Shown here: in pieces, positions 1-64,000 of the stretch
Layout of the letters: each line of letters begins with the position of its first letter
How positions within the stretch are numbered: the stretch's first letter is position 1
From: Oscillospiraceae bacterium
GTDB lineage: Bacteria; Bacillota; Clostridia; Saccharofermentanales; Saccharofermentanaceae
NCBI GenBank assembly: GCA_902788505.1
Contig: CADAKH010000001.1
Location: 1 to 64,000, forward strand
DNA: 64,000 nucleotides
Direction: 5' to 3'
Made by a program: the position numbers and the translations under genes
Notes under the pieces: model-generated
The model's input: the letters and a program-made list of their open reading frames with translations, nothing else
Databases searched by the model: none
Told to the model about the DNA's origin: nothing

Positions 1-345
1 GCTACAGAGGTTGCTAAGCTCTTAAGAGGTAAGCACAAGCCCACATATACTCCTTTCCTTGATACCGGTGATAATGTAATCGTAATCAACGCTTCCAAGG
101 TAGTTCTTACAGGTAAGAAGCTCGACGATAAGCTTTATCGTCATCACTCAGGTTTCCCGGGTGGACTTAAGGAGATCGACTATCGTACTTTGATGGCAAA
201 GAACCCTGAGAAGGCAGTAGAGCTCGCAGTTAAGGGTATGCTCCCTAAGAACTCTCTCGGCCGTCAGATGTTCAGAAAGCTTCACGTTTATGCCGGCCCC
301 GAGCACGAGCAGGCAGCTCAGAAGCCCGAAGTTCACACATTTTAA
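1..345 (+). CDS. rplM: 50S ribosomal protein L13 (3' part)
   Basis: The frame is open from base 1 and ends in TAA at 343-345, giving the last 114 residues of a protein that is normally about 142-148 residues long, so the start lies outside the window. The visible part contains the L13-type stretch [11 protein letters not shown] and the C-terminal [19 protein letters not shown] segment. L13 binds 23S rRNA early in assembly of the large subunit. It is followed 18 bp later by rpsI, the standard bacterial L13-S9 operon. Identity is secure; only the N-terminus is missing. Confidence 0.97.
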
Positions 346-363
346 TCGGAGGACTAACTAATA

Positions 364-777
364 ATGGCAGCAAAGAAATCTAGCAGCAAAGTATATTATT
401 ACGGCACAGGCCGTCGTAAGGACGCAGTAGCAGCCGTTCGTTTGGTTCCCGGTAAGGGCAAGATCACAATCAACGGCAAGGATATCGACGATTACTTTGG
501 TCTCGATACACTGAAGCTCATCGTTCGTCAGCCTCTCGCTCTTACACAGACTGAGGATAAGTTTGATGTTATCGTTAAGGCTGTTGGCGGCGGTATCTCC
601 GGCCAGGCTGGTGCTATCCGTCACGGTATCTCCAGAGCTCTTGTTGAAGCAGACGAGGAGAGCTACAAGGCAGCACTTAAGGAGAACGGATTCCTCACAC
701 GTGACGCACGTATGAAGGAAAGAAAGAAGCCGGGTCTCAAGAAGGCAAGAAAGGCTTCACAGTTCTCAAAGCGTTAA
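364..777 (+). CDS. rpsI: 30S ribosomal protein S9
   Basis: The product has 137 residues, normal for S9 with a short N-terminal extension. It has the S9 hallmarks: the [19 protein letters not shown] start, the central [19 protein letters not shown], and the C-terminal basic tail ending [12 protein letters not shown], which reaches towards P-site tRNA in the 30S subunit. An SD-like GGAGGA lies just upstream. It is co-transcribed with rplM, and a strong intrinsic terminator follows 23 bp after the stop. Confidence 0.98.
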
Positions 778-800
778 TCGTAAAAAAATTGAGTTTTTCA

Positions 801-830
801 AAACCCCCGAGATTTCGGGGGTTTTGTTTT
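801..830 (+). terminator. Rho-independent terminator of rplM-rpsI
   Basis: A 10-bp stem (AAACCCCCGA / TCGGGGGTTT) with a GATT loop is followed by TTGTTTT. It lies 23 bp after rpsI and is also preceded by A residues, so it could stop transcription from the convergent minus-strand gene at 840-1142 as well. Confidence 0.93.
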
Positions 831-839
831 GCCTGTTTT

Positions 840-1142
840 TTAGATTCGGTGGTTATTGGATACAGTCGGTACTTCCGCACGCGCGCGTTGATTGATTTTT
901 GAAACGAATGCCGTTCCCGCTCCGATAAATGTATTATTACCAATTTCGACGTTATCACAATTAGTGACTTTATCTTCGCTTATGCAATCATCTCCAATTA
1001 AAACATTTTCAGAAATACAGACATGGCTACCTATTCTTACACGTTCTCCAATGCGTGTGTTTTTTCCGACGCAGGAGAAGAACCCGATGCTACTACTATT
1101 GCAAATATAAGCATCTTTATCGATACATATGGTTTCTGACAT
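840..1142 (-). pseudogene. Truncated left-handed beta-helix acyltransferase
   Basis: The 100-residue product consists of hexapeptide-repeat turns (IGFFSCVGKNTRIGERVRIG, VEIGNNTFIGAGTAF) like the N-terminal half of sugar O-/N-acetyltransferases of the left-handed beta-helix family. In relatives the pattern continues well past the segment matching AFVSKINQRAR. Here the frame ends after about 20 unrelated-looking residues, next to the rpsI terminator, so at least half the fold is missing. It shares a TAATG overlap with the upstream formyltransferase gene, so the two were one operon. I infer a truncated remnant. Acceptor sugar and acyl donor cannot be read. Confidence 0.6.
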
Positions 1143-1831
1143 TATAAAGTCCTTTCTATGCCGTTGGTATTTTTGTATTCATCAAATCGTTCCATCAAGT
1201 GTTGCTCAATGTTAGCAGGCATACGTTTATGAAGGACGAACCCATCAGGATGCATCATAATCAAATTATCGGTTTGGTACTTCTCAACTGCTTCAACAAG
1301 CATGGACACTTCGTTTTCATATACTCTTTGTGCAAGCGCGTGAAAGGTATCTGTTTTATATACAGGGATGAGCCTACGCTCAATCACTTGTCCTGCATCC
1401 ACGTAATCACCTATCAAATGTGTGGTTACACCTATCGGCTGGTTTTCTACAATTGCCCATTTGACGGCATCTAACCCCCTGCAATTTGGAATATAGCCTG
1501 GGTGAGCATTTATAAGTGTATGAGTTTTAACAAATTCCTCTGGAATGATTCCAGCCCCTGCTATAAGTATTATGCGATCTGTTTCAATCTGAAAATCCGC
1601 CAATTGTCCTTGCTTATATTGATAACTTAGATTACTGCATAGCTGTTCCATTGGTGGAACGTTATAATTCATTTCGGGTCGATGCTGATATATTGGGAAG
1701 GTTTTCTTTTGATAATGAAAAGGAATGGCATATACTATAACATCTTTATATCCATTTGCTTTGAGAATGCTAATGAGGTCAAAGGTTTTTCTGTGTTTTA
1801 CTGGATAAGTAAGCACCCCGATTTTTTTCAT
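1142..1831 (-). CDS. Formyltransferase-family protein (sugar N-formyltransferase-like)
   Basis: The protein has 229 residues and the core of the methionyl-tRNA / sugar N-formyltransferase fold: INAHPGYIPNCRGLDAVKWA carries the HPG signature, and GDYVDAGQVI carries the conserved Asp region. These enzymes transfer formyl from 10-formyl-tetrahydrofolate. It lacks the extra C-terminal domain of Fmt and lies beside an acyltransferase remnant, which suggests an amino-sugar acceptor in surface-glycan synthesis; this is inference. The region is more AT-rich than the flanking ribosomal genes and lies on the opposite strand, consistent with horizontal acquisition. Confidence 0.7.
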   Translation of the reverse strand: MKKIGVLTYPVKHRKTFDLISILKANGYKDVIVYAIPFHYQKKTFPIYQHRPEMNYNVPPMEQLCSNLSYQYKQGQLADFQIETDRIILIAGAGIIPEEFVKTHTLINAHPGYIPNCRGLDAVKWAIVENQPIGVTTHLIGDYVDAGQVIERRLIPVYKTDTFHALAQRVYENEVSMLVEAVEKYQTDNLIMMHPDGFVLHKRMPANIEQHLMERFDEYKNTNGIERTL

Positions 1832-1963
1832 AGTTGTACCTTCTGTTCCATAAAGGAATTCAAATAGCTATTGATATCTAAACGTATTATATATAAATAT
1901 CTAATTGTAGCATATTCGACGATCCGCTATCAATCTAGACTTAATACAAAGCGAGGTATGAAT

Positions 1964-2145
1964 ATGAGCAAGGAACCAATCATAATAAAAAACGGGGCGA
2001 GGATGGAAGCAAAATTATTACCGTTCGAATAAAAGAAAACATTCTGAGAGCATTGGACGAAATTGCCGCTGAGAGCAATTATTCCAGAAATGAACTTATA
2101 AATATAATATTAAGCCATGGGATAGAAAACATTGAAATACAGTAA
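1964..2145 (+). pseudogene. Ribbon-helix-helix (CopG/Arc-type) protein, reading frame shifted at A AAA AAC
   Basis: The start at 1964 has an AGG-type SD at 1954-1956. The first frame encodes MSKEPIIIKN and soon ends in TAA near 2032. The -1 frame then encodes a clear ribbon-helix-helix domain: ITVRIKENILRALDEIA (beta strand and helix A) and SNYSRNELINIILSHGIE (helix B), ending at 2145. The frames join at 1987-1993, which reads A AAA AAC in the zero frame. A one-base loss in the A6/G4 run would make this a pseudogene; programmed -1 frameshifting or transcript slippage would make it a regulated gene of about 60 residues. RHH proteins are small DNA-binding repressors or antitoxins. No toxin gene is visible beside it. 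Confidence 0.65.
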
Positions 2146-2156
2146 ATGGTAAAGAA

Positions 2157-2183
2157 GCGGCGGAGTGTTCCGCCGCATTTGTT
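2157..2183 (+). terminator. Rho-independent terminator after the RHH gene
   Basis: An 8-bp perfect stem GCGGCGGA / TCCGCCGC with a GTGT loop is followed by ATTTGTT. It sits 12 bp after the RHH stop codon. Confidence 0.8.
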
Positions 2184-2506
2184 ATTCGTATGGTACATCC
2201 ATTATAGTATCTATTTCATGGGGGATATGGGACGCCCTCTTTTTCGCGTGCACTTCCATAATCGCATCCGCATCGTTGTGACGGATTAAGATGTGTCCGA
2301 AAAACACGAAAAATCGTTCATTGCGGACACGAAATGCCATTTTAGTGTCCGTAATAGCGAGAAATAAGACTTTTCCGGACAACTGCAGAATTGAAACAGA
2401 TCAATCTTTGCTCATTACACACCTCTGCTATAAAGCAATTCCGGTTTTGCTATTTATCTTCCTTGAATGTACAATTATCACGCAAAGCGAAAAAGGATAC
2501 TTACTC
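2184..2506. repeat. Gene-free interval with two tandem inverted repeats
   Basis: I see no convincing gene here. Two adjacent inverted repeats share their arms: GTGTCCG (2293-2299) with CGGACAC (2324-2330), and TGTCCG (2346-2351) with CGGACA (2376-2381). The inner arm at 2324-2330 can also pair with 2345-2351 through an AAATG/CATTT extension, so the folds are mutually exclusive. They may be a small dispersed repeat family or a leader structure before tsaE. The SD for tsaE (AAAAGGAT) is at about 2491-2498. Confidence 0.5.
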
Positions 2507-2983
2507 ATGATCAAGTTTAAGACGACATCTCCTGAACAGACGGAAAAGTTCGGTTACGAACTTGCCACGTCTTTGTGCGCCGGCGACGTCATAGCATTGA
2601 CGGGCGATCTCGGTGCGGGGAAGACTTGTCTTACGAGAGGTATTGCCAAGGGACTTGGTTCGACGTCGCATGTATCCAGTCCGACTTTTACGATAGTCAA
2701 TGAATATGAGGGTGGAAGGCTCCTGCTTTTCCACTTCGATACATACAGACTTTCTGGTCCTGATGATTTCCTTATGAGCGGACTTGATGAGTATTTTTTC
2801 AGGGACGGCGTGTGCGTCATCGAATGGAGTGACATCATTGAGGAACTTCTTCCGCAGGACACAATAAAGATGACAATAAGGGGCGACGGCAACACGCGAG
2901 TTTTCGAGTGTGAGGCAGGCGAAAAGTATAACGGCTACATAGAGAAAGCCGTTGCAATATCTGGAGCGGAAAAAGAAGAATGA
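2507..2983 (+). CDS. tsaE: tRNA threonylcarbamoyladenosine biosynthesis ATPase TsaE
   Basis: I chose the ATG at 2507, preceded by AAAAGGAT, rather than in-frame ATGs further upstream, because it gives the usual TsaE length (158 residues) and N-terminus. The Walker A motif GDLGAGKT is at residues 33-40, followed by the TsaE-specific SPTFTIVNEYEGG and HFDTYRL, and by VIEWSD. TsaE is the ATPase that resets the TsaB-TsaD complex making t6A37 in ANN-decoding tRNAs. Its TGA overlaps the tsaB ATG (ATGA), so the two are translationally coupled. tsaD is not in this window. Confidence 0.95.
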   Translation: MIKFKTTSPEQTEKFGYELATSLCAGDVIALTGDLGAGKTCLTRGIAKGLGSTSHVSSPTFTIVNEYEGGRLLLFHFDTYRLSGPDDFLMSGLDEYFFRDGVCVIEWSDIIEELLPQDTIKMTIRGDGNTRVFECEAGEKYNGYIEKAVAISGAEKEE

Positions 2984-3696
2984 GATTACTTGTTTGTGAT
3001 ACATCCAACAGCAACTGCAGTGCCGGTGTTTTCGAAGACGGCAAAGAGATCTGTTATGAACTCTCATTTGAGACACTGACTCATTCAGAGACATTCATGC
3101 CGCTTGTTCACAGGGTCATGACAAAGGCGAAGATAAAGCATGAGGATCTTGACGGTTATGCGGTAACCGTAGGTCCCGGCTCATTTACGGGGATAAGGAT
3201 CGGTCTTGCTGCAGTAAAAGGAATGGCACTTGCTGCAGGTAAAAAGTGTATTGCAGTCTCATCTACCGAGGCGCTCGCGAGGTCATGCGAGAATGTGACT
3301 ATGACTGCCAAAAACGAGACGCTGATAATACCTGCGATCGATGCAAGGAACAACAGGGTTTTCGCACAGGCGGCAGAAGATGATACGCTGAAGTCACTCC
3401 TTGAAGAGAATGCATATGATGCAGATGAATTCGTATCGAAGATAGAGAAGATACCCGAGATAATATACGGTGCAAGAAGACAGATAATAGTTGTCGGAAG
3501 CGGCGCAAACGTCATGAAGAAGGCTTTCGAGAAAGCCGGATCCAAACTTAATATCTACTATGCGCCGGGCGCTGCGATAATGCCGAAGGGTGTTGCGGCA
3601 TCTACGTTTGCAAGCGGAAAATTCATTGATGCAAGAGATTTAAAAGCATCTTACTGCGCGGTTTCACAGGCTGAAAGGCTCAGAAAAAATGGCTGA
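2980..3696 (+). CDS. tsaB: tRNA threonylcarbamoyladenosine biosynthesis protein TsaB
   Basis: The protein has 238 residues. The N-terminal MRLLVCDTSNSNCSAGV and GPGSFTGIRIG (residues 65-75) are diagnostic of TsaB, the catalytically inactive ASKHA-fold partner that scaffolds TsaD and TsaE in t6A synthesis. It overlaps tsaE by four bases and the downstream rimI by eight, the classic tsaE-tsaB-rimI arrangement of Firmicutes. No oddities were seen. Confidence 0.95.
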   Translation: MRLLVCDTSNSNCSAGVFEDGKEICYELSFETLTHSETFMPLVHRVMTKAKIKHEDLDGYAVTVGPGSFTGIRIGLAAVKGMALAAGKKCIAVSSTEALARSCENVTMTAKNETLIIPAIDARNNRVFAQAAEDDTLKSLLEENAYDADEFVSKIEKIPEIIYGARRQIIVVGSGANVMKKAFEKAGSKLNIYYAPGAAIMPKGVAASTFASGKFIDARDLKASYCAVSQAERLRKNG

Positions 3697-4135
3697 TACC
3701 GACCTCATAATCAGGCCAGCAGAACTGAAAGATGTCAAGGACATCATGGCTCTGGAACAGGGTTCAATCGCACACCCGTGGATAAAAAGCGAGATAGAAA
3801 AACTGATCACGGACGACAATAAGATATGTCTTGCGGGAGAGCTCAAAGGTGAGGTCGTATGTTATGTCGGTGCCGATATGGTTTTGGATGAATGCAGCAT
3901 CGGCAATATCGTGACAAGAAAAGATCACAGGGGTGAAGGTCTGGCAAGCATGCTTTGGGCTGAACTTCTGAGACTTCTGAAAGAGAAAGGCATGGCCAAA
4001 GTCTTTTTGGAGGTTGAGTCTGATAATGTGCCTGCAATAGCGCTTTATGAGAAGTCCGGATTTACCGGATACGGCTTACGACGCGACTATTACGGCCAGG
4101 GCAGAGATGCTGTCCTCATGCTAAAAGATATCTGA
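3689..4135 (+). CDS. rimI: Ribosomal-protein-alanine N-acetyltransferase RimI-like
   Basis: The 148-residue GNAT protein has the acetyl-CoA-binding motif A in NIVTRKDHRGEGLASMLWAE and the motif B region VESDNVPAIALYEKSGF, followed by GYGLRRDYYGQGRDAVLM, typical of RimI. RimI acetylates the N-terminus of ribosomal protein S18 in enterobacteria; in Firmicutes the exact substrate is less certain. The frame overlaps tsaB by eight bases, and its position directly after tsaE-tsaB supports the name over a generic GNAT call. Confidence 0.88.
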   Translation: MADTDLIIRPAELKDVKDIMALEQGSIAHPWIKSEIEKLITDDNKICLAGELKGEVVCYVGADMVLDECSIGNIVTRKDHRGEGLASMLWAELLRLLKEKGMAKVFLEVESDNVPAIALYEKSGFTGYGLRRDYYGQGRDAVLMLKDI

Positions 4136-4280
4136 TTGTTATTTTTAACAAAAGGTTTTGCCAAAAATATCTCATTTGGGTTAAATAGTCGAAATTGGGC
4201 AAATCGAATTGTTTTTGGTTGATTTTCGAAAGGCTCAAAAATATACTTATGTCGTAATAAATGAGGGGATGTACCTTACT

Positions 4281-4547
4281 ATGACTAAAGAAAAGATTGT
4301 TTTTGATTGTGAAGATGCTTTACAGATGAAGGCCGTTGCGGTCATGATCCAGAAGGCTTCACAGTTCCACAGCACAATCTATATTGTTAGAAGCGGCAGA
4401 AGAGCAAATGCAAAGAGCTTGCTTGGTGTTATGTCCCTCGGAATCGAGAATGGCGCCGAGATCGAGATAGAAGCTGACGGCGTTGATGAGAAGGAAGCTT
4501 GCGAAGCACTTGTTTCCCTTCTTAAGAATCCTAAGATCGCAGTGTAA
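4281..4547 (+). CDS. HPr-family protein, Crh-like (Gln15, Ser46)
   Basis: I chose the ATG at 4281 because a GAGGGG SD lies 12-18 bp upstream and it gives the normal 88-residue HPr length. The C-terminal two thirds match HPr, with NAKSLLGVMSLGIENG placing Ser at residue 46, the HPr-kinase target. The catalytic GLHARPA segment is replaced by ALQMKAV, with Gln exactly at position 15 where HPr has its phosphorylatable His. This is the Bacillus Crh pattern: a protein that cannot carry PTS phosphate but could act with CcpA in catabolite control after Ser46 phosphorylation. It overlaps uvrC by one base (TAATG). Confidence 0.85.
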   Translation: MTKEKIVFDCEDALQMKAVAVMIQKASQFHSTIYIVRSGRRANAKSLLGVMSLGIENGAEIEIEADGVDEKEACEALVSLLKNPKIAV

Positions 4548-6418
4548 TGCCCGCCGGTAAATTCGACGCGCGTCTGGACACTGTTCCTTTAAGCCCCGGA
4601 GTGTACCTTATGAAGGACTCTTCGGGCTGTGTTATTTATGTAGGAAAAGCGAAGAAACTCAGGAACAGGCTCAAGAGTTATTTCGGAGGCGGAACGATAT
4701 CAAGTCCGAAGGTAAGGGCGATGGTATCGCACGTTGCAGACTTTGAATACACGGTAGTCGGCTCCGAACCTGAGGCACTTCTGCTCGAAAACAACCTCAT
4801 CAAAAGATACCAGCCAAAATACAATATTCTCTTAAGAGATGACAAGGGATATCCTTATATCTGTGTCACTCTGAATGAAGCATACCCGAGAGTTTTCAAG
4901 GCTTTCAGGCCTGATCCTGAAGCGCGTAAAAAGGGCGCGAAATACTACGGTCCTTACATGAGTTCCGATTGTTTTGAAGTGCTTCAGGCGATCAATGATA
5001 TCTTCCCGCTCAAGCGCTGCAAGAAGATCTTTCCGAGAGATATCGGCAAGGAGAGACCTTGTCTCAACTATCACATCGGCAAGTGCATGGCGCCCTGTCT
5101 AGGTACGGTGAGCGGTGACGATTACCGTGAGATGGTAGGTCAGATCGTGCAGTTCTTTGAGGGTAAATACGACGGCATCGAAAAGGACATAAAAGCGCAG
5201 ATGGAAGAGTGTTCCGCCAATCTCGAATTTGAGAAGGCGGGTGCTTTAAGAGACAGGCTTTATGCACTCCGTGCGATCCGCAAAAACCAGAGAGTTTATC
5301 TTGATATCGAACGTGATGTCGATGCGATCGGACTTTATTCCGACTGCGGTGAAACATGTGTAAGAAAGCTTGAATTAAGACAGGGAAGAATAGTGGGATC
5401 CTCAACTTATTTCTTCACCGGCGAAGAGGCCGACAGGGAAGAGATACTCAAGAATTTCATCATGCAGTATTACGAGGATGCGCCGTTCATTCCGCCGCTT
5501 ATACTTGTTCCTTTCCGTATGGAAGAAGACGATCTTGAAGTGATCGAGAAGACTCTTACCGACAAGCTCGGTAAGAACTGCAGACTTCATGTTGCGGAGC
5601 GCGGAGAGCTTCGCGAATTATCGGATCTTGCAAACAACAATGCCCGCGAGATGATGGTCCGCAGGATCTTGAGAGGCGGCAATGCGAATGCAGATCCGTC
5701 GGTCCCTTTAAGATATCTGGAAGAGCTTTTGGGTGCACCTGAAGGAGCGATATCAAGAGCCGAATCTTTCGATATTTCCAACCTCGGAAATGACGATATC
5801 TGCGCAGGCATGGTCGTGTTCAAAGACGGCCGTGCAGACAGGCAGTCCTACAGGCTTTTCAAGATGAAGAGAGTCACATCACAGGACGATTATATGTCGA
5901 TGAGAGAGACTCTTGAAAGACGGTTCAAACACAATGAGGAAGACGGCTTTAAATACCCTGATATCATCCTGGTTGACGGCGGCAAAGGCCAGCTTGAAGC
6001 GGTCGCTTCCGTAGTCAGATCCATCAAGGGAACGGAGAAGATATACCTTGCGGGAATGGTCAAGAATGACAGGCACAAAACGTCGGGAATCGTTTTCGAG
6101 GACGGGCGCGAGATAAGGCTTGAAGGAAGGACACTGACTGATGCCGAGATGGGACTTTTGAGATTCCTTACGAGCGTTCAGAATGAGGTCCACAGATTCG
6201 CGATTTCATACCAGCACAAACTTGCCGGCAAGAGAAACATAAAGTACAAGCTGGAGAACATCGAAGGCATAGGTCCTGCCAAGCGCAAGATTCTGCTCTC
6301 GCATTTTGGTACAATAAAAGCCGTGGAAAATGCTTCCGAGGAAGAACTCCGTGAAGCCAAAGGTATTTCGGACAAGGACGCTTCGGCAATCTATCAGTAT
6401 TTCCACAGGGAGTCTTGA
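4547..6418 (+). CDS. uvrC: Excinuclease ABC subunit C
   Basis: The 623-residue protein is of normal length. It has an N-terminal GIY-YIG nuclease domain (PGVYLMKDSSGCVIYVGKAK), a UVR/UvrB-binding motif around residues 208-245 rich in ANLEFEKAGALRDRLYAL, the RNase H-like second nuclease domain with ESFDISNLG and DIILVDGGKGQL, and a C-terminal helix-hairpin-helix region (NIEGIGPAKRKILLSHFG). UvrC makes both incisions in nucleotide excision repair after UvrAB loading. Start and stop overlap the neighbouring genes, indicating an operon with the Crh-like gene and a phosphoesterase. Confidence 0.97.
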   Translation: MPAGKFDARLDTVPLSPGVYLMKDSSGCVIYVGKAKKLRNRLKSYFGGGTISSPKVRAMVSHVADFEYTVVGSEPEALLLENNLIKRYQPKYNILLRDDKGYPYICVTLNEAYPRVFKAFRPDPEARKKGAKYYGPYMSSDCFEVLQAINDIFPLKRCKKIFPRDIGKERPCLNYHIGKCMAPCLGTVSGDDYREMVGQIVQFFEGKYDGIEKDIKAQMEECSANLEFEKAGALRDRLYALRAIRKNQRVYLDIERDVDAIGLYSDCGETCVRKLELRQGRIVGSSTYFFTGEEADREEILKNFIMQYYEDAPFIPPLILVPFRMEEDDLEVIEKTLTDKLGKNCRLHVAERGELRELSDLANNNAREMMVRRILRGGNANADPSVPLRYLEELLGAPEGAISRAESFDISNLGNDDICAGMVVFKDGRADRQSYRLFKMKRVTSQDDYMSMRETLERRFKHNEEDGFKYPDIILVDGGKGQLEAVASVVRSIKGTEKIYLAGMVKNDRHKTSGIVFEDGREIRLEGRTLTDAEMGLLRFLTSVQNEVHRFAISYQHKLAGKRNIKYKLENIEGIGPAKRKILLSHFGTIKAVENASEEELREAKGISDKDASAIYQYFHRES

Positions 6419-7134
6419 TGGCAATCTACGCATTGGCAGATCTTCATCTGTCCCTGAGCTGTCCCGACAAATCCATGGAGGTGTTCGGGCATTCGTGGGG
6501 CGACTATATCTCGAGAGTGAAAGATAACTGGGAAAGTACGGTTACCGCATCTGACACTGTACTCATTCCGGGCGACATATCCTGGGCGACTTATATCAAC
6601 AAGGCTGAAGAGGATTTCAGGTTTATATCTGACCTTCCGGGCAGGAAGCTTTTATCGCGCGGCAACCACGATTACTGGTGGACGACGATGAAAAAGATGG
6701 AGGAGTTTTTCGCTGAAAAAGGTTTTACGGATCTTGAGTTTGTAAGGACCAATGTTACCGAAGCAGACGGGTGTCTGATCACGGGCACGAGAGGCTGGAT
6801 GATAGAGACCAAAGAGAGCCTTGAAGGATCCGACAACAGGAAGATCTACGAGCGCGAAAAACTCAGGATCGGCATGTGCATTTCAGAGCTCGAAAAGGCT
6901 GACCCCAAGCATGAGAAAAAGCACATCATGATGATCCACTATCCGCCGGTCACGGCCAAACAGGACTTCACCGAATTTGCGGATCTATTAGCTGAAGGCG
7001 GCGTGGATATCTGTGTTTACGGACATCTTCACGGCAAGGCACATAAGAAGGTCTTTGAAGGTGATTTTAAAGGTATGGAGCTCATCTGCGCATCGGCAGA
7101 TTACACGGAGTTCAAACCGGTTAAGATCGTATAG
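6418..7134 (+). CDS. Calcineurin-like metallophosphoesterase
   Basis: The ATG at 6418 overlaps the uvrC stop (TGATG); a TTG one codon earlier is also possible. The 238-residue protein carries the metallophosphoesterase motifs in order: ADLHL (D-x-H near the N-terminus), PGDISW (GD), GNHDYWW (GNHD), MMIHYPP (HYPP), and VYGHLHG (GHLH). These bind a dimetal centre that hydrolyses phosphoesters. The NHDYWW variant is typical of a Firmicutes YkuE-like subgroup whose substrate is not established. Coupling to uvrC is positional only. Confidence 0.88.
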   Translation: MAIYALADLHLSLSCPDKSMEVFGHSWGDYISRVKDNWESTVTASDTVLIPGDISWATYINKAEEDFRFISDLPGRKLLSRGNHDYWWTTMKKMEEFFAEKGFTDLEFVRTNVTEADGCLITGTRGWMIETKESLEGSDNRKIYEREKLRIGMCISELEKADPKHEKKHIMMIHYPPVTAKQDFTEFADLLAEGGVDICVYGHLHGKAHKKVFEGDFKGMELICASADYTEFKPVKIV

Positions 7135-7251
7135 GAAATTTTGCCTTCAAAAATTTTTTCAGGCCTGCAAACGCAATGAATTAAGGCGTTTGCGGGATAC
7201 ATAAATTTTATTTGATAGACAGCCTTTATATAATAATATATAATAATTTAC

Positions 7252-7296
7252 GAGCCGAAGCTCCAGGGATAATCCCTTCAGCGGCGGCTCTTTTTT
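7252..7296 (+). terminator. Terminator-like hairpin before yicC
   Basis: Outer arms GAGCCG (7252-7257) and CGGCTC (7285-7290) are followed by six T residues, and an inner hairpin AGGGA-TAA-TCCCT lies between them. It ends the uvrC operon or, being only about 28 bp before the yicC start, attenuates the next one. Confidence 0.75.
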
Positions 7297-7323
7297 GTCT
7301 ATATCTGCATTAGAGGTAATCAC

Positions 7324-8211
7324 ATGGCATACTCGATGACAGGCTTCGGCCGTGGCGAGAAGATTTTCGACACAAGAAAATACAATATCGAACTCAAATC
7401 CGTTAACTCGAGATTCTGCGATATCTCGATCAGAATGCCCAGAATGTTCAACTATCTTGACGGTGATATCCGCCGCGTTGTAACTGACAGGCTTTTAAGA
7501 GGCAAGATCGACATCTTCATCAATTACGAGGATCAGGGCGAGGCAGGTCAGACTGTTACCGTCAATTCAGGCCTTGCAAAGGAATATTCCGAAGCTGCCA
7601 AAGCTATCAGCGCAGTTACCGGAAGAGAAGATGATTTCGGCGTTGCAAGGATCGCAACGATGCAGGACGTATTGAGCGTTACCCAGAATGAGATCGATGA
7701 GGAAGCTGCTTCAAAAGAGCTTCTTGAGACACTCAATCTCGCGATCGACGGAATGCTCGCTATGAGGAAGAGAGAAGGCGACAATCTTGTTGAATCCATC
7801 CTTACAAAGATCGGTTCACTCGAGACTATCAGAGGTGAAGTCGTTACCAGAGCCCCCGAGGTCGTTGAAGCATATAAGCAGAAGCTCGCTTCAAGGATCA
7901 ACGAGATCTTAACGAGCGACCAGAGAGAGTTCTACGATGACAACCGTCTTGCAGCTGAAGTAGCGATCTTCGCAGACAAGTGCGCAATAGACGAGGAGAT
8001 GGCAAGACTTTCATCACACTTCTCACAGGCAAGAAAGATCCTTGCAGAAGACGGTCCTGTTGGCAAGAAGATGGATTTCCTTGTACAGGAGATCAACCGT
8101 GAGGTCAACACAACAGGCAGCAAGGCAAATGACATAGAGATCACTTCAAGAGTTCTTTCAATGAAGAACCTCGTCGAAGAGATCAGGGAACAGATTCAGA
8201 ATCTCGTATAA
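7324..8211 (+). CDS. yicC: YicC-family endoribonuclease / stress-induced protein
   Basis: The 295-residue protein is full length. It begins MAYSMTGFGRGE and continues with LKSVNSRFCDISIRMPR (YicC N-terminal domain), and it ends with the DUF1732 segment GPVGKKMDFLVQEINREVNT and IKKVEEIREQIQN-type helix. YicC proteins form hexameric ring RNases that act on structured or small RNAs in E. coli; the role in Clostridia is not established. It leads the widespread Firmicutes cluster yicC-remA-gmk-rpoZ. Confidence 0.93.
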   Translation: MAYSMTGFGRGEKIFDTRKYNIELKSVNSRFCDISIRMPRMFNYLDGDIRRVVTDRLLRGKIDIFINYEDQGEAGQTVTVNSGLAKEYSEAAKAISAVTGREDDFGVARIATMQDVLSVTQNEIDEEAASKELLETLNLAIDGMLAMRKREGDNLVESILTKIGSLETIRGEVVTRAPEVVEAYKQKLASRINEILTSDQREFYDDNRLAAEVAIFADKCAIDEEMARLSSHFSQARKILAEDGPVGKKMDFLVQEINREVNTTGSKANDIEITSRVLSMKNLVEEIREQIQNLV

Positions 8212-8224
8212 CGGAAGGCGGAAT

Positions 8225-8461
8225 ATGGCATCCGGATTTATAGACATCGGTTTTGGAAATATCGCACAGGCATCACGCATCATCTGCGTTGCTTCAGCTG
8301 AGTCATCTCCTGTAAGACGCATGATGCAGGATTCAAAAGACAGGGGAACGCTGGTTGACTGCTGTGCAGGCAAGAAGTGCAAGTCGGTAATAGTAACTGA
8401 CAGCGGACTCGTATTAACATCAGCGCTTGCTACATCAGAGATAAAGGAGATGCTGGGATGA
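8225..8461 (+). CDS. remA: RemA/ExtRE-family DNA-binding regulator (DUF370)
   Basis: The 78-residue protein matches RemA throughout: FIDIGFGNIAQASRIICV, SSPVRRMMQDSKDRGTLVDC and a C-terminal VIVTDSGLVLTSAL. In Bacillus, RemA oligomers bind DNA and activate biofilm matrix and osmoprotection genes. The family is conserved next to gmk across Firmicutes, which fits its place here, with a four-base ATGA overlap with gmk. Confidence 0.93.
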   Translation: MASGFIDIGFGNIAQASRIICVASAESSPVRRMMQDSKDRGTLVDCCAGKKCKSVIVTDSGLVLTSALATSEIKEMLG

Positions 8462-9081
8462 GTGATTTCAGAGGATTGATAGTAGCAGTATCAGGTCCTT
8501 CAGGTGTCGGCAAGGGCACGGTCCTTGCGAGAGTTGAAGAACTTTTGGAACAGGCTAATCCCGGAAGCGTAGGTCATTCGATCTCTGTTACGACAAGAGC
8601 TCCGAGAGGTCAGGAAAAAGACGGCGTCGAGTATTATTTCAGAACCACGGAACAGTTCGAGCAGATGATCAAAGACGGCAAGATAGTCGAGTACGACAAG
8701 TATGTTGATAACTACTACGGTACACCGTCAGATCCGCTTGCCGAGATGGTAGGCAAAGGACAGGATGTTCTTTTCGATATCACAATTGAAGGCAGTCTCG
8801 CACTCAACAGAAAATTTGACGATGACACGGTAACGATATTCATCCTTCCTCCTTCAATGGAAGAGCTCGAAAACAGACTGAGGGGAAGAGGAACCGAGAC
8901 TGAAGAGAAGGTTCAGAAAAGACTTGAACAGGCAAAGTCGGAGATCAGGCGTGCAGGTGAATTTGAGTACATAGTAACCAACGACGATCTCGAGAAAGCG
9001 GCAAGAGACATTCTTGCGATAATCACCGCTGAAAAGCTTAAGGCTTCGAAGAATATACACACAGCTAAAGAACTTGAATAA
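8458..9081 (+). CDS. gmk: Guanylate kinase
   Basis: The 207-residue protein has the P-loop GPSGVGKGT near residue 15, the GMP-binding SVTTRAPRGQEKDGVEYYF, and the lid/adenine-binding RLRGRGTETEEKVQKRL. It phosphorylates GMP to GDP, essential for GTP and (p)ppGpp pools. It overlaps remA by ATGA and is 21 bp upstream of rpoZ, the usual operon. Confidence 0.97.
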   Translation: MSDFRGLIVAVSGPSGVGKGTVLARVEELLEQANPGSVGHSISVTTRAPRGQEKDGVEYYFRTTEQFEQMIKDGKIVEYDKYVDNYYGTPSDPLAEMVGKGQDVLFDITIEGSLALNRKFDDDTVTIFILPPSMEELENRLRGRGTETEEKVQKRLEQAKSEIRRAGEFEYIVTNDDLEKAARDILAIITAEKLKASKNIHTAKELE

Positions 9082-9102
9082 AAGGAGAAGAGAGGTAAAA
9101 AG

Positions 9103-9537
9103 ATGTTAACAGATCCTTCAATCGAGAAACTCAAGGCAAAGTCAGCAAGCCCTTACGACCTTACCGTTTTGGTAAGTAAGCGTGCCAGAGAACTGACAGA
9201 CGGCGCACAGCCCATGATCGACGATGAGGGTGCAGCAAATGTTGTATCACTCGCATGCCGTGAAGTTGCAGCTGACAAGGTAGTTGCAGTAGCCGGCGAT
9301 GTAGAGGATGAGGCAGTCATCCCGATCACAAGAGAAGAGAAGATCAGAAGAAGAGAAGAAGCCGAGAACAGAAGAAAGATGCTTGAGGAAGAAAGAGCTG
9401 AGAGAATGTCTGCTACAGGCGATCTCAACTCCAAAGGCCTGGATGATCTCATCAATGCCCTTGCAGGCGGCTCTTCAGACGAAGAGAAAACAGCAGTTGA
9501 AGGCGAAGATGAGCCTGAGACAGAAGATGAAGAATAA
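9103..9537 (+). CDS. rpoZ: RNA polymerase omega subunit with acidic tail
   Basis: The first 75 or so residues match omega: MLTDPSIEKLKAKSASPYDL and VSKRARELTDG. The remainder is a charged coiled-coil and acidic tail (EEKIRRREEAENRRKMLEEE, then GEDEPETEDEE), making the protein 144 residues against about 70-90 in most bacteria. Omega chaperones the beta' subunit. AAAGGAGA lies upstream. The long tail is the only unusual feature. Confidence 0.9.
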   Translation: MLTDPSIEKLKAKSASPYDLTVLVSKRARELTDGAQPMIDDEGAANVVSLACREVAADKVVAVAGDVEDEAVIPITREEKIRRREEAENRRKMLEEERAERMSATGDLNSKGLDDLINALAGGSSDEEKTAVEGEDEPETEDEE

Positions 9538-9562
9538 AAAGCAAGGGAGCTAAAGATCGATT

Positions 9563-10978
9563 ATGGCAGTAGAAAAAACAATGGATAAGATAGTTTCTCT
9601 TGCTAAGGTAAGAGGCTTCGTATATCCGGGTTCCGACATCTACGGCGGTCTCGCAAATGCGTGGGATTACGGCCCGTTAGGTGTTCAGCTTAAGAATAAC
9701 GTTAAGGCAGCATGGTGGAAGAAGTTCGTCCAGGAGAGCCCTTACAATGTAGGACTCGATGCTGCGATCATCATGAACCCCAAGACATGGGTCGCTTCAG
9801 GCCACGTCGGCGGATTCTCCGATCCTCTTATCGACTGCAAGCAGTGCAAGGCGCGTCAGAGAGCTGATAACCTTATTGAGGATTGGAATAAGGAAAACGG
9901 AATCGAGAACGTACCTGTTGAAGGTATGAGCCCTGAAGAGATGGTTGCTTACATCAGAGAGAAGAACATTCCCTGTCCTGTATGCGGCGGCCACAACTTC
10001 ACCGACATCCGTAAGTTCAACCTGATGTTCAAGACATTCATCGGTGTTACCGAAGATTCAACAAATGAGGTTTACTTAAGACCTGAGACAGCTCAGGGTA
10101 TCTTCGTTAACTTCGCAAATGTTCAGCGTTCCTCACGTAAGAAGATCCCGTTCGGCATCTGCCAGATCGGTAAGTCTTTCCGTAACGAGATCACACCCGG
10201 TAACTTCATCTTCCGTACAAGAGAGTTCGAGCAGATGGAGCTTGAGTTCTTCTGCGAACCCGGTACTGACCTCGAGTGGTTCGACTACTGGAAGAAGTTC
10301 TGCCACGATTGGCTCATCGGACTCGGTATCAAGGAAGAGGAACTCCGTACAAGAGATCACGCAAAAGAAGAACTTGCTTTCTATTCCAGAGCTACAACAG
10401 ACTTCGAGTTTGCTTTCCCTTTCACAGACTGGGGCGAACTCTGGGGTATCGCAGACCGTACAGACTACGACCTCAAGCAGCACATGGAATACTCCAAGCA
10501 GGATCTCTCATACTTCGATCCCGCAAAGAACGAGAAGTACATTCCTTACGTTATCGAGCCTTCGCTCGGTGCTGACCGTGTAACTCTCGCTTTCCTCTGC
10601 TCTGCTTACGATGAGGAAGAGCTCGAAGGCGGCGATGTTAGAACAGTTATGCACTTTCATCCTTTCCTCGCACCCATCAAGATCGGTGTGCTCCCTCTGT
10701 CAGCTAAGCTCACAGACAAGGCTCAGCCTATTTTCGAGAAGCTCTCCAAGAAGTACATGTGCGAGCTTGATGACCGTCAGTCGATCGGTAAGCGCTACAG
10801 AAGACAGGACGAGATCGGTACTCCTTACTGCGTAGTTTACGATTTCGATTCCGAGAATGACGGCTGCGTAACCATCAGAGAAAGAGACTCAATGAAGAAC
10901 GTCGAGTACGAGCCCGGAAACATAAGATTCCCTATCGATAAACTCGATGAATTTTTCTCAGATAAGTTCGATTTTTAA
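9563..10978 (+). CDS. glyQS: Glycyl-tRNA synthetase, dimeric (alpha2) type
   Basis: The 471-residue class II synthetase starts with the eukaryote/Gram-positive type signature [26 protein letters not shown]. Motif 2 is near [29 protein letters not shown], and motif 3 is in [16 protein letters not shown]. The anticodon-binding domain is C-terminal ([13 protein letters not shown] onwards). It charges tRNA-Gly with glycine. It follows rpoZ by 25 bp and is probably in the same transcript. It is of the single-polypeptide type, not the alpha2beta2 GlyQ/GlyS type. Confidence 0.96.
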
Positions 10979-11074
10979 GGAACATATCTGTTAAAATAAA
11001 CTGATAAGTTTTTAGCAGGCTAAACAGCCATATGAGAAACAAAAAAACCAATAAATGAAAGGCGGATAAAAAGA

Positions 11075-13708
11075 ATGACAAAGTACGTTTACCTGTTCAC
11101 CGAAGGCAACGGAAACATGCGCGAACTCCTCGGAGGTAAGGGCGCTAACCTTGCTGAGATGACAAACATCGGTCTTCCTGTTCCTCAGGGATTCACGATC
11201 ACCACGGAGGCTTGCACAAAGTACTACGAAGACGGCCGTCAGATCAATGACGAGATCATGGGCCAGGTTATGGAGTACATCGTAAAGCTCGAAGAGATCA
11301 CAGGCAAGAAGTTTGGTGATCTCGAGAACCCTCTCCTCGTTTCCGTAAGATCCGGTGCAAGAGCATCAATGCCTGGTATGATGGACACAATCCTCAACCT
11401 CGGTCTTAACGAGCAGGTTGTTGACGTTATCGCTACAAAGTCCGGTAACCCCAGATGGGCTTGGGACTGCTACAGAAGATTCATCCAGATGTATTCCGAC
11501 GTTGTTATGGAAGTCGGTAAGAAGTATTTCGAAGAGCTCATCGACAAGATGAAGGCTGAAAGAGGAGTTAAGCAGGACGTTGAGCTTACAGCTGACGACC
11601 TCAAGGAACTCGCTTCACAGTTCAAGGCTGAGTACAAGGCAAAGATCGGTTCTGATTTCCCTACAGATCCTAAGGAGCAGCTCGTTGGCGCTATCAAGGC
11701 CGTATTCAGATCATGGGACAACCCGAGAGCTAACGTTTACAGAAGAGACAACGATATTCCTTATTCATGGGGTACAGCAGTTAACGTTCAGTCCATGGCA
11801 TTCGGTAACATGGGTGACGACTGCGGTACAGGCGTTGCTTTCACAAGAGACCCTGCTACAGGTGAGAAGGGACTTTTCGGTGAGTTCCTCACAAACGCAC
11901 AGGGCGAGGACGTTGTTGCAGGTGTAAGAACTCCTATGAAGATCGCTGAGATGGAGCAGAAGTTCCCTGAAGCATTCGCTCAGTTCACACAGGTTTGCAA
12001 CACTCTTGAGACACACTACAGAGACATGCAGGACATGGAGTTCACAGTTGAGCACGGTAAGCTCTACATGCTCCAGACAAGAAACGGAAAGAGAACAGCT
12101 CAGGCTGCTATGAAGATCGCTTGCGACCTCGTTGACGAAGGTATGAGAACACCTGAGGAAGCAGTTGCAATGATCGATCCCCGTAACCTCGATACACTCC
12201 TTCACCCTCAGTTCGATCCCGCTGCTCTTAAGGCTGCAGAGGCAATCGGTAAGGGCCTCGGTGCTTCTCCGGGAGCTGCTTGCGGTAAGATCGTATTCAC
12301 AGCTGACGATGCAGTAGCTTGGCACGACAGAGGAGAGAAGGTAGTCCTCGTAAGACTTGAGACATCTCCTGAAGACATCACAGGTATGAAGGCTGCAGAA
12401 GGTATCCTCACAGTACGTGGTGGTATGACATCACACGCTGCAGTTGTTGCACGTGGTATGGGTGAGTGCTGCGTTTCCGGTTGCGGCGACATCGCTATGG
12501 ACGAAGCTAACAAGCAGTTCACACTCGCTGGCAAGACATTCAAGGAAGGTGACATCATCTCCCTCGATGGTTCTACAGGTAAGATCTACGATGGCGCTAT
12601 CGCTCAGGTTGACGCTGATCCTAACAACGGTTACTTCGGCCGCATCATGAAGTGGGCAGACGAGTTCAAGAGACTCGAAGTACGTACAAACGCTGATACA
12701 CCTAACGATGCTAAGAAGGCCCGTGAGCTTGGAGCTGAAGGTATAGGTCTCTGCCGTACAGAGCACATGTTCTTCGGTGAAGGCAGAATCGACGCATTCC
12801 GTGAGATGATCTGCTCCGATACAGTTGAAGAGCGTGAAGCTGCTCTCGCAGTTATCCTTCCCATGCAGCAGTCCGACTTCGAAGCTCTCTATGAGGCACT
12901 CGAGGGTCATCCCGTTACGATCAGATTCCTCGACCCGCCGCTTCACGAATTCGTTCCTACAGAAGAAGCAGACATCAAGGCTCTTGCAGATAAGAAGGGT
13001 AAGTCTGTTGAAGAGATCAAGACATTGATCTCTTCTCTCCACGAGTTCAACCCTATGATGGGTCACAGAGGATGCCGTCTCGCAGTTACATATCCTGAGA
13101 TCGCTAAGATGCAGACAAGAGCAGTTATCCGCGCTGCTATCAACGTTAACGCTAAGCATCCCGACTGGAACGTTACACCTGAGATCATGATCCCGCTCGT
13201 ATGCGAGATCAAGGAGCTCGTAAACGTTAAGAAGGTAGTCGTAGAGGTTGCTGACGAAGAGATCAAGGCTGCAGGCGTAGACATGTCCTACAAGGTAGGT
13301 ACAATGATCGAGATCCCCAGAGCTGCTCTTACAGCTGACGAGATAGCCAAGGAAGCTGAATTCTTCTGCTTCGGTACAAACGACCTTACACAGATGACAT
13401 TCGGTTTCTCCAGAGACGACGCAGGCAAGTTCCTCACAGCTTACTATGAGGCAAAGATCTTCGAGTCCGATCCGTTCGCACGTCTCGACCAGAACGGCGT
13501 AGGCAAGCTCATGAAGATGGCTATCGAGTCCGGTAAGGCAGTACGTCCTGACCTCCACCTCGGTATCTGCGGCGAGCACGGCGGCGACCCGACATCTGTT
13601 GAGTTCTGCGACGAGATCGGTTTGGATTATGTATCCTGCTCACCTTTCCGTGTACCGATCGCTAGACTTGCTGCTGCACAGGCTGCAATCAAGCACAAGG
13701 CTAAATAA
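11075..13708 (+). CDS. ppdK: Pyruvate, phosphate dikinase
   Basis: The 877-residue protein is full length. An N-terminal ATP-grasp domain (VYLFTEGNGNMRELLGGKGANL) is followed by the swivelling domain with GGMTSHAAVVARGMG, whose catalytic His is residue 454, and by the C-terminal PEP/pyruvate TIM barrel with GICGEHGGDP (Cys832). It interconverts pyruvate + ATP + Pi and PEP + AMP + PPi; in anaerobes it often runs glycolytically. Codon use is strongly biased, suggesting high expression. An SD GAAAGGCGG precedes the start. The last 24 coding bases recur exactly at 29420-29443. Confidence 0.98.
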   Translation: MTKYVYLFTEGNGNMRELLGGKGANLAEMTNIGLPVPQGFTITTEACTKYYEDGRQINDEIMGQVMEYIVKLEEITGKKFGDLENPLLVSVRSGARASMPGMMDTILNLGLNEQVVDVIATKSGNPRWAWDCYRRFIQMYSDVVMEVGKKYFEELIDKMKAERGVKQDVELTADDLKELASQFKAEYKAKIGSDFPTDPKEQLVGAIKAVFRSWDNPRANVYRRDNDIPYSWGTAVNVQSMAFGNMGDDCGTGVAFTRDPATGEKGLFGEFLTNAQGEDVVAGVRTPMKIAEMEQKFPEAFAQFTQVCNTLETHYRDMQDMEFTVEHGKLYMLQTRNGKRTAQAAMKIACDLVDEGMRTPEEAVAMIDPRNLDTLLHPQFDPAALKAAEAIGKGLGASPGAACGKIVFTADDAVAWHDRGEKVVLVRLETSPEDITGMKAAEGILTVRGGMTSHAAVVARGMGECCVSGCGDIAMDEANKQFTLAGKTFKEGDIISLDGSTGKIYDGAIAQVDADPNNGYFGRIMKWADEFKRLEVRTNADTPNDAKKARELGAEGIGLCRTEHMFFGEGRIDAFREMICSDTVEEREAALAVILPMQQSDFEALYEALEGHPVTIRFLDPPLHEFVPTEEADIKALADKKGKSVEEIKTLISSLHEFNPMMGHRGCRLAVTYPEIAKMQTRAVIRAAINVNAKHPDWNVTPEIMIPLVCEIKELVNVKKVVVEVADEEIKAAGVDMSYKVGTMIEIPRAALTADEIAKEAEFFCFGTNDLTQMTFGFSRDDAGKFLTAYYEAKIFESDPFARLDQNGVGKLMKMAIESGKAVRPDLHLGICGEHGGDPTSVEFCDEIGLDYVSCSPFRVPIARLAAAQAAIKHKAK

Positions 13709-13734
13709 ATAATTAACATTAAGTTATAAGATAC

Positions 13735-13765
13735 GCCCGGAGCGATATGCTTCGGGCATATTTCT
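13735..13765 (+). terminator. Rho-independent terminator of ppdK
   Basis: The stem GCCCGGAGC / GCTTCGGGC has a GATAT loop and is followed by ATATTTC. Near-copies of this hairpin occur at 29484-29511 and, more degenerate, at 34213-34254. Confidence 0.8.
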
Positions 13766-13821
13766 ATTTCAATTAATCCATTACACAGTGCAGAGTAGGT
13801 ATATCATCAGTAACTTTGATG

Positions 13822-13849
13822 AACCGGCTCTCTTGCCGGTTTTGTTTTG
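13822..13849 (+). terminator. Second hairpin terminator upstream of atp operon
   Basis: The 6-bp stem ACCGGC / GCCGGT with loop TCTCTT is followed by TTTGTTTT. It gives tandem termination between ppdK and the atp operon. Confidence 0.8.
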
Positions 13850-13865
13850 TGTGGCCGAAAACCAT

Positions 13866-13945
13866 ATTTAGACAATTTCTTCCATTTGTCCTAAATGTGC
13901 AATCTGTTACGTCTAACACGAAGCGGTTTATGCTATACTCCACGA
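13866..13945 (+). promoter_or_regulatory. Probable atp operon promoter and adjacent inverted repeat
   Basis: TGCTATACT at 13931-13939 is an extended -10 element about 40 bp before the atpI SD (GGAAGGGAGGG). Upstream, ATTTAGACAA and TTGTCCTAAAT at about 13866-13896 form an imperfect inverted repeat around a short loop, at the place expected for a regulator site. No clear -35 box is visible. Confidence 0.5.
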
Positions 13946-13983
13946 AAGAAAATGGTTGATGGCAGCGGAAGGGAGGGCTGTTT

Positions 13984-14433
13984 TTGAAGATCGATCCGAC
14001 AGTAAAAAAAGAGACAATATATGTATGTGTTGTTACTCTGATACTCAGCATGCTGATGGAATCGGTATTCCTGATCTTAAGGCAGTGGCATCTTACTGTT
14101 CTGTTCGGAAATCTTGTAGGAGCAGGAACAGGCATCCTTAATTTCTTCCTTCTGGGCCTGTCTGTTCAAAAAGCAGTCAAAAAGGAGGAAACGAGGGCAA
14201 AAGAGATCCTTCGTGCATCCCATGCCCTGAGATACGCGCTAATGGTTATTCTTGTACTGATAGCCATACTTATCCCGTCCGTATTTAATATGTGGGCTAC
14301 ACTGATATCCCTGCTTTTTGCGACCATCGCTGTCTATACGAGAGCAATATTCAATAAAGATAAGAAAACCGGTACAGCTTCTGCACCGGCTGCTGCAGAT
14401 AATGCTGATAACGGAGGGGACGGGGAAGAATGA
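13984..14433 (+). CDS. atpI: ATP synthase subunit I (AtpI-like), TTG start
   Basis: The frame starts with TTG at 13984, supported by the strong SD GGGAGG about 10 bp upstream; no ATG in this frame fits. The 149-residue protein has four predicted membrane segments (about residues 11-32, 39-62, 84-103 and 107-126) and a polar Gly/Ala/Asp tail. AtpI-type proteins help assemble the c-ring or deliver Mg2+. It is first in the atp operon and overlaps atpB by ATGA, which is the main reason for the name because sequence conservation in this family is low. Confidence 0.75.
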   Translation: MKIDPTVKKETIYVCVVTLILSMLMESVFLILRQWHLTVLFGNLVGAGTGILNFFLLGLSVQKAVKKEETRAKEILRASHALRYALMVILVLIAILIPSVFNMWATLISLLFATIAVYTRAIFNKDKKTGTASAPAAADNADNGGDGEE

Positions 14434-15335
14434 GCATAGTGTTCCTTATTCTCAGCATCCTCTCGATGGCGGCCGCCATAGCCGTTAAGGTTATGTTTGT
14501 CCCTGCATCTGACGGTATCGCTATATCGGGTGCACATGTATTCTTTACCATCAAAATGCCGATACAGGATCTCCCGATAACTGAAGCACAGGTCAATTCC
14601 TGGTGTGTGATCTTTGCAGTTCTATTCCTGTGCCTTTTTCTTACGACGGGTCTAAAGACACGTAACATATCAATAAGGCAGATGGTCGCAGAATGGATCG
14701 TGGAGAAGGTGACAGGTCTTGTAAGGACAAACATGGGAGAATACTTTGAAGGTTTTGCTCCTTTTATAGCCGCGATCTTAGGATTATCAGGTTTTTCGAG
14801 TCTCTCATCGCTTTTGGGACTCTTCCCGCCGACATCCGACATCAATATCATCGCCGGCTGGGCAATACTGGTATTCTTCCTAATCACATACTATAAGATG
14901 AAGGCCGGCCCCTGGATCTATCTTAAGAGTTTCGGTCAGCCACAGCCTCTCCTGGCTCCTCTTAATATCATCAGTGAGGTTGCCACTCCGATATCCATGG
15001 CATTCAGACATTACGGAAATGTCTTATCCGGTTCGATAATTTCGGTGCTCATAGCAGTGGGACTCACCAAATTGTCTAACAGCCTGTTCTCATTCCTGCC
15101 GGGAGCACTTGCCGACTTCCCTTATCTGAGGATCGGTATTCCTGCTGTACTGTCGATTTATTTTGATCTGTTCTCAGGATGTCTCCAGGCGTTTATCTTC
15201 GCCGTTCTTACCATGCTGTATGTGGCAGGCGGTTTCCCTGCTGAGGAATATGCTGCAAGGAAAAAGAGAAGACAGGAACGCGCTGCAGCCAAAGCAGCAT
15301 GTTCACAGACCGCTGGAAAGCATGCGGAAAATTAA
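14430..15335 (+). CDS. atpB: ATP synthase F0 subunit a
   Basis: The 301-residue polytopic membrane protein has the conserved helix with the essential Arg in SMAFRHYGNVLSGS, followed by the polar C-terminal helix region around DLFSGCLQAFIFAVLTMLYV. It forms the ion half-channels against the c-ring. A charged Lys/Arg/Ala-rich tail follows the last helix. It overlaps atpI by four bases and precedes atpE by 30 bp. Confidence 0.93.
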   Translation: MSIVFLILSILSMAAAIAVKVMFVPASDGIAISGAHVFFTIKMPIQDLPITEAQVNSWCVIFAVLFLCLFLTTGLKTRNISIRQMVAEWIVEKVTGLVRTNMGEYFEGFAPFIAAILGLSGFSSLSSLLGLFPPTSDINIIAGWAILVFFLITYYKMKAGPWIYLKSFGQPQPLLAPLNIISEVATPISMAFRHYGNVLSGSIISVLIAVGLTKLSNSLFSFLPGALADFPYLRIGIPAVLSIYFDLFSGCLQAFIFAVLTMLYVAGGFPAEEYAARKKRRQERAAAKAACSQTAGKHAEN

Positions 15336-15653
<318 letters not shown>

Positions 15654-15668
15654 AACGGAGTCTGACAC

Positions 15669-16172
15669 ATGCAGGATCTGGATATTATTTCAGTAAATAT
15701 CTGGCATATAGTCATCTCGCTCGCCAATCTCGTAATACTCTTCCTTATACTCAAAAAGCTTCTTTTCAAGCCTGTAAATAAGATCGTTGATAAGAGACAG
15801 AAAGAAATCGAGTCTGAGTATAAAAAGGCTGAGAAGACGCAGGCTGAGGCTGACTCGATAAAGGCTGAATGGGAAGGTAAGATGGCAACAGCGGAAGCTG
15901 AGGCCGATAAGATCATACGTGATGCAGTCGAACGTGCGGACAGCCGTAACGAGGTCATGCTCTATGAGTCCCGTGAGAAAGCTGATCAGATCATCCGTAA
16001 GGCAAAGGCCGATATCGAACGTGAGAGGAAAGATGCAAGAGAAACGATCAAGAAAGAGATCGTTGACGTATCTCAGACCCTTTCCGAGCAGATCATCGGA
16101 CGCGAGATCAACATGGATGACCATCGTGACCTGATAGATAAAGCCATTGATAAGATAGGTGAAGAGCAGTGA
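15669..16172 (+). CDS. atpF: ATP synthase F0 subunit b
   Basis: The 167-residue protein has one N-terminal membrane helix (IWHIVISLANLVILFLILKK) followed by a long charged coiled coil (residues about 40-140), the peripheral stalk. It ends with ISQTLSEQIIGREINMDDH-like C-terminal features that contact delta. Its TGA overlaps the GTG start of atpH. Confidence 0.93.
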   Translation: MQDLDIISVNIWHIVISLANLVILFLILKKLLFKPVNKIVDKRQKEIESEYKKAEKTQAEADSIKAEWEGKMATAEAEADKIIRDAVERADSRNEVMLYESREKADQIIRKAKADIERERKDARETIKKEIVDVSQTLSEQIIGREINMDDHRDLIDKAIDKIGEEQ

Positions 16173-16696
16173 CTAATGTAGGAAGAGAATATGCGATCGC
16201 ATTATTCGAAGCCGCCTATGAGGACGGTTCACTGGATGCTGTAAGAGAAGATCTTACAGAGATCAGAAAGCTCCTTAAAAAGGAGCCGGATTACATCTCT
16301 TTCCTGATGAATCCGGGAATCCCCAAGGAAGAGAGGCTCGATTCATTATCCGAAGCTTTCGAGGATAATGTCGAAGACCTTCTGTATTCATTCCTTGCGG
16401 TAATGGTCACAAATAACCATATAAACGAATTCTTCACTGCTGCGAAAGAATTCGAGGGGATGTATGAAGACTATAAGAAGATCAGTTTTGCCGTTATTAC
16501 CAGTGCGGTCAAACTGACTGATGAGGAAAAGAGAAAGATCGTGACACGCTTAAGAAAGGTTACCGGCAAAGCCATCTTGCCCATATATAAGGTCGATGAA
16601 TCGATCATCGGCGGAATTACCGTAACCTGTGATGGAAAGTTCTTTGACGGAAGCGTTGTCAGGAACCTTAAGAACATAAAGGAAGTGATATCGTAA
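16169..16696 (+). CDS. atpH: ATP synthase F1 subunit delta (GTG start)
   Basis: The 175-residue protein begins at GTG 16169, overlapping the atpF stop. It has the delta/OSCP N-terminal helical start VGREYAIALFEAAYEDG, the central FLMNPGIPKEERLDSL, and the C-terminal VDESIIGGITVTCDGKFFDGS segment typical of the family. It connects the peripheral stalk to the alpha3beta3 head. The stop codon abuts the atpA ATG directly. Confidence 0.95.
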   Translation: MTNVGREYAIALFEAAYEDGSLDAVREDLTEIRKLLKKEPDYISFLMNPGIPKEERLDSLSEAFEDNVEDLLYSFLAVMVTNNHINEFFTAAKEFEGMYEDYKKISFAVITSAVKLTDEEKRKIVTRLRKVTGKAILPIYKVDESIIGGITVTCDGKFFDGSVVRNLKNIKEVIS

Positions 16697-18193
16697 ATGG
16701 CAGGAAAACCTGAAGAAATAAGCAATATCATTAAAGAGCAGATCCGCAATTACAAGACCCGTGTGGATATGGGTGAAGTCGGAACTGTTGTATTGGTCGG
16801 TGACGGCATTGCCTCCGTATACGGACTCCGCAACTGCATGTCAACAGAGCTTCTGGAATTCGAAGACGGTTCAGTCGGACTAGCCCAGAATCTTGAGAAT
16901 GACACTGTCTCGGTTGCGATACTTTCCGATAAGTACGATATCAGGGAAGGAACAAAGGTTAAGCGTACAGGAACGGTTCTCTCGATCCCTGTAGGCGAGA
17001 GTTTCTTAGGAAGAGTAGTAAATCCTCTAGGTGAGCCTATTGACGGCAAAGGTCCTATCTTCGGTGAAGCCAGAAGACCTGTTGAGGCTGAGGCTCCCGG
17101 CATTATCGAGAGACAGAGCGTATCAACACCTCTGCAGACCGGTATCAAAGCCATTGACTCCATGATCCCGATCGGACGCGGCCAGCGTGAGCTCATCATC
17201 GGTGACCGTCAGACAGGTAAGACCGAGATCGCAATCGATACGATAATCAATCAGAAAGACAAGAATGTCATCTGTATATACGTTGCCATAGGCCAGAAAG
17301 CTACATCAGTCGTATCCCTGGTCGCTGATCTCGTAAGAGAAGGCGCAATGGCATATACGATCGTTGTGTCTGCAACTGCCGCTGAGAGTGCACCGGTCCA
17401 GTACATAGCTCCTTATTCGGGTTGTGCCATGGCTGAGTATTTCAGAGAGCAGGGTAAAGACGTTCTCATCGTTTACGATGACCTGTCAAAGCATGCTGTC
17501 GCATACAGAGCTCTGTCACTTCTTATCAGGAGACCTCCGGGAAGAGAAGCTTATCCGGGCGATGTATTCTATCTGCATTCAAGACTTCTTGAGCGTGCGG
17601 CATGTGTTTCACCGGAATTCGGCGGCGGTTCCATTACCGCGCTCCCTATTGTCGAGACACAGGCAGGTGACGTATCCGCCTATATCCCGACAAATGTTAT
17701 CTCCATCACTGACGGACAGATCTTCCTTGAGACAGAGATGTTTCACAGCGGCATTATTCCTGCGATAAATCCGGGTATCTCAGTATCCAGAGTCGGAGGA
17801 TCTGCGCAGGTCAAGGCTATGAAGAAGGTTTCCGGCGAGTTAAAGCTCTTGTACTCTCAGTACCGTGAACTTCAGGCTTTTGCGCAGTTCGGTTCGGATC
17901 TTGATGCGGATACACGCGCAAGACTCCATCTTGGAGAACGTATCGTGGAAGTGTTAAAGCAGGATCGTAATGCACCGGTTCCTGTCGGAGGCCAGGTTGG
18001 AATCATCTATGCGGTAATCAACGGTTATCTCAACGATGTTGCACTTGAAGATATCAAGGATTATCAGGAACGTCTGTATGAGAAACTCGATCACGAGCAT
18101 AAAGACTGGATGGTAAGGATCAGCCAGGGATCCTGGACTGAAGAAGATGAAGAGGAGCTTAAGGGCGTCCTTAACAGGATGAAAAGGAAATAA
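16697..18193 (+). CDS. atpA: ATP synthase F1 subunit alpha
   Basis: The 498-residue protein has the Walker A motif GDRQTGKT near residue 170, the Walker B region [16 protein letters not shown], and the alpha signature [17 protein letters not shown] with the arginine finger. It forms the non-catalytic nucleotide sites of the hexameric head. It starts on the base after the atpH stop. No oddities were seen. Confidence 0.98.
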
Positions 18194-18196
18194 GAC

Positions 18197-20488
<2,292 letters not shown>

Positions 20489-20489
<1 letters not shown>

Positions 20490-20749
20490 TGAAAACATTT
20501 GAACTCAAAGTCATAACGCCGAAGGGCGCTGTTATCGACAAACAGGTATCAGGTCTTTATCTCCGCGGCAGTGAAGGTGATCTTGCCATATTTGCAGAAC
20601 ACATACCTTTTGTAACAGCTGTCCGTGAAGGCAAGTGCACCATAGTCTACGATGATGCATCAGATGATACTGAAGCGGAGATCGGAGCAGGTATGCTCAA
20701 TGTTACCCGTGATAATGTAACGCTTATTACCGAGACATGGAAAGCTTGA
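20489..20749 (+). CDS. atpC: ATP synthase F1 subunit epsilon, beta-sandwich domain only
   Basis: The 86-residue protein starts MKTFELKVITPKGAVIDKQ and contains LRGSEGDLAIFAEHIPF and VREGKC, the N-terminal beta-sandwich of epsilon. The usual C-terminal helical hairpin (about residues 87-135), which inhibits ATP hydrolysis in many bacteria, is absent. The stop codon is intact and precedes the IS element by about 30 bp, so the IS did not cut the frame directly. It should still couple gamma to the c-ring, but C-terminal-domain inhibition is not possible. Confidence 0.9.
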
Positions 20750-20778
20750 GCTGATTTTAATAAAATACTGAAAAGAAC

Positions 20779-22648
20779 AGGGGTTGTCGCAAAAGTGAAG
20801 TAAATTCACTTAGCGGCGCCCCTTTTAAATGTTCAAAACTAAGCGTTTTCAGCTCCTGAAGATGCTAAAACAAGCTTCAAACGCTCAGATTTGTAGAAAA
20901 CTCTGATTTTGAGCATGCTAACGCCGGTTCAGAACGTTTTCTGAACTTGTTTTTGCTTTTTCTACGCTGATTCCGGGAGCGGAAAAAGAGATAGTCCGAT
21001 TCGGTTACTTTGAATCCTGTAATGAAGTTTGTTCAGATCGAAGGCTATCGCCAGAATAAGATATTCTGTACGGACGTTTTCTGCGCCTCTCATAAGGAAT
21101 CGTTTAAATCCGTAATCTTGTTTTGTTATTCCGAACACACCCTCTGCTTGTATGGATCTGTTTATCCTGAGCTGAATACCTTTTTCTGAAACGATATTCT
21201 TTCTGCTTTCTTCTCTGAAATAATCGAATCTCTCACTGACTTGGATCTTCTTGGAATAATTGCCTTTGTAACACTTGCCGTAATAAGGACATCCTTCACA
21301 GGATTCGCATTTATAAATCTTAATGGTGCTCTCATAACCCATGAAACCTTTCTTGTGTTTGTTTCCGGATAGCTTGAGGATCCTTCCGCCTTTACAGGTG
21401 TATACATCCTTTTCCTCGTCGTAATCCATTGCAAGCCTGAATTCCATATCCTTTTGGAATTTCTTTGTTTTGGAATACTCGTAGTTGGATGGTTTTATAT
21501 ATGGCGTGATTCCATTGCGCTTGAGATAGTCGTAATTCTCTTCGCTCTCGTAGCCTGCATCGGCAATCAGATTGTCGAAGTTCCTGCCGTAGTTTCTGTT
21601 AAGCTTGTCCAGAAAAGGAATAAGAGTACGGACATCTGTTCGTTCAGCTGATACATCTATTCCGACTATGTATTCGCTCTCAACGGCTGCCTGGATGTTA
21701 TAGCCCGGCTTTAACTGACCGTTACGCATATAATCTTCTTTCATGTGCATAAAGGTCGCATCTTTATCTGTCTTGGAATAACTGTTTCTGCCTTTAAAGA
21801 TGGCCCGGGCAGTCTCGTACTTTTGTTGTCTGGTCTTAAAGCCTTCTATTGTTTCTATCTGTCTCTGTATGTCAGTCTTTCTCTTTCCTGAGCCATAAAC
21901 AAACGCTGTTCCCTGATGGTCTGCTATAAGTACCAAGTCACTCAATACTTTCTGAAGATATTCAGCTGAGATATATTCGGGAAGTTTAGTGAATCCCAGT
22001 TCTTTCATAAGATATTTTGTAGCCTTCTCCTGTAGTTTGGCTTCGCTCTTCTCGATAAAGCCTTTCCAAACAAAGGTATACTTGTTTGCATTGGCCTCTA
22101 TCTTAGTTCCGTCGATGAATAGATTTTCAAAATGGATCTCGTCAGCCTCAGCCAACAGTTTTACCAATTGTGTTAAGAGCCCTTCTACACAAGATGTGAG
22201 ATGTTCTCTGCGGAATCTGGTAATCGTACTGTGGTCTGGAGCTTTTTCTCCTTTGAGAAGATAGATAAAAGCAAGGTTGAGTTTACAGGCTTTCTCTATC
22301 TCGCGTGAAGAATAGATATGCTGGGAATAGGCATATACCATTATCTTGAACAGAGTCTTCGGTGAGACTGCGGGATTTCGTCCTTCGGACGAGTAGATCA
22401 GGTACAATTCTCTGTAATTTATCTCCTCTAAAACCTGATCTATGAGTCTTACCGAATCGTCCACGGGAATTAAAGTTTCAGTGAAAATTGGAAGTGCCAG
22501 TTGAATACAGCTCCCGTTTTTGCTATAGTCAGACTGTAATGTTAGAAGTTTATGCACAAAAATATTCTAACAATAAATGGGCCCTTCGGGACCCATTTTC
22601 TTTTGCCAATAAGTTAGGGGCCATCGCTTTCGTTTTGCGACAGCCCCT
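20779..22648. mobile_element. IS1182-type insertion sequence
   Basis: Imperfect terminal inverted repeats flank a single transposase gene: left end AGGGGTTGTCGCAAAA from 20779, right end TTTTGCGACAGCCCCTT ending at 22648. They match except for one T/C difference in the core and the outermost base. The element is about 1.87 kb, usual for the family. It sits between the 3' ends of atpC and the minus-strand lipoprotein gene. No target duplication could be assigned with confidence. Because the frame is intact it is probably recent or active. Confidence 0.85.
20962..22557 (-). CDS. IS1182-family DDE transposase
   Basis: The 531-residue protein has the IS1182 layout. An N-terminal helical domain contains SSREIEKACKLNLAFIYLL and APDHSTITRFRREHL. 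The DDE core has FIDGTKIEAN (first Asp), NLIADAGYES (second Asp) and the Glu region EGVFGITKQDYGFKRFLMRG. A cysteine cluster (CESCEGCPYYGKC) lies before the last motif, as in this family. It catalyses cut-and-paste movement of the flanking repeats. The gene is uninterrupted. Confidence 0.93.
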   Translation of the reverse strand: MHKLLTLQSDYSKNGSCIQLALPIFTETLIPVDDSVRLIDQVLEEINYRELYLIYSSEGRNPAVSPKTLFKIMVYAYSQHIYSSREIEKACKLNLAFIYLLKGEKAPDHSTITRFRREHLTSCVEGLLTQLVKLLAEADEIHFENLFIDGTKIEANANKYTFVWKGFIEKSEAKLQEKATKYLMKELGFTKLPEYISAEYLQKVLSDLVLIADHQGTAFVYGSGKRKTDIQRQIETIEGFKTRQQKYETARAIFKGRNSYSKTDKDATFMHMKEDYMRNGQLKPGYNIQAAVESEYIVGIDVSAERTDVRTLIPFLDKLNRNYGRNFDNLIADAGYESEENYDYLKRNGITPYIKPSNYEYSKTKKFQKDMEFRLAMDYDEEKDVYTCKGGRILKLSGNKHKKGFMGYESTIKIYKCESCEGCPYYGKCYKGNYSKKIQVSERFDYFREESRKNIVSEKGIQLRINRSIQAEGVFGITKQDYGFKRFLMRGAENVRTEYLILAIAFDLNKLHYRIQSNRIGLSLFPLPESA

Positions 22649-22672
22649 TGTTGGTTTATGTTAACGGTTATA

Positions 22673-24913
22673 TCAGACTTCGCCGACCGAACCGCTCTTG
22701 TAGATATATTTCTCTCCGGAATGGGCATCAGAGTAAGCCTTTGCAGATTCAAACACTGCTTTCGCCCTGTTTAACTGTTCGATGTTATCCTCATCAAGGA
22801 TACTGCAGATTTCTGATATGCCCTCGTTATTGAAACGGTTAAGGCCTGAATCAAGTTTTCCTGCACCATCGCGGAGAAGGAGGATCCCTTCAGTGAATTC
22901 GGGAATGCTGTCCTGAAGAGTAACGATACCATTGTAGAGTTCCGTTGCTCCGCTGCTCAATCTGTCCGCACCGTCTGCCAACTGTTCGGCACCGCTCTTA
23001 AGGTCAGAAGCACCCTGAGCACACTGGTCAACTCCGTCGGTATAGCTCTTAAGACCGATATAGAAAGCATTGTAACTGTCCAAAGATGCCTTAAGAGAGA
23101 TAAGACTCTGGGCGCCTTCAGATGCTGCTGTTAACTTGGACTGTACGGTATCACTTGCCATGGCATCGCTGATGGCTTTGTCGATCTGCTCATCGGTGTT
23201 CTTATCTATCAGGGCCTTGATCTCGTCACTGGACATCTGCTCATCAACTTTTTCCGCGATCATTGCCTGAACGGCATCGCCGGACATCTGGATATCAGTC
23301 TGTTCTGATACTGCCTGACGTATCTGTTCACTGTCTTTCTGCAGTTCCACCTGTTCGCTGATCATTGCTTTGATCTCGTCTGATTCCATCTGTTCATTTA
23401 CTTTGGCATCAATAAGTGAACATATCTCCTCTGTGGCCATCTGCTGCTCTATTGCATTGTTTATCTCAGTTTTCGTGCTGTCATCCAGAGCATCGAAAGT
23501 GTCTTCGTCCAGACCTTTTGCAGCCAATACCTGAGATCTGACCTGATCTTTTACTTCAGATGTTACCTGCAGTGTGACCTGTGATCTGACAGCTGATGTA
23601 ACCTCAGCTGTTACTGTCGGCTCTGCCTGCTCCCAGACAGCATTTTCGACCTGTGATTCAACTTCGGCTCTAACTGCTTCGGTTACTCTTGAGGTGATAT
23701 TATCTTTAACGGCACTTTCTACCAACGCATGAATCTCGGCTCTTTTTGCTTCGACTGCAGCCGTGACTTCGGATAAAGCCTGTGTATATACGGCGTTGTC
23801 ATCAAGGGAAGAAATCAATGAGTTTAATACTTCCTGATAGTTATCGATGGTGAGGTCAGGACAATCAAGACCCGCATCACGGATCTGCTTGGTTGCTGTG
23901 TCGAGCAGTGCATTGAAAACCTGTACTGCGCCGCCGACGATATCATCACTGTTTGAAGATAATTCATTAAGACCTGAACTTAATGAGTCAGCGCCTGCGT
24001 TTAGATCTTTTGCGCCTTTATCAAGTTCAGCGGTGCCGTTCTTTAATTCCAGTGCACCGTCCGCGAGTTTATCAGTTCCGTCTGACAGTTTGCCGCATCC
24101 GTCGTAAAGTGTGTCAAGGCCGCCGCAGAGAGCATCGGAGCCGTCGAGGATCTGCTTCATTCCATCTGAGAGCTTATCTGCTGATCCGTTCAGTTTTTCC
24201 GTATCTATATTAACATCATCTGTAATGTCGAATTCCGAGAGAAGATCCGGCAATGCGACAGACATTGTCATATCGAGTGCAAAATCTTCCACATCAGCGG
24301 TGATCTCCACATAATCCGTGAGTTTGTCTTCTATTTCTTTGATGTTATCGTTTGAACTGTCAGGATCCATCGCATCCTTAAATCCCGGGACGGCAAGGCC
24401 TACTACAAAGAATCTGCTGCCGTCATCAGTAACCTTGCCTGAGTTTACGGTGACATTGGAGAATTTTTCCTTATCGAGAACCATTCCAGACATCATGGTG
24501 ACGGGAACTGTGATCTCTTCGGTCTTACCGTTGATGCTGATATTTGTTTTGACATGGTTGTCATAATCAAAACGGATGGTAACCTTTCCGCTCTTGCCTG
24601 CAAGATCTTCAGGCTTTATCCGTTTGCCGTTAAGGTAATAACTGATCTTTACGCTGACGGGGATATCGGATTCTTCGCATCCGCTGAGCTTTTCAATGTT
24701 TCCTTCAGCATCGGAGATCACATAGAATGTATCGCTGGTATTAACGGTTTTTCCGAAGTCGCCTGAATATGCGATCGTACTTGTGCCGTATTTGGCTATC
24801 GGATCAGTATCTTTGACATCATCCGTGGTGAATGCGCATCCGGCGATGTTTGCCGACATTGTCATTACAAGTAATAATGACAATGCTTTTTTCTTATCAA
24901 TATTGTTTTTCAT
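22673..24913 (-). CDS. Lipoprotein with LxxG heptad repeats and 17-residue tandem repeats (MMPL partner)
   Basis: The 746-residue protein has a lipobox-type signal (MSANIAGC, Cys26). About ten heptads of the xxxLxxG type lie at residues 248-318, with more at about 633-665, the pattern of YhgE/Pip-associated proteins. Between them lies a Val/Gln-rich coiled-coil stretch (about 380-465) and five consecutive 17-residue repeats (492-576) with consensus M-x-S-D-E-I-x-A-x-I-x-E-x-V-x-E-Q. It starts 2 bp after the MMPL transporter stop, so it is probably an extracytoplasmic partner of that transporter. Function is inferred from context only. Confidence 0.75.
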   Translation of the reverse strand: MKNNIDKKKALSLLLVMTMSANIAGCAFTTDDVKDTDPIAKYGTSTIAYSGDFGKTVNTSDTFYVISDAEGNIEKLSGCEESDIPVSVKISYYLNGKRIKPEDLAGKSGKVTIRFDYDNHVKTNISINGKTEEITVPVTMMSGMVLDKEKFSNVTVNSGKVTDDGSRFFVVGLAVPGFKDAMDPDSSNDNIKEIEDKLTDYVEITADVEDFALDMTMSVALPDLLSEFDITDDVNIDTEKLNGSADKLSDGMKQILDGSDALCGGLDTLYDGCGKLSDGTDKLADGALELKNGTAELDKGAKDLNAGADSLSSGLNELSSNSDDIVGGAVQVFNALLDTATKQIRDAGLDCPDLTIDNYQEVLNSLISSLDDNAVYTQALSEVTAAVEAKRAEIHALVESAVKDNITSRVTEAVRAEVESQVENAVWEQAEPTVTAEVTSAVRSQVTLQVTSEVKDQVRSQVLAAKGLDEDTFDALDDSTKTEINNAIEQQMATEEICSLIDAKVNEQMESDEIKAMISEQVELQKDSEQIRQAVSEQTDIQMSGDAVQAMIAEKVDEQMSSDEIKALIDKNTDEQIDKAISDAMASDTVQSKLTAASEGAQSLISLKASLDSYNAFYIGLKSYTDGVDQCAQGASDLKSGAEQLADGADRLSSGATELYNGIVTLQDSIPEFTEGILLLRDGAGKLDSGLNRFNNEGISEICSILDEDNIEQLNRAKAVFESAKAYSDAHSGEKYIYKSGSVGEV

Positions 24914-24914
24914 A

Positions 24915-27008
24915 TTAATATGCCTCCAGATGTTTAATTTTTACTTTTTTATTCATTCCCAACGTTGTCGCGCATATGACTCTGTCAAAGACATAGAGCA
25001 GCGGAGGGAGTATCAGTATTACCGCGAGGACGGAGATAACGGCACCTCTTGCCATCAGCATGCACATGCTGCTGATTATGTCTATTTCAGAGTAAACCGC
25101 TACTCCGAATGTCGCTGCGAAAAGTCCTGAACCGGATACCAGGATCGACGGGATCGAAGTATAGAGCGCGGTGTGTACTGCTGTCTTTTTATCCTGCCCT
25201 CTGATCCTCTCGTTCTTATAACGTGTCGTCATGAGGATCGCATAGTCAACGGTCGCTCCCAACTGGATGGTGCTTATGCATATCGGCGCGATGAACGGCA
25301 GGCTCTGACCAAGATAGTGGGGAAGACCTAAGTTGATGAATATCGCGAATTCGATGACGGATATAAGTATCATCGGAAGGCTTATGCTCTTTTCTGCGAA
25401 TGCGATGATGATGAAGATGGCGACGATGGATATTATGTTGACGACTCTGAAGTCCTTATCGGTAGTCTCGATCATATCCTTCATGCAGGGTGCTTCACCT
25501 ATAAGCATTCCGGTGGGATCGTAATGCTTTAATATCATGTTCAGATTATCTATCTGATTGTTTACCTGATCTCCGGCTACTTTATATTCGGAGTTGATAA
25601 GGAACAGTTCCCATTTATCGTTCTCGAGAACACTCTTTAAGGAGTCCGGAATAATGTCTGAAGGAACGTCAGAACCTAACAGGCTCTCGAATCCGAGTAT
25701 TGTTTTGACACCGTTAACTTTTTCCATCTCACGGATCATCTCTCTCTTTGTTCCTTCATCCAGAGAAGAGTCGACAAGGATCATGTGTGTTGATGCGATA
25801 TCATACTCGTCACGGAGTTTGGAATTCGCGATAACATATTCCATGTCTTTGGGAAGGCATTCTCCCATGTCATAGTAAACTTCATTCTCCGTTTTTTTGT
25901 AACCGTAGAATGCAGGCGGAATAAGAAGCGCGAAAACAATGAGAAATACAGGGAACACCTTGATCAGGTGACCGGCAAACTTTCGTGTGTCGGGAATAAG
26001 GGAACGGTGTGATGCTTTGCTTAACGGTTTATCCAGCATCAGTATCAGAGCAGGGAGGACCGTAACGCATCCGATGACTCCTAATATGACACCCTTGGCC
26101 ATGACGATGCCGAGATCGCGCCCCATCGTGAAAGTCATGAAGCACAGCGCTATAAATCCCGCAACGGTCGTAACCGAACTTCCCAATACGGAAGTCAATG
26201 TCTCATTGATTGCCTGAGCCATTGCGGCTTTGTGACCTTGGTTCAGGGTTAACTGTTCATTGTAGCTGTGCCAGAGGAATACCGAGTAATCCATTGTTAC
26301 TGCAAGCTGCAGTACGGCAGCCAGCGCTTTTGTGATGTAACTTACCTCACCGAAAAAGTAATTGCTTCCGAGGTTTAAAAGTATCATCATTCCTATGGAT
26401 GCCAGGAATATGAAAGGTATCAGCCAGTTATCCAGCAATAAGATCATTGCTGCAAGAGCGAGAGCTACTGCAATGCCGACATATATCGGCTCTTCTTTCT
26501 CGCACAGATCCTTAAGGTCTGTGACAAGGGCTGACATGCCTGACACAAAACACTGTTTTCCGCAGATGCCGCGGATCTCACGTATGGCATCCATGGTAAG
26601 ATCATCAGACGTCGATGTGTCAAAGAAGACAGCCATCATAGTTGAATTGTCTGTGTTAAAAGCGTTATAGAGTCTGTCCGGCAGCATTTCCATAGGGACT
26701 GACATGTCTGCAAAAGAATCGTACCAGACAACAGAATCAACATGATCGACCTGTTCGATCTCAGCCTTTAACCGGCTGACATCTTCAGGAGCCATGTCCT
26801 CCAATATGATCATAGAGAATGCGCCTTTACCAAAATTGGATAAGAGTTCGTTCTGGCCCTTAACTGTTTCCATGTCTTCCGGAAGGTAGTTGAGCATATC
26901 ATAGTTGATACGCGTGTTTACCATACCGAGTACGGCGGGAATCATTAACAGTAATGTCAGGATCAGTATTGGGAAACGGTATTTAACGATAATCTTTCCC
27001 GTTTTCAT
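24915..27008 (-). CDS. MMPL/RND-family membrane transporter
   Basis: The 697-residue protein has the two-fold RND/MMPL layout: an N-terminal helix, an extracytoplasmic loop (residues about 35-170), five or six helices (GIAVALALAAMILLLDNW, MDYSVFLWHSYNE), a second loop and a second helical bundle with the matching GATVDYAILMTTRYKNE. Such proteins export lipids, siderophores, peptides or drugs using the proton gradient. It lies between a TetR regulator and a heptad-repeat lipoprotein in one transcript. The substrate is not predictable. Confidence 0.88.
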   Translation of the reverse strand: MKTGKIIVKYRFPILILTLLLMIPAVLGMVNTRINYDMLNYLPEDMETVKGQNELLSNFGKGAFSMIILEDMAPEDVSRLKAEIEQVDHVDSVVWYDSFADMSVPMEMLPDRLYNAFNTDNSTMMAVFFDTSTSDDLTMDAIREIRGICGKQCFVSGMSALVTDLKDLCEKEEPIYVGIAVALALAAMILLLDNWLIPFIFLASIGMMILLNLGSNYFFGEVSYITKALAAVLQLAVTMDYSVFLWHSYNEQLTLNQGHKAAMAQAINETLTSVLGSSVTTVAGFIALCFMTFTMGRDLGIVMAKGVILGVIGCVTVLPALILMLDKPLSKASHRSLIPDTRKFAGHLIKVFPVFLIVFALLIPPAFYGYKKTENEVYYDMGECLPKDMEYVIANSKLRDEYDIASTHMILVDSSLDEGTKREMIREMEKVNGVKTILGFESLLGSDVPSDIIPDSLKSVLENDKWELFLINSEYKVAGDQVNNQIDNLNMILKHYDPTGMLIGEAPCMKDMIETTDKDFRVVNIISIVAIFIIIAFAEKSISLPMILISVIEFAIFINLGLPHYLGQSLPFIAPICISTIQLGATVDYAILMTTRYKNERIRGQDKKTAVHTALYTSIPSILVSGSGLFAATFGVAVYSEIDIISSMCMLMARGAVISVLAVILILPPLLYVFDRVICATTLGMNKKVKIKHLEAY

Positions 27009-27084
27009 TCACGTTACTTCCTTTCTTGCGGGCATTAGCCCTTTATCGATTGGAAGTATCGTATTTATTTCATACGGAATGAAT

Positions 27085-27096
27085 GGTCATTAGACC
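27085..27096 (-). promoter_or_regulatory. Candidate TetR operator before the MMPL transporter
   Basis: GGTC-ATTA-GACC is a palindrome in the 136-bp gap between the TetR gene and the transporter. The flanking bases (AATG / CGTG) extend it only partially. Position is right for control of the transporter transcript; binding is inferred. Confidence 0.4.
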
Positions 27097-27144
27097 GTGA
27101 GTATACAAAAATCAGACATTTGGCGTTTTTTGTTCAAAAACCGG

Positions 27145-27702
27145 TCAGGTGTTTTTGGCTCTGTCGAGCATCATCTCGGCAACACCCGAACGGAGTTCCA
27201 GAAATCTGATGAGTCTGTCATGTTCATCGGTCTTCATGCCGCGGTTGATCCATCCCATAACTTTGCCGAAGCATTCATCTTCATAAGAGTGAAGGATTAT
27301 CATGCGGTCATCTTCTGATATATCGTCAGCTTTGAAGAGTACTTTTCCGTATTCTGAGATAACATATTCGCATATGCGCCAGAGATGCAGCTCAAAGAGT
27401 GCTCTGTCTGCCGAACTGCAGACATGCCATATTATCTTTCTGTTCTGTTCAGCGAATTTCATGATAGCGAGCATAGCTGAATTGATTGAATCAACGGAAG
27501 GGTACCTGGCGATCAGTTCATCCGCTTTCTGTTCCACGATGTATTCTATAAGAGCCGGAATATCTTCAAAATGGTAGTAAAAAGTATTACGGTTGATATT
27601 ACATTGATCAACTATGTTCTGAACGGTGATCTTGCTGACCGGTTCGTTCTCCAATAAAGTCATGAAAGCATCACAAATATATTGTTTTGTTCTGACTGCC
27701 AT
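27145..27702 (-). CDS. TetR/AcrR-family transcriptional regulator
   Basis: I chose the ATG at 27702 (SD AGAGGTG) over the upstream GTG at 27711, giving 185 residues. The N-terminal TetR helix-turn-helix is visible: RTKQYICDAFMTLLENEPVSKITVQNIVDQCNINRNTFYYHF, of which INRNTFYYHFEDI is the recognition helix region. The C-terminal ligand domain is generic. Divergence from the MMPL operon is absent: it is upstream on the same strand, so it probably represses itself and the transporter. A TATAAT-like -10 lies about 25-30 bp upstream of its start. Confidence 0.9.
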   Translation of the reverse strand: MAVRTKQYICDAFMTLLENEPVSKITVQNIVDQCNINRNTFYYHFEDIPALIEYIVEQKADELIARYPSVDSINSAMLAIMKFAEQNRKIIWHVCSSADRALFELHLWRICEYVISEYGKVLFKADDISEDDRMIILHSYEDECFGKVMGWINRGMKTDEHDRLIRFLELRSGVAEMMLDRAKNT

Positions 27703-28059
27703 GATGAGCACCTCTGTTTTTTTATAAATTATAATATAGAAAAAAATGTCTTATGTGTCTACTTTCAGAAATGAATCAGGACAAAATATATCGCCGGTGT
27801 CTACCGGCAGAAAAAAGAATTAAAGAAAAAATGTTTTTGGTGTCCACTTTTATTGACAGGTACAGGTACAACGAAAAAAAGTGAACTTGATGAAGTGACT
27901 CACAAAAATGTAATCTGAGCTGAAAAAGTGACTCATAAAAATGTAAATCATGTTGAAAAGTGGCTCATAAAAATGTAAGATTGGAATAAAAGTGGCTCAT
28001 AAAAATGTTGAACGTCGTTGATTTCTTTGTTGGAGTGAAGCTGTTGGAGGGCTCTAATT
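27703..28059. repeat. Intergenic region with four 19-bp direct repeats at 32-33 bp period
   Basis: Copies of GTGRCTCAYAAAAATGTAA begin at 27895, 27928, 27960 and 27992 (periods 33, 32, 32), preceded by a partial GTGAACT at 27881. Two related segments, GGTGTCTACCGG and GGTGTCCACTTTTATTGACAGG, lie at about 27815 and 27840. Such phased ends resemble the multiple terminal repeats of IS21-type elements; no IS21 transposase is present, so it may be an orphan end or a regulator-binding array for the ATPase gene. Confidence 0.6.
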
Positions 28060-29394
28060 ATGTATTTGAAGCGCAAAGCAGATGAATATTTAGAGGCTTG
28101 GTATAAGAATCCGGACAGAAAGCCTCTCATTGTTAAAGGTGCGCGCCAAGTTGGAAAGACTAAAACAATCAGAGAATTTGCCGGCAAACACTACGATAGC
28201 ATTATAGAAATAAACTTCTTTACAAATCCGAATTATCAGGGAATAACTGAAGCGGGATATTCAGTTTCTGATATTATTAAGATTATAACGAGGATCAATC
28301 CTGAGATTAAGATCGTACCAGGTAAGACGCTTATCTTCTTTGATGAGATTCAGAGTTTTCCTGAAATCACAACATCGCTTAAGTTTTTTAAGGAGGATGG
28401 GAGATTTGATGTTATATGTTCGGGATCACTCTTGGGGGTGAATTATAACAGAATCGACAGTATCAGCGTCGGATATAAGACTGATTATGATATGCGCTCT
28501 ATGGATTTTGAAGAATTCCTTTGGGCTAAAGGTTATGGCAATGACGTAATCGGGGAGATGTTAAATCACATGGTTTCCGGAGCGGCATTCACTAGTGTTG
28601 AGAATGATCTATATTCTAATCTTTTCATCGAATTCTGTTTGTTAGGCGGTATGCCGGAGATTGTTGCTTCATATATTGAGAAGGAATCTTTTGAAGGCAG
28701 TCTCGTTCTTCAAAAGCAACTGCTTAATGACTATGAGAGTGATATCCGCAAGTATTCAGAGGGATTAGATCAAGCCAGAATTGTAAGTGTTTTCAGGTCT
28801 ATTCCAGCGCAACTTGCCAAAGAGAACAAGAAGTTCCAGTTCAGGAAAGTAAGAGAAGGCGGTCGTTCCAAAGACTACATGGGATGCGTAGATTGGCTTA
28901 AAGATGCGGGAATTGTAAATGTGTGCAATTGTCTGTCTTTTCCTGAGCTGCCGCTAAAGGGTAACGAAGATCCAAGCAAATTTAAAGTATATATGGCTGA
29001 TACGGGACTTTTGGTTGCTTCTGTTGATCCTGAAGCACAGACTGATCTAAGGGCCAATAAAAATCTAGGTATCTATAAGGGTGCTCTATATGAGAATTTC
29101 GCAGCCGAAGCTCTGGTTAAGCAAGGTTATGATTTATACTATTACAAGCGCGAAAATTCCACTCTGGAAGAGGATTTCTTTGTAAGGTCTGCTGATGATC
29201 TAATTCCTGTTGAGATCAAGTCGGGAAATGATCAGTCGAAGTCAATGAAAGAACTGATCAATAATGATAATTATCCGGATATAAAATACGGCATCAAATT
29301 TTTATCCGGTAATATAGGTGTTACTGATAAGGTGAAAACATTCCCTCACTTCTGTATGTTTTTGTTAAAAAGATATATCGAAGAGACTATATGA
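28060..29394 (+). CDS. AAA ATPase with DUF4143 C-terminal domain
   Basis: The 444-residue protein has Walker A GARQVGKTKT (about residues 27-36), Walker B TLIFFDEIQ, and sensor-like FDVICSGSLLGVNY. The DUF4143 region follows (LNDYESDIRKYS onwards), and a C-terminal PD-(D/E)xK-like pattern is present: YYYKRENSTLEEDFF and PVEIKSG. This family is very common as single-gene cargo in anaerobes, and its biological role is not established. The gene sits alone between a repeat array and a ppdK-tail copy, which suggests acquisition as a unit. Confidence 0.9.
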   Translation: MYLKRKADEYLEAWYKNPDRKPLIVKGARQVGKTKTIREFAGKHYDSIIEINFFTNPNYQGITEAGYSVSDIIKIITRINPEIKIVPGKTLIFFDEIQSFPEITTSLKFFKEDGRFDVICSGSLLGVNYNRIDSISVGYKTDYDMRSMDFEEFLWAKGYGNDVIGEMLNHMVSGAAFTSVENDLYSNLFIEFCLLGGMPEIVASYIEKESFEGSLVLQKQLLNDYESDIRKYSEGLDQARIVSVFRSIPAQLAKENKKFQFRKVREGGRSKDYMGCVDWLKDAGIVNVCNCLSFPELPLKGNEDPSKFKVYMADTGLLVASVDPEAQTDLRANKNLGIYKGALYENFAAEALVKQGYDLYYYKRENSTLEEDFFVRSADDLIPVEIKSGNDQSKSMKELINNDNYPDIKYGIKFLSGNIGVTDKVKTFPHFCMFLLKRYIEETI

Positions 29395-29419
29395 CATAAT
29401 AGGCAGGAAATTGGCCCTT

Positions 29420-29511
29420 CAGGCTGCAATCAAGCACAAGGCTTAATCCTTTAGCTTAATCGCGAAAAGATAAAACCACATATGCCCGGAGCAAATGCTT
29501 CGGGCATATTT
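29420..29511 (+). repeat. Copy of ppdK 3' end and its terminator
   Basis: Bases 29420-29443 are identical to the last 24 sense bases of ppdK (13679-13702). About 40 bp further on, GCCCGGAGC-AAAT-GCTTCGGGC followed by ATATTTCTTTT repeats the ppdK terminator. It functions as a terminator for the DUF4143 gene. The intervening bases differ, so this is an old or recombined duplication. Confidence 0.8.
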
Positions 29512-29537
29512 CTTTTCCCGGGATCAAAGAACTCGCA

Positions 29538-29546
29538 TGATATAAT
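29538..29546 (+). promoter_or_regulatory. Extended -10 promoter of S41 gene
   Basis: TGATATAAT at 29538-29546 is a perfect extended -10, followed by TATTTTG. A near-identical string (GCATGTTATAATTATTTT) precedes the hybrid kinase gene at 34285-34302, again just downstream of a ppdK-like hairpin. Confidence 0.6.
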
Positions 29547-29606
29547 TATTTTGTCTTAGGTGAAACAATGGATTCTGTAATTGTTTAGAAAAGGCGGATG
29601 TAATCT

Positions 29607-31277
29607 ATGGCTAAGAAAAGCAAGGGCAAAATGTCACTAAAGAAAAAGATAATACTGACTGCGGTTCTGATACCTGTGGCGGTATTGCTGGGTATATTGC
29701 TTTTCAATCTCCCGAAGATCATTTATTTTGGAACCGGTCTCGTGATGAGGATCGATACAAGCGGCAAGAAGATTGATACGACATTGACGATGGATCAGAA
29801 ACTCAGTGATTTCGAGTATATGTATGAGATAGTATGTCTTGGAAATCCTGCGAAGGATGAAATTGAGAAATCATATGGTATCTCTTACGATGAGATCCAT
29901 GACACATACCGTGAATACGTCATTAATTCCAAGACCGACTACGAATATTTTTCAATAATGGCCTGTTTTCTTGCTGTTCTTCCCGGCCAACACAACGCCA
30001 TGTCTATCCCTAACTATGATAAGGATACGAGCAGCTTCATGCTGACAGAGATATATGCTCCACAGGAGTTTAAAGATTATGCATATTCATGGAGGGAAGA
30101 ATTCCATAATGAAGTTATCAGCTACCATGATTATGGTCTTTTCGCATTTAAGTATTTCGATGGAGCATATTACGGACTGGCTTCTGACAGTACGCTTTTT
30201 AAGATTAACAGTGACTATAAAGGCGGTCAGCTTATTACGTTAGACGGTAAAGATCCCAAAGACATGTGCTTTGATTTTCTTTCGAGAAATGTGCCTGTTT
30301 ATGATGGCGGAAATAACTGCTTTTACAGAGATAGATTGTTTTTTAACGATGGAATTGGAACGCCGCATGAGGCAGAAATTCTTATGCCTGACGGAACTAT
30401 AGTTATCACGACTATCTATGAAGCGGCAGGCTATGAAATTGCATTAGCCGATGGTTTATCTGCCTATCCTGAACTCAGACCATCTTCAGACGATTCCGGT
30501 TCTTCTGCTTCCGATCTTTCTGCACCAATGACATATACGATCGCAACTGATGCTGAGAGAAATCTGGTGTATCTTGAATCAACTTCCTGTGATTTGTCAG
30601 AAGCTGAAAGACTTACTCAGGATCTTAACCAAGCTTTAAGCGAGACTGACGCTGATACTGTAATAATCGATCTGCGTTCCAATGGCGGCGGTTCTACGGA
30701 TTTTGTAAACGAATATATTCTTCCGTTAGTGTTCAGCCATGACGTGACATATTCGACTGATGTTATCGGATGCAAAAACAGCTATACCAAAAACTATTAT
30801 AACAACCTTTATTACAGGTACTATATCAACAGACCTTTAAGACTTGAAGGTGATCATTTTATCTATCGTGAAGACTTTAATGTTAAGGGTCAGGCCGCGA
30901 AGAACTACAAGATATACATATTGACATCTGATACGACTTTTTCTTCTGCTGATCTCATGACCCGTATCTGCAAAGATTACGATAATGCTGTTATTGTAGG
31001 CACCTATACACAGGGAGAGGGTATCAGCGGTACTCCTTTCAGATGTTATCTGCCAAACAGCCGTTTTATGTTTACATACACACCGACAGTTGCTTCCGGT
31101 GCTACGGATGATTCATTCTACGGAACAGAACCGGATATTTTTATTCCACTTACATATGATGAATACAGTCAGAAGAAAGACCTTGAAAGTCAGGGAGTGG
31201 ATGCCGGAAGTTACGAAGTGCGTCAGATGTGGGATAAGACACTGATCTACGTTCTGGGTCTTGTCGATAACATTTGA
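29607..31277 (+). CDS. Membrane-anchored S41-like peptidase
   Basis: The 556-residue protein has an N-terminal membrane anchor (KIILTAVLIPVAVLLGILLF) and a C-terminal S41 (C-terminal processing peptidase / tricorn-like) core: TVIIDLRSNGGGSTDFVNEY, TFSSADLMTRICKDY with the candidate nucleophile Ser, and VIVGTYTQGEG. In CtpA-type enzymes a Lys 25 residues after the Ser is the general base; here that place is Glu, so it is either a different S41 subgroup or inactive. No PDZ domain is obvious. It is followed by a small membrane protein 30 bp downstream. Confidence 0.7.
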   Translation: MAKKSKGKMSLKKKIILTAVLIPVAVLLGILLFNLPKIIYFGTGLVMRIDTSGKKIDTTLTMDQKLSDFEYMYEIVCLGNPAKDEIEKSYGISYDEIHDTYREYVINSKTDYEYFSIMACFLAVLPGQHNAMSIPNYDKDTSSFMLTEIYAPQEFKDYAYSWREEFHNEVISYHDYGLFAFKYFDGAYYGLASDSTLFKINSDYKGGQLITLDGKDPKDMCFDFLSRNVPVYDGGNNCFYRDRLFFNDGIGTPHEAEILMPDGTIVITTIYEAAGYEIALADGLSAYPELRPSSDDSGSSASDLSAPMTYTIATDAERNLVYLESTSCDLSEAERLTQDLNQALSETDADTVIIDLRSNGGGSTDFVNEYILPLVFSHDVTYSTDVIGCKNSYTKNYYNNLYYRYYINRPLRLEGDHFIYREDFNVKGQAAKNYKIYILTSDTTFSSADLMTRICKDYDNAVIVGTYTQGEGISGTPFRCYLPNSRFMFTYTPTVASGATDDSFYGTEPDIFIPLTYDEYSQKKDLESQGVDAGSYEVRQMWDKTLIYVLGLVDNI

Positions 31278-31307
31278 TCTGTTTTTCTTGAAAGGCAAGG
31301 TAGTGTC

Positions 31308-31649
31308 ATGAGCAGGAAAAAACATAGTGTTGTAAAAACAGTGGTGCTCATTGTTGTACTGGCAGTTCTTGTATTCTTTTTGTTTCCCAGAAAGTGTCAT
31401 CTTAAAGATGGCGGCTCTGAAATCATTTCCAGTTTTCCCTGGGGTGTGGGTATTGTTTATTCTGTTGAGAACCGTCACTCCTTGCATAATGAAAACGGAA
31501 ACACGTACTATGAGATCGGCACCATCGTTAAAATCTTTGGAATAGAAGTCTATAACGATGCACATGTTGATTATGATCACCCGCTTTTACAGTTAACGGA
31601 TGAGGAGATTGAACGGGTATACGAAGCAATAGAGTCGCCGTCTGTTTGA
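31308..31649 (+). CDS. Small membrane-anchored protein of unknown function
   Basis: The 113-residue product has one N-terminal membrane segment (VVLIVVLAVLVFFLFP) and an extracytoplasmic domain with IVYSVENRHSLHNENGN and YYEIGTIVKIFGIEVY, then an acidic C-terminal helix. I do not recognise the family. It is 30 bp after the S41-like gene on the same strand, with AAAGGCAAGG upstream, and ends before a shared terminator, so both are probably one transcript. Confidence 0.65.
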   Translation: MSRKKHSVVKTVVLIVVLAVLVFFLFPRKCHLKDGGSEIISSFPWGVGIVYSVENRHSLHNENGNTYYEIGTIVKIFGIEVYNDAHVDYDHPLLQLTDEEIERVYEAIESPSV

Positions 31650-31680
31650 CAACGATGAAGAGTTTTCCATAAAAGCAATT

Positions 31681-31718
31681 AAACGGCCGAATATAATCAT
31701 TCGACCGTTTGTTTTTGT
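31681..31718. terminator. Bidirectional hairpin terminator
   Basis: AAACGGcCGAAT and ATTCGaCCGTTT form a 12-bp stem with one mismatch, and GTTTTTG follows. It separates the + strand gene ending at 31649 from the minus-strand M56 gene ending at 31748, and probably serves both. Confidence 0.75.
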
Positions 31719-31747
31719 CTTATTATCTTTACAATGTGCAAGTATAA

Positions 31748-33607
31748 TTAGTAGAAGAAAACCTTTGTTATCACGTTGTTCTCGAGACAGATTCCGGTAA
31801 AGGTGTGGTTTTCGACTTCCAGATCAAATGGACTGTTTTCACTGTAAGAAGAAGTACAGCCTCTCCAGAAAAATTCATCTATACTGCTGACATATCCCAT
31901 CGTAGCAGAACCGCACTGAAGAGCATTTTTCCTTTCTTCAGGTGTCAGTACCACGTCATTTGCATCACAGTCTCTGATGTAATGAACAGAATCACAGATC
32001 AATACGTCAGGAGAAACTTTTAATCTTACCGGTTTGGACACTACCATTACCGGAACATCATATTGATACAAAGCCCATGTTCCAAATGTTGTTTCTCTAA
32101 AATTCAGACCTCTTTCTTCATCCGGACGAAGGTATATTCTATTGCCTGTAAACTGAGTCAGATATTTCCAGTTAGCATGGTCACTTTCGACATATCTTTC
32201 CTCGATTTCCTGAACTGTAAACGAGAATAGGTCAGGCTGAAGATCCAGTGTTTCCAGCACCGTTAGTTTTGCTTCGGATTCCAGAGAGATTTCTTTTCCA
32301 ACCTCAAGTGAATCAATGAATTCCTGTCCAACTTCTAAAAGACGCCAGGGATAAACAACATATGCTTTGCTTCCGTCTTCTTCAACGCTGCTTATGGGCG
32401 TCATGGCTACCATAAAGTATCCGCCACCGCTTAAAATGTGTCCAAGCTTAACGTCGTTTAACGGAGAATCACTATAGTCAAAAGTATAATCGGAAGGGAA
32501 TGGTTCTGTTTCAAACGGGAGCTTTCTGACTGTTTCACTTTCTGTTAAGGTTATTTCTTCTGATGATTCTTCTGATGATTCAACAGGTTCGGTTGTGCTG
32601 CCCGGATCTGCTACAGGTTTCATAACAGAACAACTTGATAAAGCGAATAGAGTTGCCAAGCTGATAGCAAATACTTTGTAGTTTTTCTTTGCAGGATTTT
32701 TTATGCTTTCAATTCTCTTTTTCATCAACTTATATCCCCCTTTCATTCCTGCATAAACAGTAAATCCAATAGACATTCTGGATTGACGCTGAAGCAGATC
32801 AAACAATGTCTGCGCATACTCTTTTGATACTTCTGTTCCGTATATGCTTAAGACTTCTTCATCACATGCCAATTCACAGTCCCGACCGGATAGAACGAAT
32901 GCTGCCCATATAACAGGGTTATACCAATTAAGTACCAACACCAAATATCTGAGTATTACCCATATCGAATCACCGTGCTTATAGTGACATGCCTCGTGAC
33001 AGATAACATATTTGTTCAGACTGTCTGAATACTCATCTACATATATTTTGTTTATTAACAGAAACGGTGTTCCCTTATGACCTATGCTGAATATTTCCAA
33101 ATTGCTGACAGGATCTTTTCCGACGTATTTTCTCTTGCGCTTGCAATGAATTATGAAGCCGATATTGAATAATGCCAGACAAACCATCATCAATGCTGAT
33201 ACTGCTGCGATAACAGGCTTGATTATGTCTTTCCAATTCAAAGAAACACTGTCAGTTATATTCTTCTGTGCAGTCTGGTTATCGGTAACTTGTTTTACAT
33301 TTGTTTCATTATTAGCAACAGTATTGTATTCGTTACCTGGCGTGACGCTTTGCGATATTAAATCATCGGGTATTTCTTTGTTGTACGATTCTGCATCGAT
33401 AGTAACAGCACTATTAACATTAAATAATTCTTGAAGCTCGTCTGCTACCGGCACATTTATCTTAAGAAAAGGAGCAACAACCATATAGACTGGAATTACA
33501 AGCCAAAGAGCATACTGCTGCCTTTTCTGAATCTTTCCGTTTGTAAGAGCGCGGATGATTATTATGGTAATCGCGATCAGCGAAACCCCGATAATATATC
33601 GCAGCAT
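31748..33607 (-). CDS. M56-family (BlaR1/MecR1-like) sensor metallopeptidase with atypical C-terminal domain
   Basis: I chose the ATG at 33607, with GAGGAG 7 bp upstream, giving 619 residues. Three helices precede the M56 zinc motif HEACH (204-208), with the third-ligand region RDCELACDEEVL. A fourth helix and a Ser/Glu-rich linker follow. In BlaR1 the extracellular C-terminal domain binds beta-lactams; here the last 270 residues show no penicillin-binding motifs I can recognise, so a different signal is likely. It would cleave or trigger cleavage of the BlaI-type repressor encoded immediately upstream in the same operon. Confidence 0.85.
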   Translation of the reverse strand: MLRYIIGVSLIAITIIIIRALTNGKIQKRQQYALWLVIPVYMVVAPFLKINVPVADELQELFNVNSAVTIDAESYNKEIPDDLISQSVTPGNEYNTVANNETNVKQVTDNQTAQKNITDSVSLNWKDIIKPVIAAVSALMMVCLALFNIGFIIHCKRKRKYVGKDPVSNLEIFSIGHKGTPFLLINKIYVDEYSDSLNKYVICHEACHYKHGDSIWVILRYLVLVLNWYNPVIWAAFVLSGRDCELACDEEVLSIYGTEVSKEYAQTLFDLLQRQSRMSIGFTVYAGMKGGYKLMKKRIESIKNPAKKNYKVFAISLATLFALSSCSVMKPVADPGSTTEPVESSEESSEEITLTESETVRKLPFETEPFPSDYTFDYSDSPLNDVKLGHILSGGGYFMVAMTPISSVEEDGSKAYVVYPWRLLEVGQEFIDSLEVGKEISLESEAKLTVLETLDLQPDLFSFTVQEIEERYVESDHANWKYLTQFTGNRIYLRPDEERGLNFRETTFGTWALYQYDVPVMVVSKPVRLKVSPDVLICDSVHYIRDCDANDVVLTPEERKNALQCGSATMGYVSSIDEFFWRGCTSSYSENSPFDLEVENHTFTGICLENNVITKVFFY

Positions 33608-33608
33608 A

Positions 33609-33965
33609 TTACATCTCCTCAATCATCTTCTTGATTTCTTTTAGCTGTTCTTCTGTAAGAGCTTCAGAACCGATAAGGTTTGAGATCATAAGTCCCACAT
33701 TGCCGTCATAGACTTTATCAATGAAAGTCGCAGTTTCCTCTAGTTCTGCCTCTGTTCTGTCGATTACCGGATAAAACCGTTTGGTTCTTCCTTCCTGATC
33801 GAAGGAAACAATGCCTTTATCAACCATTCTCTTGAGCAACGTAATGATCGTATGTTTTGTCCAGCCTGTACTTGCAAGGAGTTCCTTTGTAAGTTCGGTC
33901 AATGTCATTGGACCGTTCTTCCAAAGGCAATTTGTTATTTTCCATTCCGAATCAGTTAAGCGCAT
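33609..33965 (-). CDS. BlaI/MecI-family transcriptional repressor
   Basis: The 118-residue protein has the BlaI winged-helix: RLTDSEWKITNCLWKNGPMT and GWTKHTIITLLKRMVDKGIV, followed by the dimerisation domain ending EEQLKEIKKMIEEM. It represses its own operon until the M56 partner is activated. Its stop overlaps the SD of the M56 gene. A perfect 9-bp-arm palindrome lies 18 bp upstream of its start and is the probable operator. Confidence 0.92.
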   Translation of the reverse strand: MRLTDSEWKITNCLWKNGPMTLTELTKELLASTGWTKHTIITLLKRMVDKGIVSFDQEGRTKRFYPVIDRTEAELEETATFIDKVYDGNVGLMISNLIGSEALTEEQLKEIKKMIEEM

Positions 33966-33982
33966 ATATAGACTCCTTTATA

Positions 33983-34004
33983 TTGGTGTACTGATGTACA
34001 CCAA
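33983..34004 (-). promoter_or_regulatory. BlaI-type operator
   Basis: TTGGTGTAC-TGAT-GTACACCAA is a perfect inverted repeat with 9-bp arms containing the TGTA/TACA core expected for BlaI/MecI sites. It lies 18 bp upstream of the repressor start, where a promoter must be. Confidence 0.75.
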
Positions 34005-34320
34005 AAATATAACACGTTGGTAGACGGGAGTCAACCAAATGGTTTTGGCGTGATAAGCGGACTGGAGGGAATAATATGAGGTCACGCCTTATTTATGTAT
34101 TTCCTGAATTCAAACGTTTTCTAGTATAAGAAGATAGTGAGGACTTGGATCAGAAATACAAAGGTTACATCAAACTGTCAAGTGTATTCCAGCACCTTAC
34201 AGTAGTCTGCATAATCCAAAATGTGCCTGGAGTTTATAAGTCTTCGGGCATATTTCTATCTAAATAAATATCATGAATTAAACGCATGTTATAATTATTT
34301 TATTTGAAGGGAGAATACTG
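34005..34320. other. Intergenic region before hybrid kinase
   Basis: I see no firm gene. A GGAGGG at about 34067-34072 precedes an ATG at 34077 that opens an 18-codon frame ending in TAA. The same frame is then open for about 50 more codons, so it may be a decayed gene. At 34213-34254 is a degenerate copy of the ppdK terminator hairpin ending TCTTCGGGCATATTTC. TGTTATAAT at 34287-34295 is an extended -10 for the kinase gene, and GAAGGGAG is its SD. Confidence 0.45.
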
Positions 34321-37300
34321 ATGGAGCTGATAAAGAACAAACATTGTAAGACGGCGTTGTGCAGGCTGGTCCTGTTCATCTGCACGGTCATGCTCGTTAT
34401 CGTCAGTCTTCCTTATGCAGTATATGCAGATACGGATCCGCAGGTTGTCCGTGTTGGATATTACGAGAATGAAGTCTTCCAGGAAGGTGCGCAGGAAGGT
34501 GTTGTAAAGAGCGGTTATGCCTACGAGTACTACCGCAAACTTTCCGAATATACCGGCTGGGAATATGAATATGTTTACGGTGATTTCAGCGACCTGTATC
34601 AGATGCTCTTAGACGGCGATATAGATCTGCTTGCAGGACTTGCATGGAGAGAAGACCGTGCTTCCATAATCGGTTATCCGAATGCGGTTATGGGTAATGA
34701 ATCTTATTACCTTGTTAAGTCTGATGACAATGCGGATATCACGGCTGATCCGGTCACTTTAAACGGATGCAGGATCGGTGTCCTGGACAGTGCAATGGTC
34801 GGTGTTCTTGAGCAGTATCTTGAGAACAATCATGTAACAGCCGAGGTGGTTGTTTATCCTGATTACACGCAGCTGTTCGATGCCTTCGATTCTCGTGAGG
34901 TTGATGTTCTTGCTGCAGAGAGCGACGGTGCTCACGGAAGAGAGCATGCTGAAGTCCTGACTGTTTTTGGAACTTCAGATTACTACCTTTGCGTAAGCAT
35001 CAAACGTCCTGATCTGCTGGCCGAATTGAATTCTGCACAGACGCTCCTGGCTGCGGAAGAACCCAACTATCTTAATACGCTTCGTGCCAAGTATTATTCC
35101 GTCAGCGTTACGGCGAGAGCTTTTTCGCAGACTGAACGTGAATGGATGAATGAGCATACCACGCTGCGTGTCGGCTATCTCGAGAACTATCTGCCTTACA
35201 GTGACACAAACGATAAAGGTGAAGTTACGGGTATAGTCAAAGACATCATTCCTGCGATAATGAATCCGCTTGGACTTCAGGATATCGAAGTGATTTACAT
35301 AGGATATAAAAGCTACGATGATATGGTTGCCGCTGTGTGTTCGGATGAGATCGACGTGGCTTTCCCTGTAGGCGGCGGTCTGTACTATTCAGAAGAGAAC
35401 GGAATCTATCTGTCAAACCCGGTTTCATCATCTCCTGCAGAGCTTGTTTACAGGGGCGAATTCAGCGAAAAGACGACGGAGCATTTTGCCGTTAATGAGA
35501 ATAACCGCATGCAGTATTATTTCGTGCTTACGAATTATCCTGATGCGGAGATCACTTTCTATCAGTCAAGCGAAGAATGTCTTGATGCCGTGCTCACAGG
35601 CAAAGCAGCCTGCGCCACGCTGAACGGATTAAGAGCAAACGATATTTTGCGCAACAAAAAATACGAAGACTTATCTCTTTATCAGACAAGTTATAACGAT
35701 GCAAGATGCTTCGGTGTAAAGATCGGTAATGAAGGACTTCTCAAGCTCCTCAACCGCGGAGTGAACGTGCTAGGAGATGATTACGCACCGAGCATATCGT
35801 ACAGGTATACAAGCGGATTGTATTCCTACAGTTTCCTCGATGCACTGCGCGACAATATGGCTCTGGTCGGAACCCTGATCCTCCTGGTTGCCGCTGTGAT
35901 CGTATTCCTGTTGTTCCGTGATGTTCAGCGCAAGAAGCATGAAGTTGAAGAAAAGGAAACGGCACGAAAGGAGCTCGAGGCAAAAAACACGGAGCTTGCT
36001 GACAGCCAGAAAGCATTGTCTGATGCGCTTATCTCCGCCGAACATGCAAACCGCGCAAAGACAGCGTTCCTGAACAACATGTCCCATGATATTCGTACGC
36101 CGATGAATGCCATTGTTGGTTTTACCGCGCTGGCCGCTTCCCACATCGATAATAAGGATCAGGTGCAGGATTATCTCGGAAAGATCTCAGTATCCAGCCA
36201 GCACCTTCTGGCGCTCATAAACGATGTATTGGACATGAGCAGGATCGAAAGCGGAAAAGTGAATATAGAAGAGACAGAAGTGCATCTTCCGGATGTTATC
36301 CACGATCTGAGAACGATCATCCAGCCCAACATCGCATCCAAGCAGATGGAACTGTTTATTGATACTCAGGACGTTATTCATGAGGATATCATTGCTGATA
36401 AACTCAGGCTCAATCAGGTGCTTCTGAATATCCTATCCAATGCGATCAAGTTCACTTCTGAAGGCGGTACGATCAGTTTCCGTGTTATTGAGAAACCTTC
36501 GGCAAAAGAAAACATTGCTGATTTTGAATTCCGCATCAAAGACAACGGAATCGGCATGAGCGAAGAATTCCAGAAGACTTTGTTTGAAGCTTTCTCCCGT
36601 GAGAAGACCAGCACTGTCAGCGGTATTCAGGGTACAGGTCTCGGCATGGCGATCGCCAAGAATATCGTGGACATGATGGGCGGCGAGATCACGGTTAATT
36701 CTGTCGAGGGCAAGGGCAGCGAATTCATTGTTGAGATTCCGTGTAAGATCAGCAGTGTCTCTCAAAAGTTTGAACCGCTTCCGGAACTGCAGGGCCTTCG
36801 TGCGCTTGTGGCTGATGATGACGTGGATACCTGCCTTTCAGTTTGCTCGATGCTGCGTGAGATCGGCATGAGACCTGATTGGACGAACTACGGAAAAGAA
36901 GCTGTTATTCGTGCTAAGGATGCATTGGATCAGGCTGATGAATTCAAGGCTTATATTATCGACTGGCAGATGCCTGATCTGAACGGTATTGAAACCGTAC
37001 GCAGAATTCGAAAAGTTATTGGAGACAGCACGCCGATCATCATCCTGACTGCATACGATTGGGCTGATATAGAAGATGAGGCAAGAGAAGCAGGTGTAAC
37101 CGCATTCTGTTCCAAGCCGCTGTTTATGTCCGAGCTGAGAAGAGTCATGGCTCAGCCGTTTATGGCAGATAATGAAGAAACGGCAAATGAGAATAGTGAA
37201 CAGGAATCAATGCCTGATTTCTCAGGCAAACGTGTTTTGCTTGCTGAAGATAATCAGATGAATCAGATCCTTGCAGAAAATATCCTGAAGAATGTAGGCC

Positions 37301-37602
37301 TGGATGTGGACATCGCCGGTGACGGAACAGAGGCAGTCGAAAAGATGATATCCGCACCTGCCGGTTACTATGACATTATCCTCATGGACATTCAAATGCC
37401 CAAGATGGACGGTTATGAGGCGACAAGCAAGATCCGTGCTCTGGACGATAAAACGAAGTCTTCAATTCCGATAGTAGCCGTTACGGCGAACGCCTTTGAA
37501 GAGGACCGTCAGATCGCTATGGATGCAGGCATGAACGGCCATCTTGCGAAGCCATACGATGTTCCTGCGATCATGAAAACACTGAAAGAATTGATAGGTT
37601 GA
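34321..37602 (+). CDS. Hybrid sensor histidine kinase with two solute-binding-like sensor domains and two receivers
   Basis: The 1093-residue protein has a signal peptide ending near ADTDPQ, then two periplasmic SBP_bac_3-like domains (about 40-265 and 275-500; VRVGYYEN and LRVGYLENYLPY mark their starts). A membrane helix near 520-540 and a coiled coil follow, then HisKA (NNMSHDIRTPMNAIVG, His589) and HATPase (DNGIGM, GTGLGMAIAKNIV). Two receivers follow, with phospho-Asp at 881 (DWQMPDLNG) and 1023 (MDIQMPKMDG). It should sense a small solute and phosphorylate internally; no separate output regulator is adjacent. Its sensor is paralogous to the GGDEF protein at 52416-54563. Confidence 0.93.
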   Translation: MELIKNKHCKTALCRLVLFICTVMLVIVSLPYAVYADTDPQVVRVGYYENEVFQEGAQEGVVKSGYAYEYYRKLSEYTGWEYEYVYGDFSDLYQMLLDGDIDLLAGLAWREDRASIIGYPNAVMGNESYYLVKSDDNADITADPVTLNGCRIGVLDSAMVGVLEQYLENNHVTAEVVVYPDYTQLFDAFDSREVDVLAAESDGAHGREHAEVLTVFGTSDYYLCVSIKRPDLLAELNSAQTLLAAEEPNYLNTLRAKYYSVSVTARAFSQTEREWMNEHTTLRVGYLENYLPYSDTNDKGEVTGIVKDIIPAIMNPLGLQDIEVIYIGYKSYDDMVAAVCSDEIDVAFPVGGGLYYSEENGIYLSNPVSSSPAELVYRGEFSEKTTEHFAVNENNRMQYYFVLTNYPDAEITFYQSSEECLDAVLTGKAACATLNGLRANDILRNKKYEDLSLYQTSYNDARCFGVKIGNEGLLKLLNRGVNVLGDDYAPSISYRYTSGLYSYSFLDALRDNMALVGTLILLVAAVIVFLLFRDVQRKKHEVEEKETARKELEAKNTELADSQKALSDALISAEHANRAKTAFLNNMSHDIRTPMNAIVGFTALAASHIDNKDQVQDYLGKISVSSQHLLALINDVLDMSRIESGKVNIEETEVHLPDVIHDLRTIIQPNIASKQMELFIDTQDVIHEDIIADKLRLNQVLLNILSNAIKFTSEGGTISFRVIEKPSAKENIADFEFRIKDNGIGMSEEFQKTLFEAFSREKTSTVSGIQGTGLGMAIAKNIVDMMGGEITVNSVEGKGSEFIVEIPCKISSVSQKFEPLPELQGLRALVADDDVDTCLSVCSMLREIGMRPDWTNYGKEAVIRAKDALDQADEFKAYIIDWQMPDLNGIETVRRIRKVIGDSTPIIILTAYDWADIEDEAREAGVTAFCSKPLFMSELRRVMAQPFMADNEETANENSEQESMPDFSGKRVLLAEDNQMNQILAENILKNVGLDVDIAGDGTEAVEKMISAPAGYYDIILMDIQMPKMDGYEATSKIRALDDKTKSSIPIVAVTANAFEEDRQIAMDAGMNGHLAKPYDVPAIMKTLKELIG

Positions 37603-37616
37603 AAGAGGACGTTAAG

Positions 37617-37757
37617 ATGCATATCGAAAGACGCGGCGTGGAAGTATTTCCCATTACGATCGCACAGCATTTAGAACTGCTGAAGAAATGCGGTTTCCGC
37701 TCTGTGAATGTCTTGTGGACATCTTACTTACAGGCGGGATTCTGGGCGATAAAGTAG
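37617..37757 (+). pseudogene. C-terminal fragment of a SAM-dependent methyltransferase
   Basis: The 46-codon frame includes ITIAQHLELLKKCGFRSVNV and LWTSYLQAGFWAIK, a typical end of class I methyltransferases in Firmicutes. There is no SAM-binding domain upstream; the preceding bases belong to the kinase stop and spacer. An SD-like AGAGGA precedes the ATG, but the piece is most likely a remnant left by deletion. Confidence 0.6.
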
Positions 37758-37793
37758 AGTGTTTCTCTGTGATGTTTTTACAGATATCACAGG

Positions 37794-37802
37794 TGATATA
37801 AT
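37794..37802 (+). promoter_or_regulatory. Extended -10 promoter of yjdF transcript
   Basis: TGATATAAT at 37794-37802. Transcription should begin at about 37808-37810, leaving a leader of about 145 nt before yjdF. Confidence 0.6.
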
Positions 37803-37807
37803 TATCC

Positions 37808-37930
37808 CGTAACATGCAAAGATAAAAACGCAACGCATACCGTAAGATATGCCAGAGCCGGTAGGTAGCCCGGCCGTCCTGTTATACAGGGTAAGTAACC
37901 TGCCCCTCCGGGTTGTCCGTTCTTTGCTCA
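37808..37930 (+). ncRNA. Probable yjdF-type riboswitch leader
   Basis: The long leader before a yjdF-family gene contains consecutive short stem-loops: GCATA/TATGC, GCCGG-TAGGTAG-CCCGGC, CCTG/CAGG and AACC/GGGTT. yjdF mRNAs are known to carry the yjdF motif, a riboswitch that responds to azaaromatic compounds. The call rests on that association and on the visible structure; I have not aligned it to the consensus. Confidence 0.65.
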
Positions 37931-37953
37931 TCAATCTTAAAGGAGGGATTGTC

Positions 37954-38370
37954 ATGGGCAAGATACGTTGCAGCCTGACGGTGTATTTTGAGGAGCCCTT
38001 TTGGGTAGGCGTTTTCGAACTGATCGAGAACCGAAAAATTTCTGCAGCACGTGTGGTTTTTGGTGCTGAACCGAAAGATTACGAACTGTATGAATATGTT
38101 CTCAGATACTACACAGGACTTCATTTCAGCCCGGCTGTGGACACTGTTGTAAAAGACATTGCAAAGAATCCCAAAAGGATTCAGCGCGAAGCACGAAAGC
38201 AGACTTTGGAGACCGGTATCGGTACCAAGTCGCAGCAGGCGATCAAATTACAGCAGGAGCAGAACAAACAGGAACGTAAGACCAGAAGCCGTGAACAAAA
38301 ACTGGCAGACGAGAAGCGTGAGTTTGAACTGAAACAGCAAAAGAAAAAAGAGAAGCACAGGGGGCACTGA
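37954..38370 (+). CDS. yjdF: YjdF-family protein (DUF2992)
   Basis: I chose the ATG at 37954, with AGGAGG 7 bp upstream, over in-frame ATGs within the leader. The 138-residue protein has the YjdF core: KIRCSLTVYFEEPFWVGVFE, AARVVFGAEPKDYELYEYVL, and FSPAVD, then a highly basic/Gln-rich tail (KKEKHRGH end). The family is associated with tolerance to azaaromatic compounds in Firmicutes; the molecular activity is unknown. A GGGGGC-ACTGA-GCCCCC hairpin contains the stop codon in its loop. Confidence 0.88.
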   Translation: MGKIRCSLTVYFEEPFWVGVFELIENRKISAARVVFGAEPKDYELYEYVLRYYTGLHFSPAVDTVVKDIAKNPKRIQREARKQTLETGIGTKSQQAIKLQQEQNKQERKTRSREQKLADEKREFELKQQKKKEKHRGH

Positions 38371-38378
38371 GCCCCCTT
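38360..38378 (+). terminator. Hairpin overlapping the yjdF stop codon
   Basis: GGGGGC (38360-38365) and GCCCCC (38371-38376) flank ACTGA. The T tract is short (TT), so it may be a processing or weak termination element. Confidence 0.5.
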
Positions 38379-38409
38379 GCTGATCTCAAAAAATGGGGAG
38401 GATTAAAAC

Positions 38410-38616
38410 ATGACTTTTCAATACTTGTTTGGCGAAACAGACACGTACATTCAGGCCGGTTTATTGCTGATAAGTTTGATCTTTGCAATATTGGGAACTT
38501 TTACCTCTGATACTGCAAGGGGAAAGAAGCAGCTTGGAATCTCTTTGATCTTTGTCATTATCTTCCTTATGTTTATGCTGTTCGAAATATTCGCATACGG
38601 CATAGGTCAAGGTTAA
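38410..38616 (+). CDS. Small two-helix membrane protein, unknown
   Basis: The 68-residue product has two hydrophobic segments (AGLLLISLIFAILGTF and LGISLIFVIIFLMFMLFEIF) separated by TSDTARGKKQ. An SD GGGGAGGA precedes the ATG at 38410. The stop overlaps the start codon of the next GNAT gene (TAATG). I do not recognise the family. Confidence 0.6.
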   Translation: MTFQYLFGETDTYIQAGLLLISLIFAILGTFTSDTARGKKQLGISLIFVIIFLMFMLFEIFAYGIGQG

Positions 38617-39068
38617 TGAGAAAAATAACAGAAAAAGGAATTCAGGAAATGATACAGGTAAAACGTGTTGATGAAATAGATGACAGGATCGGTGAATTCA
38701 TTAATCGTGAATTCACTGTTTTTGCAGAAGAAAGCGGAGTTGTTCTTAACTTCGATGAATTCTGTTTTGTGGCTGAGGATAATGGTCAACTTCTCGGTGC
38801 GATAACCGGACGCGCATACTATAACGAAGTCCATATCGGAGATCTGATCATTGGTAAGGATAATAGAAAGTCAGGAATCGGAAGCCAACTCGTTAAAGCG
38901 GTCGAAAATGCTTATAGCGGCAAAGGCTACGAAAAGATCACTCTGACCACATTTGGTTTTCAGGCTCCCGGGTTTTATAAAAAACTCGGGTATGAAACAG
39001 AGTTTGTCCGCGTCGATAAGGATCCAAAACTCAGCAAATATTTTTTTGCTAAACCTTTGGAAGCTTGA
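38616..39068 (+). CDS. GNAT-family N-acetyltransferase
   Basis: The frame opens at 38616 in a TAATG overlap; the ATG at 38649, with CAGGAA upstream, is an alternative and would give a typical GNAT N-terminus. The acetyl-CoA site is DLIIGKDNRKSGIGSQLVKA; the C-terminal FGFQAPGFYKKLGYETE is the motif B region. Substrate unknown. It is 14 bp before another GNAT gene, so they are co-transcribed. Confidence 0.85.
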   Translation: MRKITEKGIQEMIQVKRVDEIDDRIGEFINREFTVFAEESGVVLNFDEFCFVAEDNGQLLGAITGRAYYNEVHIGDLIIGKDNRKSGIGSQLVKAVENAYSGKGYEKITLTTFGFQAPGFYKKLGYETEFVRVDKDPKLSKYFFAKPLEA

Positions 39069-39082
39069 AGGAGACAGGATAG

Positions 39083-39652
39083 ATGATTACACATACAGGA
39101 ACTCAAACGATCGAGACGGAACGTTTGATACTCCGCAGGTTTGAATACTCGGATATTGATTCAATGCTCCGCAACTGGATTGCTGATGAAAAGACACAAT
39201 GGGATTACGGCGAACCGTATTATTCTACTCCTGATGCAGTGCGTGAACTTTTCGATACGAAGTATATTGTTTCCTATTCAAAGGATGATTATTACCGCTG
39301 GGCAGTAATAGAAAAAGAGACAAAAGAATGCATCGGACAGATCGCGTTTTTTACCATGGATACAAACAACAGATATGCTGAGATCGAGTATGTTATCGGA
39401 CCTGCATTCCAGGGAAAAGGATATGCTACCGAGATGACGAAAGCTGTTATTGCATTTGGTTTTGAAAAGCTGAATCTTCACAGGATTGAGATCGACTGCA
39501 GGACGGAAAACGAAGCATCACGAAGAGTAATCGAAAAGTGCGGACTGACATATGAAGGAACATTCCGTGATTTCTTCTGGCGTAAAGATCACTATGAAGG
39601 AAGAATGGTTTTCTCGATCTTAAAGCAGGAATGGATAAATGATGACAAATAA
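39083..39652 (+). CDS. RimJ/RimL-like GNAT acetyltransferase
   Basis: The 189-residue protein has the RimJ-type start TIETERLILRRFEYSDIDSM, acetyl-CoA site YVIGPAFQGKGYATEMTKAV, and DCRTENEASRRVIEKCGLTYEGTFRDF. Such enzymes acetylate protein N-termini or small amines. An AAGGAGACAGG SD lies upstream. The stop codon overlaps the start of the broken GNAT gene that follows. Confidence 0.9.
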   Translation: MITHTGTQTIETERLILRRFEYSDIDSMLRNWIADEKTQWDYGEPYYSTPDAVRELFDTKYIVSYSKDDYYRWAVIEKETKECIGQIAFFTMDTNNRYAEIEYVIGPAFQGKGYATEMTKAVIAFGFEKLNLHRIEIDCRTENEASRRVIEKCGLTYEGTFRDFFWRKDHYEGRMVFSILKQEWINDDK

Positions 39653-39790
39653 AGATATATTGCGTATAGCAATGGAACAGTCTGGTCAAATATCAGATCT
39701 GTAAGAAATGCCGTCAAAAGCGGTCTTATTCCTGCCTGGGCTGAAATGACAGTTAAACCGACAGACACTGTAAAGTCGATGAACATATAA
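39642..39790 (+). pseudogene. GNAT gene with internal deletion
   Basis: The first 14 codons read MTNKDILRIAMEQS, a typical start of a Clostridial GNAT group. In the next frame the sequence continues as WSNIRSVRNAVKSGLIPAWA and EMTVK, the C-terminal end of the same kind of protein, to TAA at 39788. The middle (about 200 residues in relatives) is missing and the junction lies within GAACAGTCTGGTC. Confidence 0.65.
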
Positions 39791-39844
39791 TTGATTTGCT
39801 AATCAGCAGGAAATGAATTAGACTGAAAAATGGGAAAATAGGAT

Positions 39845-40036
39845 ATGGCTATAACAACAAAACAATTTCAAATATTGACGGATATAAATCTTGTATGGGA
39901 TTTTCTGGTTGATATTTACGACAGGAAAAATGGCAGCGGTATGCCTGCTCCGTTTTTTGAGCATGCGATCCGTGCGTCATGGATGGATGCATCTTATTCG
40001 CATCTGGACAGATTGTGGTTTGTTGCAGAAAGTTAA
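39845..40036 (+). pseudogene. N-terminal fragment of a GNAT-type acetyltransferase
   Basis: The 63-codon frame MAITTKQFQILTDINLVWDF and YDRKNGSGMPAPFFEHAI looks like the beginning of a larger acetyltransferase; it stops after LDRLWFVAES with no acetyl-CoA motif. A second remnant directly after the deleted GNAT gene suggests repeated deletion at this locus. It could be an expressed short protein, but no support for that is visible. Confidence 0.55.
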
Positions 40037-40063
40037 ATCAGCAGATTGTTTGAATAAAGAAAG

Positions 40064-40681
40064 ATGAAAAGTGAAATGTTTGAGCTAAAAGGAACGTGGG
40101 ACGGAGCTTTACGGTCTGAAGAAGAACTGGAATTAATAGACAAAGAAAAAGCTGACGAAGCCTTTAAGACTCAGAAAAAGAAGATGGATGATTTTCTGTG
40201 TAAAAAGGGCTTTGTAAAATACAAGACCGGTTCATACTTAAGAAGAAATAAGCTTGATATATTGGAATTTATCGGCCTGCAGAAAGACCACTATGGCTCG
40301 AAAACATTTACGGTCAATTATGCACTTATACCCTTATACACTCCTCATGACTTCTTTTATTATGATTTGACAGACAGGCTCGGAAAACTGATCAGGAACA
40401 GGGATACCTGGTGGGATTACGCAGATGATGAGATTGCTGAGATCAGTTTTCGAAATGTCATGGATGCAATAGAAATATTTTTGTTGCCATGGTTTGAAAA
40501 AATGGAATCCGGAGAATCACTTAAGGAAGAACTGTTGCGTGAGAATAAGATACACGAGAGCTATGGAGGAGATGCTGAGCATTACTGTTATTGGTTGGAT
40601 GCGTTAGACAGCGAAGAAGATTTCACGGAAATAATAAACCAGAATATTAGAAAGTTTAAACTGCCAAAGCAATTGCATTAA
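40064..40681 (+). CDS. Protein of unknown function, possibly DUF4304-like
   Basis: The 205-residue soluble protein has a region MDDFLCKKGFVKYKTGSYLR and RNKLDILEFIGLQKD resembling DUF4304, a domain of unknown role often found among immunity-type and stress loci. Aromatic-rich HDFFYYDLTDRLG and DTWWDYADDE follow. No membrane segment or catalytic motif is visible. Family assignment is tentative. Confidence 0.55.
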   Translation: MKSEMFELKGTWDGALRSEEELELIDKEKADEAFKTQKKKMDDFLCKKGFVKYKTGSYLRRNKLDILEFIGLQKDHYGSKTFTVNYALIPLYTPHDFFYYDLTDRLGKLIRNRDTWWDYADDEIAEISFRNVMDAIEIFLLPWFEKMESGESLKEELLRENKIHESYGGDAEHYCYWLDALDSEEDFTEIINQNIRKFKLPKQLH

Positions 40682-40773
40682 CTGATTCTATTCAACTGCA
40701 TAGGTGAGGAGCTTGGCATACCTTACTGATGAATTTGGCAGGTATATATAACTTGCCTGCATAGTGTTAAGCG

Positions 40774-40873
40774 GGTGCAACATTTGCACCAAACTTGACA
40801 AGTTGGTGCAAATATTGCACTATTAAAATGAAACTGGTGCAAACTGTGCGTTCGATTGTTGGGCGAGGTGCAA
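40774..40873 (+). promoter_or_regulatory. Operator array: four GGTGCAA half-sites at exact 31-bp period
   Basis: GGTGCAA starts at 40774, 40805, 40836 and 40867. The first is a perfect palindrome with TTGCACC (spacer CAT), the second near-perfect with TTGCAC (spacer ATA), the third partial, and the fourth a half-site whose GAGGTG doubles as the SD of the following gene. Between the first two lies AACTTGACAAGTT, itself a perfect palindrome containing a TTGACA -35-like box. The period places all sites on one DNA face. This is probably the autoregulatory region of the XRE-nucleotidyltransferase gene. Confidence 0.75.
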
Positions 40874-40874
40874 G

Positions 40875-41372
40875 ATGAGTAAGGTTAAAGAACTGAGATT
40901 AGAAAAAAAGTTAACACAACAGCAAGTGGCAGATCTGGTAGGTATTTCGCTTAGGTCATATAAATCGTATGAGAACGATAAAGATAAAGAAGGCACTATC
41001 AAATATGCTTACATTTTGGATAAGCTCAAAGCTTTGAATCCTATAGATGAGGAACACGGCATTCTGGATATGGATTTCATCAGAGATAAGTGCAAAGAAG
41101 TATTTGATGAATATCCCGTGCACTATTGTATTTTGTTTGGATCTTATGCCAAAGGAAAAGCAACTGAATCTAGTGATTTGGACCTTTTGGTTTCATCTGA
41201 TGTGAAAGGACTTAAGTTTTATGGGTTAGTTGAAAAACTCAGATTAGCCTTACATAAGAAAGTAGATGTACTTAATTTGGATCAGCTTAAGGATAATCTT
41301 AAACTAACTGATGAAATACTAAGGGATGGTATTAGAATTTATTCCAATGCTTTTGGAACAATTGAAAGATAA
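40875..41372 (+). CDS. XRE helix-turn-helix fused to MNT-type nucleotidyltransferase domain
   Basis: The 165-residue protein has an N-terminal XRE domain (residues about 3-60: LRLEKKLTQQQVADLVGISL) and a C-terminal minimal nucleotidyltransferase domain with the catalytic pattern LFGSYAKGKATESSDLDLLV (GS then DxD) and a third-acid region KKVDVLNLD. MNT domains act as antitoxins that AMPylate or modify HEPN toxins; here it is joined to a DNA-binding domain and no HEPN gene is adjacent. The start follows the fourth operator half-site. Autoregulation is strongly suggested. Confidence 0.88.
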   Translation: MSKVKELRLEKKLTQQQVADLVGISLRSYKSYENDKDKEGTIKYAYILDKLKALNPIDEEHGILDMDFIRDKCKEVFDEYPVHYCILFGSYAKGKATESSDLDLLVSSDVKGLKFYGLVEKLRLALHKKVDVLNLDQLKDNLKLTDEILRDGIRIYSNAFGTIER

Positions 41373-41424
41373 TTAGATAAATGTATTCATATCATTATTT
41401 CCTGTGGGGATGTAAAGAGAATGT

Positions 41425-41826
41425 TTAACCGCCGAACCCGTAGAATGCGCCCACAGATAAGTAGGTACAGCCAAGGAAGAACACTGATACGATCAAAGTA
41501 ATGATCAGTCTCAGAAAGACCCTTAACAATTTCAATTTTTTAGGCAACGGTTTTATCATCATAAAAGCCGAAAAGCTGATGACGAAGACCAATGAATTAA
41601 TAAGCATGACATTGCTTATGGCTTCCAGCGTATTCCAAAAAGCCGGCGGAGCACCGTCAAAAGAATGTCCGTGGATTTCAGCATTTATAAGGTAAGCAAG
41701 CCAGCACAGTCCGAAGACGGCTGTGCATATGATTGGCAGTTTGGTTCTTACAAATCTTAAGGCTTTAAGCATCGTACTTTTTAATCTATCCATATTCTTA
41801 ATATACCATGTTCTTCTCGTGAGCAA
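41425..41826 (-). CDS. Small multi-pass membrane protein, unknown
   Basis: The frame encodes up to 133 residues; the ATG giving MDRLKSTMLK (at 41793) may be the true start. Three hydrophobic segments are visible: LPIICTAVFGLCWLAYLI, VMLINSLVFVISFSAFMMI and VFLRLIITLIVSVFFLGC. It is alone on the minus strand. I do not recognise the family. Confidence 0.55.
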   Translation of the reverse strand: MLTRRTWYIKNMDRLKSTMLKALRFVRTKLPIICTAVFGLCWLAYLINAEIHGHSFDGAPPAFWNTLEAISNVMLINSLVFVISFSAFMMIKPLPKKLKLLRVFLRLIITLIVSVFFLGCTYLSVGAFYGFGG

Positions 41827-41946
41827 ACACTGTCTAAGAAGGTTTCGGCCAACCGATATTTTGTAGAAGGCGGAATTCTGGTTTATAATAATAAAGTATT
41901 TTTGCGAGAAGTTTGGAAAACTTCGGAATAAAGGGAGAACAAAATA

Positions 41947-42882
41947 ATGAAAAAGAGGATTGCAGTCTTTGTGGCGGCAGGCATGTTGCTGACGGCAACA
42001 TCATGCTCTAAAGCACCTGTGGAATCACAAAAGGAAACTCAACCGGAAACAACCGTAACATCAACAACGCAAAGTGAAGAGTCTGCTTATGTACCTGACA
42101 CTGAAAAGCAGTATTCTTCTGATGTTGATGCTCAGATTGAGATCATAGCCAACAGTTATGGTTTCATAAAATCTGATTATTCAGCGTATTTAGAAGCATA
42201 TTCATTACCGTCGTTTGCGGTTGCGGATCTGAATCACAACGGAAGGTTGGAGGTTATCGTTTCCGCAATTACAACTTCGGGTGCGTTATCAAACACGTTC
42301 TATTATGAGATTTCAGAAGACTATTCAACATTGGAAAGACTCAGGGTTGACGGTGAAGACAAGCCTGATGAAGCCGGAGATTTTCTCATGTCCAAAAACA
42401 ATGAAGACCATACTTCGTTATATGCCTGTTATATGAAAGACGGCGAATACTATTATCTGTTGGAAGACGTTTACAACGGCGGATGGTCCTACAAGTTCAT
42501 TATGTATTATGCATATTCTTTCAATAATGGAGTTAACAGAAATTTTGTCGGCGGCTGCGAATTCAGTGCTGAGCAGGTTGATGATAAGACTGTTGTTAAC
42601 ACATGGCTGCGGGCACCGAATGTCTTATTCGACAGCGATGAGTCATATCTGGAACACTTGAACACATTCTGGGATGATTATGAGAAGCAGTCTTCCTGTG
42701 AGATCAAGTGGATGGAATTAAGTGATGATACAGACTTTGCTGCTGCAGTTGCAGAATCCTACGATGGTTTTAATCCCAATTCCAGACATCAGGCAACGAT
42801 CACTTATGACTACCACTATTTCACCGACCGCATTTGGGCAGTGGACGGCACTGAATGCGAGTATGTGCTTCAGGATTCGTAA
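41947..42882 (+). CDS. Predicted lipoprotein, unknown function
   Basis: The 311-residue protein starts with a lipoprotein signal (MKKRIAVFVAAGMLLTATSC, Cys20), followed by a Thr/Glu/Ser-rich linker and a globular domain with SFAVADLNHNGRLEVIVSAI, an FG-GAP/EF-hand-like segment, and several Tyr-rich strands. AAAGGGAGAAC is the SD. It is 9 bp before a GH25 lysozyme gene, so they are probably co-expressed at the cell envelope. Confidence 0.75.
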   Translation: MKKRIAVFVAAGMLLTATSCSKAPVESQKETQPETTVTSTTQSEESAYVPDTEKQYSSDVDAQIEIIANSYGFIKSDYSAYLEAYSLPSFAVADLNHNGRLEVIVSAITTSGALSNTFYYEISEDYSTLERLRVDGEDKPDEAGDFLMSKNNEDHTSLYACYMKDGEYYYLLEDVYNGGWSYKFIMYYAYSFNNGVNRNFVGGCEFSAEQVDDKTVVNTWLRAPNVLFDSDESYLEHLNTFWDDYEKQSSCEIKWMELSDDTDFAAAVAESYDGFNPNSRHQATITYDYHYFTDRIWAVDGTECEYVLQDS

Positions 42883-42891
42883 TAGGGTTGC

Positions 42892-43626
42892 ATGAAGAAA
42901 AAACTTAAGGTTGTAATACTTACTGCAAGTTTTTTGCTCGCTCTCGCAGTGCTCTTAGCTTGTCTGCTTTATTTCGGAGTGATACATATCAATAACCCTG
43001 AAATAAAAGGACTTACGGTACGTGGTGTTGATGTTTCTTCCTATCAGGGAAATATCGATTGGCCTGTGCTGGCCTCTCAGGAAGTAGATTTTGCTTATAT
43101 AAAAGCTACAGAAGGTTCATCTTCACAGGACCCGTATTTCAGTCATAACTGGCAGGGTGCGTCGAAAACAAATATCAAAGTTGGCGCTTATCATTTCTTC
43201 AGTTTTGAATCTGCAGGTTCTACACAGGCTAAGAATTTTATCGATACGGTCGGAACTGCTGATGATATGCTGCCTCCTGCAATAGATGTTGAATACTACG
43301 GAATTTTCACTTCGGCAGAAACTATCGATGTTGATGCGATCAGGAAAGAACTCAGGATAATAGTCGATATCCTGACAGATGAGTACGGCGTAAAACCGAT
43401 TATCTATGTCAGCGAGAGTTCTTACAGGACAATTGTTCAGGGTTATTTTGAAGACTGCGGTTTGTGGTACAGGAGTGTTTACTCCGGTATACCTGCTGAT
43501 GTCGATTGGGTGTTCTGGCAGTATTCGAACAGACACAGGCTCAAAGGTTACGACGGTAAAGAAGTTTATATCGATATGAATGTCTTTTCCGGAAACGAAA
43601 ATGAATTAGCTGAATACACTATATAA
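42892..43626 (+). CDS. GH25-family lysozyme (membrane-anchored)
   Basis: The 244-residue protein has one N-terminal membrane segment and a complete GH25 domain: GVDVSSYQGNIDW, FAYIKATEGSSSQDPYF, GAYHFFSF, and PPAIDVEYYG containing the catalytic D-x-E, ending with WQYSNRHRLKGYDG and VYIDMNVF. GH25 enzymes cleave the MurNAc-GlcNAc bond of peptidoglycan. No cell-wall-binding repeats are present, so it is probably held by its anchor and remodels the cell's own wall. Confidence 0.92.
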   Translation: MKKKLKVVILTASFLLALAVLLACLLYFGVIHINNPEIKGLTVRGVDVSSYQGNIDWPVLASQEVDFAYIKATEGSSSQDPYFSHNWQGASKTNIKVGAYHFFSFESAGSTQAKNFIDTVGTADDMLPPAIDVEYYGIFTSAETIDVDAIRKELRIIVDILTDEYGVKPIIYVSESSYRTIVQGYFEDCGLWYRSVYSGIPADVDWVFWQYSNRHRLKGYDGKEVYIDMNVFSGNENELAEYTI

Positions 43627-43635
43627 AAGTTAATC

Positions 43636-44577
43636 TTAATCAGTCAGCAGTGCGCGGTATACGATATCTTCGTATTCCGCGTATTTCTTTGCTTTCAAAA
43701 GGCGCTTGATATCACGTTCGTTGCCGTCGAAAAGGAACTGCCAGTAAGTCCAGAGTTCCCTCATCTTATAAAGGACATTGATATCGGGTGAGATGTTCTT
43801 CTGATACTCATGGTAAAGGGTGTCATGAAGTTTCCTGAGTTTTGTGAAGTCAGTCTCTGTTGTGAATCTTTTGAGCTTGTCAGCAAGAGACGGATCGGAT
43901 ATGAGACCTCTTCCCAGCATTACGGGGTCAAGACCGCTTTTAAAACGGCCTGTAAGCTCGTCGTAGTCTTTAACGGTAAAGATGTTTCCGTTGTATACGA
44001 GAGGACATTTGGCGTGCTCCAGAGCATATTCAAAGTATTCTCTTCTGGGTTCTCCTTTATAGAAGTCTGATCTTATCCTTGGGTGTACTATCAACTCGCT
44101 TACGGGGAAAGCATTGAAGATCTCAACAAGATCGTAAAACTCGTCAGGATCGTAGTAGCCGAGCCTCGTTTTAATGGATATCTTCATTCCGTCAGATTCG
44201 GCATAGGAATAGATGTCATCCAAAAACTTTTGAAGTGCCAATGTCTCGGGAAGGAACCCCGCGCCTCTGCCTTTCGCACAGACGGTTCCTGAAGGGCATC
44301 CGAGATTAAGGTTCAATTCGTTATAACCCATTGCCTTAAGCTCTTTTGCGGCTTCAATAAAGTATTGCGATTTGCATGAAAGGATCTGCGGGACCAGGTT
44401 GATCCCGGGATTGTTTTCGGGTATGAGTTCTTTTCTGTCCCGTGGTGTCAAAGGGCACTTTTCGGAAGGTGAGATAAACGGCGCAAAATACTTGTCTATG
44501 TGGCCGTAGAGACCTTCATAGATATTACGGAATCTATGATTTGTAATGCCTTCGAGCGGTGCGAAATATATCTTCAT
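43636..44577 (-). CDS. dus: tRNA-dihydrouridine synthase
   Basis: The 313-residue FMN TIM-barrel protein has the Dus start IYFAPLEGITNHRFR, the catalytic Cys motif NLNLGCPSGTVCAKGRGAG, ISIKTRLGYYDPDEF, LIVHPRIRSDFYKGEPRREY and the phosphate site LVYNGNIFTVKDYDEL with DPVMLGRGLISDPSL. It reduces uridines in tRNA D-loops using NADPH. Its last 25 bases are close to the GH25 stop, so the two genes converge. I cannot tell which U positions it modifies. Confidence 0.93.
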   Translation of the reverse strand: MKIYFAPLEGITNHRFRNIYEGLYGHIDKYFAPFISPSEKCPLTPRDRKELIPENNPGINLVPQILSCKSQYFIEAAKELKAMGYNELNLNLGCPSGTVCAKGRGAGFLPETLALQKFLDDIYSYAESDGMKISIKTRLGYYDPDEFYDLVEIFNAFPVSELIVHPRIRSDFYKGEPRREYFEYALEHAKCPLVYNGNIFTVKDYDELTGRFKSGLDPVMLGRGLISDPSLADKLKRFTTETDFTKLRKLHDTLYHEYQKNISPDINVLYKMRELWTYWQFLFDGNERDIKRLLKAKKYAEYEDIVYRALLTD

Positions 44578-44637
44578 CAGATCCTGGTTCCTTCGTGACA
44601 GATTGAATATATTCTATCCTTAATTAAGAAGAATTGG

Positions 44638-44654
44638 AGGTTTAATACAAACCT
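44638..44654. promoter_or_regulatory. Inverted repeat between dus and PPOX gene
   Basis: AGGTTT-AATAC-AAACCT is a 6-bp-arm inverted repeat midway between the divergent genes; it could be an operator. TAATATTAT at about 44666-44674 lies downstream. Confidence 0.3.
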
Positions 44655-44700
44655 TTAGGGTGTGGTAATATTATTCAATCAATTATTAGGAGGCTGTTCT

Positions 44701-45177
44701 ATGTTCAGAGAAATGAGACGTTTTAAACAGCAGGTAAGTGATGAGGAGTGTATCCGTGTCTTAAAGGAACAGCCCAGAGGAGTCCTTTCGATGATAGGCG
44801 ATGACGGATATCCTTATGGCATTCCTCTTGATCACTGGTATTGCGAAGAGAATGGCAGGCTTTATTTTCACGGCGCCAAAGAAGGTCATAAGATCGATGC
44901 AATAACCAAATGCGACAAGGTCAGCTATTGCGTTATGGATGAAGGTTTTCGAAAAGAAGGCGAATGGGCTCTGAACATAACCTCGGTCGTCGTTTTCGGC
45001 AGAATCAGATTTGTTACAGATCAGGAACTGAAAGTGAAGATAGGAACAAATTTGTGCCGAAAATTCTCTGATGATGAAGAATACCTTAAACACGAAATTG
45101 AGTTCGCGCTTCCGAGAGCTCAATGCTTTGAACTGATTCCTGAGCACATGACCGGCAAGCTGGTAAACGAGTCATGA
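44701..45177 (+). CDS. Pyridoxamine 5'-phosphate oxidase-family (NimA-like) flavoprotein
   Basis: The ATG at 44701 with TTAGGAGG upstream gives 158 residues. It has the split-barrel pattern of small FMN-binding PPOX-family proteins: GVLSMIGDDGYPYGIPLD, YFHGAKEGHKIDAI, VSYCVMD and SVVVFGRIRFV. Members reduce nitro compounds or bind FMN or heme. The immediate downstream gene is an unrelated membrane protein. Confidence 0.85.
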   Translation: MFREMRRFKQQVSDEECIRVLKEQPRGVLSMIGDDGYPYGIPLDHWYCEENGRLYFHGAKEGHKIDAITKCDKVSYCVMDEGFRKEGEWALNITSVVVFGRIRFVTDQELKVKIGTNLCRKFSDDEEYLKHEIEFALPRAQCFELIPEHMTGKLVNES

Positions 45178-45190
45178 ATAGAGGCAGAAT

Positions 45191-45829
45191 ATGAAGTTCA
45201 AGCTTGATATTAAGCGGATAATTATTTGTTTTCTTGCAGTGTTCGGAATGGGATTCTTTCTCTCGTTTCTGATGCTGTGCGGACTCGGTACAGACCCTTG
45301 TTCTTTCATGAACAAAGCAATCTCCCTTAAGATAGGAATGCTCTTCGGTACATGGCAGCTTATCATCAATGCTGTAATGCTGATAATCGTCATATTCTGG
45401 GACAGATCGAGCCTTGGCTTCGGAACAGTATTTAACATGGTGCTTGTCGGTTACTATGTTGATTTCTTTGACTGGGTATGGAGCAAGACGATTCCTTCTC
45501 ATATGTTCACAGATATCATTACAAGGTGGCCTGTATTTCTCGGTGCGCTTTTGTGCTTTATCATCAGCGCGGCCGTATACATAAATTCAGATATGGGTGT
45601 TGCACCTTACGATGCACTGCCGAAGATAATCACGCAAAAGGTTGCCGACAGATTTCCGAAGTTCCCTAAGATGCTTGTCCGTATGGGGTGGGATTTTGCG
45701 GCCATTCTTGTCGGAATCCTTGCAGGAGGAACACCTGTTGTGGGAATATTATTAATGGCAATCTTCTTGGGGCCTGCAATAAGTCTTGTGGGTAAACTGT
45801 TTTTCAGCAAACAGAAGAAAACTAAATAA
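45191..45829 (+). CDS. YczE/YitT-like integral membrane protein
   Basis: The 212-residue protein has five hydrophobic segments and the start KRIIICFLAVFGMGFFLSF with GLGTDPCSFMNKAIS, typical of YczE/YyaS-type proteins. The middle repeat (FLGALLCFIISAAVYI, GVAPYDALPKII) resembles the first half, suggesting an internal duplication. Function is not known. Confidence 0.78.
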   Translation: MKFKLDIKRIIICFLAVFGMGFFLSFLMLCGLGTDPCSFMNKAISLKIGMLFGTWQLIINAVMLIIVIFWDRSSLGFGTVFNMVLVGYYVDFFDWVWSKTIPSHMFTDIITRWPVFLGALLCFIISAAVYINSDMGVAPYDALPKIITQKVADRFPKFPKMLVRMGWDFAAILVGILAGGTPVVGILLMAIFLGPAISLVGKLFFSKQKKTK

Positions 45830-45843
45830 TCCGGAGGTGCTGT

Positions 45844-46155
45844 ATGGCATACGATCTGCACATTTTCAGAGGAACCAACTGGTGGGAAGGAACAAATGCA
45901 CCGGTTACCGAAACGGAATTGCTTTCAGTCAGCGGTGTTGAAAAAATGGGCGAGATCTCAAATGTTAATCCTCAGTCGGGTGTTTCAATTAAGATGAATG
46001 CAAACGATATGTTTTCGTATAACGGTGCTGCGATAAGGTTAAGGAAGGGAATGATTACCGTTGCTGCCCGTAATGAAGATGCCGTTGAGACCATAAGACC
46101 TCTTGCACAGGCTCTGGGCGCCGTAATACAAGGCGATGAAGGCGAGATGTATTGA
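45844..46155 (+). CDS. Conserved-looking small protein, unknown
   Basis: The 103-residue soluble protein is rich in Trp/Asn/Glu and starts MAYDLHIFRGTNWWEGTNAP; it has IKMNANDMFSYNGAAIRLRK and ends in an acidic GDEGEMY. CCGGAGG upstream is a good SD. No domain is recognised, and neither neighbour suggests a role. Confidence 0.6.
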   Translation: MAYDLHIFRGTNWWEGTNAPVTETELLSVSGVEKMGEISNVNPQSGVSIKMNANDMFSYNGAAIRLRKGMITVAARNEDAVETIRPLAQALGAVIQGDEGEMY

Positions 46156-46220
46156 TCAAAAAAGACGGCACAAGGATCCAGGATTGCGAGATCCGCGGCA
46201 AGCGTATTTAACTTAACTAA

Positions 46221-46991
46221 ATGGATAACGAAGAGATTATTGAGATAAATAAAGAATATTGGGATCAGCACGCTGATCTTTGGTTTGGTACGACAGCGCT
46301 TCCCAAGTATGGTGTCCGTTTTCCGACAGAAGATGACCTTCATTTGTTCGGCGACGTAAGCGGCAAGAAGATGCTCGAGATTTGCTGCGGAAGCGGCCAT
46401 TCACTTCTCTATAACGCGGCAAAAGGCACAGGTGAATTATGGGGTGTCGACCTGTCTCAAAAGCAGCTGGATAATGCTTCAAAACTGCTTGGAGAAAACG
46501 GTTACAGTGCAAAGTTGATCTGCGCAAAGATGGAAGATGATTTAGATGTTCCGAAGCATTATTTCGATTATGTTTATTCTATCTACGGTATAGGATGGAC
46601 AACGGATCTTCAGGGAACTCTTGATAAGATTGCATCTTATCTTAAGAAGGACGGCATCTTTATCTTCAGCTGGCATCACACACTTAATTACTGTATCGCA
46701 TGGTCCTGTGATGAGAGAAGTGATGTCATAGAGAATGATAAGTTTGTGATGACCAGAAGTTATTTCGACGAATCGTATTTTAAAATGCCGGTCCATGACA
46801 GTGAGATCGTGCTGCGCAACCGCAAGATATCCACGTATATAAACGCACTGGCAAAAGCCGGGTTTGTAATAGAACAGCTCGTTGAAGAAAGTGATACCGA
46901 TTCTGAAGAAGCAGCAGACAAAACAGACCTGAAAACCAGAAAAGCGGAAATGCTGCCGATCTCGTTTTGCATTAAGGCCAGAAAACTATAA
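46221..46991 (+). CDS. Class I SAM-dependent methyltransferase
   Basis: The 256-residue protein has motif I in MLEICCGSGHSLLYNAAKG, then GVDLSQKQLDNASKL (ribose-binding Asp) and the motif IV region FDYVYSIYGIGWTTD. KDGIFIFSWHHTLNY follows. Substrate unknown. A terminator hairpin with T6 lies a few bases after the stop. Confidence 0.88.
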   Translation: MDNEEIIEINKEYWDQHADLWFGTTALPKYGVRFPTEDDLHLFGDVSGKKMLEICCGSGHSLLYNAAKGTGELWGVDLSQKQLDNASKLLGENGYSAKLICAKMEDDLDVPKHYFDYVYSIYGIGWTTDLQGTLDKIASYLKKDGIFIFSWHHTLNYCIAWSCDERSDVIENDKFVMTRSYFDESYFKMPVHDSEIVLRNRKISTYINALAKAGFVIEQLVEESDTDSEEAADKTDLKTRKAEMLPISFCIKARKL

Positions 46992-46995
46992 ATTT

Positions 46996-47016
46996 GCACT
47001 TCGGGTGCCGTTTTTT
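46996..47016 (+). terminator. Rho-independent terminator of methyltransferase gene
   Basis: GCAC-TTCGG-GTGC stem-loop followed by CG and six T residues. Confidence 0.65.
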
Positions 47017-47108
47017 CCGCCCTTTTTTTGCCTGATGATGTAAAGATACAAGTAAATTGTATAATGGGTCTTGGACATATACGGAATGACGATCGGGGGA
47101 TCAAAGGA

Positions 47109-48284
47109 ATGAAAAAAGTAATAGCCGCTCTCATGACGGCAGTCATGGTGCTTGGAATAACTTCCTGCAAGAAAGACCTGAAGACTAAGACCAATATTGA
47201 GAATGAGATCTCTAAGCTTCAGACCGTTGACGGAAACATATGGATAAATACCGATAAGGAATATGAGAACATGGTAAATGTTCTTCTTTATCAGGCACAG
47301 GAAACTGAGCTCAGAGGTTCTTTGATAGTTGCGACTGATGATGAAGTTATCTTTGCATCAGGCACGGGGCTTCTCGATAATGATGGTAACGAAGTCTCGC
47401 TCTACACGACATATGAAATAGGTTCCATAACAAAATCTTTTACTGCTGTATCAATCATGAAACTTGTCCAGGAAGGCAAGGTTTCCTTGGATGACACGCT
47501 CGAAAAGTATTTCCCTGAATACAGCGACTGCGCTTATTACGACAGGACATCCAAGGTGACCATAAGCAATATGCTTCATATGCGTTCCGGCATTCCGGAT
47601 TATGTTAATGAGCCGACACTGTTTTTCGATGCCGAGACGATAATGAATGCTCTTGGATATGACGCAGAGTTTATGTCCGAAGAAAGCATAGTTCATCAAC
47701 TGTATAACTCAGTTGACGATGATACGATCATGAGGAGCGTGTTCTCATGCAGGCCGCATAACGAACCTGATACTGAATTTCAATACTCAAATACGAACTA
47801 CTTTATTCTGGCGGTAATACTCGAAAGAGTTACAGGCAGATCTTACGAAGAATATCTTACGGAAGAGATCTTTAAGCCGTGCGGAATGAAGGATACCACC
47901 TCGATGAGTTTTGGCGATGTAACAGCTTCCATTAAGGATGATGCATGGTATACCGAACCGTGCCAGACCAAAGGCTGCGGCGACATCCACTCGACAGTTG
48001 TGGATCTTTTGAGATACGACCGTGCACTGTTCGGAGGTTATCTTTTGAACGATAAGACCATGGAAGAATTCTTCTATCCGATCGACGGTTATGCATGCGG
48101 CTTTTTCAAGGAGAAGGAAGACCTTATCAATCACGGCGGTTCGACTCACGGATTCCATACGGAGAACTACGTCATAGAACGCAACGGCAAACATCTTTAT
48201 ATAATAATGTTTGCAAATCAGAAGGAAAATACCGCGTTTATGATATATAAATATCTGAACCCTTTGTTTGAATCAGAAGACTAA
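47109..48284 (+). CDS. Lipoprotein serine hydrolase, beta-lactamase/DD-peptidase fold
   Basis: I chose the ATG at 47109 with CAAAGGA upstream; it begins a lipoprotein signal (VMVLGITSC). The 391-residue protein has the class C/esterase VIII triad: SITK (GSITKSFTA), YSN (FQYSNTNYF) and HGG (NHGGSTHGF). It could be a beta-lactamase, D-Ala-D-Ala peptidase or esterase; motifs do not separate these. It overlaps no neighbour but is 10 bp upstream of the HD gene. Confidence 0.88.
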   Translation: MKKVIAALMTAVMVLGITSCKKDLKTKTNIENEISKLQTVDGNIWINTDKEYENMVNVLLYQAQETELRGSLIVATDDEVIFASGTGLLDNDGNEVSLYTTYEIGSITKSFTAVSIMKLVQEGKVSLDDTLEKYFPEYSDCAYYDRTSKVTISNMLHMRSGIPDYVNEPTLFFDAETIMNALGYDAEFMSEESIVHQLYNSVDDDTIMRSVFSCRPHNEPDTEFQYSNTNYFILAVILERVTGRSYEEYLTEEIFKPCGMKDTTSMSFGDVTASIKDDAWYTEPCQTKGCGDIHSTVVDLLRYDRALFGGYLLNDKTMEEFFYPIDGYACGFFKEKEDLINHGGSTHGFHTENYVIERNGKHLYIIMFANQKENTAFMIYKYLNPLFESED

Positions 48285-48294
48285 AGGCAGAAAT

Positions 48295-48897
48295 ATGGAC
48301 AACGAAAAATTGATAAAAGATGCAATAGAATACGTTTCAAAACTGCTGGAAAGTAATTCCGGCGGACACGATGCCGCTCACTCTTTGCGCGTGTATAATA
48401 ACGCACTTGCTATCGCAGAAAATGAACCCGGCTGCAATCTGACGGTCGTGTCTCTGGCTGCCATTCTTCACGATGCAGATGACCATAAACTGTTTGATCA
48501 TGAGAACAATGAAAACACACGTGAATTTCTGAAGGAGAACGGTGTGTCAGATGAGCTGACAGAAGAGATCTGCCGTGCAATTAATTCGGTGTCTTTCAGC
48601 AAAAACCGCGGGAAGAAACCTGAAACGATTGAGGGAATGATAGTTCAGGATGCCGACAGGCTGGATGCCATGGGCGCGATTGGAATTGCACGCACTTTTG
48701 CATACGGCGGAGAGCACGGAAGAAGCATCGAAGAATCGGTGCAGCACTTTCACGACAAGCTTCTTCTGCTCAAAGATGAGATGAATACTGAGACAGCCAA
48801 AAAGCACGCGAAATCAAGGCATTCATTTTTGTTGGAATATCTTTCTCATTATGATGATGAAACAGGATTTGTTGATAATCCCTTTCATGAAGACTAA
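48295..48897 (+). CDS. HD-domain phosphohydrolase
   Basis: I chose the ATG at 48295 giving 200 residues. The HD metal site is spread as usual: GGHDAAHSLRVYNNA (H..), LAAILHDADDHKLF (HD), and VQDADRLDAMGAIG (D). This arrangement matches YedJ/YfbR-like nucleotide phosphohydrolases. The substrate is not readable. It starts 10 bp after the serine hydrolase gene and ends 10 bp before a P-loop gene. Confidence 0.87.
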   Translation: MDNEKLIKDAIEYVSKLLESNSGGHDAAHSLRVYNNALAIAENEPGCNLTVVSLAAILHDADDHKLFDHENNENTREFLKENGVSDELTEEICRAINSVSFSKNRGKKPETIEGMIVQDADRLDAMGAIGIARTFAYGGEHGRSIEESVQHFHDKLLLLKDEMNTETAKKHAKSRHSFLLEYLSHYDDETGFVDNPFHED

Positions 48898-48906
48898 AAT
48901 CATCAT

Positions 48907-49974
48907 ATGAATAAGTTGATAGCAGATGAGGATCTTACATTTGAAGCGCTTCAGGACGATCCTGAGGTTGCTTTGATAAGCGATGAGGTTGGTTCGCGTG
49001 AAGAACTGATCGAATCGTTTATGAAATACCTTAAGCTTTCAAGAGGTAACAGAAGATTCTCGGATTACTATTCCGTAAAGCTATTCGGATGCACTGTTCC
49101 GAATATGTTCTTTACGATGAGCTACCGCTTCAAGTTTGAATCACCGGTTTCGGTTAACGAGACGTTCCTGGTATCAGAGCCTGACCTTTATTACAACAAG
49201 AAAGCGTTTGACGACGGTGATGTGAATCTCTGTTTTGTCATCGGTTATTCCGGCTCGGGCAAGTCACATCTCACAAGAGAATACGAGGGTGAAGGAATAG
49301 AGAAAGTAGAGCTCGACGATCTTGTCTGCGCCAAGGATCACTTTACCCTGAAACAGCTTAAGGAAATGGGCGATCTTCTTTACTCGTTCTTCACCGGAGA
49401 GGGCTCTAAATACTATATCTCGCGTGATGAACGTCCTGTGTTTGGAAATCATGGGGAAGTGTTCGTGGAGTTCATTAAGTTTGCATGCGGATACGCCGCA
49501 GAACATAAAGATAAGAGATTCATTCTCGAAGGAATATGGACCTATCTGTTTTTTGACGATCCTTCCAAGTTCGACGGCTATGCTGTTTTCATGAAAGGCA
49601 CATCGCTTGTTAAATCAAAGTTCAGAAGGATGATAAGAGAATCCGGGAATAATATCTCGACGTCTCTGGACAGATTTTTCGACTTCGGAATATATGCTGC
49701 CGACACGACGTTCCGTGATATTAACGTCGATAAGTGGAGACGTCATTTCGAGAAGAAAAATGCGACGGTAATCAAGCTTGAAGACAACAGATATACTCTT
49801 CTTGCACAGAACATAATGGGACGCATAAATGCGATCAATGACTGTTATGTTCACGGAAATAAAGCGGGGATCAAAAGGATCATGAAGCGCACATCCGAAA
49901 ATAAGAGGATGGACATGACGGAAAAGACCATCATTGTAGAAGAGTGCAAAAGAGCTCTTGCAGATCTGAAATAA
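48907..49974 (+). CDS. P-loop kinase-like protein, uridine-kinase-type
   Basis: The 355-residue protein has an N-terminal domain of about 110 residues with a Phe/Tyr-rich region, then a P-loop GYSGSGKSHL and a lid-like FRRMIRESGN. The layout suggests a small-molecule or protein kinase. The N-terminal region is not recognised. Adjacent genes (HD hydrolase, serine hydrolase) do not identify the substrate. Confidence 0.65.
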   Translation: MNKLIADEDLTFEALQDDPEVALISDEVGSREELIESFMKYLKLSRGNRRFSDYYSVKLFGCTVPNMFFTMSYRFKFESPVSVNETFLVSEPDLYYNKKAFDDGDVNLCFVIGYSGSGKSHLTREYEGEGIEKVELDDLVCAKDHFTLKQLKEMGDLLYSFFTGEGSKYYISRDERPVFGNHGEVFVEFIKFACGYAAEHKDKRFILEGIWTYLFFDDPSKFDGYAVFMKGTSLVKSKFRRMIRESGNNISTSLDRFFDFGIYAADTTFRDINVDKWRRHFEKKNATVIKLEDNRYTLLAQNIMGRINAINDCYVHGNKAGIKRIMKRTSENKRMDMTEKTIIVEECKRALADLK

Positions 49975-49997
49975 TAAGCGAAATTGAAGTCTGACAT

Positions 49998-50030
49998 TTG
50001 ACATAAGCATTTTCCGGGGTTTGCTATAAT
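49998..50030 (+). promoter_or_regulatory. Promoter of isomerase-oxidase operon
   Basis: TGCTATAAT (50022-50030) is an extended -10; TTGACA is at 49998-50003 with a 21-bp spacer, so the extended -10 is probably the main determinant. Confidence 0.6.
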
Positions 50031-50050
50031 CGGCTTGTAAATGATAACTT

Positions 50051-50080
50051 CCTTGCAGCGCTGCGCTGCTTTTTGCAAAG
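50051..50080 (+). promoter_or_regulatory. Leader hairpin overlapping the SD
   Basis: GCAGCG-CTG-CGCTGC (50055-50069) is followed by TTTTTG, terminator-like. An outer pairing of CCTTGCA with TGCAAAGG would cover part of the SD AAAGGAGG. Both fit a short leader that controls the downstream operon. Confidence 0.4.
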
Positions 50081-50088
50081 GAGGCACC

Positions 50089-50913
50089 ATGAGACTCGGA
50101 ACATCAAGTCCGCTTAAACACGATTCGGCAGAAGAATGGGCAAAGAATCAGATGGCCTTGGGTTGCCGTGCGGTTGTCTTCCCGCTCTCGTCAAACGATC
50201 CCGAAGAGAAGATACAAGAGTATGTCGATGCCGCCAAAAAGCACGGCCTTCTTATCGCTGAAGTCGGCATCTGGAGAAATGCCATGTCTGTCGATCCTGA
50301 AGACAGAAAAGCTCAGCGCGATTATTGCGTAAGGCAGCTTCAGCTTGCAGACAGGATAGGCGCACGCTGTGCCGTAAATGTTGCAGGTGCGTTGGGTCCC
50401 AGGTGGGACGGACACTATAAGGAAAACTTCTCCAAAGATACAAGAGAACAGATCGTAAAGATGGTTCAGGAGATAATAGACAGGGCGGAAGTGACAAACA
50501 CTTATTTCACTTTAGAGCCGATGCCCTGGATGATTCCCACGGGACCTGAAGATTATGTAAGGCTCATTGAAGAGGTTGACCGCGACAGGTTCGCAGTTCA
50601 CATGGACATTATCAACATGACCAATTCTCTCGAGAGATATTATGAGGCCGAAGCCTTTGTCGACCGCTGTGCAGAACTTCTTGGAAACAGGATAAGAAGC
50701 TGCCATATCAAGGATGTACATCTCAAGGAAGAATATACTTTCCAGCTTGAAGAATGTGCTCCGGGCAAAGGCGAATATCCTCTGCGTCATTATGTGGAGA
50801 AAATGAATTCCATTGATAATGAAATGCCCGTTATTCTCGAACACCTGAACACCGATGAAGAATACATAACTTACATGAATTACCTCAAGGAGGTGCTGGA
50901 TGGCATACAGTAG
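50089..50913 (+). CDS. Sugar phosphate isomerase/epimerase-type TIM barrel protein
   Basis: The ATG at 50089 has AAAGGAGG 7-8 bp upstream, giving 274 residues. It belongs to the xylose isomerase-like TIM barrel superfamily: LGTSSPLKHDSAEEWA at the start, then EVGIWRNAMSVD, FTLEPMPWMIPTGPEDY with a metal-ligand Glu, FAVHMDIINM, SCHIKDVHL and MPVILEHL. Such enzymes isomerise or epimerise sugars or inositol derivatives. It overlaps the FMN oxidase gene by 14 bases, so the two probably act in one pathway. Confidence 0.85.
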   Translation: MRLGTSSPLKHDSAEEWAKNQMALGCRAVVFPLSSNDPEEKIQEYVDAAKKHGLLIAEVGIWRNAMSVDPEDRKAQRDYCVRQLQLADRIGARCAVNVAGALGPRWDGHYKENFSKDTREQIVKMVQEIIDRAEVTNTYFTLEPMPWMIPTGPEDYVRLIEEVDRDRFAVHMDIINMTNSLERYYEAEAFVDRCAELLGNRIRSCHIKDVHLKEEYTFQLEECAPGKGEYPLRHYVEKMNSIDNEMPVILEHLNTDEEYITYMNYLKEVLDGIQ

Positions 50914-51796
50914 GATTTCCGACGCAAATGAGATCACGGCACGCTATATGGACAGCATCCTTATCAAGGAGCGCCTGATAGATTCTGTGGTTGCAGATAC
51001 AAGTATCGAAATGTTCGGCGCGAAGTTTTCGAGCCCTGTAATGACCCCTGCATTCTCGCATCTCAAGGAATTCGGAGGCCGTGAGTTGACAGGCCTTGAG
51101 GAGTATTCCATTGCTGCGAAAAACCTGAATATCCTAAACTTCGTCGGCATGATGGAGAATGACATGTTCAAGCGCATTGCCGATACGGGAGCGAAAACTG
51201 TCCGAATCGTAAAGCCTTATGCTGATAACGAAAAGATTAGAGACCAGTTTAAGTTCGCTGAAGACTGCGGTGCGTTCGGTGTCGGTATGGACATCGACCA
51301 TATCTTCGGAAATGACGGACTGGATGTCGTTGTCGGAGAGCCTATGGCAGTCCAGACTTCAGACATGATCAGATCTTATATTGAATCTACAAAGCTTCCG
51401 TTTGTTATCAAGGGCGTGTTAAGTGAGGAAGAGGCTGTAAAGTGTGCCGATCTCGGCGCCAAGGCGATTATCGTAAGCCACCATCACGGCAGGCTTCCTT
51501 ATGCCGTTCCTCCCATGATGGTCCTTCCTTCGATAAAGAGAGCTCTTGAAGGAAGAGATATGAAGATAATCGTGGACTGCGGTATTGCAAGCGGCTCTGA
51601 TGTATATAAGTGTCTTGCTCTTGGAGCGGATGCTGCAGCTGTCGGAAGATCTATGCTTCCTTCTCTTGAAGAAGGCGGTGTAGAAGGCGTATCGAAGTTT
51701 ATCAGGAACGTCAATGACGAACTGAGGTTTGTCATGAGCTGTACGGGTTTTTCTGCTATTGCCGATATCGACGACAGGTGTATAGTTAAAACATAA
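50900..51796 (+). CDS. FMN-dependent alpha-hydroxy-acid dehydrogenase-like protein
   Basis: The 298-residue TIM barrel starts MAYSRISDANEITARYMDSI, a shortened N-terminus for the family. The FMN/catalytic core is FVIKGVLSEEEAVKCADLGA (Lys-Gly) and IIVSHHHGRLPY, in which the family's SNHGGRQ becomes SHHHGRL: catalytic His and Arg remain. IVDCGIASGSDVYKCLALGADAAAVGR is the phosphate site. Substrate is probably a sugar-derived 2-hydroxy acid. It follows the TIM-barrel isomerase gene with an overlap. Confidence 0.85.
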   Translation: MAYSRISDANEITARYMDSILIKERLIDSVVADTSIEMFGAKFSSPVMTPAFSHLKEFGGRELTGLEEYSIAAKNLNILNFVGMMENDMFKRIADTGAKTVRIVKPYADNEKIRDQFKFAEDCGAFGVGMDIDHIFGNDGLDVVVGEPMAVQTSDMIRSYIESTKLPFVIKGVLSEEEAVKCADLGAKAIIVSHHHGRLPYAVPPMMVLPSIKRALEGRDMKIIVDCGIASGSDVYKCLALGADAAAVGRSMLPSLEEGGVEGVSKFIRNVNDELRFVMSCTGFSAIADIDDRCIVKT

Positions 51797-51817
51797 TCCT
51801 GCATATAAGGAGGCATG

Positions 51818-52270
51818 ATGTCCGAATTTACATATATCACGTTAAGAGAACGCCCCGAACTGAATGAGGCTGCGGCTGAATGGTTTAACAAGAGCTGGGG
51901 TGTTCCCAAGGAAGCGTATCTTGAATGCATAAACGCATACCTTGACGGATCGACTGAATACGGCTGGTATCTCTGCCTTGACGGCGAAAAGATAGTCGGA
52001 GGCATGGGCGTTATCGACAATGACTTCCATGACAGAAAAGATCTAAATCCCAATGTCTGCGCTGTTTTTACCGAGCCTGAATACCGCTCGCAGGGAATAG
52101 CCGGAACCCTTTTGAATCTTGTCGTTGAGGATATGAGATCCAAGGGTGTTACGCCGCTCTATCTCGTAACCGACCACGTCGGCTTCTACGAGCGTTACGG
52201 CTGGGAATTCTACTGCATGGCTCATGGCGACGGCGAGCCTGAACCTACCAGGCTTTATATCCACAGATAA
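51818..52270 (+). CDS. GNAT-family N-acetyltransferase
   Basis: Two adjacent ATGs are possible; I prefer 51818 because AGGAGG is then 4 bp upstream rather than 1. The 150-residue protein has acetyl-CoA site CAVFTEPEYRSQGIAGTLLN and GFYERYGWEF. The substrate is unknown. It may be the last gene of the preceding operon. Confidence 0.87.
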   Translation: MSEFTYITLRERPELNEAAAEWFNKSWGVPKEAYLECINAYLDGSTEYGWYLCLDGEKIVGGMGVIDNDFHDRKDLNPNVCAVFTEPEYRSQGIAGTLLNLVVEDMRSKGVTPLYLVTDHVGFYERYGWEFYCMAHGDGEPEPTRLYIHR

Positions 52271-52415
52271 TCATCTGAACAACTGATTATTAAGCAAAAG
52301 AAAACAATATTCGAACGAGTCTGTTGCATGCCTGAAAACATTTGATTAACTTGTCAATTATTGTTGTTTTTTGAATTTGCAATGTATTAGTATTACTTGT
52401 GTAGAGAGGTATATT

Positions 52416-54563
52416 ATGCGCAGATTCAACATGAGAAAAACAGCAGCTTTGATTCTGAGTGCAGTTTTTGTTATGGCCTTTTGGGGTCAGTCTGTTTTAT
52501 ATGCAGACACAAATGTAAAGACCGTACGCGTCGGCTGGTACGAGTCGCCGTTCAATATTATCGACGAGACCGGCAGGCGCTCGGGCTATGCATATGAATA
52601 CCAGCGCAAGATTGCCGCATATACCGGCTGGACCTATGAATATGTCGAAGGTACATGGACTGATCTTTTCGGAATGCTCGAGAGAGGCGAAATCGACATG
52701 TTAAGCGACGTTTCCTACACCAAGGAACGTTCCGAAAAGTTCCTTTACCCGTCGATCCCCATGGGAAAGGAGAATTATTATATTTATAAGGATTCGACTA
52801 ATCCTGATATCAGTGCCGAGGATCTGACCACATTGAACGGCAAGCGTATCGGCGTTACCAGGAATAGCATTCAGACAGGCATTTTCCGCGACTGGGCAGA
52901 AAAACGCGGCATTACCACAGATTTGATCGAACTTGACATCTCTGACAACGATTCCATAAAGATGCTGTTGAATGGCGAGCTTGATGCCTTTGTCAGCCTC
53001 GACAGTTACGGCGATGTTGAACTCATGACCCCTATTGCAACGATCGGATCTTCGGACTTCTATTTTGCTATCAGCACGTCAAGGGTCGATCTTCTTAACG
53101 AACTTGAACCTGCTCTTTTAGCCATACAGGCAGAGGATCCATACTATTCTGAACATCTTTACGATAAATATCTTGATAATTCGGGCGCCGAGAGATATTT
53201 GAGCACCGACGAGCTCGTATGGCTCGCAGATCATGGTAAGATCCGCGTGGGTTATCAGGATAACTACCTCGCATTCTGTGCGTCCGATCCTGTCACTGGT
53301 GAACTGACCGGTGCGTTAAAAGATTATCTCGATTACGCATCGAAAGAAATCAACAATGCAGATCTCGAATTCGAGACAATAGCTTATCCCACAGCCGAAG
53401 CAGCAATGGCGGCTCTCAAGAATGGTGAGATCGACTGCATGTTCCCCGCAAATCTCACTGCTTACGACGCTGAACAGATGGGTGTCGTCATGAGCCATTC
53501 CATGATGAGTACGGAAATGCTGGCTGTTGTACGTGTCTCAGATCAGCATTCTTTCTACCAGCAGGATAAGATCACCGTAGCTGTAAATGCAGGCAATCCC
53601 AACTATGACCTCTTCCTTAAGGAACAGTTCCCCGATTGGGATTCTGTTCATTTTATCGATACTCCGACATGTCTTCAGGCCGTTGCAGACGGGAAAGCAG
53701 ACTGCGTTATTGTTAGTAACTACCGCTATAACAATATCTCGGAACTCTGTGACAAGCTCAAACTGACAACGGTATCTACCGGCGTTGACATGGATTATTG
53801 TTTCGCTATAAAGGATGGTAACACCACTCTTTATGCGATAATGACAAAGGCTACAAGCCTTGTTCCGGAATCCGTTGCGCATTCGGCTCTCAATTTCTAT
53901 GCTACTGAAGATTCGAAGGTGACTTTTGGTGAATTGGTACGTGACAACCTCGGAATAATAATGTCTGTGGTATCTGCAGTTCTGCTCCTGTTCCTTATTT
54001 TGTCTGTTCGTAACGTTAAGCTCATGCGTAAGACTATTAAGGGCAAAAAGCAGCTTAAAGACCTCAACCAGAGAGTCAATTATGATGCTCTCACTTCTGT
54101 CCGTAACAAAGGTGCTTTTACCGAATATATAGATAATATTCAGTCCAGGATCAGTAACGGAGAGTCTTTCGGTGTAGCTGTTGGTATCTTTGACTGTAAT
54201 GACCTCAAAAAGGTCAACGATATGTACGGACATGAAAAGGGCGATGAGTACATCAAGAATGCATGCCACTTTATCTGCACGACCTTCCGCCGAAGTGCCG
54301 TATTCCGTATCGGAGGTGATGAGTTTGCAGCAGTTCTTATGAATGAGGATTTTGCGAACAGAGATAATCTTACCGATATATTCACGAATGAGCAGGAAGC
54401 CATCAGCGCCTCCGCATCGGATCCTTGGAACCAGCTTCATATTGCTATGGGCCTTGCAATCTTCTCGTCTGATTCTGATGGTTCTCTCAATGACACCATA
54501 AAGCGAGCTGATGAACTCATGTACGAGAACAAGAGAATCTGGAAAGAGTCCAAAAAACAGTAG
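52416..54563 (+). CDS. Diguanylate cyclase with two solute-binding-like sensor domains
   Basis: I chose the ATG at 52416 after GAGAGG, giving 715 residues. A signal peptide is followed by two SBP_bac_3-like domains (VRVGWYESPFNIIDETGRRS and IRVGYQDNYLAF mark the starts), a membrane helix near residues 510-530 and a GGDEF domain with the active motif FRIGGDEFAA (633-637). The inhibitory RxxD site is not visible upstream. It makes cyclic di-GMP in response to a small ligand. The sensor is clearly related to that of the hybrid kinase at 34321. Confidence 0.92.
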   Translation: MRRFNMRKTAALILSAVFVMAFWGQSVLYADTNVKTVRVGWYESPFNIIDETGRRSGYAYEYQRKIAAYTGWTYEYVEGTWTDLFGMLERGEIDMLSDVSYTKERSEKFLYPSIPMGKENYYIYKDSTNPDISAEDLTTLNGKRIGVTRNSIQTGIFRDWAEKRGITTDLIELDISDNDSIKMLLNGELDAFVSLDSYGDVELMTPIATIGSSDFYFAISTSRVDLLNELEPALLAIQAEDPYYSEHLYDKYLDNSGAERYLSTDELVWLADHGKIRVGYQDNYLAFCASDPVTGELTGALKDYLDYASKEINNADLEFETIAYPTAEAAMAALKNGEIDCMFPANLTAYDAEQMGVVMSHSMMSTEMLAVVRVSDQHSFYQQDKITVAVNAGNPNYDLFLKEQFPDWDSVHFIDTPTCLQAVADGKADCVIVSNYRYNNISELCDKLKLTTVSTGVDMDYCFAIKDGNTTLYAIMTKATSLVPESVAHSALNFYATEDSKVTFGELVRDNLGIIMSVVSAVLLLFLILSVRNVKLMRKTIKGKKQLKDLNQRVNYDALTSVRNKGAFTEYIDNIQSRISNGESFGVAVGIFDCNDLKKVNDMYGHEKGDEYIKNACHFICTTFRRSAVFRIGGDEFAAVLMNEDFANRDNLTDIFTNEQEAISASASDPWNQLHIAMGLAIFSSDSDGSLNDTIKRADELMYENKRIWKESKKQ

Positions 54564-54654
54564 TTAGTTTTTCGCTCGGTTCCCTTCTCATATAGTTAAC
54601 ATATAATTAACTTAAAAAAGACAAAAGAATCTGACAAAGTGATAGAATTGTCTT

Positions 54655-57600
54655 ATGGCAGAGAAGCGGAACAGCAAGGGCAGACTTTTAAAGGCCGTTC
54701 TGGGAATGGTCCTGTCACTTTGTGTGGTTTTCTCTGCAGCTCCCGGTCTTTTAAGAGCTGATGACGACACGCATATCGCTGATCCTACGGGCAAGCGCGA
54801 GGAATATGCGGCTTACCTCTATGACAATACGACCGGTCTACCCACATCTGAAGCTAATGCCATTGCCGAGACAGCTGACGGTTTTATCTGGATCGGAAGC
54901 TACGGCGGACTTATCAGATATGACGGCAATACTTTCGAGAGATATAAATCCACCACGGGTATCGCGAGCGTCGTAAGCCTTTTCGTTGACAGCCGGGACA
55001 GACTCTGGATCGGAACGAACGATAACGGTGCGGCAGTCATGGACAACTCCGGCAACGTAACGATGTACGGCAAGCCTGAAGGACTTCCTTCAGCTTCTGT
55101 AAGATCGTTTGCAGAAGGTAATGACGGTGAGATCTACATTGCAACCACACAGGGTGTCGCTTATGTAAATGCTGACGGCACTCTTTCCATTATTGATGAA
55201 TCCATGATCAACGATAAATATGTCAGACGTCTCGAGAAGGGTGCTGACGGCATCATCTATGCTCTTACGATTGACGGTGATGTGTTTACCATTGCCAACA
55301 GAGCGCTCGGAAAGTTCTTTGATCCCGAGAAGCTCGGCATCGAAGATGTTCACGCTCTTGCTACTGACCCTAATAATCCGGGTTATCTCTATCTCGGTAC
55401 CAAGGGCTCAAAGGTATGGTACGGAAGCCTTGAAGAAGGTTTCCCGAAGAATCAGCGAATCAATCTTGGAAATCTTGAGTATGTTAACTATATTGCGTTT
55501 GAAGGAGATGCCCTCTGGATCTGTGCAAATAACGGTGCCGGTGTTTACAGGGATGAAGAGGTCAAGCAGCTTGATAACGTTCCGCTGACTTCCAATATCG
55601 AAGGTGTTATGACGGACTACCAGGGCAATCTCTGGTTTGTTTCAGCAAGACAGGGTGTCATGAAGATCGTTCCGAATCAGTTCACCGATGTTTTCGATGC
55701 TTATGATCTCGATGAAGCGGTTGTCAACACAACCTGTTATTGCGATGACATGCTCTTTATCGGTACAGACTCAGGTCTTACAGTAATTGATAAAGACGGC
55801 AAAGTTGACAGCATCAGGATCAATTATGCAGTGACTGCATCAGGCGAACATCAGGGCTATCTTGAACTTTTATCGATGCTCAAAGGTGTCAGGATCAGAT
55901 CGATAATCAAGGACAGCAGAGACAGATTGTGGATATCCACATATGGCGATGAAGCCCTTGTAAGATTCGATCATGGTGACGTAATGACATTCGGAGTTGA
56001 AGACGGAATGCCTTCAAAGAGAATAAGAGCTGTCGCTGAGTGTTCTGACGGTTCATATCTCGTTGCCTGCACGGGCGGTATGGCTGTTATCCGTGATGAT
56101 CAGGTTGTGAAGGTTTACGATTCAGATTCCGGAATTAACAACACCGAAATCCTGACCGTATCCGAAGGAACAAACGGAGACATGCTTGCCGGTACAGACG
56201 GTGACGGTATCTATGTTGTTGGCGCATCCGGCACGAAGCACCTTGATACTTCAAACGGACTGATGTCTGACGTAGTCATGAGGATCAAGAAGGATGTTAA
56301 CCGCGATATCTATTGGATCGTAACCAGTAACTCACTCGCGTACATGACTGCTGATTATGAGATTCACACTATCGAGAATTTCCCTTTCTCCAACAACTTC
56401 GATCTCTATGAGAATTCAAAGGGCGAGATCTGGGTATTGAGCAGCAACGGCATCTATGTTGAAAGCGCAGACGATCTTATCGCCAACGGCGAGATCAATC
56501 CGGTATTCTACGGCATCGACAACGGCCTTCCCGTAATCGCAACCTCCAATTCATACAGCTGCGTAACTGATGCGGGAGTCCTCTATGTTGCAGGTTCCAC
56601 CGGTGTTGCGAAGGTCAATATCGAGAAGCGTTTCGAGAAAGTCGATAACATCAAGATGACCATTCCTTATATCGATGCAGACGGAGAGAAAATCTATCCT
56701 GATTCAAACGGCGTATTTACAGTTTCACATGATGTAAAGAAGATCACGATATATCCTCACATCTGCACATACACGCTCATGAATCCTACCGTTACTTATA
56801 CACTGGACGGATTCGCAGCAGCCGATACAACTGTTCACAGAAATGAGCTTACATCCATTGACTACACCAACCTTAAGGGTGGCACATACACATTCCGCAT
56901 GACGATCTCCGATGCGATGGGATACGGCAGCAATGAATATTCCATTACGGTAGTAAAGCAGATGGCAATCTATGAATACTCATGGTTCCTGATCTGTGTT
57001 GCACTTTTAGGCCTCGCTCTTCTTGCAACAGTTGTTGTCGTCTATGTAAGAAAGAAGACCAAGAAACTCTTAAAGAAACAGGAAGAGGACGAGATCCTCA
57101 TCAGAGAGATCGTTGAGGCATTTGCAAAGACGATCGATATGAAGGACAAGTATACCAATGGTCACTCCAAGAGGGTTGCCGAATATACTGCGATTCTCAC
57201 TCGTGAATTGGGTTACGATGAAGAGACTGTCAAGAAGTACTACAACATCGCACTCCTCCACGACATCGGTAAGATCGGTGTTCCCGGAGAGGTTCTCAAC
57301 AAAGCCGGAAAGCTTGACGATGAAGAGTACAAAACGATCAAGTCACATACTGTTCTGGGTTATAACGTTCTGAAGGACATCAGCATAATGCCTGAACTTT
57401 CAGTAGGTGCCGAGGCTCACCACGAGAGACCGGACGGCAAGGGATATCCTAACGGCTTAAAGGGCGATGAGATTCCCCGTGTTGCCCAGATAATCGGTGT
57501 TGCGGATGCTTTCGATGCGATGTATTCCAACCGTCCTTACAGAAACAGAATGAATTTCGAGAAGGTCGTATCCATCATCAAGGGTGCATCCGGCACACAG

Positions 57601-57813
57601 CTTACAGAAGATGTCGTTGATGCATTCTTAAGGATCGTCGACCGCGGAGGATTCAGAGCTCCGGATGATGTGGGCGGCGGAACCACTGAGGATATCGATA
57701 ACATCCATAAGAGGTTCGAGAAGGAAGAAAAAGAAAAGAAAGAACACGAAAAAGCCGAACACGAGAAACAGGAACAGGAAAAAGCAAATGAAGATAAGAA
57801 GGAGCAGTCATAA
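54655..57813 (+). CDS. Beta-propeller sensor with cytoplasmic HD-GYP domain
   Basis: The 1052-residue protein has a signal segment and a large extracytoplasmic region of two-component-regulator propeller repeats (TGLPTSEANAIAETADGFIW, SRDRLWIGTN, GNLWFVSARQGV), a Y_Y_Y-like domain (TLMNPTVTYTLDGF), a membrane helix (about 775-800) and an HD-GYP domain with NGHSKRVAEYTAIL, LLHDIGKIGVP and HHERPDGKGYPNGL. HD-GYP enzymes degrade cyclic di-GMP. The tail is Lys/Glu-rich. It lies 91 bp after the GGDEF gene, so the two probably set c-di-GMP level together. Confidence 0.94.
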   Translation: MAEKRNSKGRLLKAVLGMVLSLCVVFSAAPGLLRADDDTHIADPTGKREEYAAYLYDNTTGLPTSEANAIAETADGFIWIGSYGGLIRYDGNTFERYKSTTGIASVVSLFVDSRDRLWIGTNDNGAAVMDNSGNVTMYGKPEGLPSASVRSFAEGNDGEIYIATTQGVAYVNADGTLSIIDESMINDKYVRRLEKGADGIIYALTIDGDVFTIANRALGKFFDPEKLGIEDVHALATDPNNPGYLYLGTKGSKVWYGSLEEGFPKNQRINLGNLEYVNYIAFEGDALWICANNGAGVYRDEEVKQLDNVPLTSNIEGVMTDYQGNLWFVSARQGVMKIVPNQFTDVFDAYDLDEAVVNTTCYCDDMLFIGTDSGLTVIDKDGKVDSIRINYAVTASGEHQGYLELLSMLKGVRIRSIIKDSRDRLWISTYGDEALVRFDHGDVMTFGVEDGMPSKRIRAVAECSDGSYLVACTGGMAVIRDDQVVKVYDSDSGINNTEILTVSEGTNGDMLAGTDGDGIYVVGASGTKHLDTSNGLMSDVVMRIKKDVNRDIYWIVTSNSLAYMTADYEIHTIENFPFSNNFDLYENSKGEIWVLSSNGIYVESADDLIANGEINPVFYGIDNGLPVIATSNSYSCVTDAGVLYVAGSTGVAKVNIEKRFEKVDNIKMTIPYIDADGEKIYPDSNGVFTVSHDVKKITIYPHICTYTLMNPTVTYTLDGFAAADTTVHRNELTSIDYTNLKGGTYTFRMTISDAMGYGSNEYSITVVKQMAIYEYSWFLICVALLGLALLATVVVVYVRKKTKKLLKKQEEDEILIREIVEAFAKTIDMKDKYTNGHSKRVAEYTAILTRELGYDEETVKKYYNIALLHDIGKIGVPGEVLNKAGKLDDEEYKTIKSHTVLGYNVLKDISIMPELSVGAEAHHERPDGKGYPNGLKGDEIPRVAQIIGVADAFDAMYSNRPYRNRMNFEKVVSIIKGASGTQLTEDVVDAFLRIVDRGGFRAPDDVGGGTTEDIDNIHKRFEKEEKEKKEHEKAEHEKQEQEKANEDKKEQS

Positions 57814-57830
57814 GGCTGCTTCTTTTTGTA
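57799..57830 (+). terminator. Rho-independent terminator of HD-GYP gene
   Basis: AGCAG (57803-57807) and CTGCT (57816-57820), extended by GAAG/CTTC, with TCTTTTTG following. Confidence 0.65.
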
Positions 57831-57897
57831 TAATAGATGTTACAGTGTTTCAATTTAAGTTTATTCAGACAGGAAAAAGATAAGGGGGATAAGCGCT

Positions 57898-58899
57898 ATG
57901 GAGCAAACCAGAAAGTGTCCTTCATGCGGCGGTACAATGATCTTCAAACCCGGATGGGACAGCCTTTTGTGCCAGTCCTGCGGCCGTAAGGAGATCATTC
58001 CGGAACTGGTATCAAAGATCCCGGTCGAGGAAATGGATTTTCTTACCGCTCAGAACACCGCAAGCCACGACTGGGGCATGGAAGCCAAGGTAGTCGTCTG
58101 CAAGCAGTGCGGTGCCGCTACGATTCAGAACAAGCTTCAGCTTTCCGGTCTTTGTCCTTTCTGCGGTTCAACGACCGTTGAATCAGGAGATCCTGAACAG
58201 GACATCATGGCGCCTAATGGAGTCATTCCGTTTAAGATCACTGAAGAGCGCGCATACTATATCTTTAAAGACTGGATCAAGGACAGATTCCTTGCCCCTG
58301 AACTTCTCGCACAGAATGCAAGACTTAACCAGTTCTACGGTATCTATGTTCCTATGTTCACTTTCGATGTTCTGACTGAGAACAGATATACAGGTCATTA
58401 CACAGAAGACAGCAGGAGAACTCTTTTCAAGAGCGGAAAATTCCAGTATCAGGTTGATGATTTCCCTGTTGTTGCAAGTAAGCAGCTTGCATCAGATAAA
58501 CTCATTCTATCCGTCTTGAAGGATTACAGAACAAGAGAGGCTAAGCCTTATACGCCTGAAGCTTTGGCGGGTTTCCCATGCGAGCACTATTCTATCGGTC
58601 TGACTGATGCCTGGAACAGTCTCGGTAATGACTTGAATTTTCATCTCCAGCAGCAGGTAAATAAGCAGGGCGATTCGCGTTATATCATGGGAATAGAGAT
58701 GGCTACGGACTATTACAATCTCAGATATAAATACCTCATCGTTCCTGTCTGGATCAATTCGTTCTTCTACGATAACCGGTTGTACACGATAGTTATCAAC
58801 GGACAGACAGGCAAGATCGACGGACAGTGGCCGAAGTCGTTCGGCACATTTGCGAAAAAGGCTGCGCTGTTCTTCCTCGGATCATTTGGTGCAGTATGA
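57898..58899 (+). CDS. Zinc-ribbon protein of unknown function
   Basis: The 333-residue protein begins with a TFIIB-type zinc ribbon (CPSCGGTMIF and CQSCGRKE) and contains a second Cys pair set (CKQCGAA and CPFCGSTTV). A globular domain with YGIYVPMFTFDVL and LIVPVWINSFFYD follows, and the end has a hydrophobic stretch FAKKAALFFLGSF. This layout occurs in Firmicutes as a family of unknown role. AGGGGG is the SD. It overlaps the next GNAT gene by ATGA. Confidence 0.75.
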   Translation: MEQTRKCPSCGGTMIFKPGWDSLLCQSCGRKEIIPELVSKIPVEEMDFLTAQNTASHDWGMEAKVVVCKQCGAATIQNKLQLSGLCPFCGSTTVESGDPEQDIMAPNGVIPFKITEERAYYIFKDWIKDRFLAPELLAQNARLNQFYGIYVPMFTFDVLTENRYTGHYTEDSRRTLFKSGKFQYQVDDFPVVASKQLASDKLILSVLKDYRTREAKPYTPEALAGFPCEHYSIGLTDAWNSLGNDLNFHLQQQVNKQGDSRYIMGIEMATDYYNLRYKYLIVPVWINSFFYDNRLYTIVINGQTGKIDGQWPKSFGTFAKKAALFFLGSFGAV

Positions 58900-59378
58900 T
58901 TAGACAGATCGAAAAGAAAGATATTCCCGAATGCATCAGCGTTATCAGGGAAAGTTTCATGACGGTTGCCAGGCAGTTTGATATCACGCCTGAAAATGCG
59001 CCGGCATTTACTGCTTATGCTACCGATGAAGCGAAGATCCTGCATTGGATGGATAACCAGCACCGCCCGATGTACGGATACTTTTCAGACGGCAAATTGG
59101 CCGGTTACTATAATCTCTATCTGCCAGGCGATAACGAGTGCGAATTGGGAAGTTTATGCGTTCTTCCCAGTTACAGACACGACGGTATCGGAGATGCGCT
59201 TTTAAACGATTCAATAGAACGTGCAAAGGCTTTAGGCTGCACAAAAATGAATCTCAGCATCGTTGAGGAAAACACCGTTTTAAGAGCATGGTACGAAGCT
59301 CACGGATTCACTCATATAGGTACGAAGAAATTCGATTTCTTTCCGTTTACATGCGGTTATCTTGAGAAAAATATATAA
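58896..59378 (+). CDS. GNAT-family N-acetyltransferase
   Basis: I chose the ATG at 58896 overlapping the previous stop, giving 160 residues. It has SLCVLPSYRHDGIGDALLND for acetyl-CoA and SIVEENTVLRAWYEAHGF for the motif B region. Substrate unknown. Followed by a truncated VOC gene. Confidence 0.88.
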   Translation: MIRQIEKKDIPECISVIRESFMTVARQFDITPENAPAFTAYATDEAKILHWMDNQHRPMYGYFSDGKLAGYYNLYLPGDNECELGSLCVLPSYRHDGIGDALLNDSIERAKALGCTKMNLSIVEENTVLRAWYEAHGFTHIGTKKFDFFPFTCGYLEKNI

Positions 59379-59395
59379 ACAGGAAGTTATACAAA

Positions 59396-59533
59396 ATGAG
59401 ATTAGACGGTTTTGGTATATTGGTTGAAGACATGCCTAAGATGCTCCGTTTCTACAGGGATGTTCTTGGCTTTGAGATAAAAGAATCAGAAGATACAAGC
59501 AATGTGTATCTCGTAAAAGACGAAGGACACTAA
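59396..59533 (+). pseudogene. Truncated VOC/glyoxalase-family gene
   Basis: The 45-codon frame reads MRLDGFGILVEDMPKMLRFY then RDVLGFEIKESEDTSN, the first beta-alpha-beta unit of a glyoxalase/bleomycin-resistance (VOC) protein. Relatives are about 115-130 residues; here it ends after VYLVKDEGH directly before the TfoX gene. The missing two thirds suggest a deletion that joined it to the next gene. Confidence 0.65.
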
Positions 59534-59534
59534 T

Positions 59535-59846
59535 ATGGCATCAAGCAAAGAATATCTTGAATTTATTCTTGAACAGTTATCGCTTCTCGAAGACATAACA
59601 TATAAAGCCATGATGGGCGAATACATTATCTACTACCGCGGAAAGATCGTAGGCGGTATCTACGATGACCGTTTCCTTGTTAAGCAGACCAAGTCATCCC
59701 TAAAGCTGATGCCCGATGCAGACCTCGAACTACCTTATGAAGGCGCAAAAGAGATGCTAATGGTAGATGAAGTCGACAACAGGGAATTCCTAAAAGAACT
59801 CTTTGATGCAATGTATCCTGAACTTCCGGCGCCAAAGAAAAAGTAG
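59535..59846 (+). CDS. TfoX N-terminal domain protein
   Basis: The 103-residue protein matches the TfoX_N domain: MASSKEYLEFILEQLSLLED, YKAMMGEYIIYYRGKIVGGI and YDDRFLVKQT. In gamma-proteobacteria TfoX regulates competence; stand-alone domains in Firmicutes are of unknown function. It starts 1 bp after the broken VOC gene stop, so the SD may lie in the VOC remnant (GAAGGA). Confidence 0.85.
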   Translation: MASSKEYLEFILEQLSLLEDITYKAMMGEYIIYYRGKIVGGIYDDRFLVKQTKSSLKLMPDADLELPYEGAKEMLMVDEVDNREFLKELFDAMYPELPAPKKK

Positions 59847-59864
59847 GACTTCGAAAAACTTCGC

Positions 59865-59909
59865 TTGACTCGAAATAGGTAACATGTTACATTGTGTGTA
59901 ATATATTAC
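59865..59909 (+). promoter_or_regulatory. MarR promoter with two palindromic operators
   Basis: TTGACT (59865-59870) and TACATT (59888-59893) form a promoter with a 17-bp spacer. GTAACATGTTAC (59879-59890) and GTAATATATTAC (59898-59909) are perfect 12-bp palindromes starting 19 bp apart, one over the spacer and -10, one around the start site. This is typical autorepression geometry. Confidence 0.75.
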
Positions 59910-59925
59910 ATTTTGGAGCATGCAT

Positions 59926-60396
59926 ATGAAGATCAATGAACTTGTCCAGAACGATATAGTCGATTTCGGTGCGATACCGCCGGCGTACTTTCTGCTGGGA
60001 TTATTAAGCGCTTTCGAGAACCGTTTCCAGGCAATGGCTGACAAGATGATCGGCGAGATCAGCTGGAAACAGTTCTTTGCGATAATCTGCATTCAGATGT
60101 GCAAAGAAGACCCGACGATAAACGATCTTTCCGATGTGTTGGGAAGCTCACATCAAAACGTGAAACAGATCCTTTTAAAGCTTGAATCAAAGGGCCTGGT
60201 TGAATTTAAACCTGATGCAAAAGACAAGCGCAAACAGCGGGTGGTCCTAACGAAGAAATGTCATGAATTCTGCAAGAGAAATGACGATGTCGGAAGAGAC
60301 GTAATGGAGAAAATGTTTGCAGGCATTCCTGAGAAAGATCTTAATAAAACGATTCAGACGATAATGAAAATAGAGAGCAACATGAGAGAGGAATAA
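59926..60396 (+). CDS. MarR-family transcriptional regulator
   Basis: I chose the ATG at 59926, 7 bp after GGAG, giving 156 residues. The winged helix is in QFFAIICIQMCKEDPTINDL, SDVLGSSHQNVKQILLKLES and KGLVEFKPDAKDKRKQRVVL. Two perfect palindromes cover its promoter. It is 2 bp upstream of a flavodoxin-domain gene, which it probably controls. Confidence 0.9.
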   Translation: MKINELVQNDIVDFGAIPPAYFLLGLLSAFENRFQAMADKMIGEISWKQFFAIICIQMCKEDPTINDLSDVLGSSHQNVKQILLKLESKGLVEFKPDAKDKRKQRVVLTKKCHEFCKRNDDVGRDVMEKMFAGIPEKDLNKTIQTIMKIESNMREE

Positions 60397-60398
60397 GG

Positions 60399-60923
60399 AT
60401 GAAGGGTATAGTGGTATACAAATCAAAATACGGTTCAACAAAGAAATATGCTGAGTGGATCGCAGAAGACACGGGATTTGACTGTGTTGAAGCAGGTAAG
60501 GCAAATGCAAAGACAATTGCCGAATACGATACTGTGATCTTCGGCGGTGGACTGTATGCATCGGGTATAGCAGGATTGTCTTTCCTTAAGAAGAATCTTT
60601 CTTCTATGAATGGAAAAAAGGTAATAGCATTCTGTTGCGGAGCATCTCCTTATGAAGAGTCGTATTTTAAGGAGATGAAAGATTATAATATGAAAGATCA
60701 GCTTGCAGATATTCCGCTTTTCTACTGCCGTGGCGCGTGCAGCATGGATGGTATGTCATTCAAGGATAAGACGCTTTGCAAGATGCTCAGAAAGTCGCTT
60801 GAAAAGAAAGATCCGAAAGACTATGCGGTATGGGAAGCAGCTCTAGTTGAAGCCGTGGATACTGGCAAGGACTGGACTGATAAGGAATACATTAAACCCA
60901 TAATCGAAGAATGCGGGAAGTGA
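60399..60923 (+). CDS. Flavodoxin-domain protein
   Basis: The 174-residue protein has the FMN phosphate loop YKSKYGSTKKYAEWIAED, the strand TVIFGGGLYASGIAGL (ribityl/isoalloxazine loop) and AFCCGASPYEES. It resembles the flavodoxin_5 group related to protoporphyrinogen oxidase HemG but lacks clear HemG features. It is linked to the MarR gene by 2 bp, suggesting a redox-stress operon. Confidence 0.85.
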   Translation: MKGIVVYKSKYGSTKKYAEWIAEDTGFDCVEAGKANAKTIAEYDTVIFGGGLYASGIAGLSFLKKNLSSMNGKKVIAFCCGASPYEESYFKEMKDYNMKDQLADIPLFYCRGACSMDGMSFKDKTLCKMLRKSLEKKDPKDYAVWEAALVEAVDTGKDWTDKEYIKPIIEECGK

Positions 60924-60928
60924 TAAAG

Positions 60929-61387
60929 ATGACGATAAGAATTGCAGATAAAAATGACTTTGAAGCAGTTAAAGAAATAACACATAAAACTATCGGTGAA
61001 GTATATCCCAAATACTATCCGGAAGGAGCAGTAAAGTTCTTTCACGATCATCATTCATATGAGAGGATAATGCGTGATATTGATTTGAAAATTGTATATC
61101 TTCTTATAACTGATGAAGGTGATGCGGCAGGTACTGTAACAATATCCGATAATGAGATCGACAGACTGTTTGTACTGCCATCTTATCAGCACAAAGGATA
61201 CGGCAGAGCGTTGATAGATCTTGCCGAAGAAAAGATTGCTGAAAAGTACGATGTGATAGTTATTCACGCATCGCTTCCGGCAAAAAAGATCTACCGTTTA
61301 AGAGGCTTTAAAGAAGTAGAATACAACATTCTCGACACAGGGTATGGCGATTATCTTTGCTTTGACAAGATGGAGAAAACCGTCTAA
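60929..61387 (+). CDS. GNAT-family N-acetyltransferase
   Basis: I chose the ATG at 60929 (GGGAAG upstream), giving 152 residues. The acetyl-CoA site is DRLFVLPSYQHKGYGRALID; AKKIYRLRGFKEV is the motif B region. It is in the MarR-flavodoxin transcript. The substrate is unknown. Confidence 0.87.
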   Translation: MTIRIADKNDFEAVKEITHKTIGEVYPKYYPEGAVKFFHDHHSYERIMRDIDLKIVYLLITDEGDAAGTVTISDNEIDRLFVLPSYQHKGYGRALIDLAEEKIAEKYDVIVIHASLPAKKIYRLRGFKEVEYNILDTGYGDYLCFDKMEKTV

Positions 61388-61464
61388 TCTTGACACTGTA
61401 AAGAAAAGGCAGTTCGTTCTGGATTTGCAATAACTTAACGCTGACAAGATTGAAGGCAAATAGT

Positions 61465-61923
61465 ATGGAGCATGCTATAGAATTCATTCCGTATAACGAT
61501 TCATATAAGCAGCAGGTTTTCGATTTTACCTGTACTTGTTTTGAAGAGCTCGGCAAGAAGTTCGAACCATCAGGCAGACACAGTTTTTATAACGACATCG
61601 GTAATGAGTTTGAAGTATTCTTTTGCCTGGTCGATCAGGAGAAGGTTATTGGAACGGTTGCATTGAAAAAGGTTGATGATTATACTGTTGAACTCAAAGC
61701 AATGTATCTCGATCGTAACTACAGAGGTAAGGGACTCGGAAGAAAACTGATGGATAAAGCTGTTGATGAAGCAAGATGTCTTGGGTATAAGTGCATCGTT
61801 CTTGATTCAATGTCACAGTACAAAGATGCTTTAAGATTGTATGAGAAGACCGGTTTTAAAATGACGGAAAGATATAATGATAATGTTTATGCAGATGTAT
61901 TTATGAGATTGGATTTTGAGTGA
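61465..61923 (+). CDS. GNAT-family N-acetyltransferase
   Basis: I chose the ATG at 61465 over a TTG at 61450, giving 152 residues. The acetyl-CoA site is MYLDRNYRGKGLGRKLMDKA, and YKDALRLYEKTGFKMTERY is the motif B region. It is upstream of the interrupted gene at 61938 by 14 bp. Substrate unknown. Confidence 0.87.
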   Translation: MEHAIEFIPYNDSYKQQVFDFTCTCFEELGKKFEPSGRHSFYNDIGNEFEVFFCLVDQEKVIGTVALKKVDDYTVELKAMYLDRNYRGKGLGRKLMDKAVDEARCLGYKCIVLDSMSQYKDALRLYEKTGFKMTERYNDNVYADVFMRLDFE

Positions 61924-61937
61924 CGGGAGGAATAAAG

Positions 61938-62312
61938 ATGTTCGAAAGTGATTTTGCAAAAACTGAATATATCGCAAAAGACAATGTTGTTTTTCATGTG
62001 TGGAAAAAAGAAGCACATTTCGATGACTACAGAGATCCTGTGAAAGCATCACTGGAACTCTTGAGAGAGCATAAGGACAGCATCTTTATCGTTGATGCCA
62101 GAAATGGTTTTGAAGATGTGAAAGAAGATGTTGAATGGGGATTTACATATTTCCTTCCGGAACTTAAGTAAACAGGCTGTCAGATATGGGGATTCATTCT
62201 TCCGGAAGTATCTGATATCGAAGGTGAGATAGATCTCTGGACAAAAGAGATCGAGAAGAATTTCCGTGTGATAAGAGCAGTTTCTTATGAAGAAATACTG
62301 AGGCAGATCTGA
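61938..62312 (+). pseudogene. Conserved-looking 124-codon frame split by a single in-frame TAA
   Basis: An SD GGGAGG precedes the ATG at 61938. The frame encodes FESDFAKTEYIAKDNVVFHV through WGFTYFLPELK, meets TAA at 62169-62171, then continues in the same frame for 46 codons (TGCQIWGFILPEVSDIEGEI to YEEILRQI) up to TGA at 62310. The second part has coding character and fits as the end of a SpoIIAA/STAS-like small protein. Substitution of one base (AAA to TAA) would explain it. A 77-residue product or readthrough are alternatives. Confidence 0.65.
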
Positions 62313-62332
62313 TTGGCGTTAAAGGGGATAAT

Positions 62333-63091
62333 ATGGCACAGCAGAACATTTACGATAACGATACGTTTTATGAAAACTTCAAAGGCTTAAGAAGCGATGA
62401 GATCAATTTCAATGATGTCATCGAGACACCGATAATCACAAAAATGCTTCCTGATCTTAGGGGTAAAAAGATGCTCGATGTCGGATGCGGAATGGGCCAG
62501 CATGCGATGCAGTATTCCAAGGCAGGTGCTGAGTCCGTATTAGGCACTGATATATCAGAAAAAATGCTCGCATTTGCTGTCGAAAACAATAGTGCGGATA
62601 ACATCACATACAAAAGACTTGCATTTGAAGATCTTGACCAGTTGGGTGAGAAGTTCGATGTCATCACGAGTTCTCTTGCTTTCGATTATTCTGAAGACTT
62701 CTTGGCATTGATGAGGAGCATTTATGCACTCCTGAACGATGGCGGATATCTGGTCTTTTCGATGTCTCATCCGATATCCACTGCTTATGACGGTGTCTAC
62801 GATAGATATACGAGAACTGAAGACGGCGTAAGGCTGTATGCGAATCTCCATAACTACGGAATTGAAGGCGAGCGCCATTTCAAATGGGTGGTCGATGACT
62901 ACGAGGTTTATCACAGAAAGCTCTCAACTCTCATCAATTGTATTGCTTCAGCAGGTTTCGTTATTGAAGAATGCCAGGAATCAATGGTGCCCGATGAAAT
63001 CGCAAAAAAGTATCCCGACAAGTTCGGCGGAGTAATTCATCAGCCCGATTTCATCTTTTTCAGGTGTAAAAAAATAAATTATAATTTATAA
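62333..63091 (+). CDS. Class I SAM-dependent methyltransferase
   Basis: The 252-residue protein has motif I MLDVGCGMGQHAMQYSKAGA, the acidic ribose-binding region VLGTDISEKML, and FDVITSSLAFDYSEDF with LNDGGYLVFSMSHP. It is related in layout to the methyltransferase at 46221. AAAGGGG is the SD. The substrate is unknown. Confidence 0.88.
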   Translation: MAQQNIYDNDTFYENFKGLRSDEINFNDVIETPIITKMLPDLRGKKMLDVGCGMGQHAMQYSKAGAESVLGTDISEKMLAFAVENNSADNITYKRLAFEDLDQLGEKFDVITSSLAFDYSEDFLALMRSIYALLNDGGYLVFSMSHPISTAYDGVYDRYTRTEDGVRLYANLHNYGIEGERHFKWVVDDYEVYHRKLSTLINCIASAGFVIEECQESMVPDEIAKKYPDKFGGVIHQPDFIFFRCKKINYNL

Positions 63092-63144
63092 TATGTCCAT
63101 ACGGTTTCCTTGTTGAGATCTGAACAGCAGAAAGGAACAAGGGT

Positions 63145-64000
63145 ATGGATAAGCAAACAGGTTCTGTTTCAAAGAACAGCAAAACTACCCGTATTGCTGT
63201 AATCGGGAGTTTGATAATTGCGCTCATAATGGTGCTGGGTACAGTTTGGGTCGTTCAAAGTGCACAGCGTGACAATGAGAAAGCCGTGCGTTCGGTAAGT
63301 GTCCTCTATCTTGACGAGCTTGCCGGAAGACGTGAGCAGGTTGTCGAAAACAATCTCCAGAATAAGATCCGTGACTTAAGAACGGCGGTAAGCCTGATGT
63401 CCGATGAGGACTTAAGTGACATGGAGCATCTCCAGGCTTATCAGGCACGTATGAAGAAGTTCTATGTTCTTGATAAGTTTGCATTTATTGATTCTGACGG
63501 ACTTATCTATACCTCCCTGGGAACGCAGGATAATATTGACGAATATGCAATCGATTATCTGAATATATCAGAACCTGAGATATCCATTTTCAATCTTCAG
63601 ACACGTGAGAAAAAAGTCGTAATCGCAGTCCCTGTCGAGCTTAAGTTCGGTGATGAAGACTTTAAAGTCTGCTTCATGGAGATCGATATGAATGAGATGC
63701 TTAACGGTGTCTCCATGGAATCTGATGAAAATAACACCACATTCTGTAACATCTATACGAGAGACGGTGTCTCTCTGACTGAACACGTTCTCGGCGGACT
63801 CGCGTCAGAGAACAATCTCCTTGAGGCCATGAAGAATGCGGAGTTCGAAGACGGATATACTTACGAGAGATTTGTAGACGAATTCGGCAGCGGCAAGCGC
63901 GGTGAGGTCTCGTTCACTTATAACGGCATGGAAGAGACGTTGAGTTTTATTCCTGTTGATTCTACAGACTGGAACCTCACATATCTTGTAAGAGAAAGCG
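63145..64000 (+). CDS. Membrane sensor protein, 5' part (output domain outside window)
   Basis: The frame starts at ATG 63145 after AAAGGAAC and is open to the end of the window (285 codons). One membrane segment (IAVIGSLIIALIMVLGTVWV) is followed by an extracytoplasmic Cache-like region (FYVLDKFAFIDSDGLIYTSL and DSTDWNLTYLV). This is the usual input half of a histidine kinase or GGDEF/EAL protein; which of these follows is not visible. Confidence 0.75.
   Translation, partial: MDKQTGSVSKNSKTTRIAVIGSLIIALIMVLGTVWVVQSAQRDNEKAVRSVSVLYLDELAGRREQVVENNLQNKIRDLRTAVSLMSDEDLSDMEHLQAYQARMKKFYVLDKFAFIDSDGLIYTSLGTQDNIDEYAIDYLNISEPEISIFNLQTREKKVVIAVPVELKFGDEDFKVCFMEIDMNEMLNGVSMESDENNTTFCNIYTRDGVSLTEHVLGGLASENNLLEAMKNAEFEDGYTYERFVDEFGSGKRGEVSFTYNGMEETLSFIPVDSTDWNLTYLVRES

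Follow-up and report, generated by a model that had tools for sequence, protein, structure and literature searches.

A probable one-base break at an A-run of a ribbon-helix-helix regulator gene that resembles a programmed frameshift site

The gene at positions 1964-2145 of the window (the whole 64,000-nucleotide stretch analyzed here, from an Oscillospiraceae bacterium) is, with high probability, an ordinary ribbon-helix-helix (RHH, CopG/Arc-type) regulator gene the frame of which is broken by a one-base shortfall in an A-run of Lys-Lys-Arg codons, caused either by a recent replication-slippage mutation or by a consensus error. An ordinary one-base break is indicated by the combination of a single frame in nearly all relatives examined, a break located within an A-run and a conserved domain. 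The locus and its surroundings comprise the following features (positions in the window).

840-1142, minus strand: hexapeptide-repeat acyltransferase-like protein, downstream of the formyltransferase gene (Pfam)
1142-1831, minus strand: formyltransferase-like protein (Formyl_trans_N), the divergent neighbor (Pfam)
1902-1933, plus strand: conserved upstream block, likely the operator/promoter region between the divergent genes (pattern counts)
1951-1958, plus strand: ribosome-binding site region of the zero-frame start (anti-Shine-Dalgarno pairing)
1964-2032, plus strand: zero frame, with the RHH start and N-terminal arm followed by an out-of-frame tail and stop (open reading frame)
1987-1993, plus strand: in-register A AAA AAC, at the A-run that holds the frame break
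1990-2145, plus strand: -1 frame, with the RHH domain (RHH_1, CopG-type) and stop (translation, Pfam)
2157-2176, plus strand: terminator-like hairpin, 3' of the RHH gene

The frames, coordinates and heptamer described for 1964-2145 in an earlier note on this DNA are all found again. The zero frame does end early, at a stop codon in 2030-2032, giving 22 residues counted from the ATG at 1964 (a second ATG, at 1958, is in the same frame); the region 1951-1958 shows the best anti-Shine-Dalgarno pairing in the stretch preceding the start (-7.2 kcal/mol), and of 55 upstream regions of the family, the window's among them, 42 carry GAGGT, GGAGG or AGGAG no more than 25 nt from the start. The claim that the -1 frame encodes an RHH domain also stands: this frame, 51 residues from 1990 to 2145, matches the Pfam profile RHH_1 (PF01402) with 23.8 bits against a cut-off of 20.5. 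No NCBIfam family scores above its cut-off for the domain, and no PDB sequence matches it at E up to 0.1. The crossover, as can be read directly in the sequence, coincides with A AAA AAC at 1987-1993, which conforms in register to the X XXY YYZ pattern of programmed -1 frameshifting. Since the -1 frame lacks a start codon ahead of the domain (no ATG, GTG or TTG after the upstream stop), ordinary initiation does not yield the whole domain, and the possibility of an independent start for this frame was rejected on the same ground. The zero-frame N-terminus, MSKEPIIIK, is identical in 8 of 9 residues in two related loci, L004 and L009, which indicates that the zero-frame and -1-frame parts belong together. 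As assembled, then, the start and the domain are in different frames and the gene has no single translatable frame.

In the relatives, the two parts are typically joined. A scan of genome contigs identifies 75 related loci, mainly from Clostridia, Lachnospiraceae or Oscillospiraceae according to the record titles (the title of L038 has Bacilli); one of the six peptide patterns used here and in the viral scan was derived from the first eight residues of the query, P0001, which begins at 1963 and in this initial portion is not part of the RHH gene. An in-frame start 15-60 nt ahead of the domain is present in 71 of the 75 (L049 is included solely via a TTG, its usual start region being gone); among the other four, L038 and L043 are frame-broken, L045 is at a contig end and L078 has an internal deletion. 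The earlier note had named close homologs with both parts in one frame and no heptamer as an outcome that would speak against its reading, and a single frame is what the scan finds; of the three possibilities raised there, programmed frameshifting, transcript slippage and a simple one-base deletion, it is the deletion that the same relatives support. A second count covers 103 loci (the 75 and 29 new ones from a class-level search of 391 genomes, minus L078): 99 are in one frame (91 distinct and 8 repeats), two are broken and two, L045 and L137, are at contig ends, whereas the -1 split at A AAA AAC is found in none. The break is thus not shared among homologs, as expected of a recent pseudogene, the two broken loci being broken differently from the window. 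As for L078 itself (L078:2973-3081), this is another member of the family, probably inactivated.

The distribution of the domain is patchy. It is detected in one of 115 genomes of the taxonomic family and in one of 188 genomes of the order, in both cases the window's own; at E up to 1e-4, it is found in 50 of 391 genomes of the class, window's own counted. From the matches of this class-level search, just the 29 new loci entered the count above; the weaker ones, with identity as low as 29%, may represent different RHH proteins. In viral contigs, there are 26 pattern matches, none of them to a relative; no relative was found in phages, and plasmids yield one distant match with 43% identity. An intact duplicate of the gene elsewhere in this genome (87% complete) was considered and rejected, the sole weak match (E 0.52) having an internal stop.

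Examination of the break site in the one-frame relatives suggests where the heptamer comes from. At this site, these genes often encode Lys-Lys-Arg or Lys-Arg-Arg after an Ile, and the A-run varies from 1 to 8 As among the 91 distinct one-frame loci, with at least six As (eight at most) in 22. Just five of the 91 have such a motif in register, A AAA AAG in four and A AAA AAC in one (L140), so that the conservation of the heptamer that the note had proposed to look for does not materialize; given that these five carry it within a single frame, the motif is tolerated. The letters of the heptamer thus derive from the protein's own A-rich codons and its register from the frame break. Neither is the motif rare in the window: among 60 mechanically listed, non-overlapping open reading frames (ORFs) of at least 90 amino acids, A AAA AAC occurs in register twice and A AAA AAG four times. 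The heptamer is best read as a by-product: loss of one base in the A-run of the Lys-Lys-Arg codons, by replication slippage or as a consensus error, would leave A AAA AAC in register. The unbroken protein would act as a dimeric repressor, with the conserved block at 1902-1933 as its binding site and with its own gene and the divergent formyltransferase/acyltransferase pair under its control, and the gene as assembled would produce a 22-residue peptide and no regulator.

Two relatives are frame-broken at the same A-run as the window, in opposite directions, L043 by -1 and L038 by +1. When a homopolymer is broken both ways, replication slippage or sequence errors are a better fit than a programmed signal. 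The L043 break has the same direction and place as that of the window and in this respect counts against the preferred explanation, but the heptamer there is G AAA AAC; by eye, the L043 domain also no longer has one arginine and one acidic residue that are retained in the other domains listed. The contig carrying L038 stops 40 nt past the stop codon of the gene, so that this break may be an error.

The window domain retains its conserved residues. Compared to L004, there are 7 nonsynonymous differences (pN 0.058), and the synonymous differences are saturated, so that no age can be assigned to the break. The pN values between relatives are 0.068 (L004-L005) and 0.081 (L004-L007); the window is further off from the same two loci than L004 is (0.101 and 0.099, respectively), by roughly 2 to 4 changes over the 51 codons, and its pN to L006, L008, L009 and L010 ranges from 0.096 to 0.145. 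Decay of the domain thus appears to be slight and the branch perhaps a little longer; the mixed values for L005 and L007 were counted against the preferred explanation. Such limited decay implies that the break is recent, is a consensus error or is bypassed. As for an error, a generally poor assembly is unlikely because no frame-break candidate was detected in 120 relative ORFs that match the window at more than 55% identity (from 316 mechanical ORFs of three relatives, antisense ones included, reaching 31 of the 60 window ORFs); A or T runs of at least six occur 33 times within the 60. These clean neighboring genes, too, were counted against the preferred explanation. One genome survey expects BLASTp-validated singleton frame transitions to reflect sequencing errors and not genuine indels (PMC3711429). 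Elsewhere in the window, a 157-residue ORF (61450-61923) corresponds to residues 289-435 of a 435-residue ORF of a relative and is possibly a shortened gene.

The conserved domain would also fit a product that is still being made. The closest alternative holds that the indel is real but that slippage in the A-run, either of the transcript or, unspecifically, of the ribosome, partly makes up for it, such that a little regulator is still produced; it overlaps the preferred explanation, and the odds need not sum to one. Slippage is reported to restore disrupted frames in bacterial genes (PMC1088944). According to the same study, selection against slippage becomes evident at nine nucleotides in a large share of genomes, with a length that varies among bacteria. 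The run of six As falls short of that length, and the slight decay is equally well explained by a recent break or an error, so that rescue is considered unlikely.

If the ribosome underwent programmed -1 frameshifting at A AAA AAC, the full regulator would be made at a set low level and the 22-residue peptide otherwise; this reading is not supported and is less probable still. The heptamer at the crossover is perfect and in register, the domain is conserved, and A_AAA_AAC ranks with the shiftiest heptamers on mammalian ribosomes. A weak Shine-Dalgarno-like stretch (-4.9 kcal/mol) is located about 11 nt upstream of the heptamer, but it is absent from L004 and L009. With regard to downstream RNA structure, the 80 nt past the heptamer fold no better than shuffled sequences (z -0.04), and 60-nt folds starting 5, 7 and 9 nt past it (-5.8, -7.4 and -7.4 kcal/mol, respectively) form no stem and are weak against the window background (mean -10.2 kcal/mol, sd 3.8, n 179). 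In favor of a programmed signal, and counted against the preferred explanation, A_AAA_AAC is the proven frameshift site of an insertion sequence (IS) cluster, with no stimulator established there; 39 of 64 heptamers slip in E. coli at no less than twice the background without a stimulator (PMC4066793), and an archaeal virus also employs A_AAA_AAC (PMC5009743). Against this stand the 103 loci, none with the -1 split at this heptamer, and a literature search that found no paper pairing an RHH protein with a programmed frameshift. Least probable of all is phase variation, in which the length of the A-run would turn the regulator on and off: the run is broken in three loci (the window, L038 and L043), with both directions represented, but the length of the run is not conserved in the one-frame loci, two broken loci in 103 fit ordinary indels, and one of the two, L038, may be an error.

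The RHH gene is located between rpsI and tsaE and is divergent from the formyltransferase gene. The stretch 840-2210 is unmatched in 84 other genomes of the genus, save for one 31-base match; it amounts to an insert, consisting of the formyltransferase, hexapeptide acyltransferase and RHH genes, that has no counterpart in the genus relatives searched. Both rpsI and tsaE are present in 20 of 29 fetched genus loci, with gaps of 102-456 bp in 11 and of about 0.9-1.3 kb in 9 (individual sizes are listed for 12 of the 20), so that the rpsI-tsaE gap is variable in the genus. Neither the formyltransferase-like nor the hexapeptide acyltransferase-like protein has a match in the 29 genus loci or beside the 75 related RHH loci of the contig scan (flanks up to 3 kb), and no NCBIfam model scores above its cut-off for either.

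The upstream block is common to much of the family. The pattern ATTGTADYATA, with at most one mismatch, is present in 45 of 55 upstream regions compared to 2.4 in shuffles, GTATTACA in 35 compared to 5.8, TGTCAAT in 46 compared to 16.0, and TATAATT in 50, little over the 38.4 in shuffles; this enrichment is descriptive, the patterns having been picked after viewing the same sequences, the shuffles keeping single-base content alone and the loci being related. The window is one of the 55 regions and carries the patterns too; the exact pattern of its block occurs once in the genome. A promoter-like site on the minus strand (1933-1904) overlaps the block, with 7 such sites in the same scan and 7.1 expected. 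Among 70 loci (L038, L043, L045, L049 and L078 left aside), the upstream neighbor is divergent in 53, on the same strand in 15 and absent in two. A hydrophobic N-terminus is found in 30 of the 53 divergent neighbors vs 56 of 418 other ORFs, these being mechanical ORFs of at least 60 amino acids, such that some of the neighbors and many of the controls may not be genes. In the 38 of the 53 that were compared to Pfam, the families found include zinc-ribbon, BspA-type leucine-rich repeat, Big_2, TM2 and dockerin, among others, and the most common accounts for just five of the 38. Taken together, L004-L077 and the window block at 1902-1933 represent scattered small RHH genes with a common upstream block and unrelated, often exported or surface-associated neighbors.

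Members of this family are predicted to be local repressors with interchangeable targets and putative binding to the common block, and the scattered family could possibly be a portable repressor-operator module. Narrow literature searches found no paper combining all of their terms, a weak indication that the family is undescribed. A bolder version, in which Clostridia attach an undescribed portable regulator-plus-operator module to varied surface-protein genes and slippage at the A-run (of DNA, RNA or the ribosome) switches on the divergent glycan-modifying genes here, is very improbable. These small RHH genes, which have a block in common and are mostly divergent from unrelated, often exported proteins, are of more interest than the heptamer and may deserve further work. 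The case itself matters little as a frameshift candidate; it illustrates how A-rich Lys-Lys-Arg codons can make the loss of one base resemble a textbook slippery heptamer.

Compared to the programmed -1 frameshifting of E. coli dnaX and the IS3 family, the window gene is similar in having an in-register A-rich heptamer, although the heptamer ends with AAC rather than with AAG as in dnaX, and it differs in the lack of a conserved split and of a detected downstream stimulator. RHH_1/CopG-type regulators (PF01402) are dimers that bind a symmetric operator. The -1-frame domain of the window resembles them, scoring above the Pfam cut-off; in contrast, the window gene is split over two frames as assembled. 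As a candidate operator, just the conserved upstream block was found. The break has a parallel in the singleton frame-transition genes of GeneTack as characterized in PMC3711429: likewise, the break is not common to the homologs, although the window gene was classed by hand, from its relatives, rather than by GeneTack.
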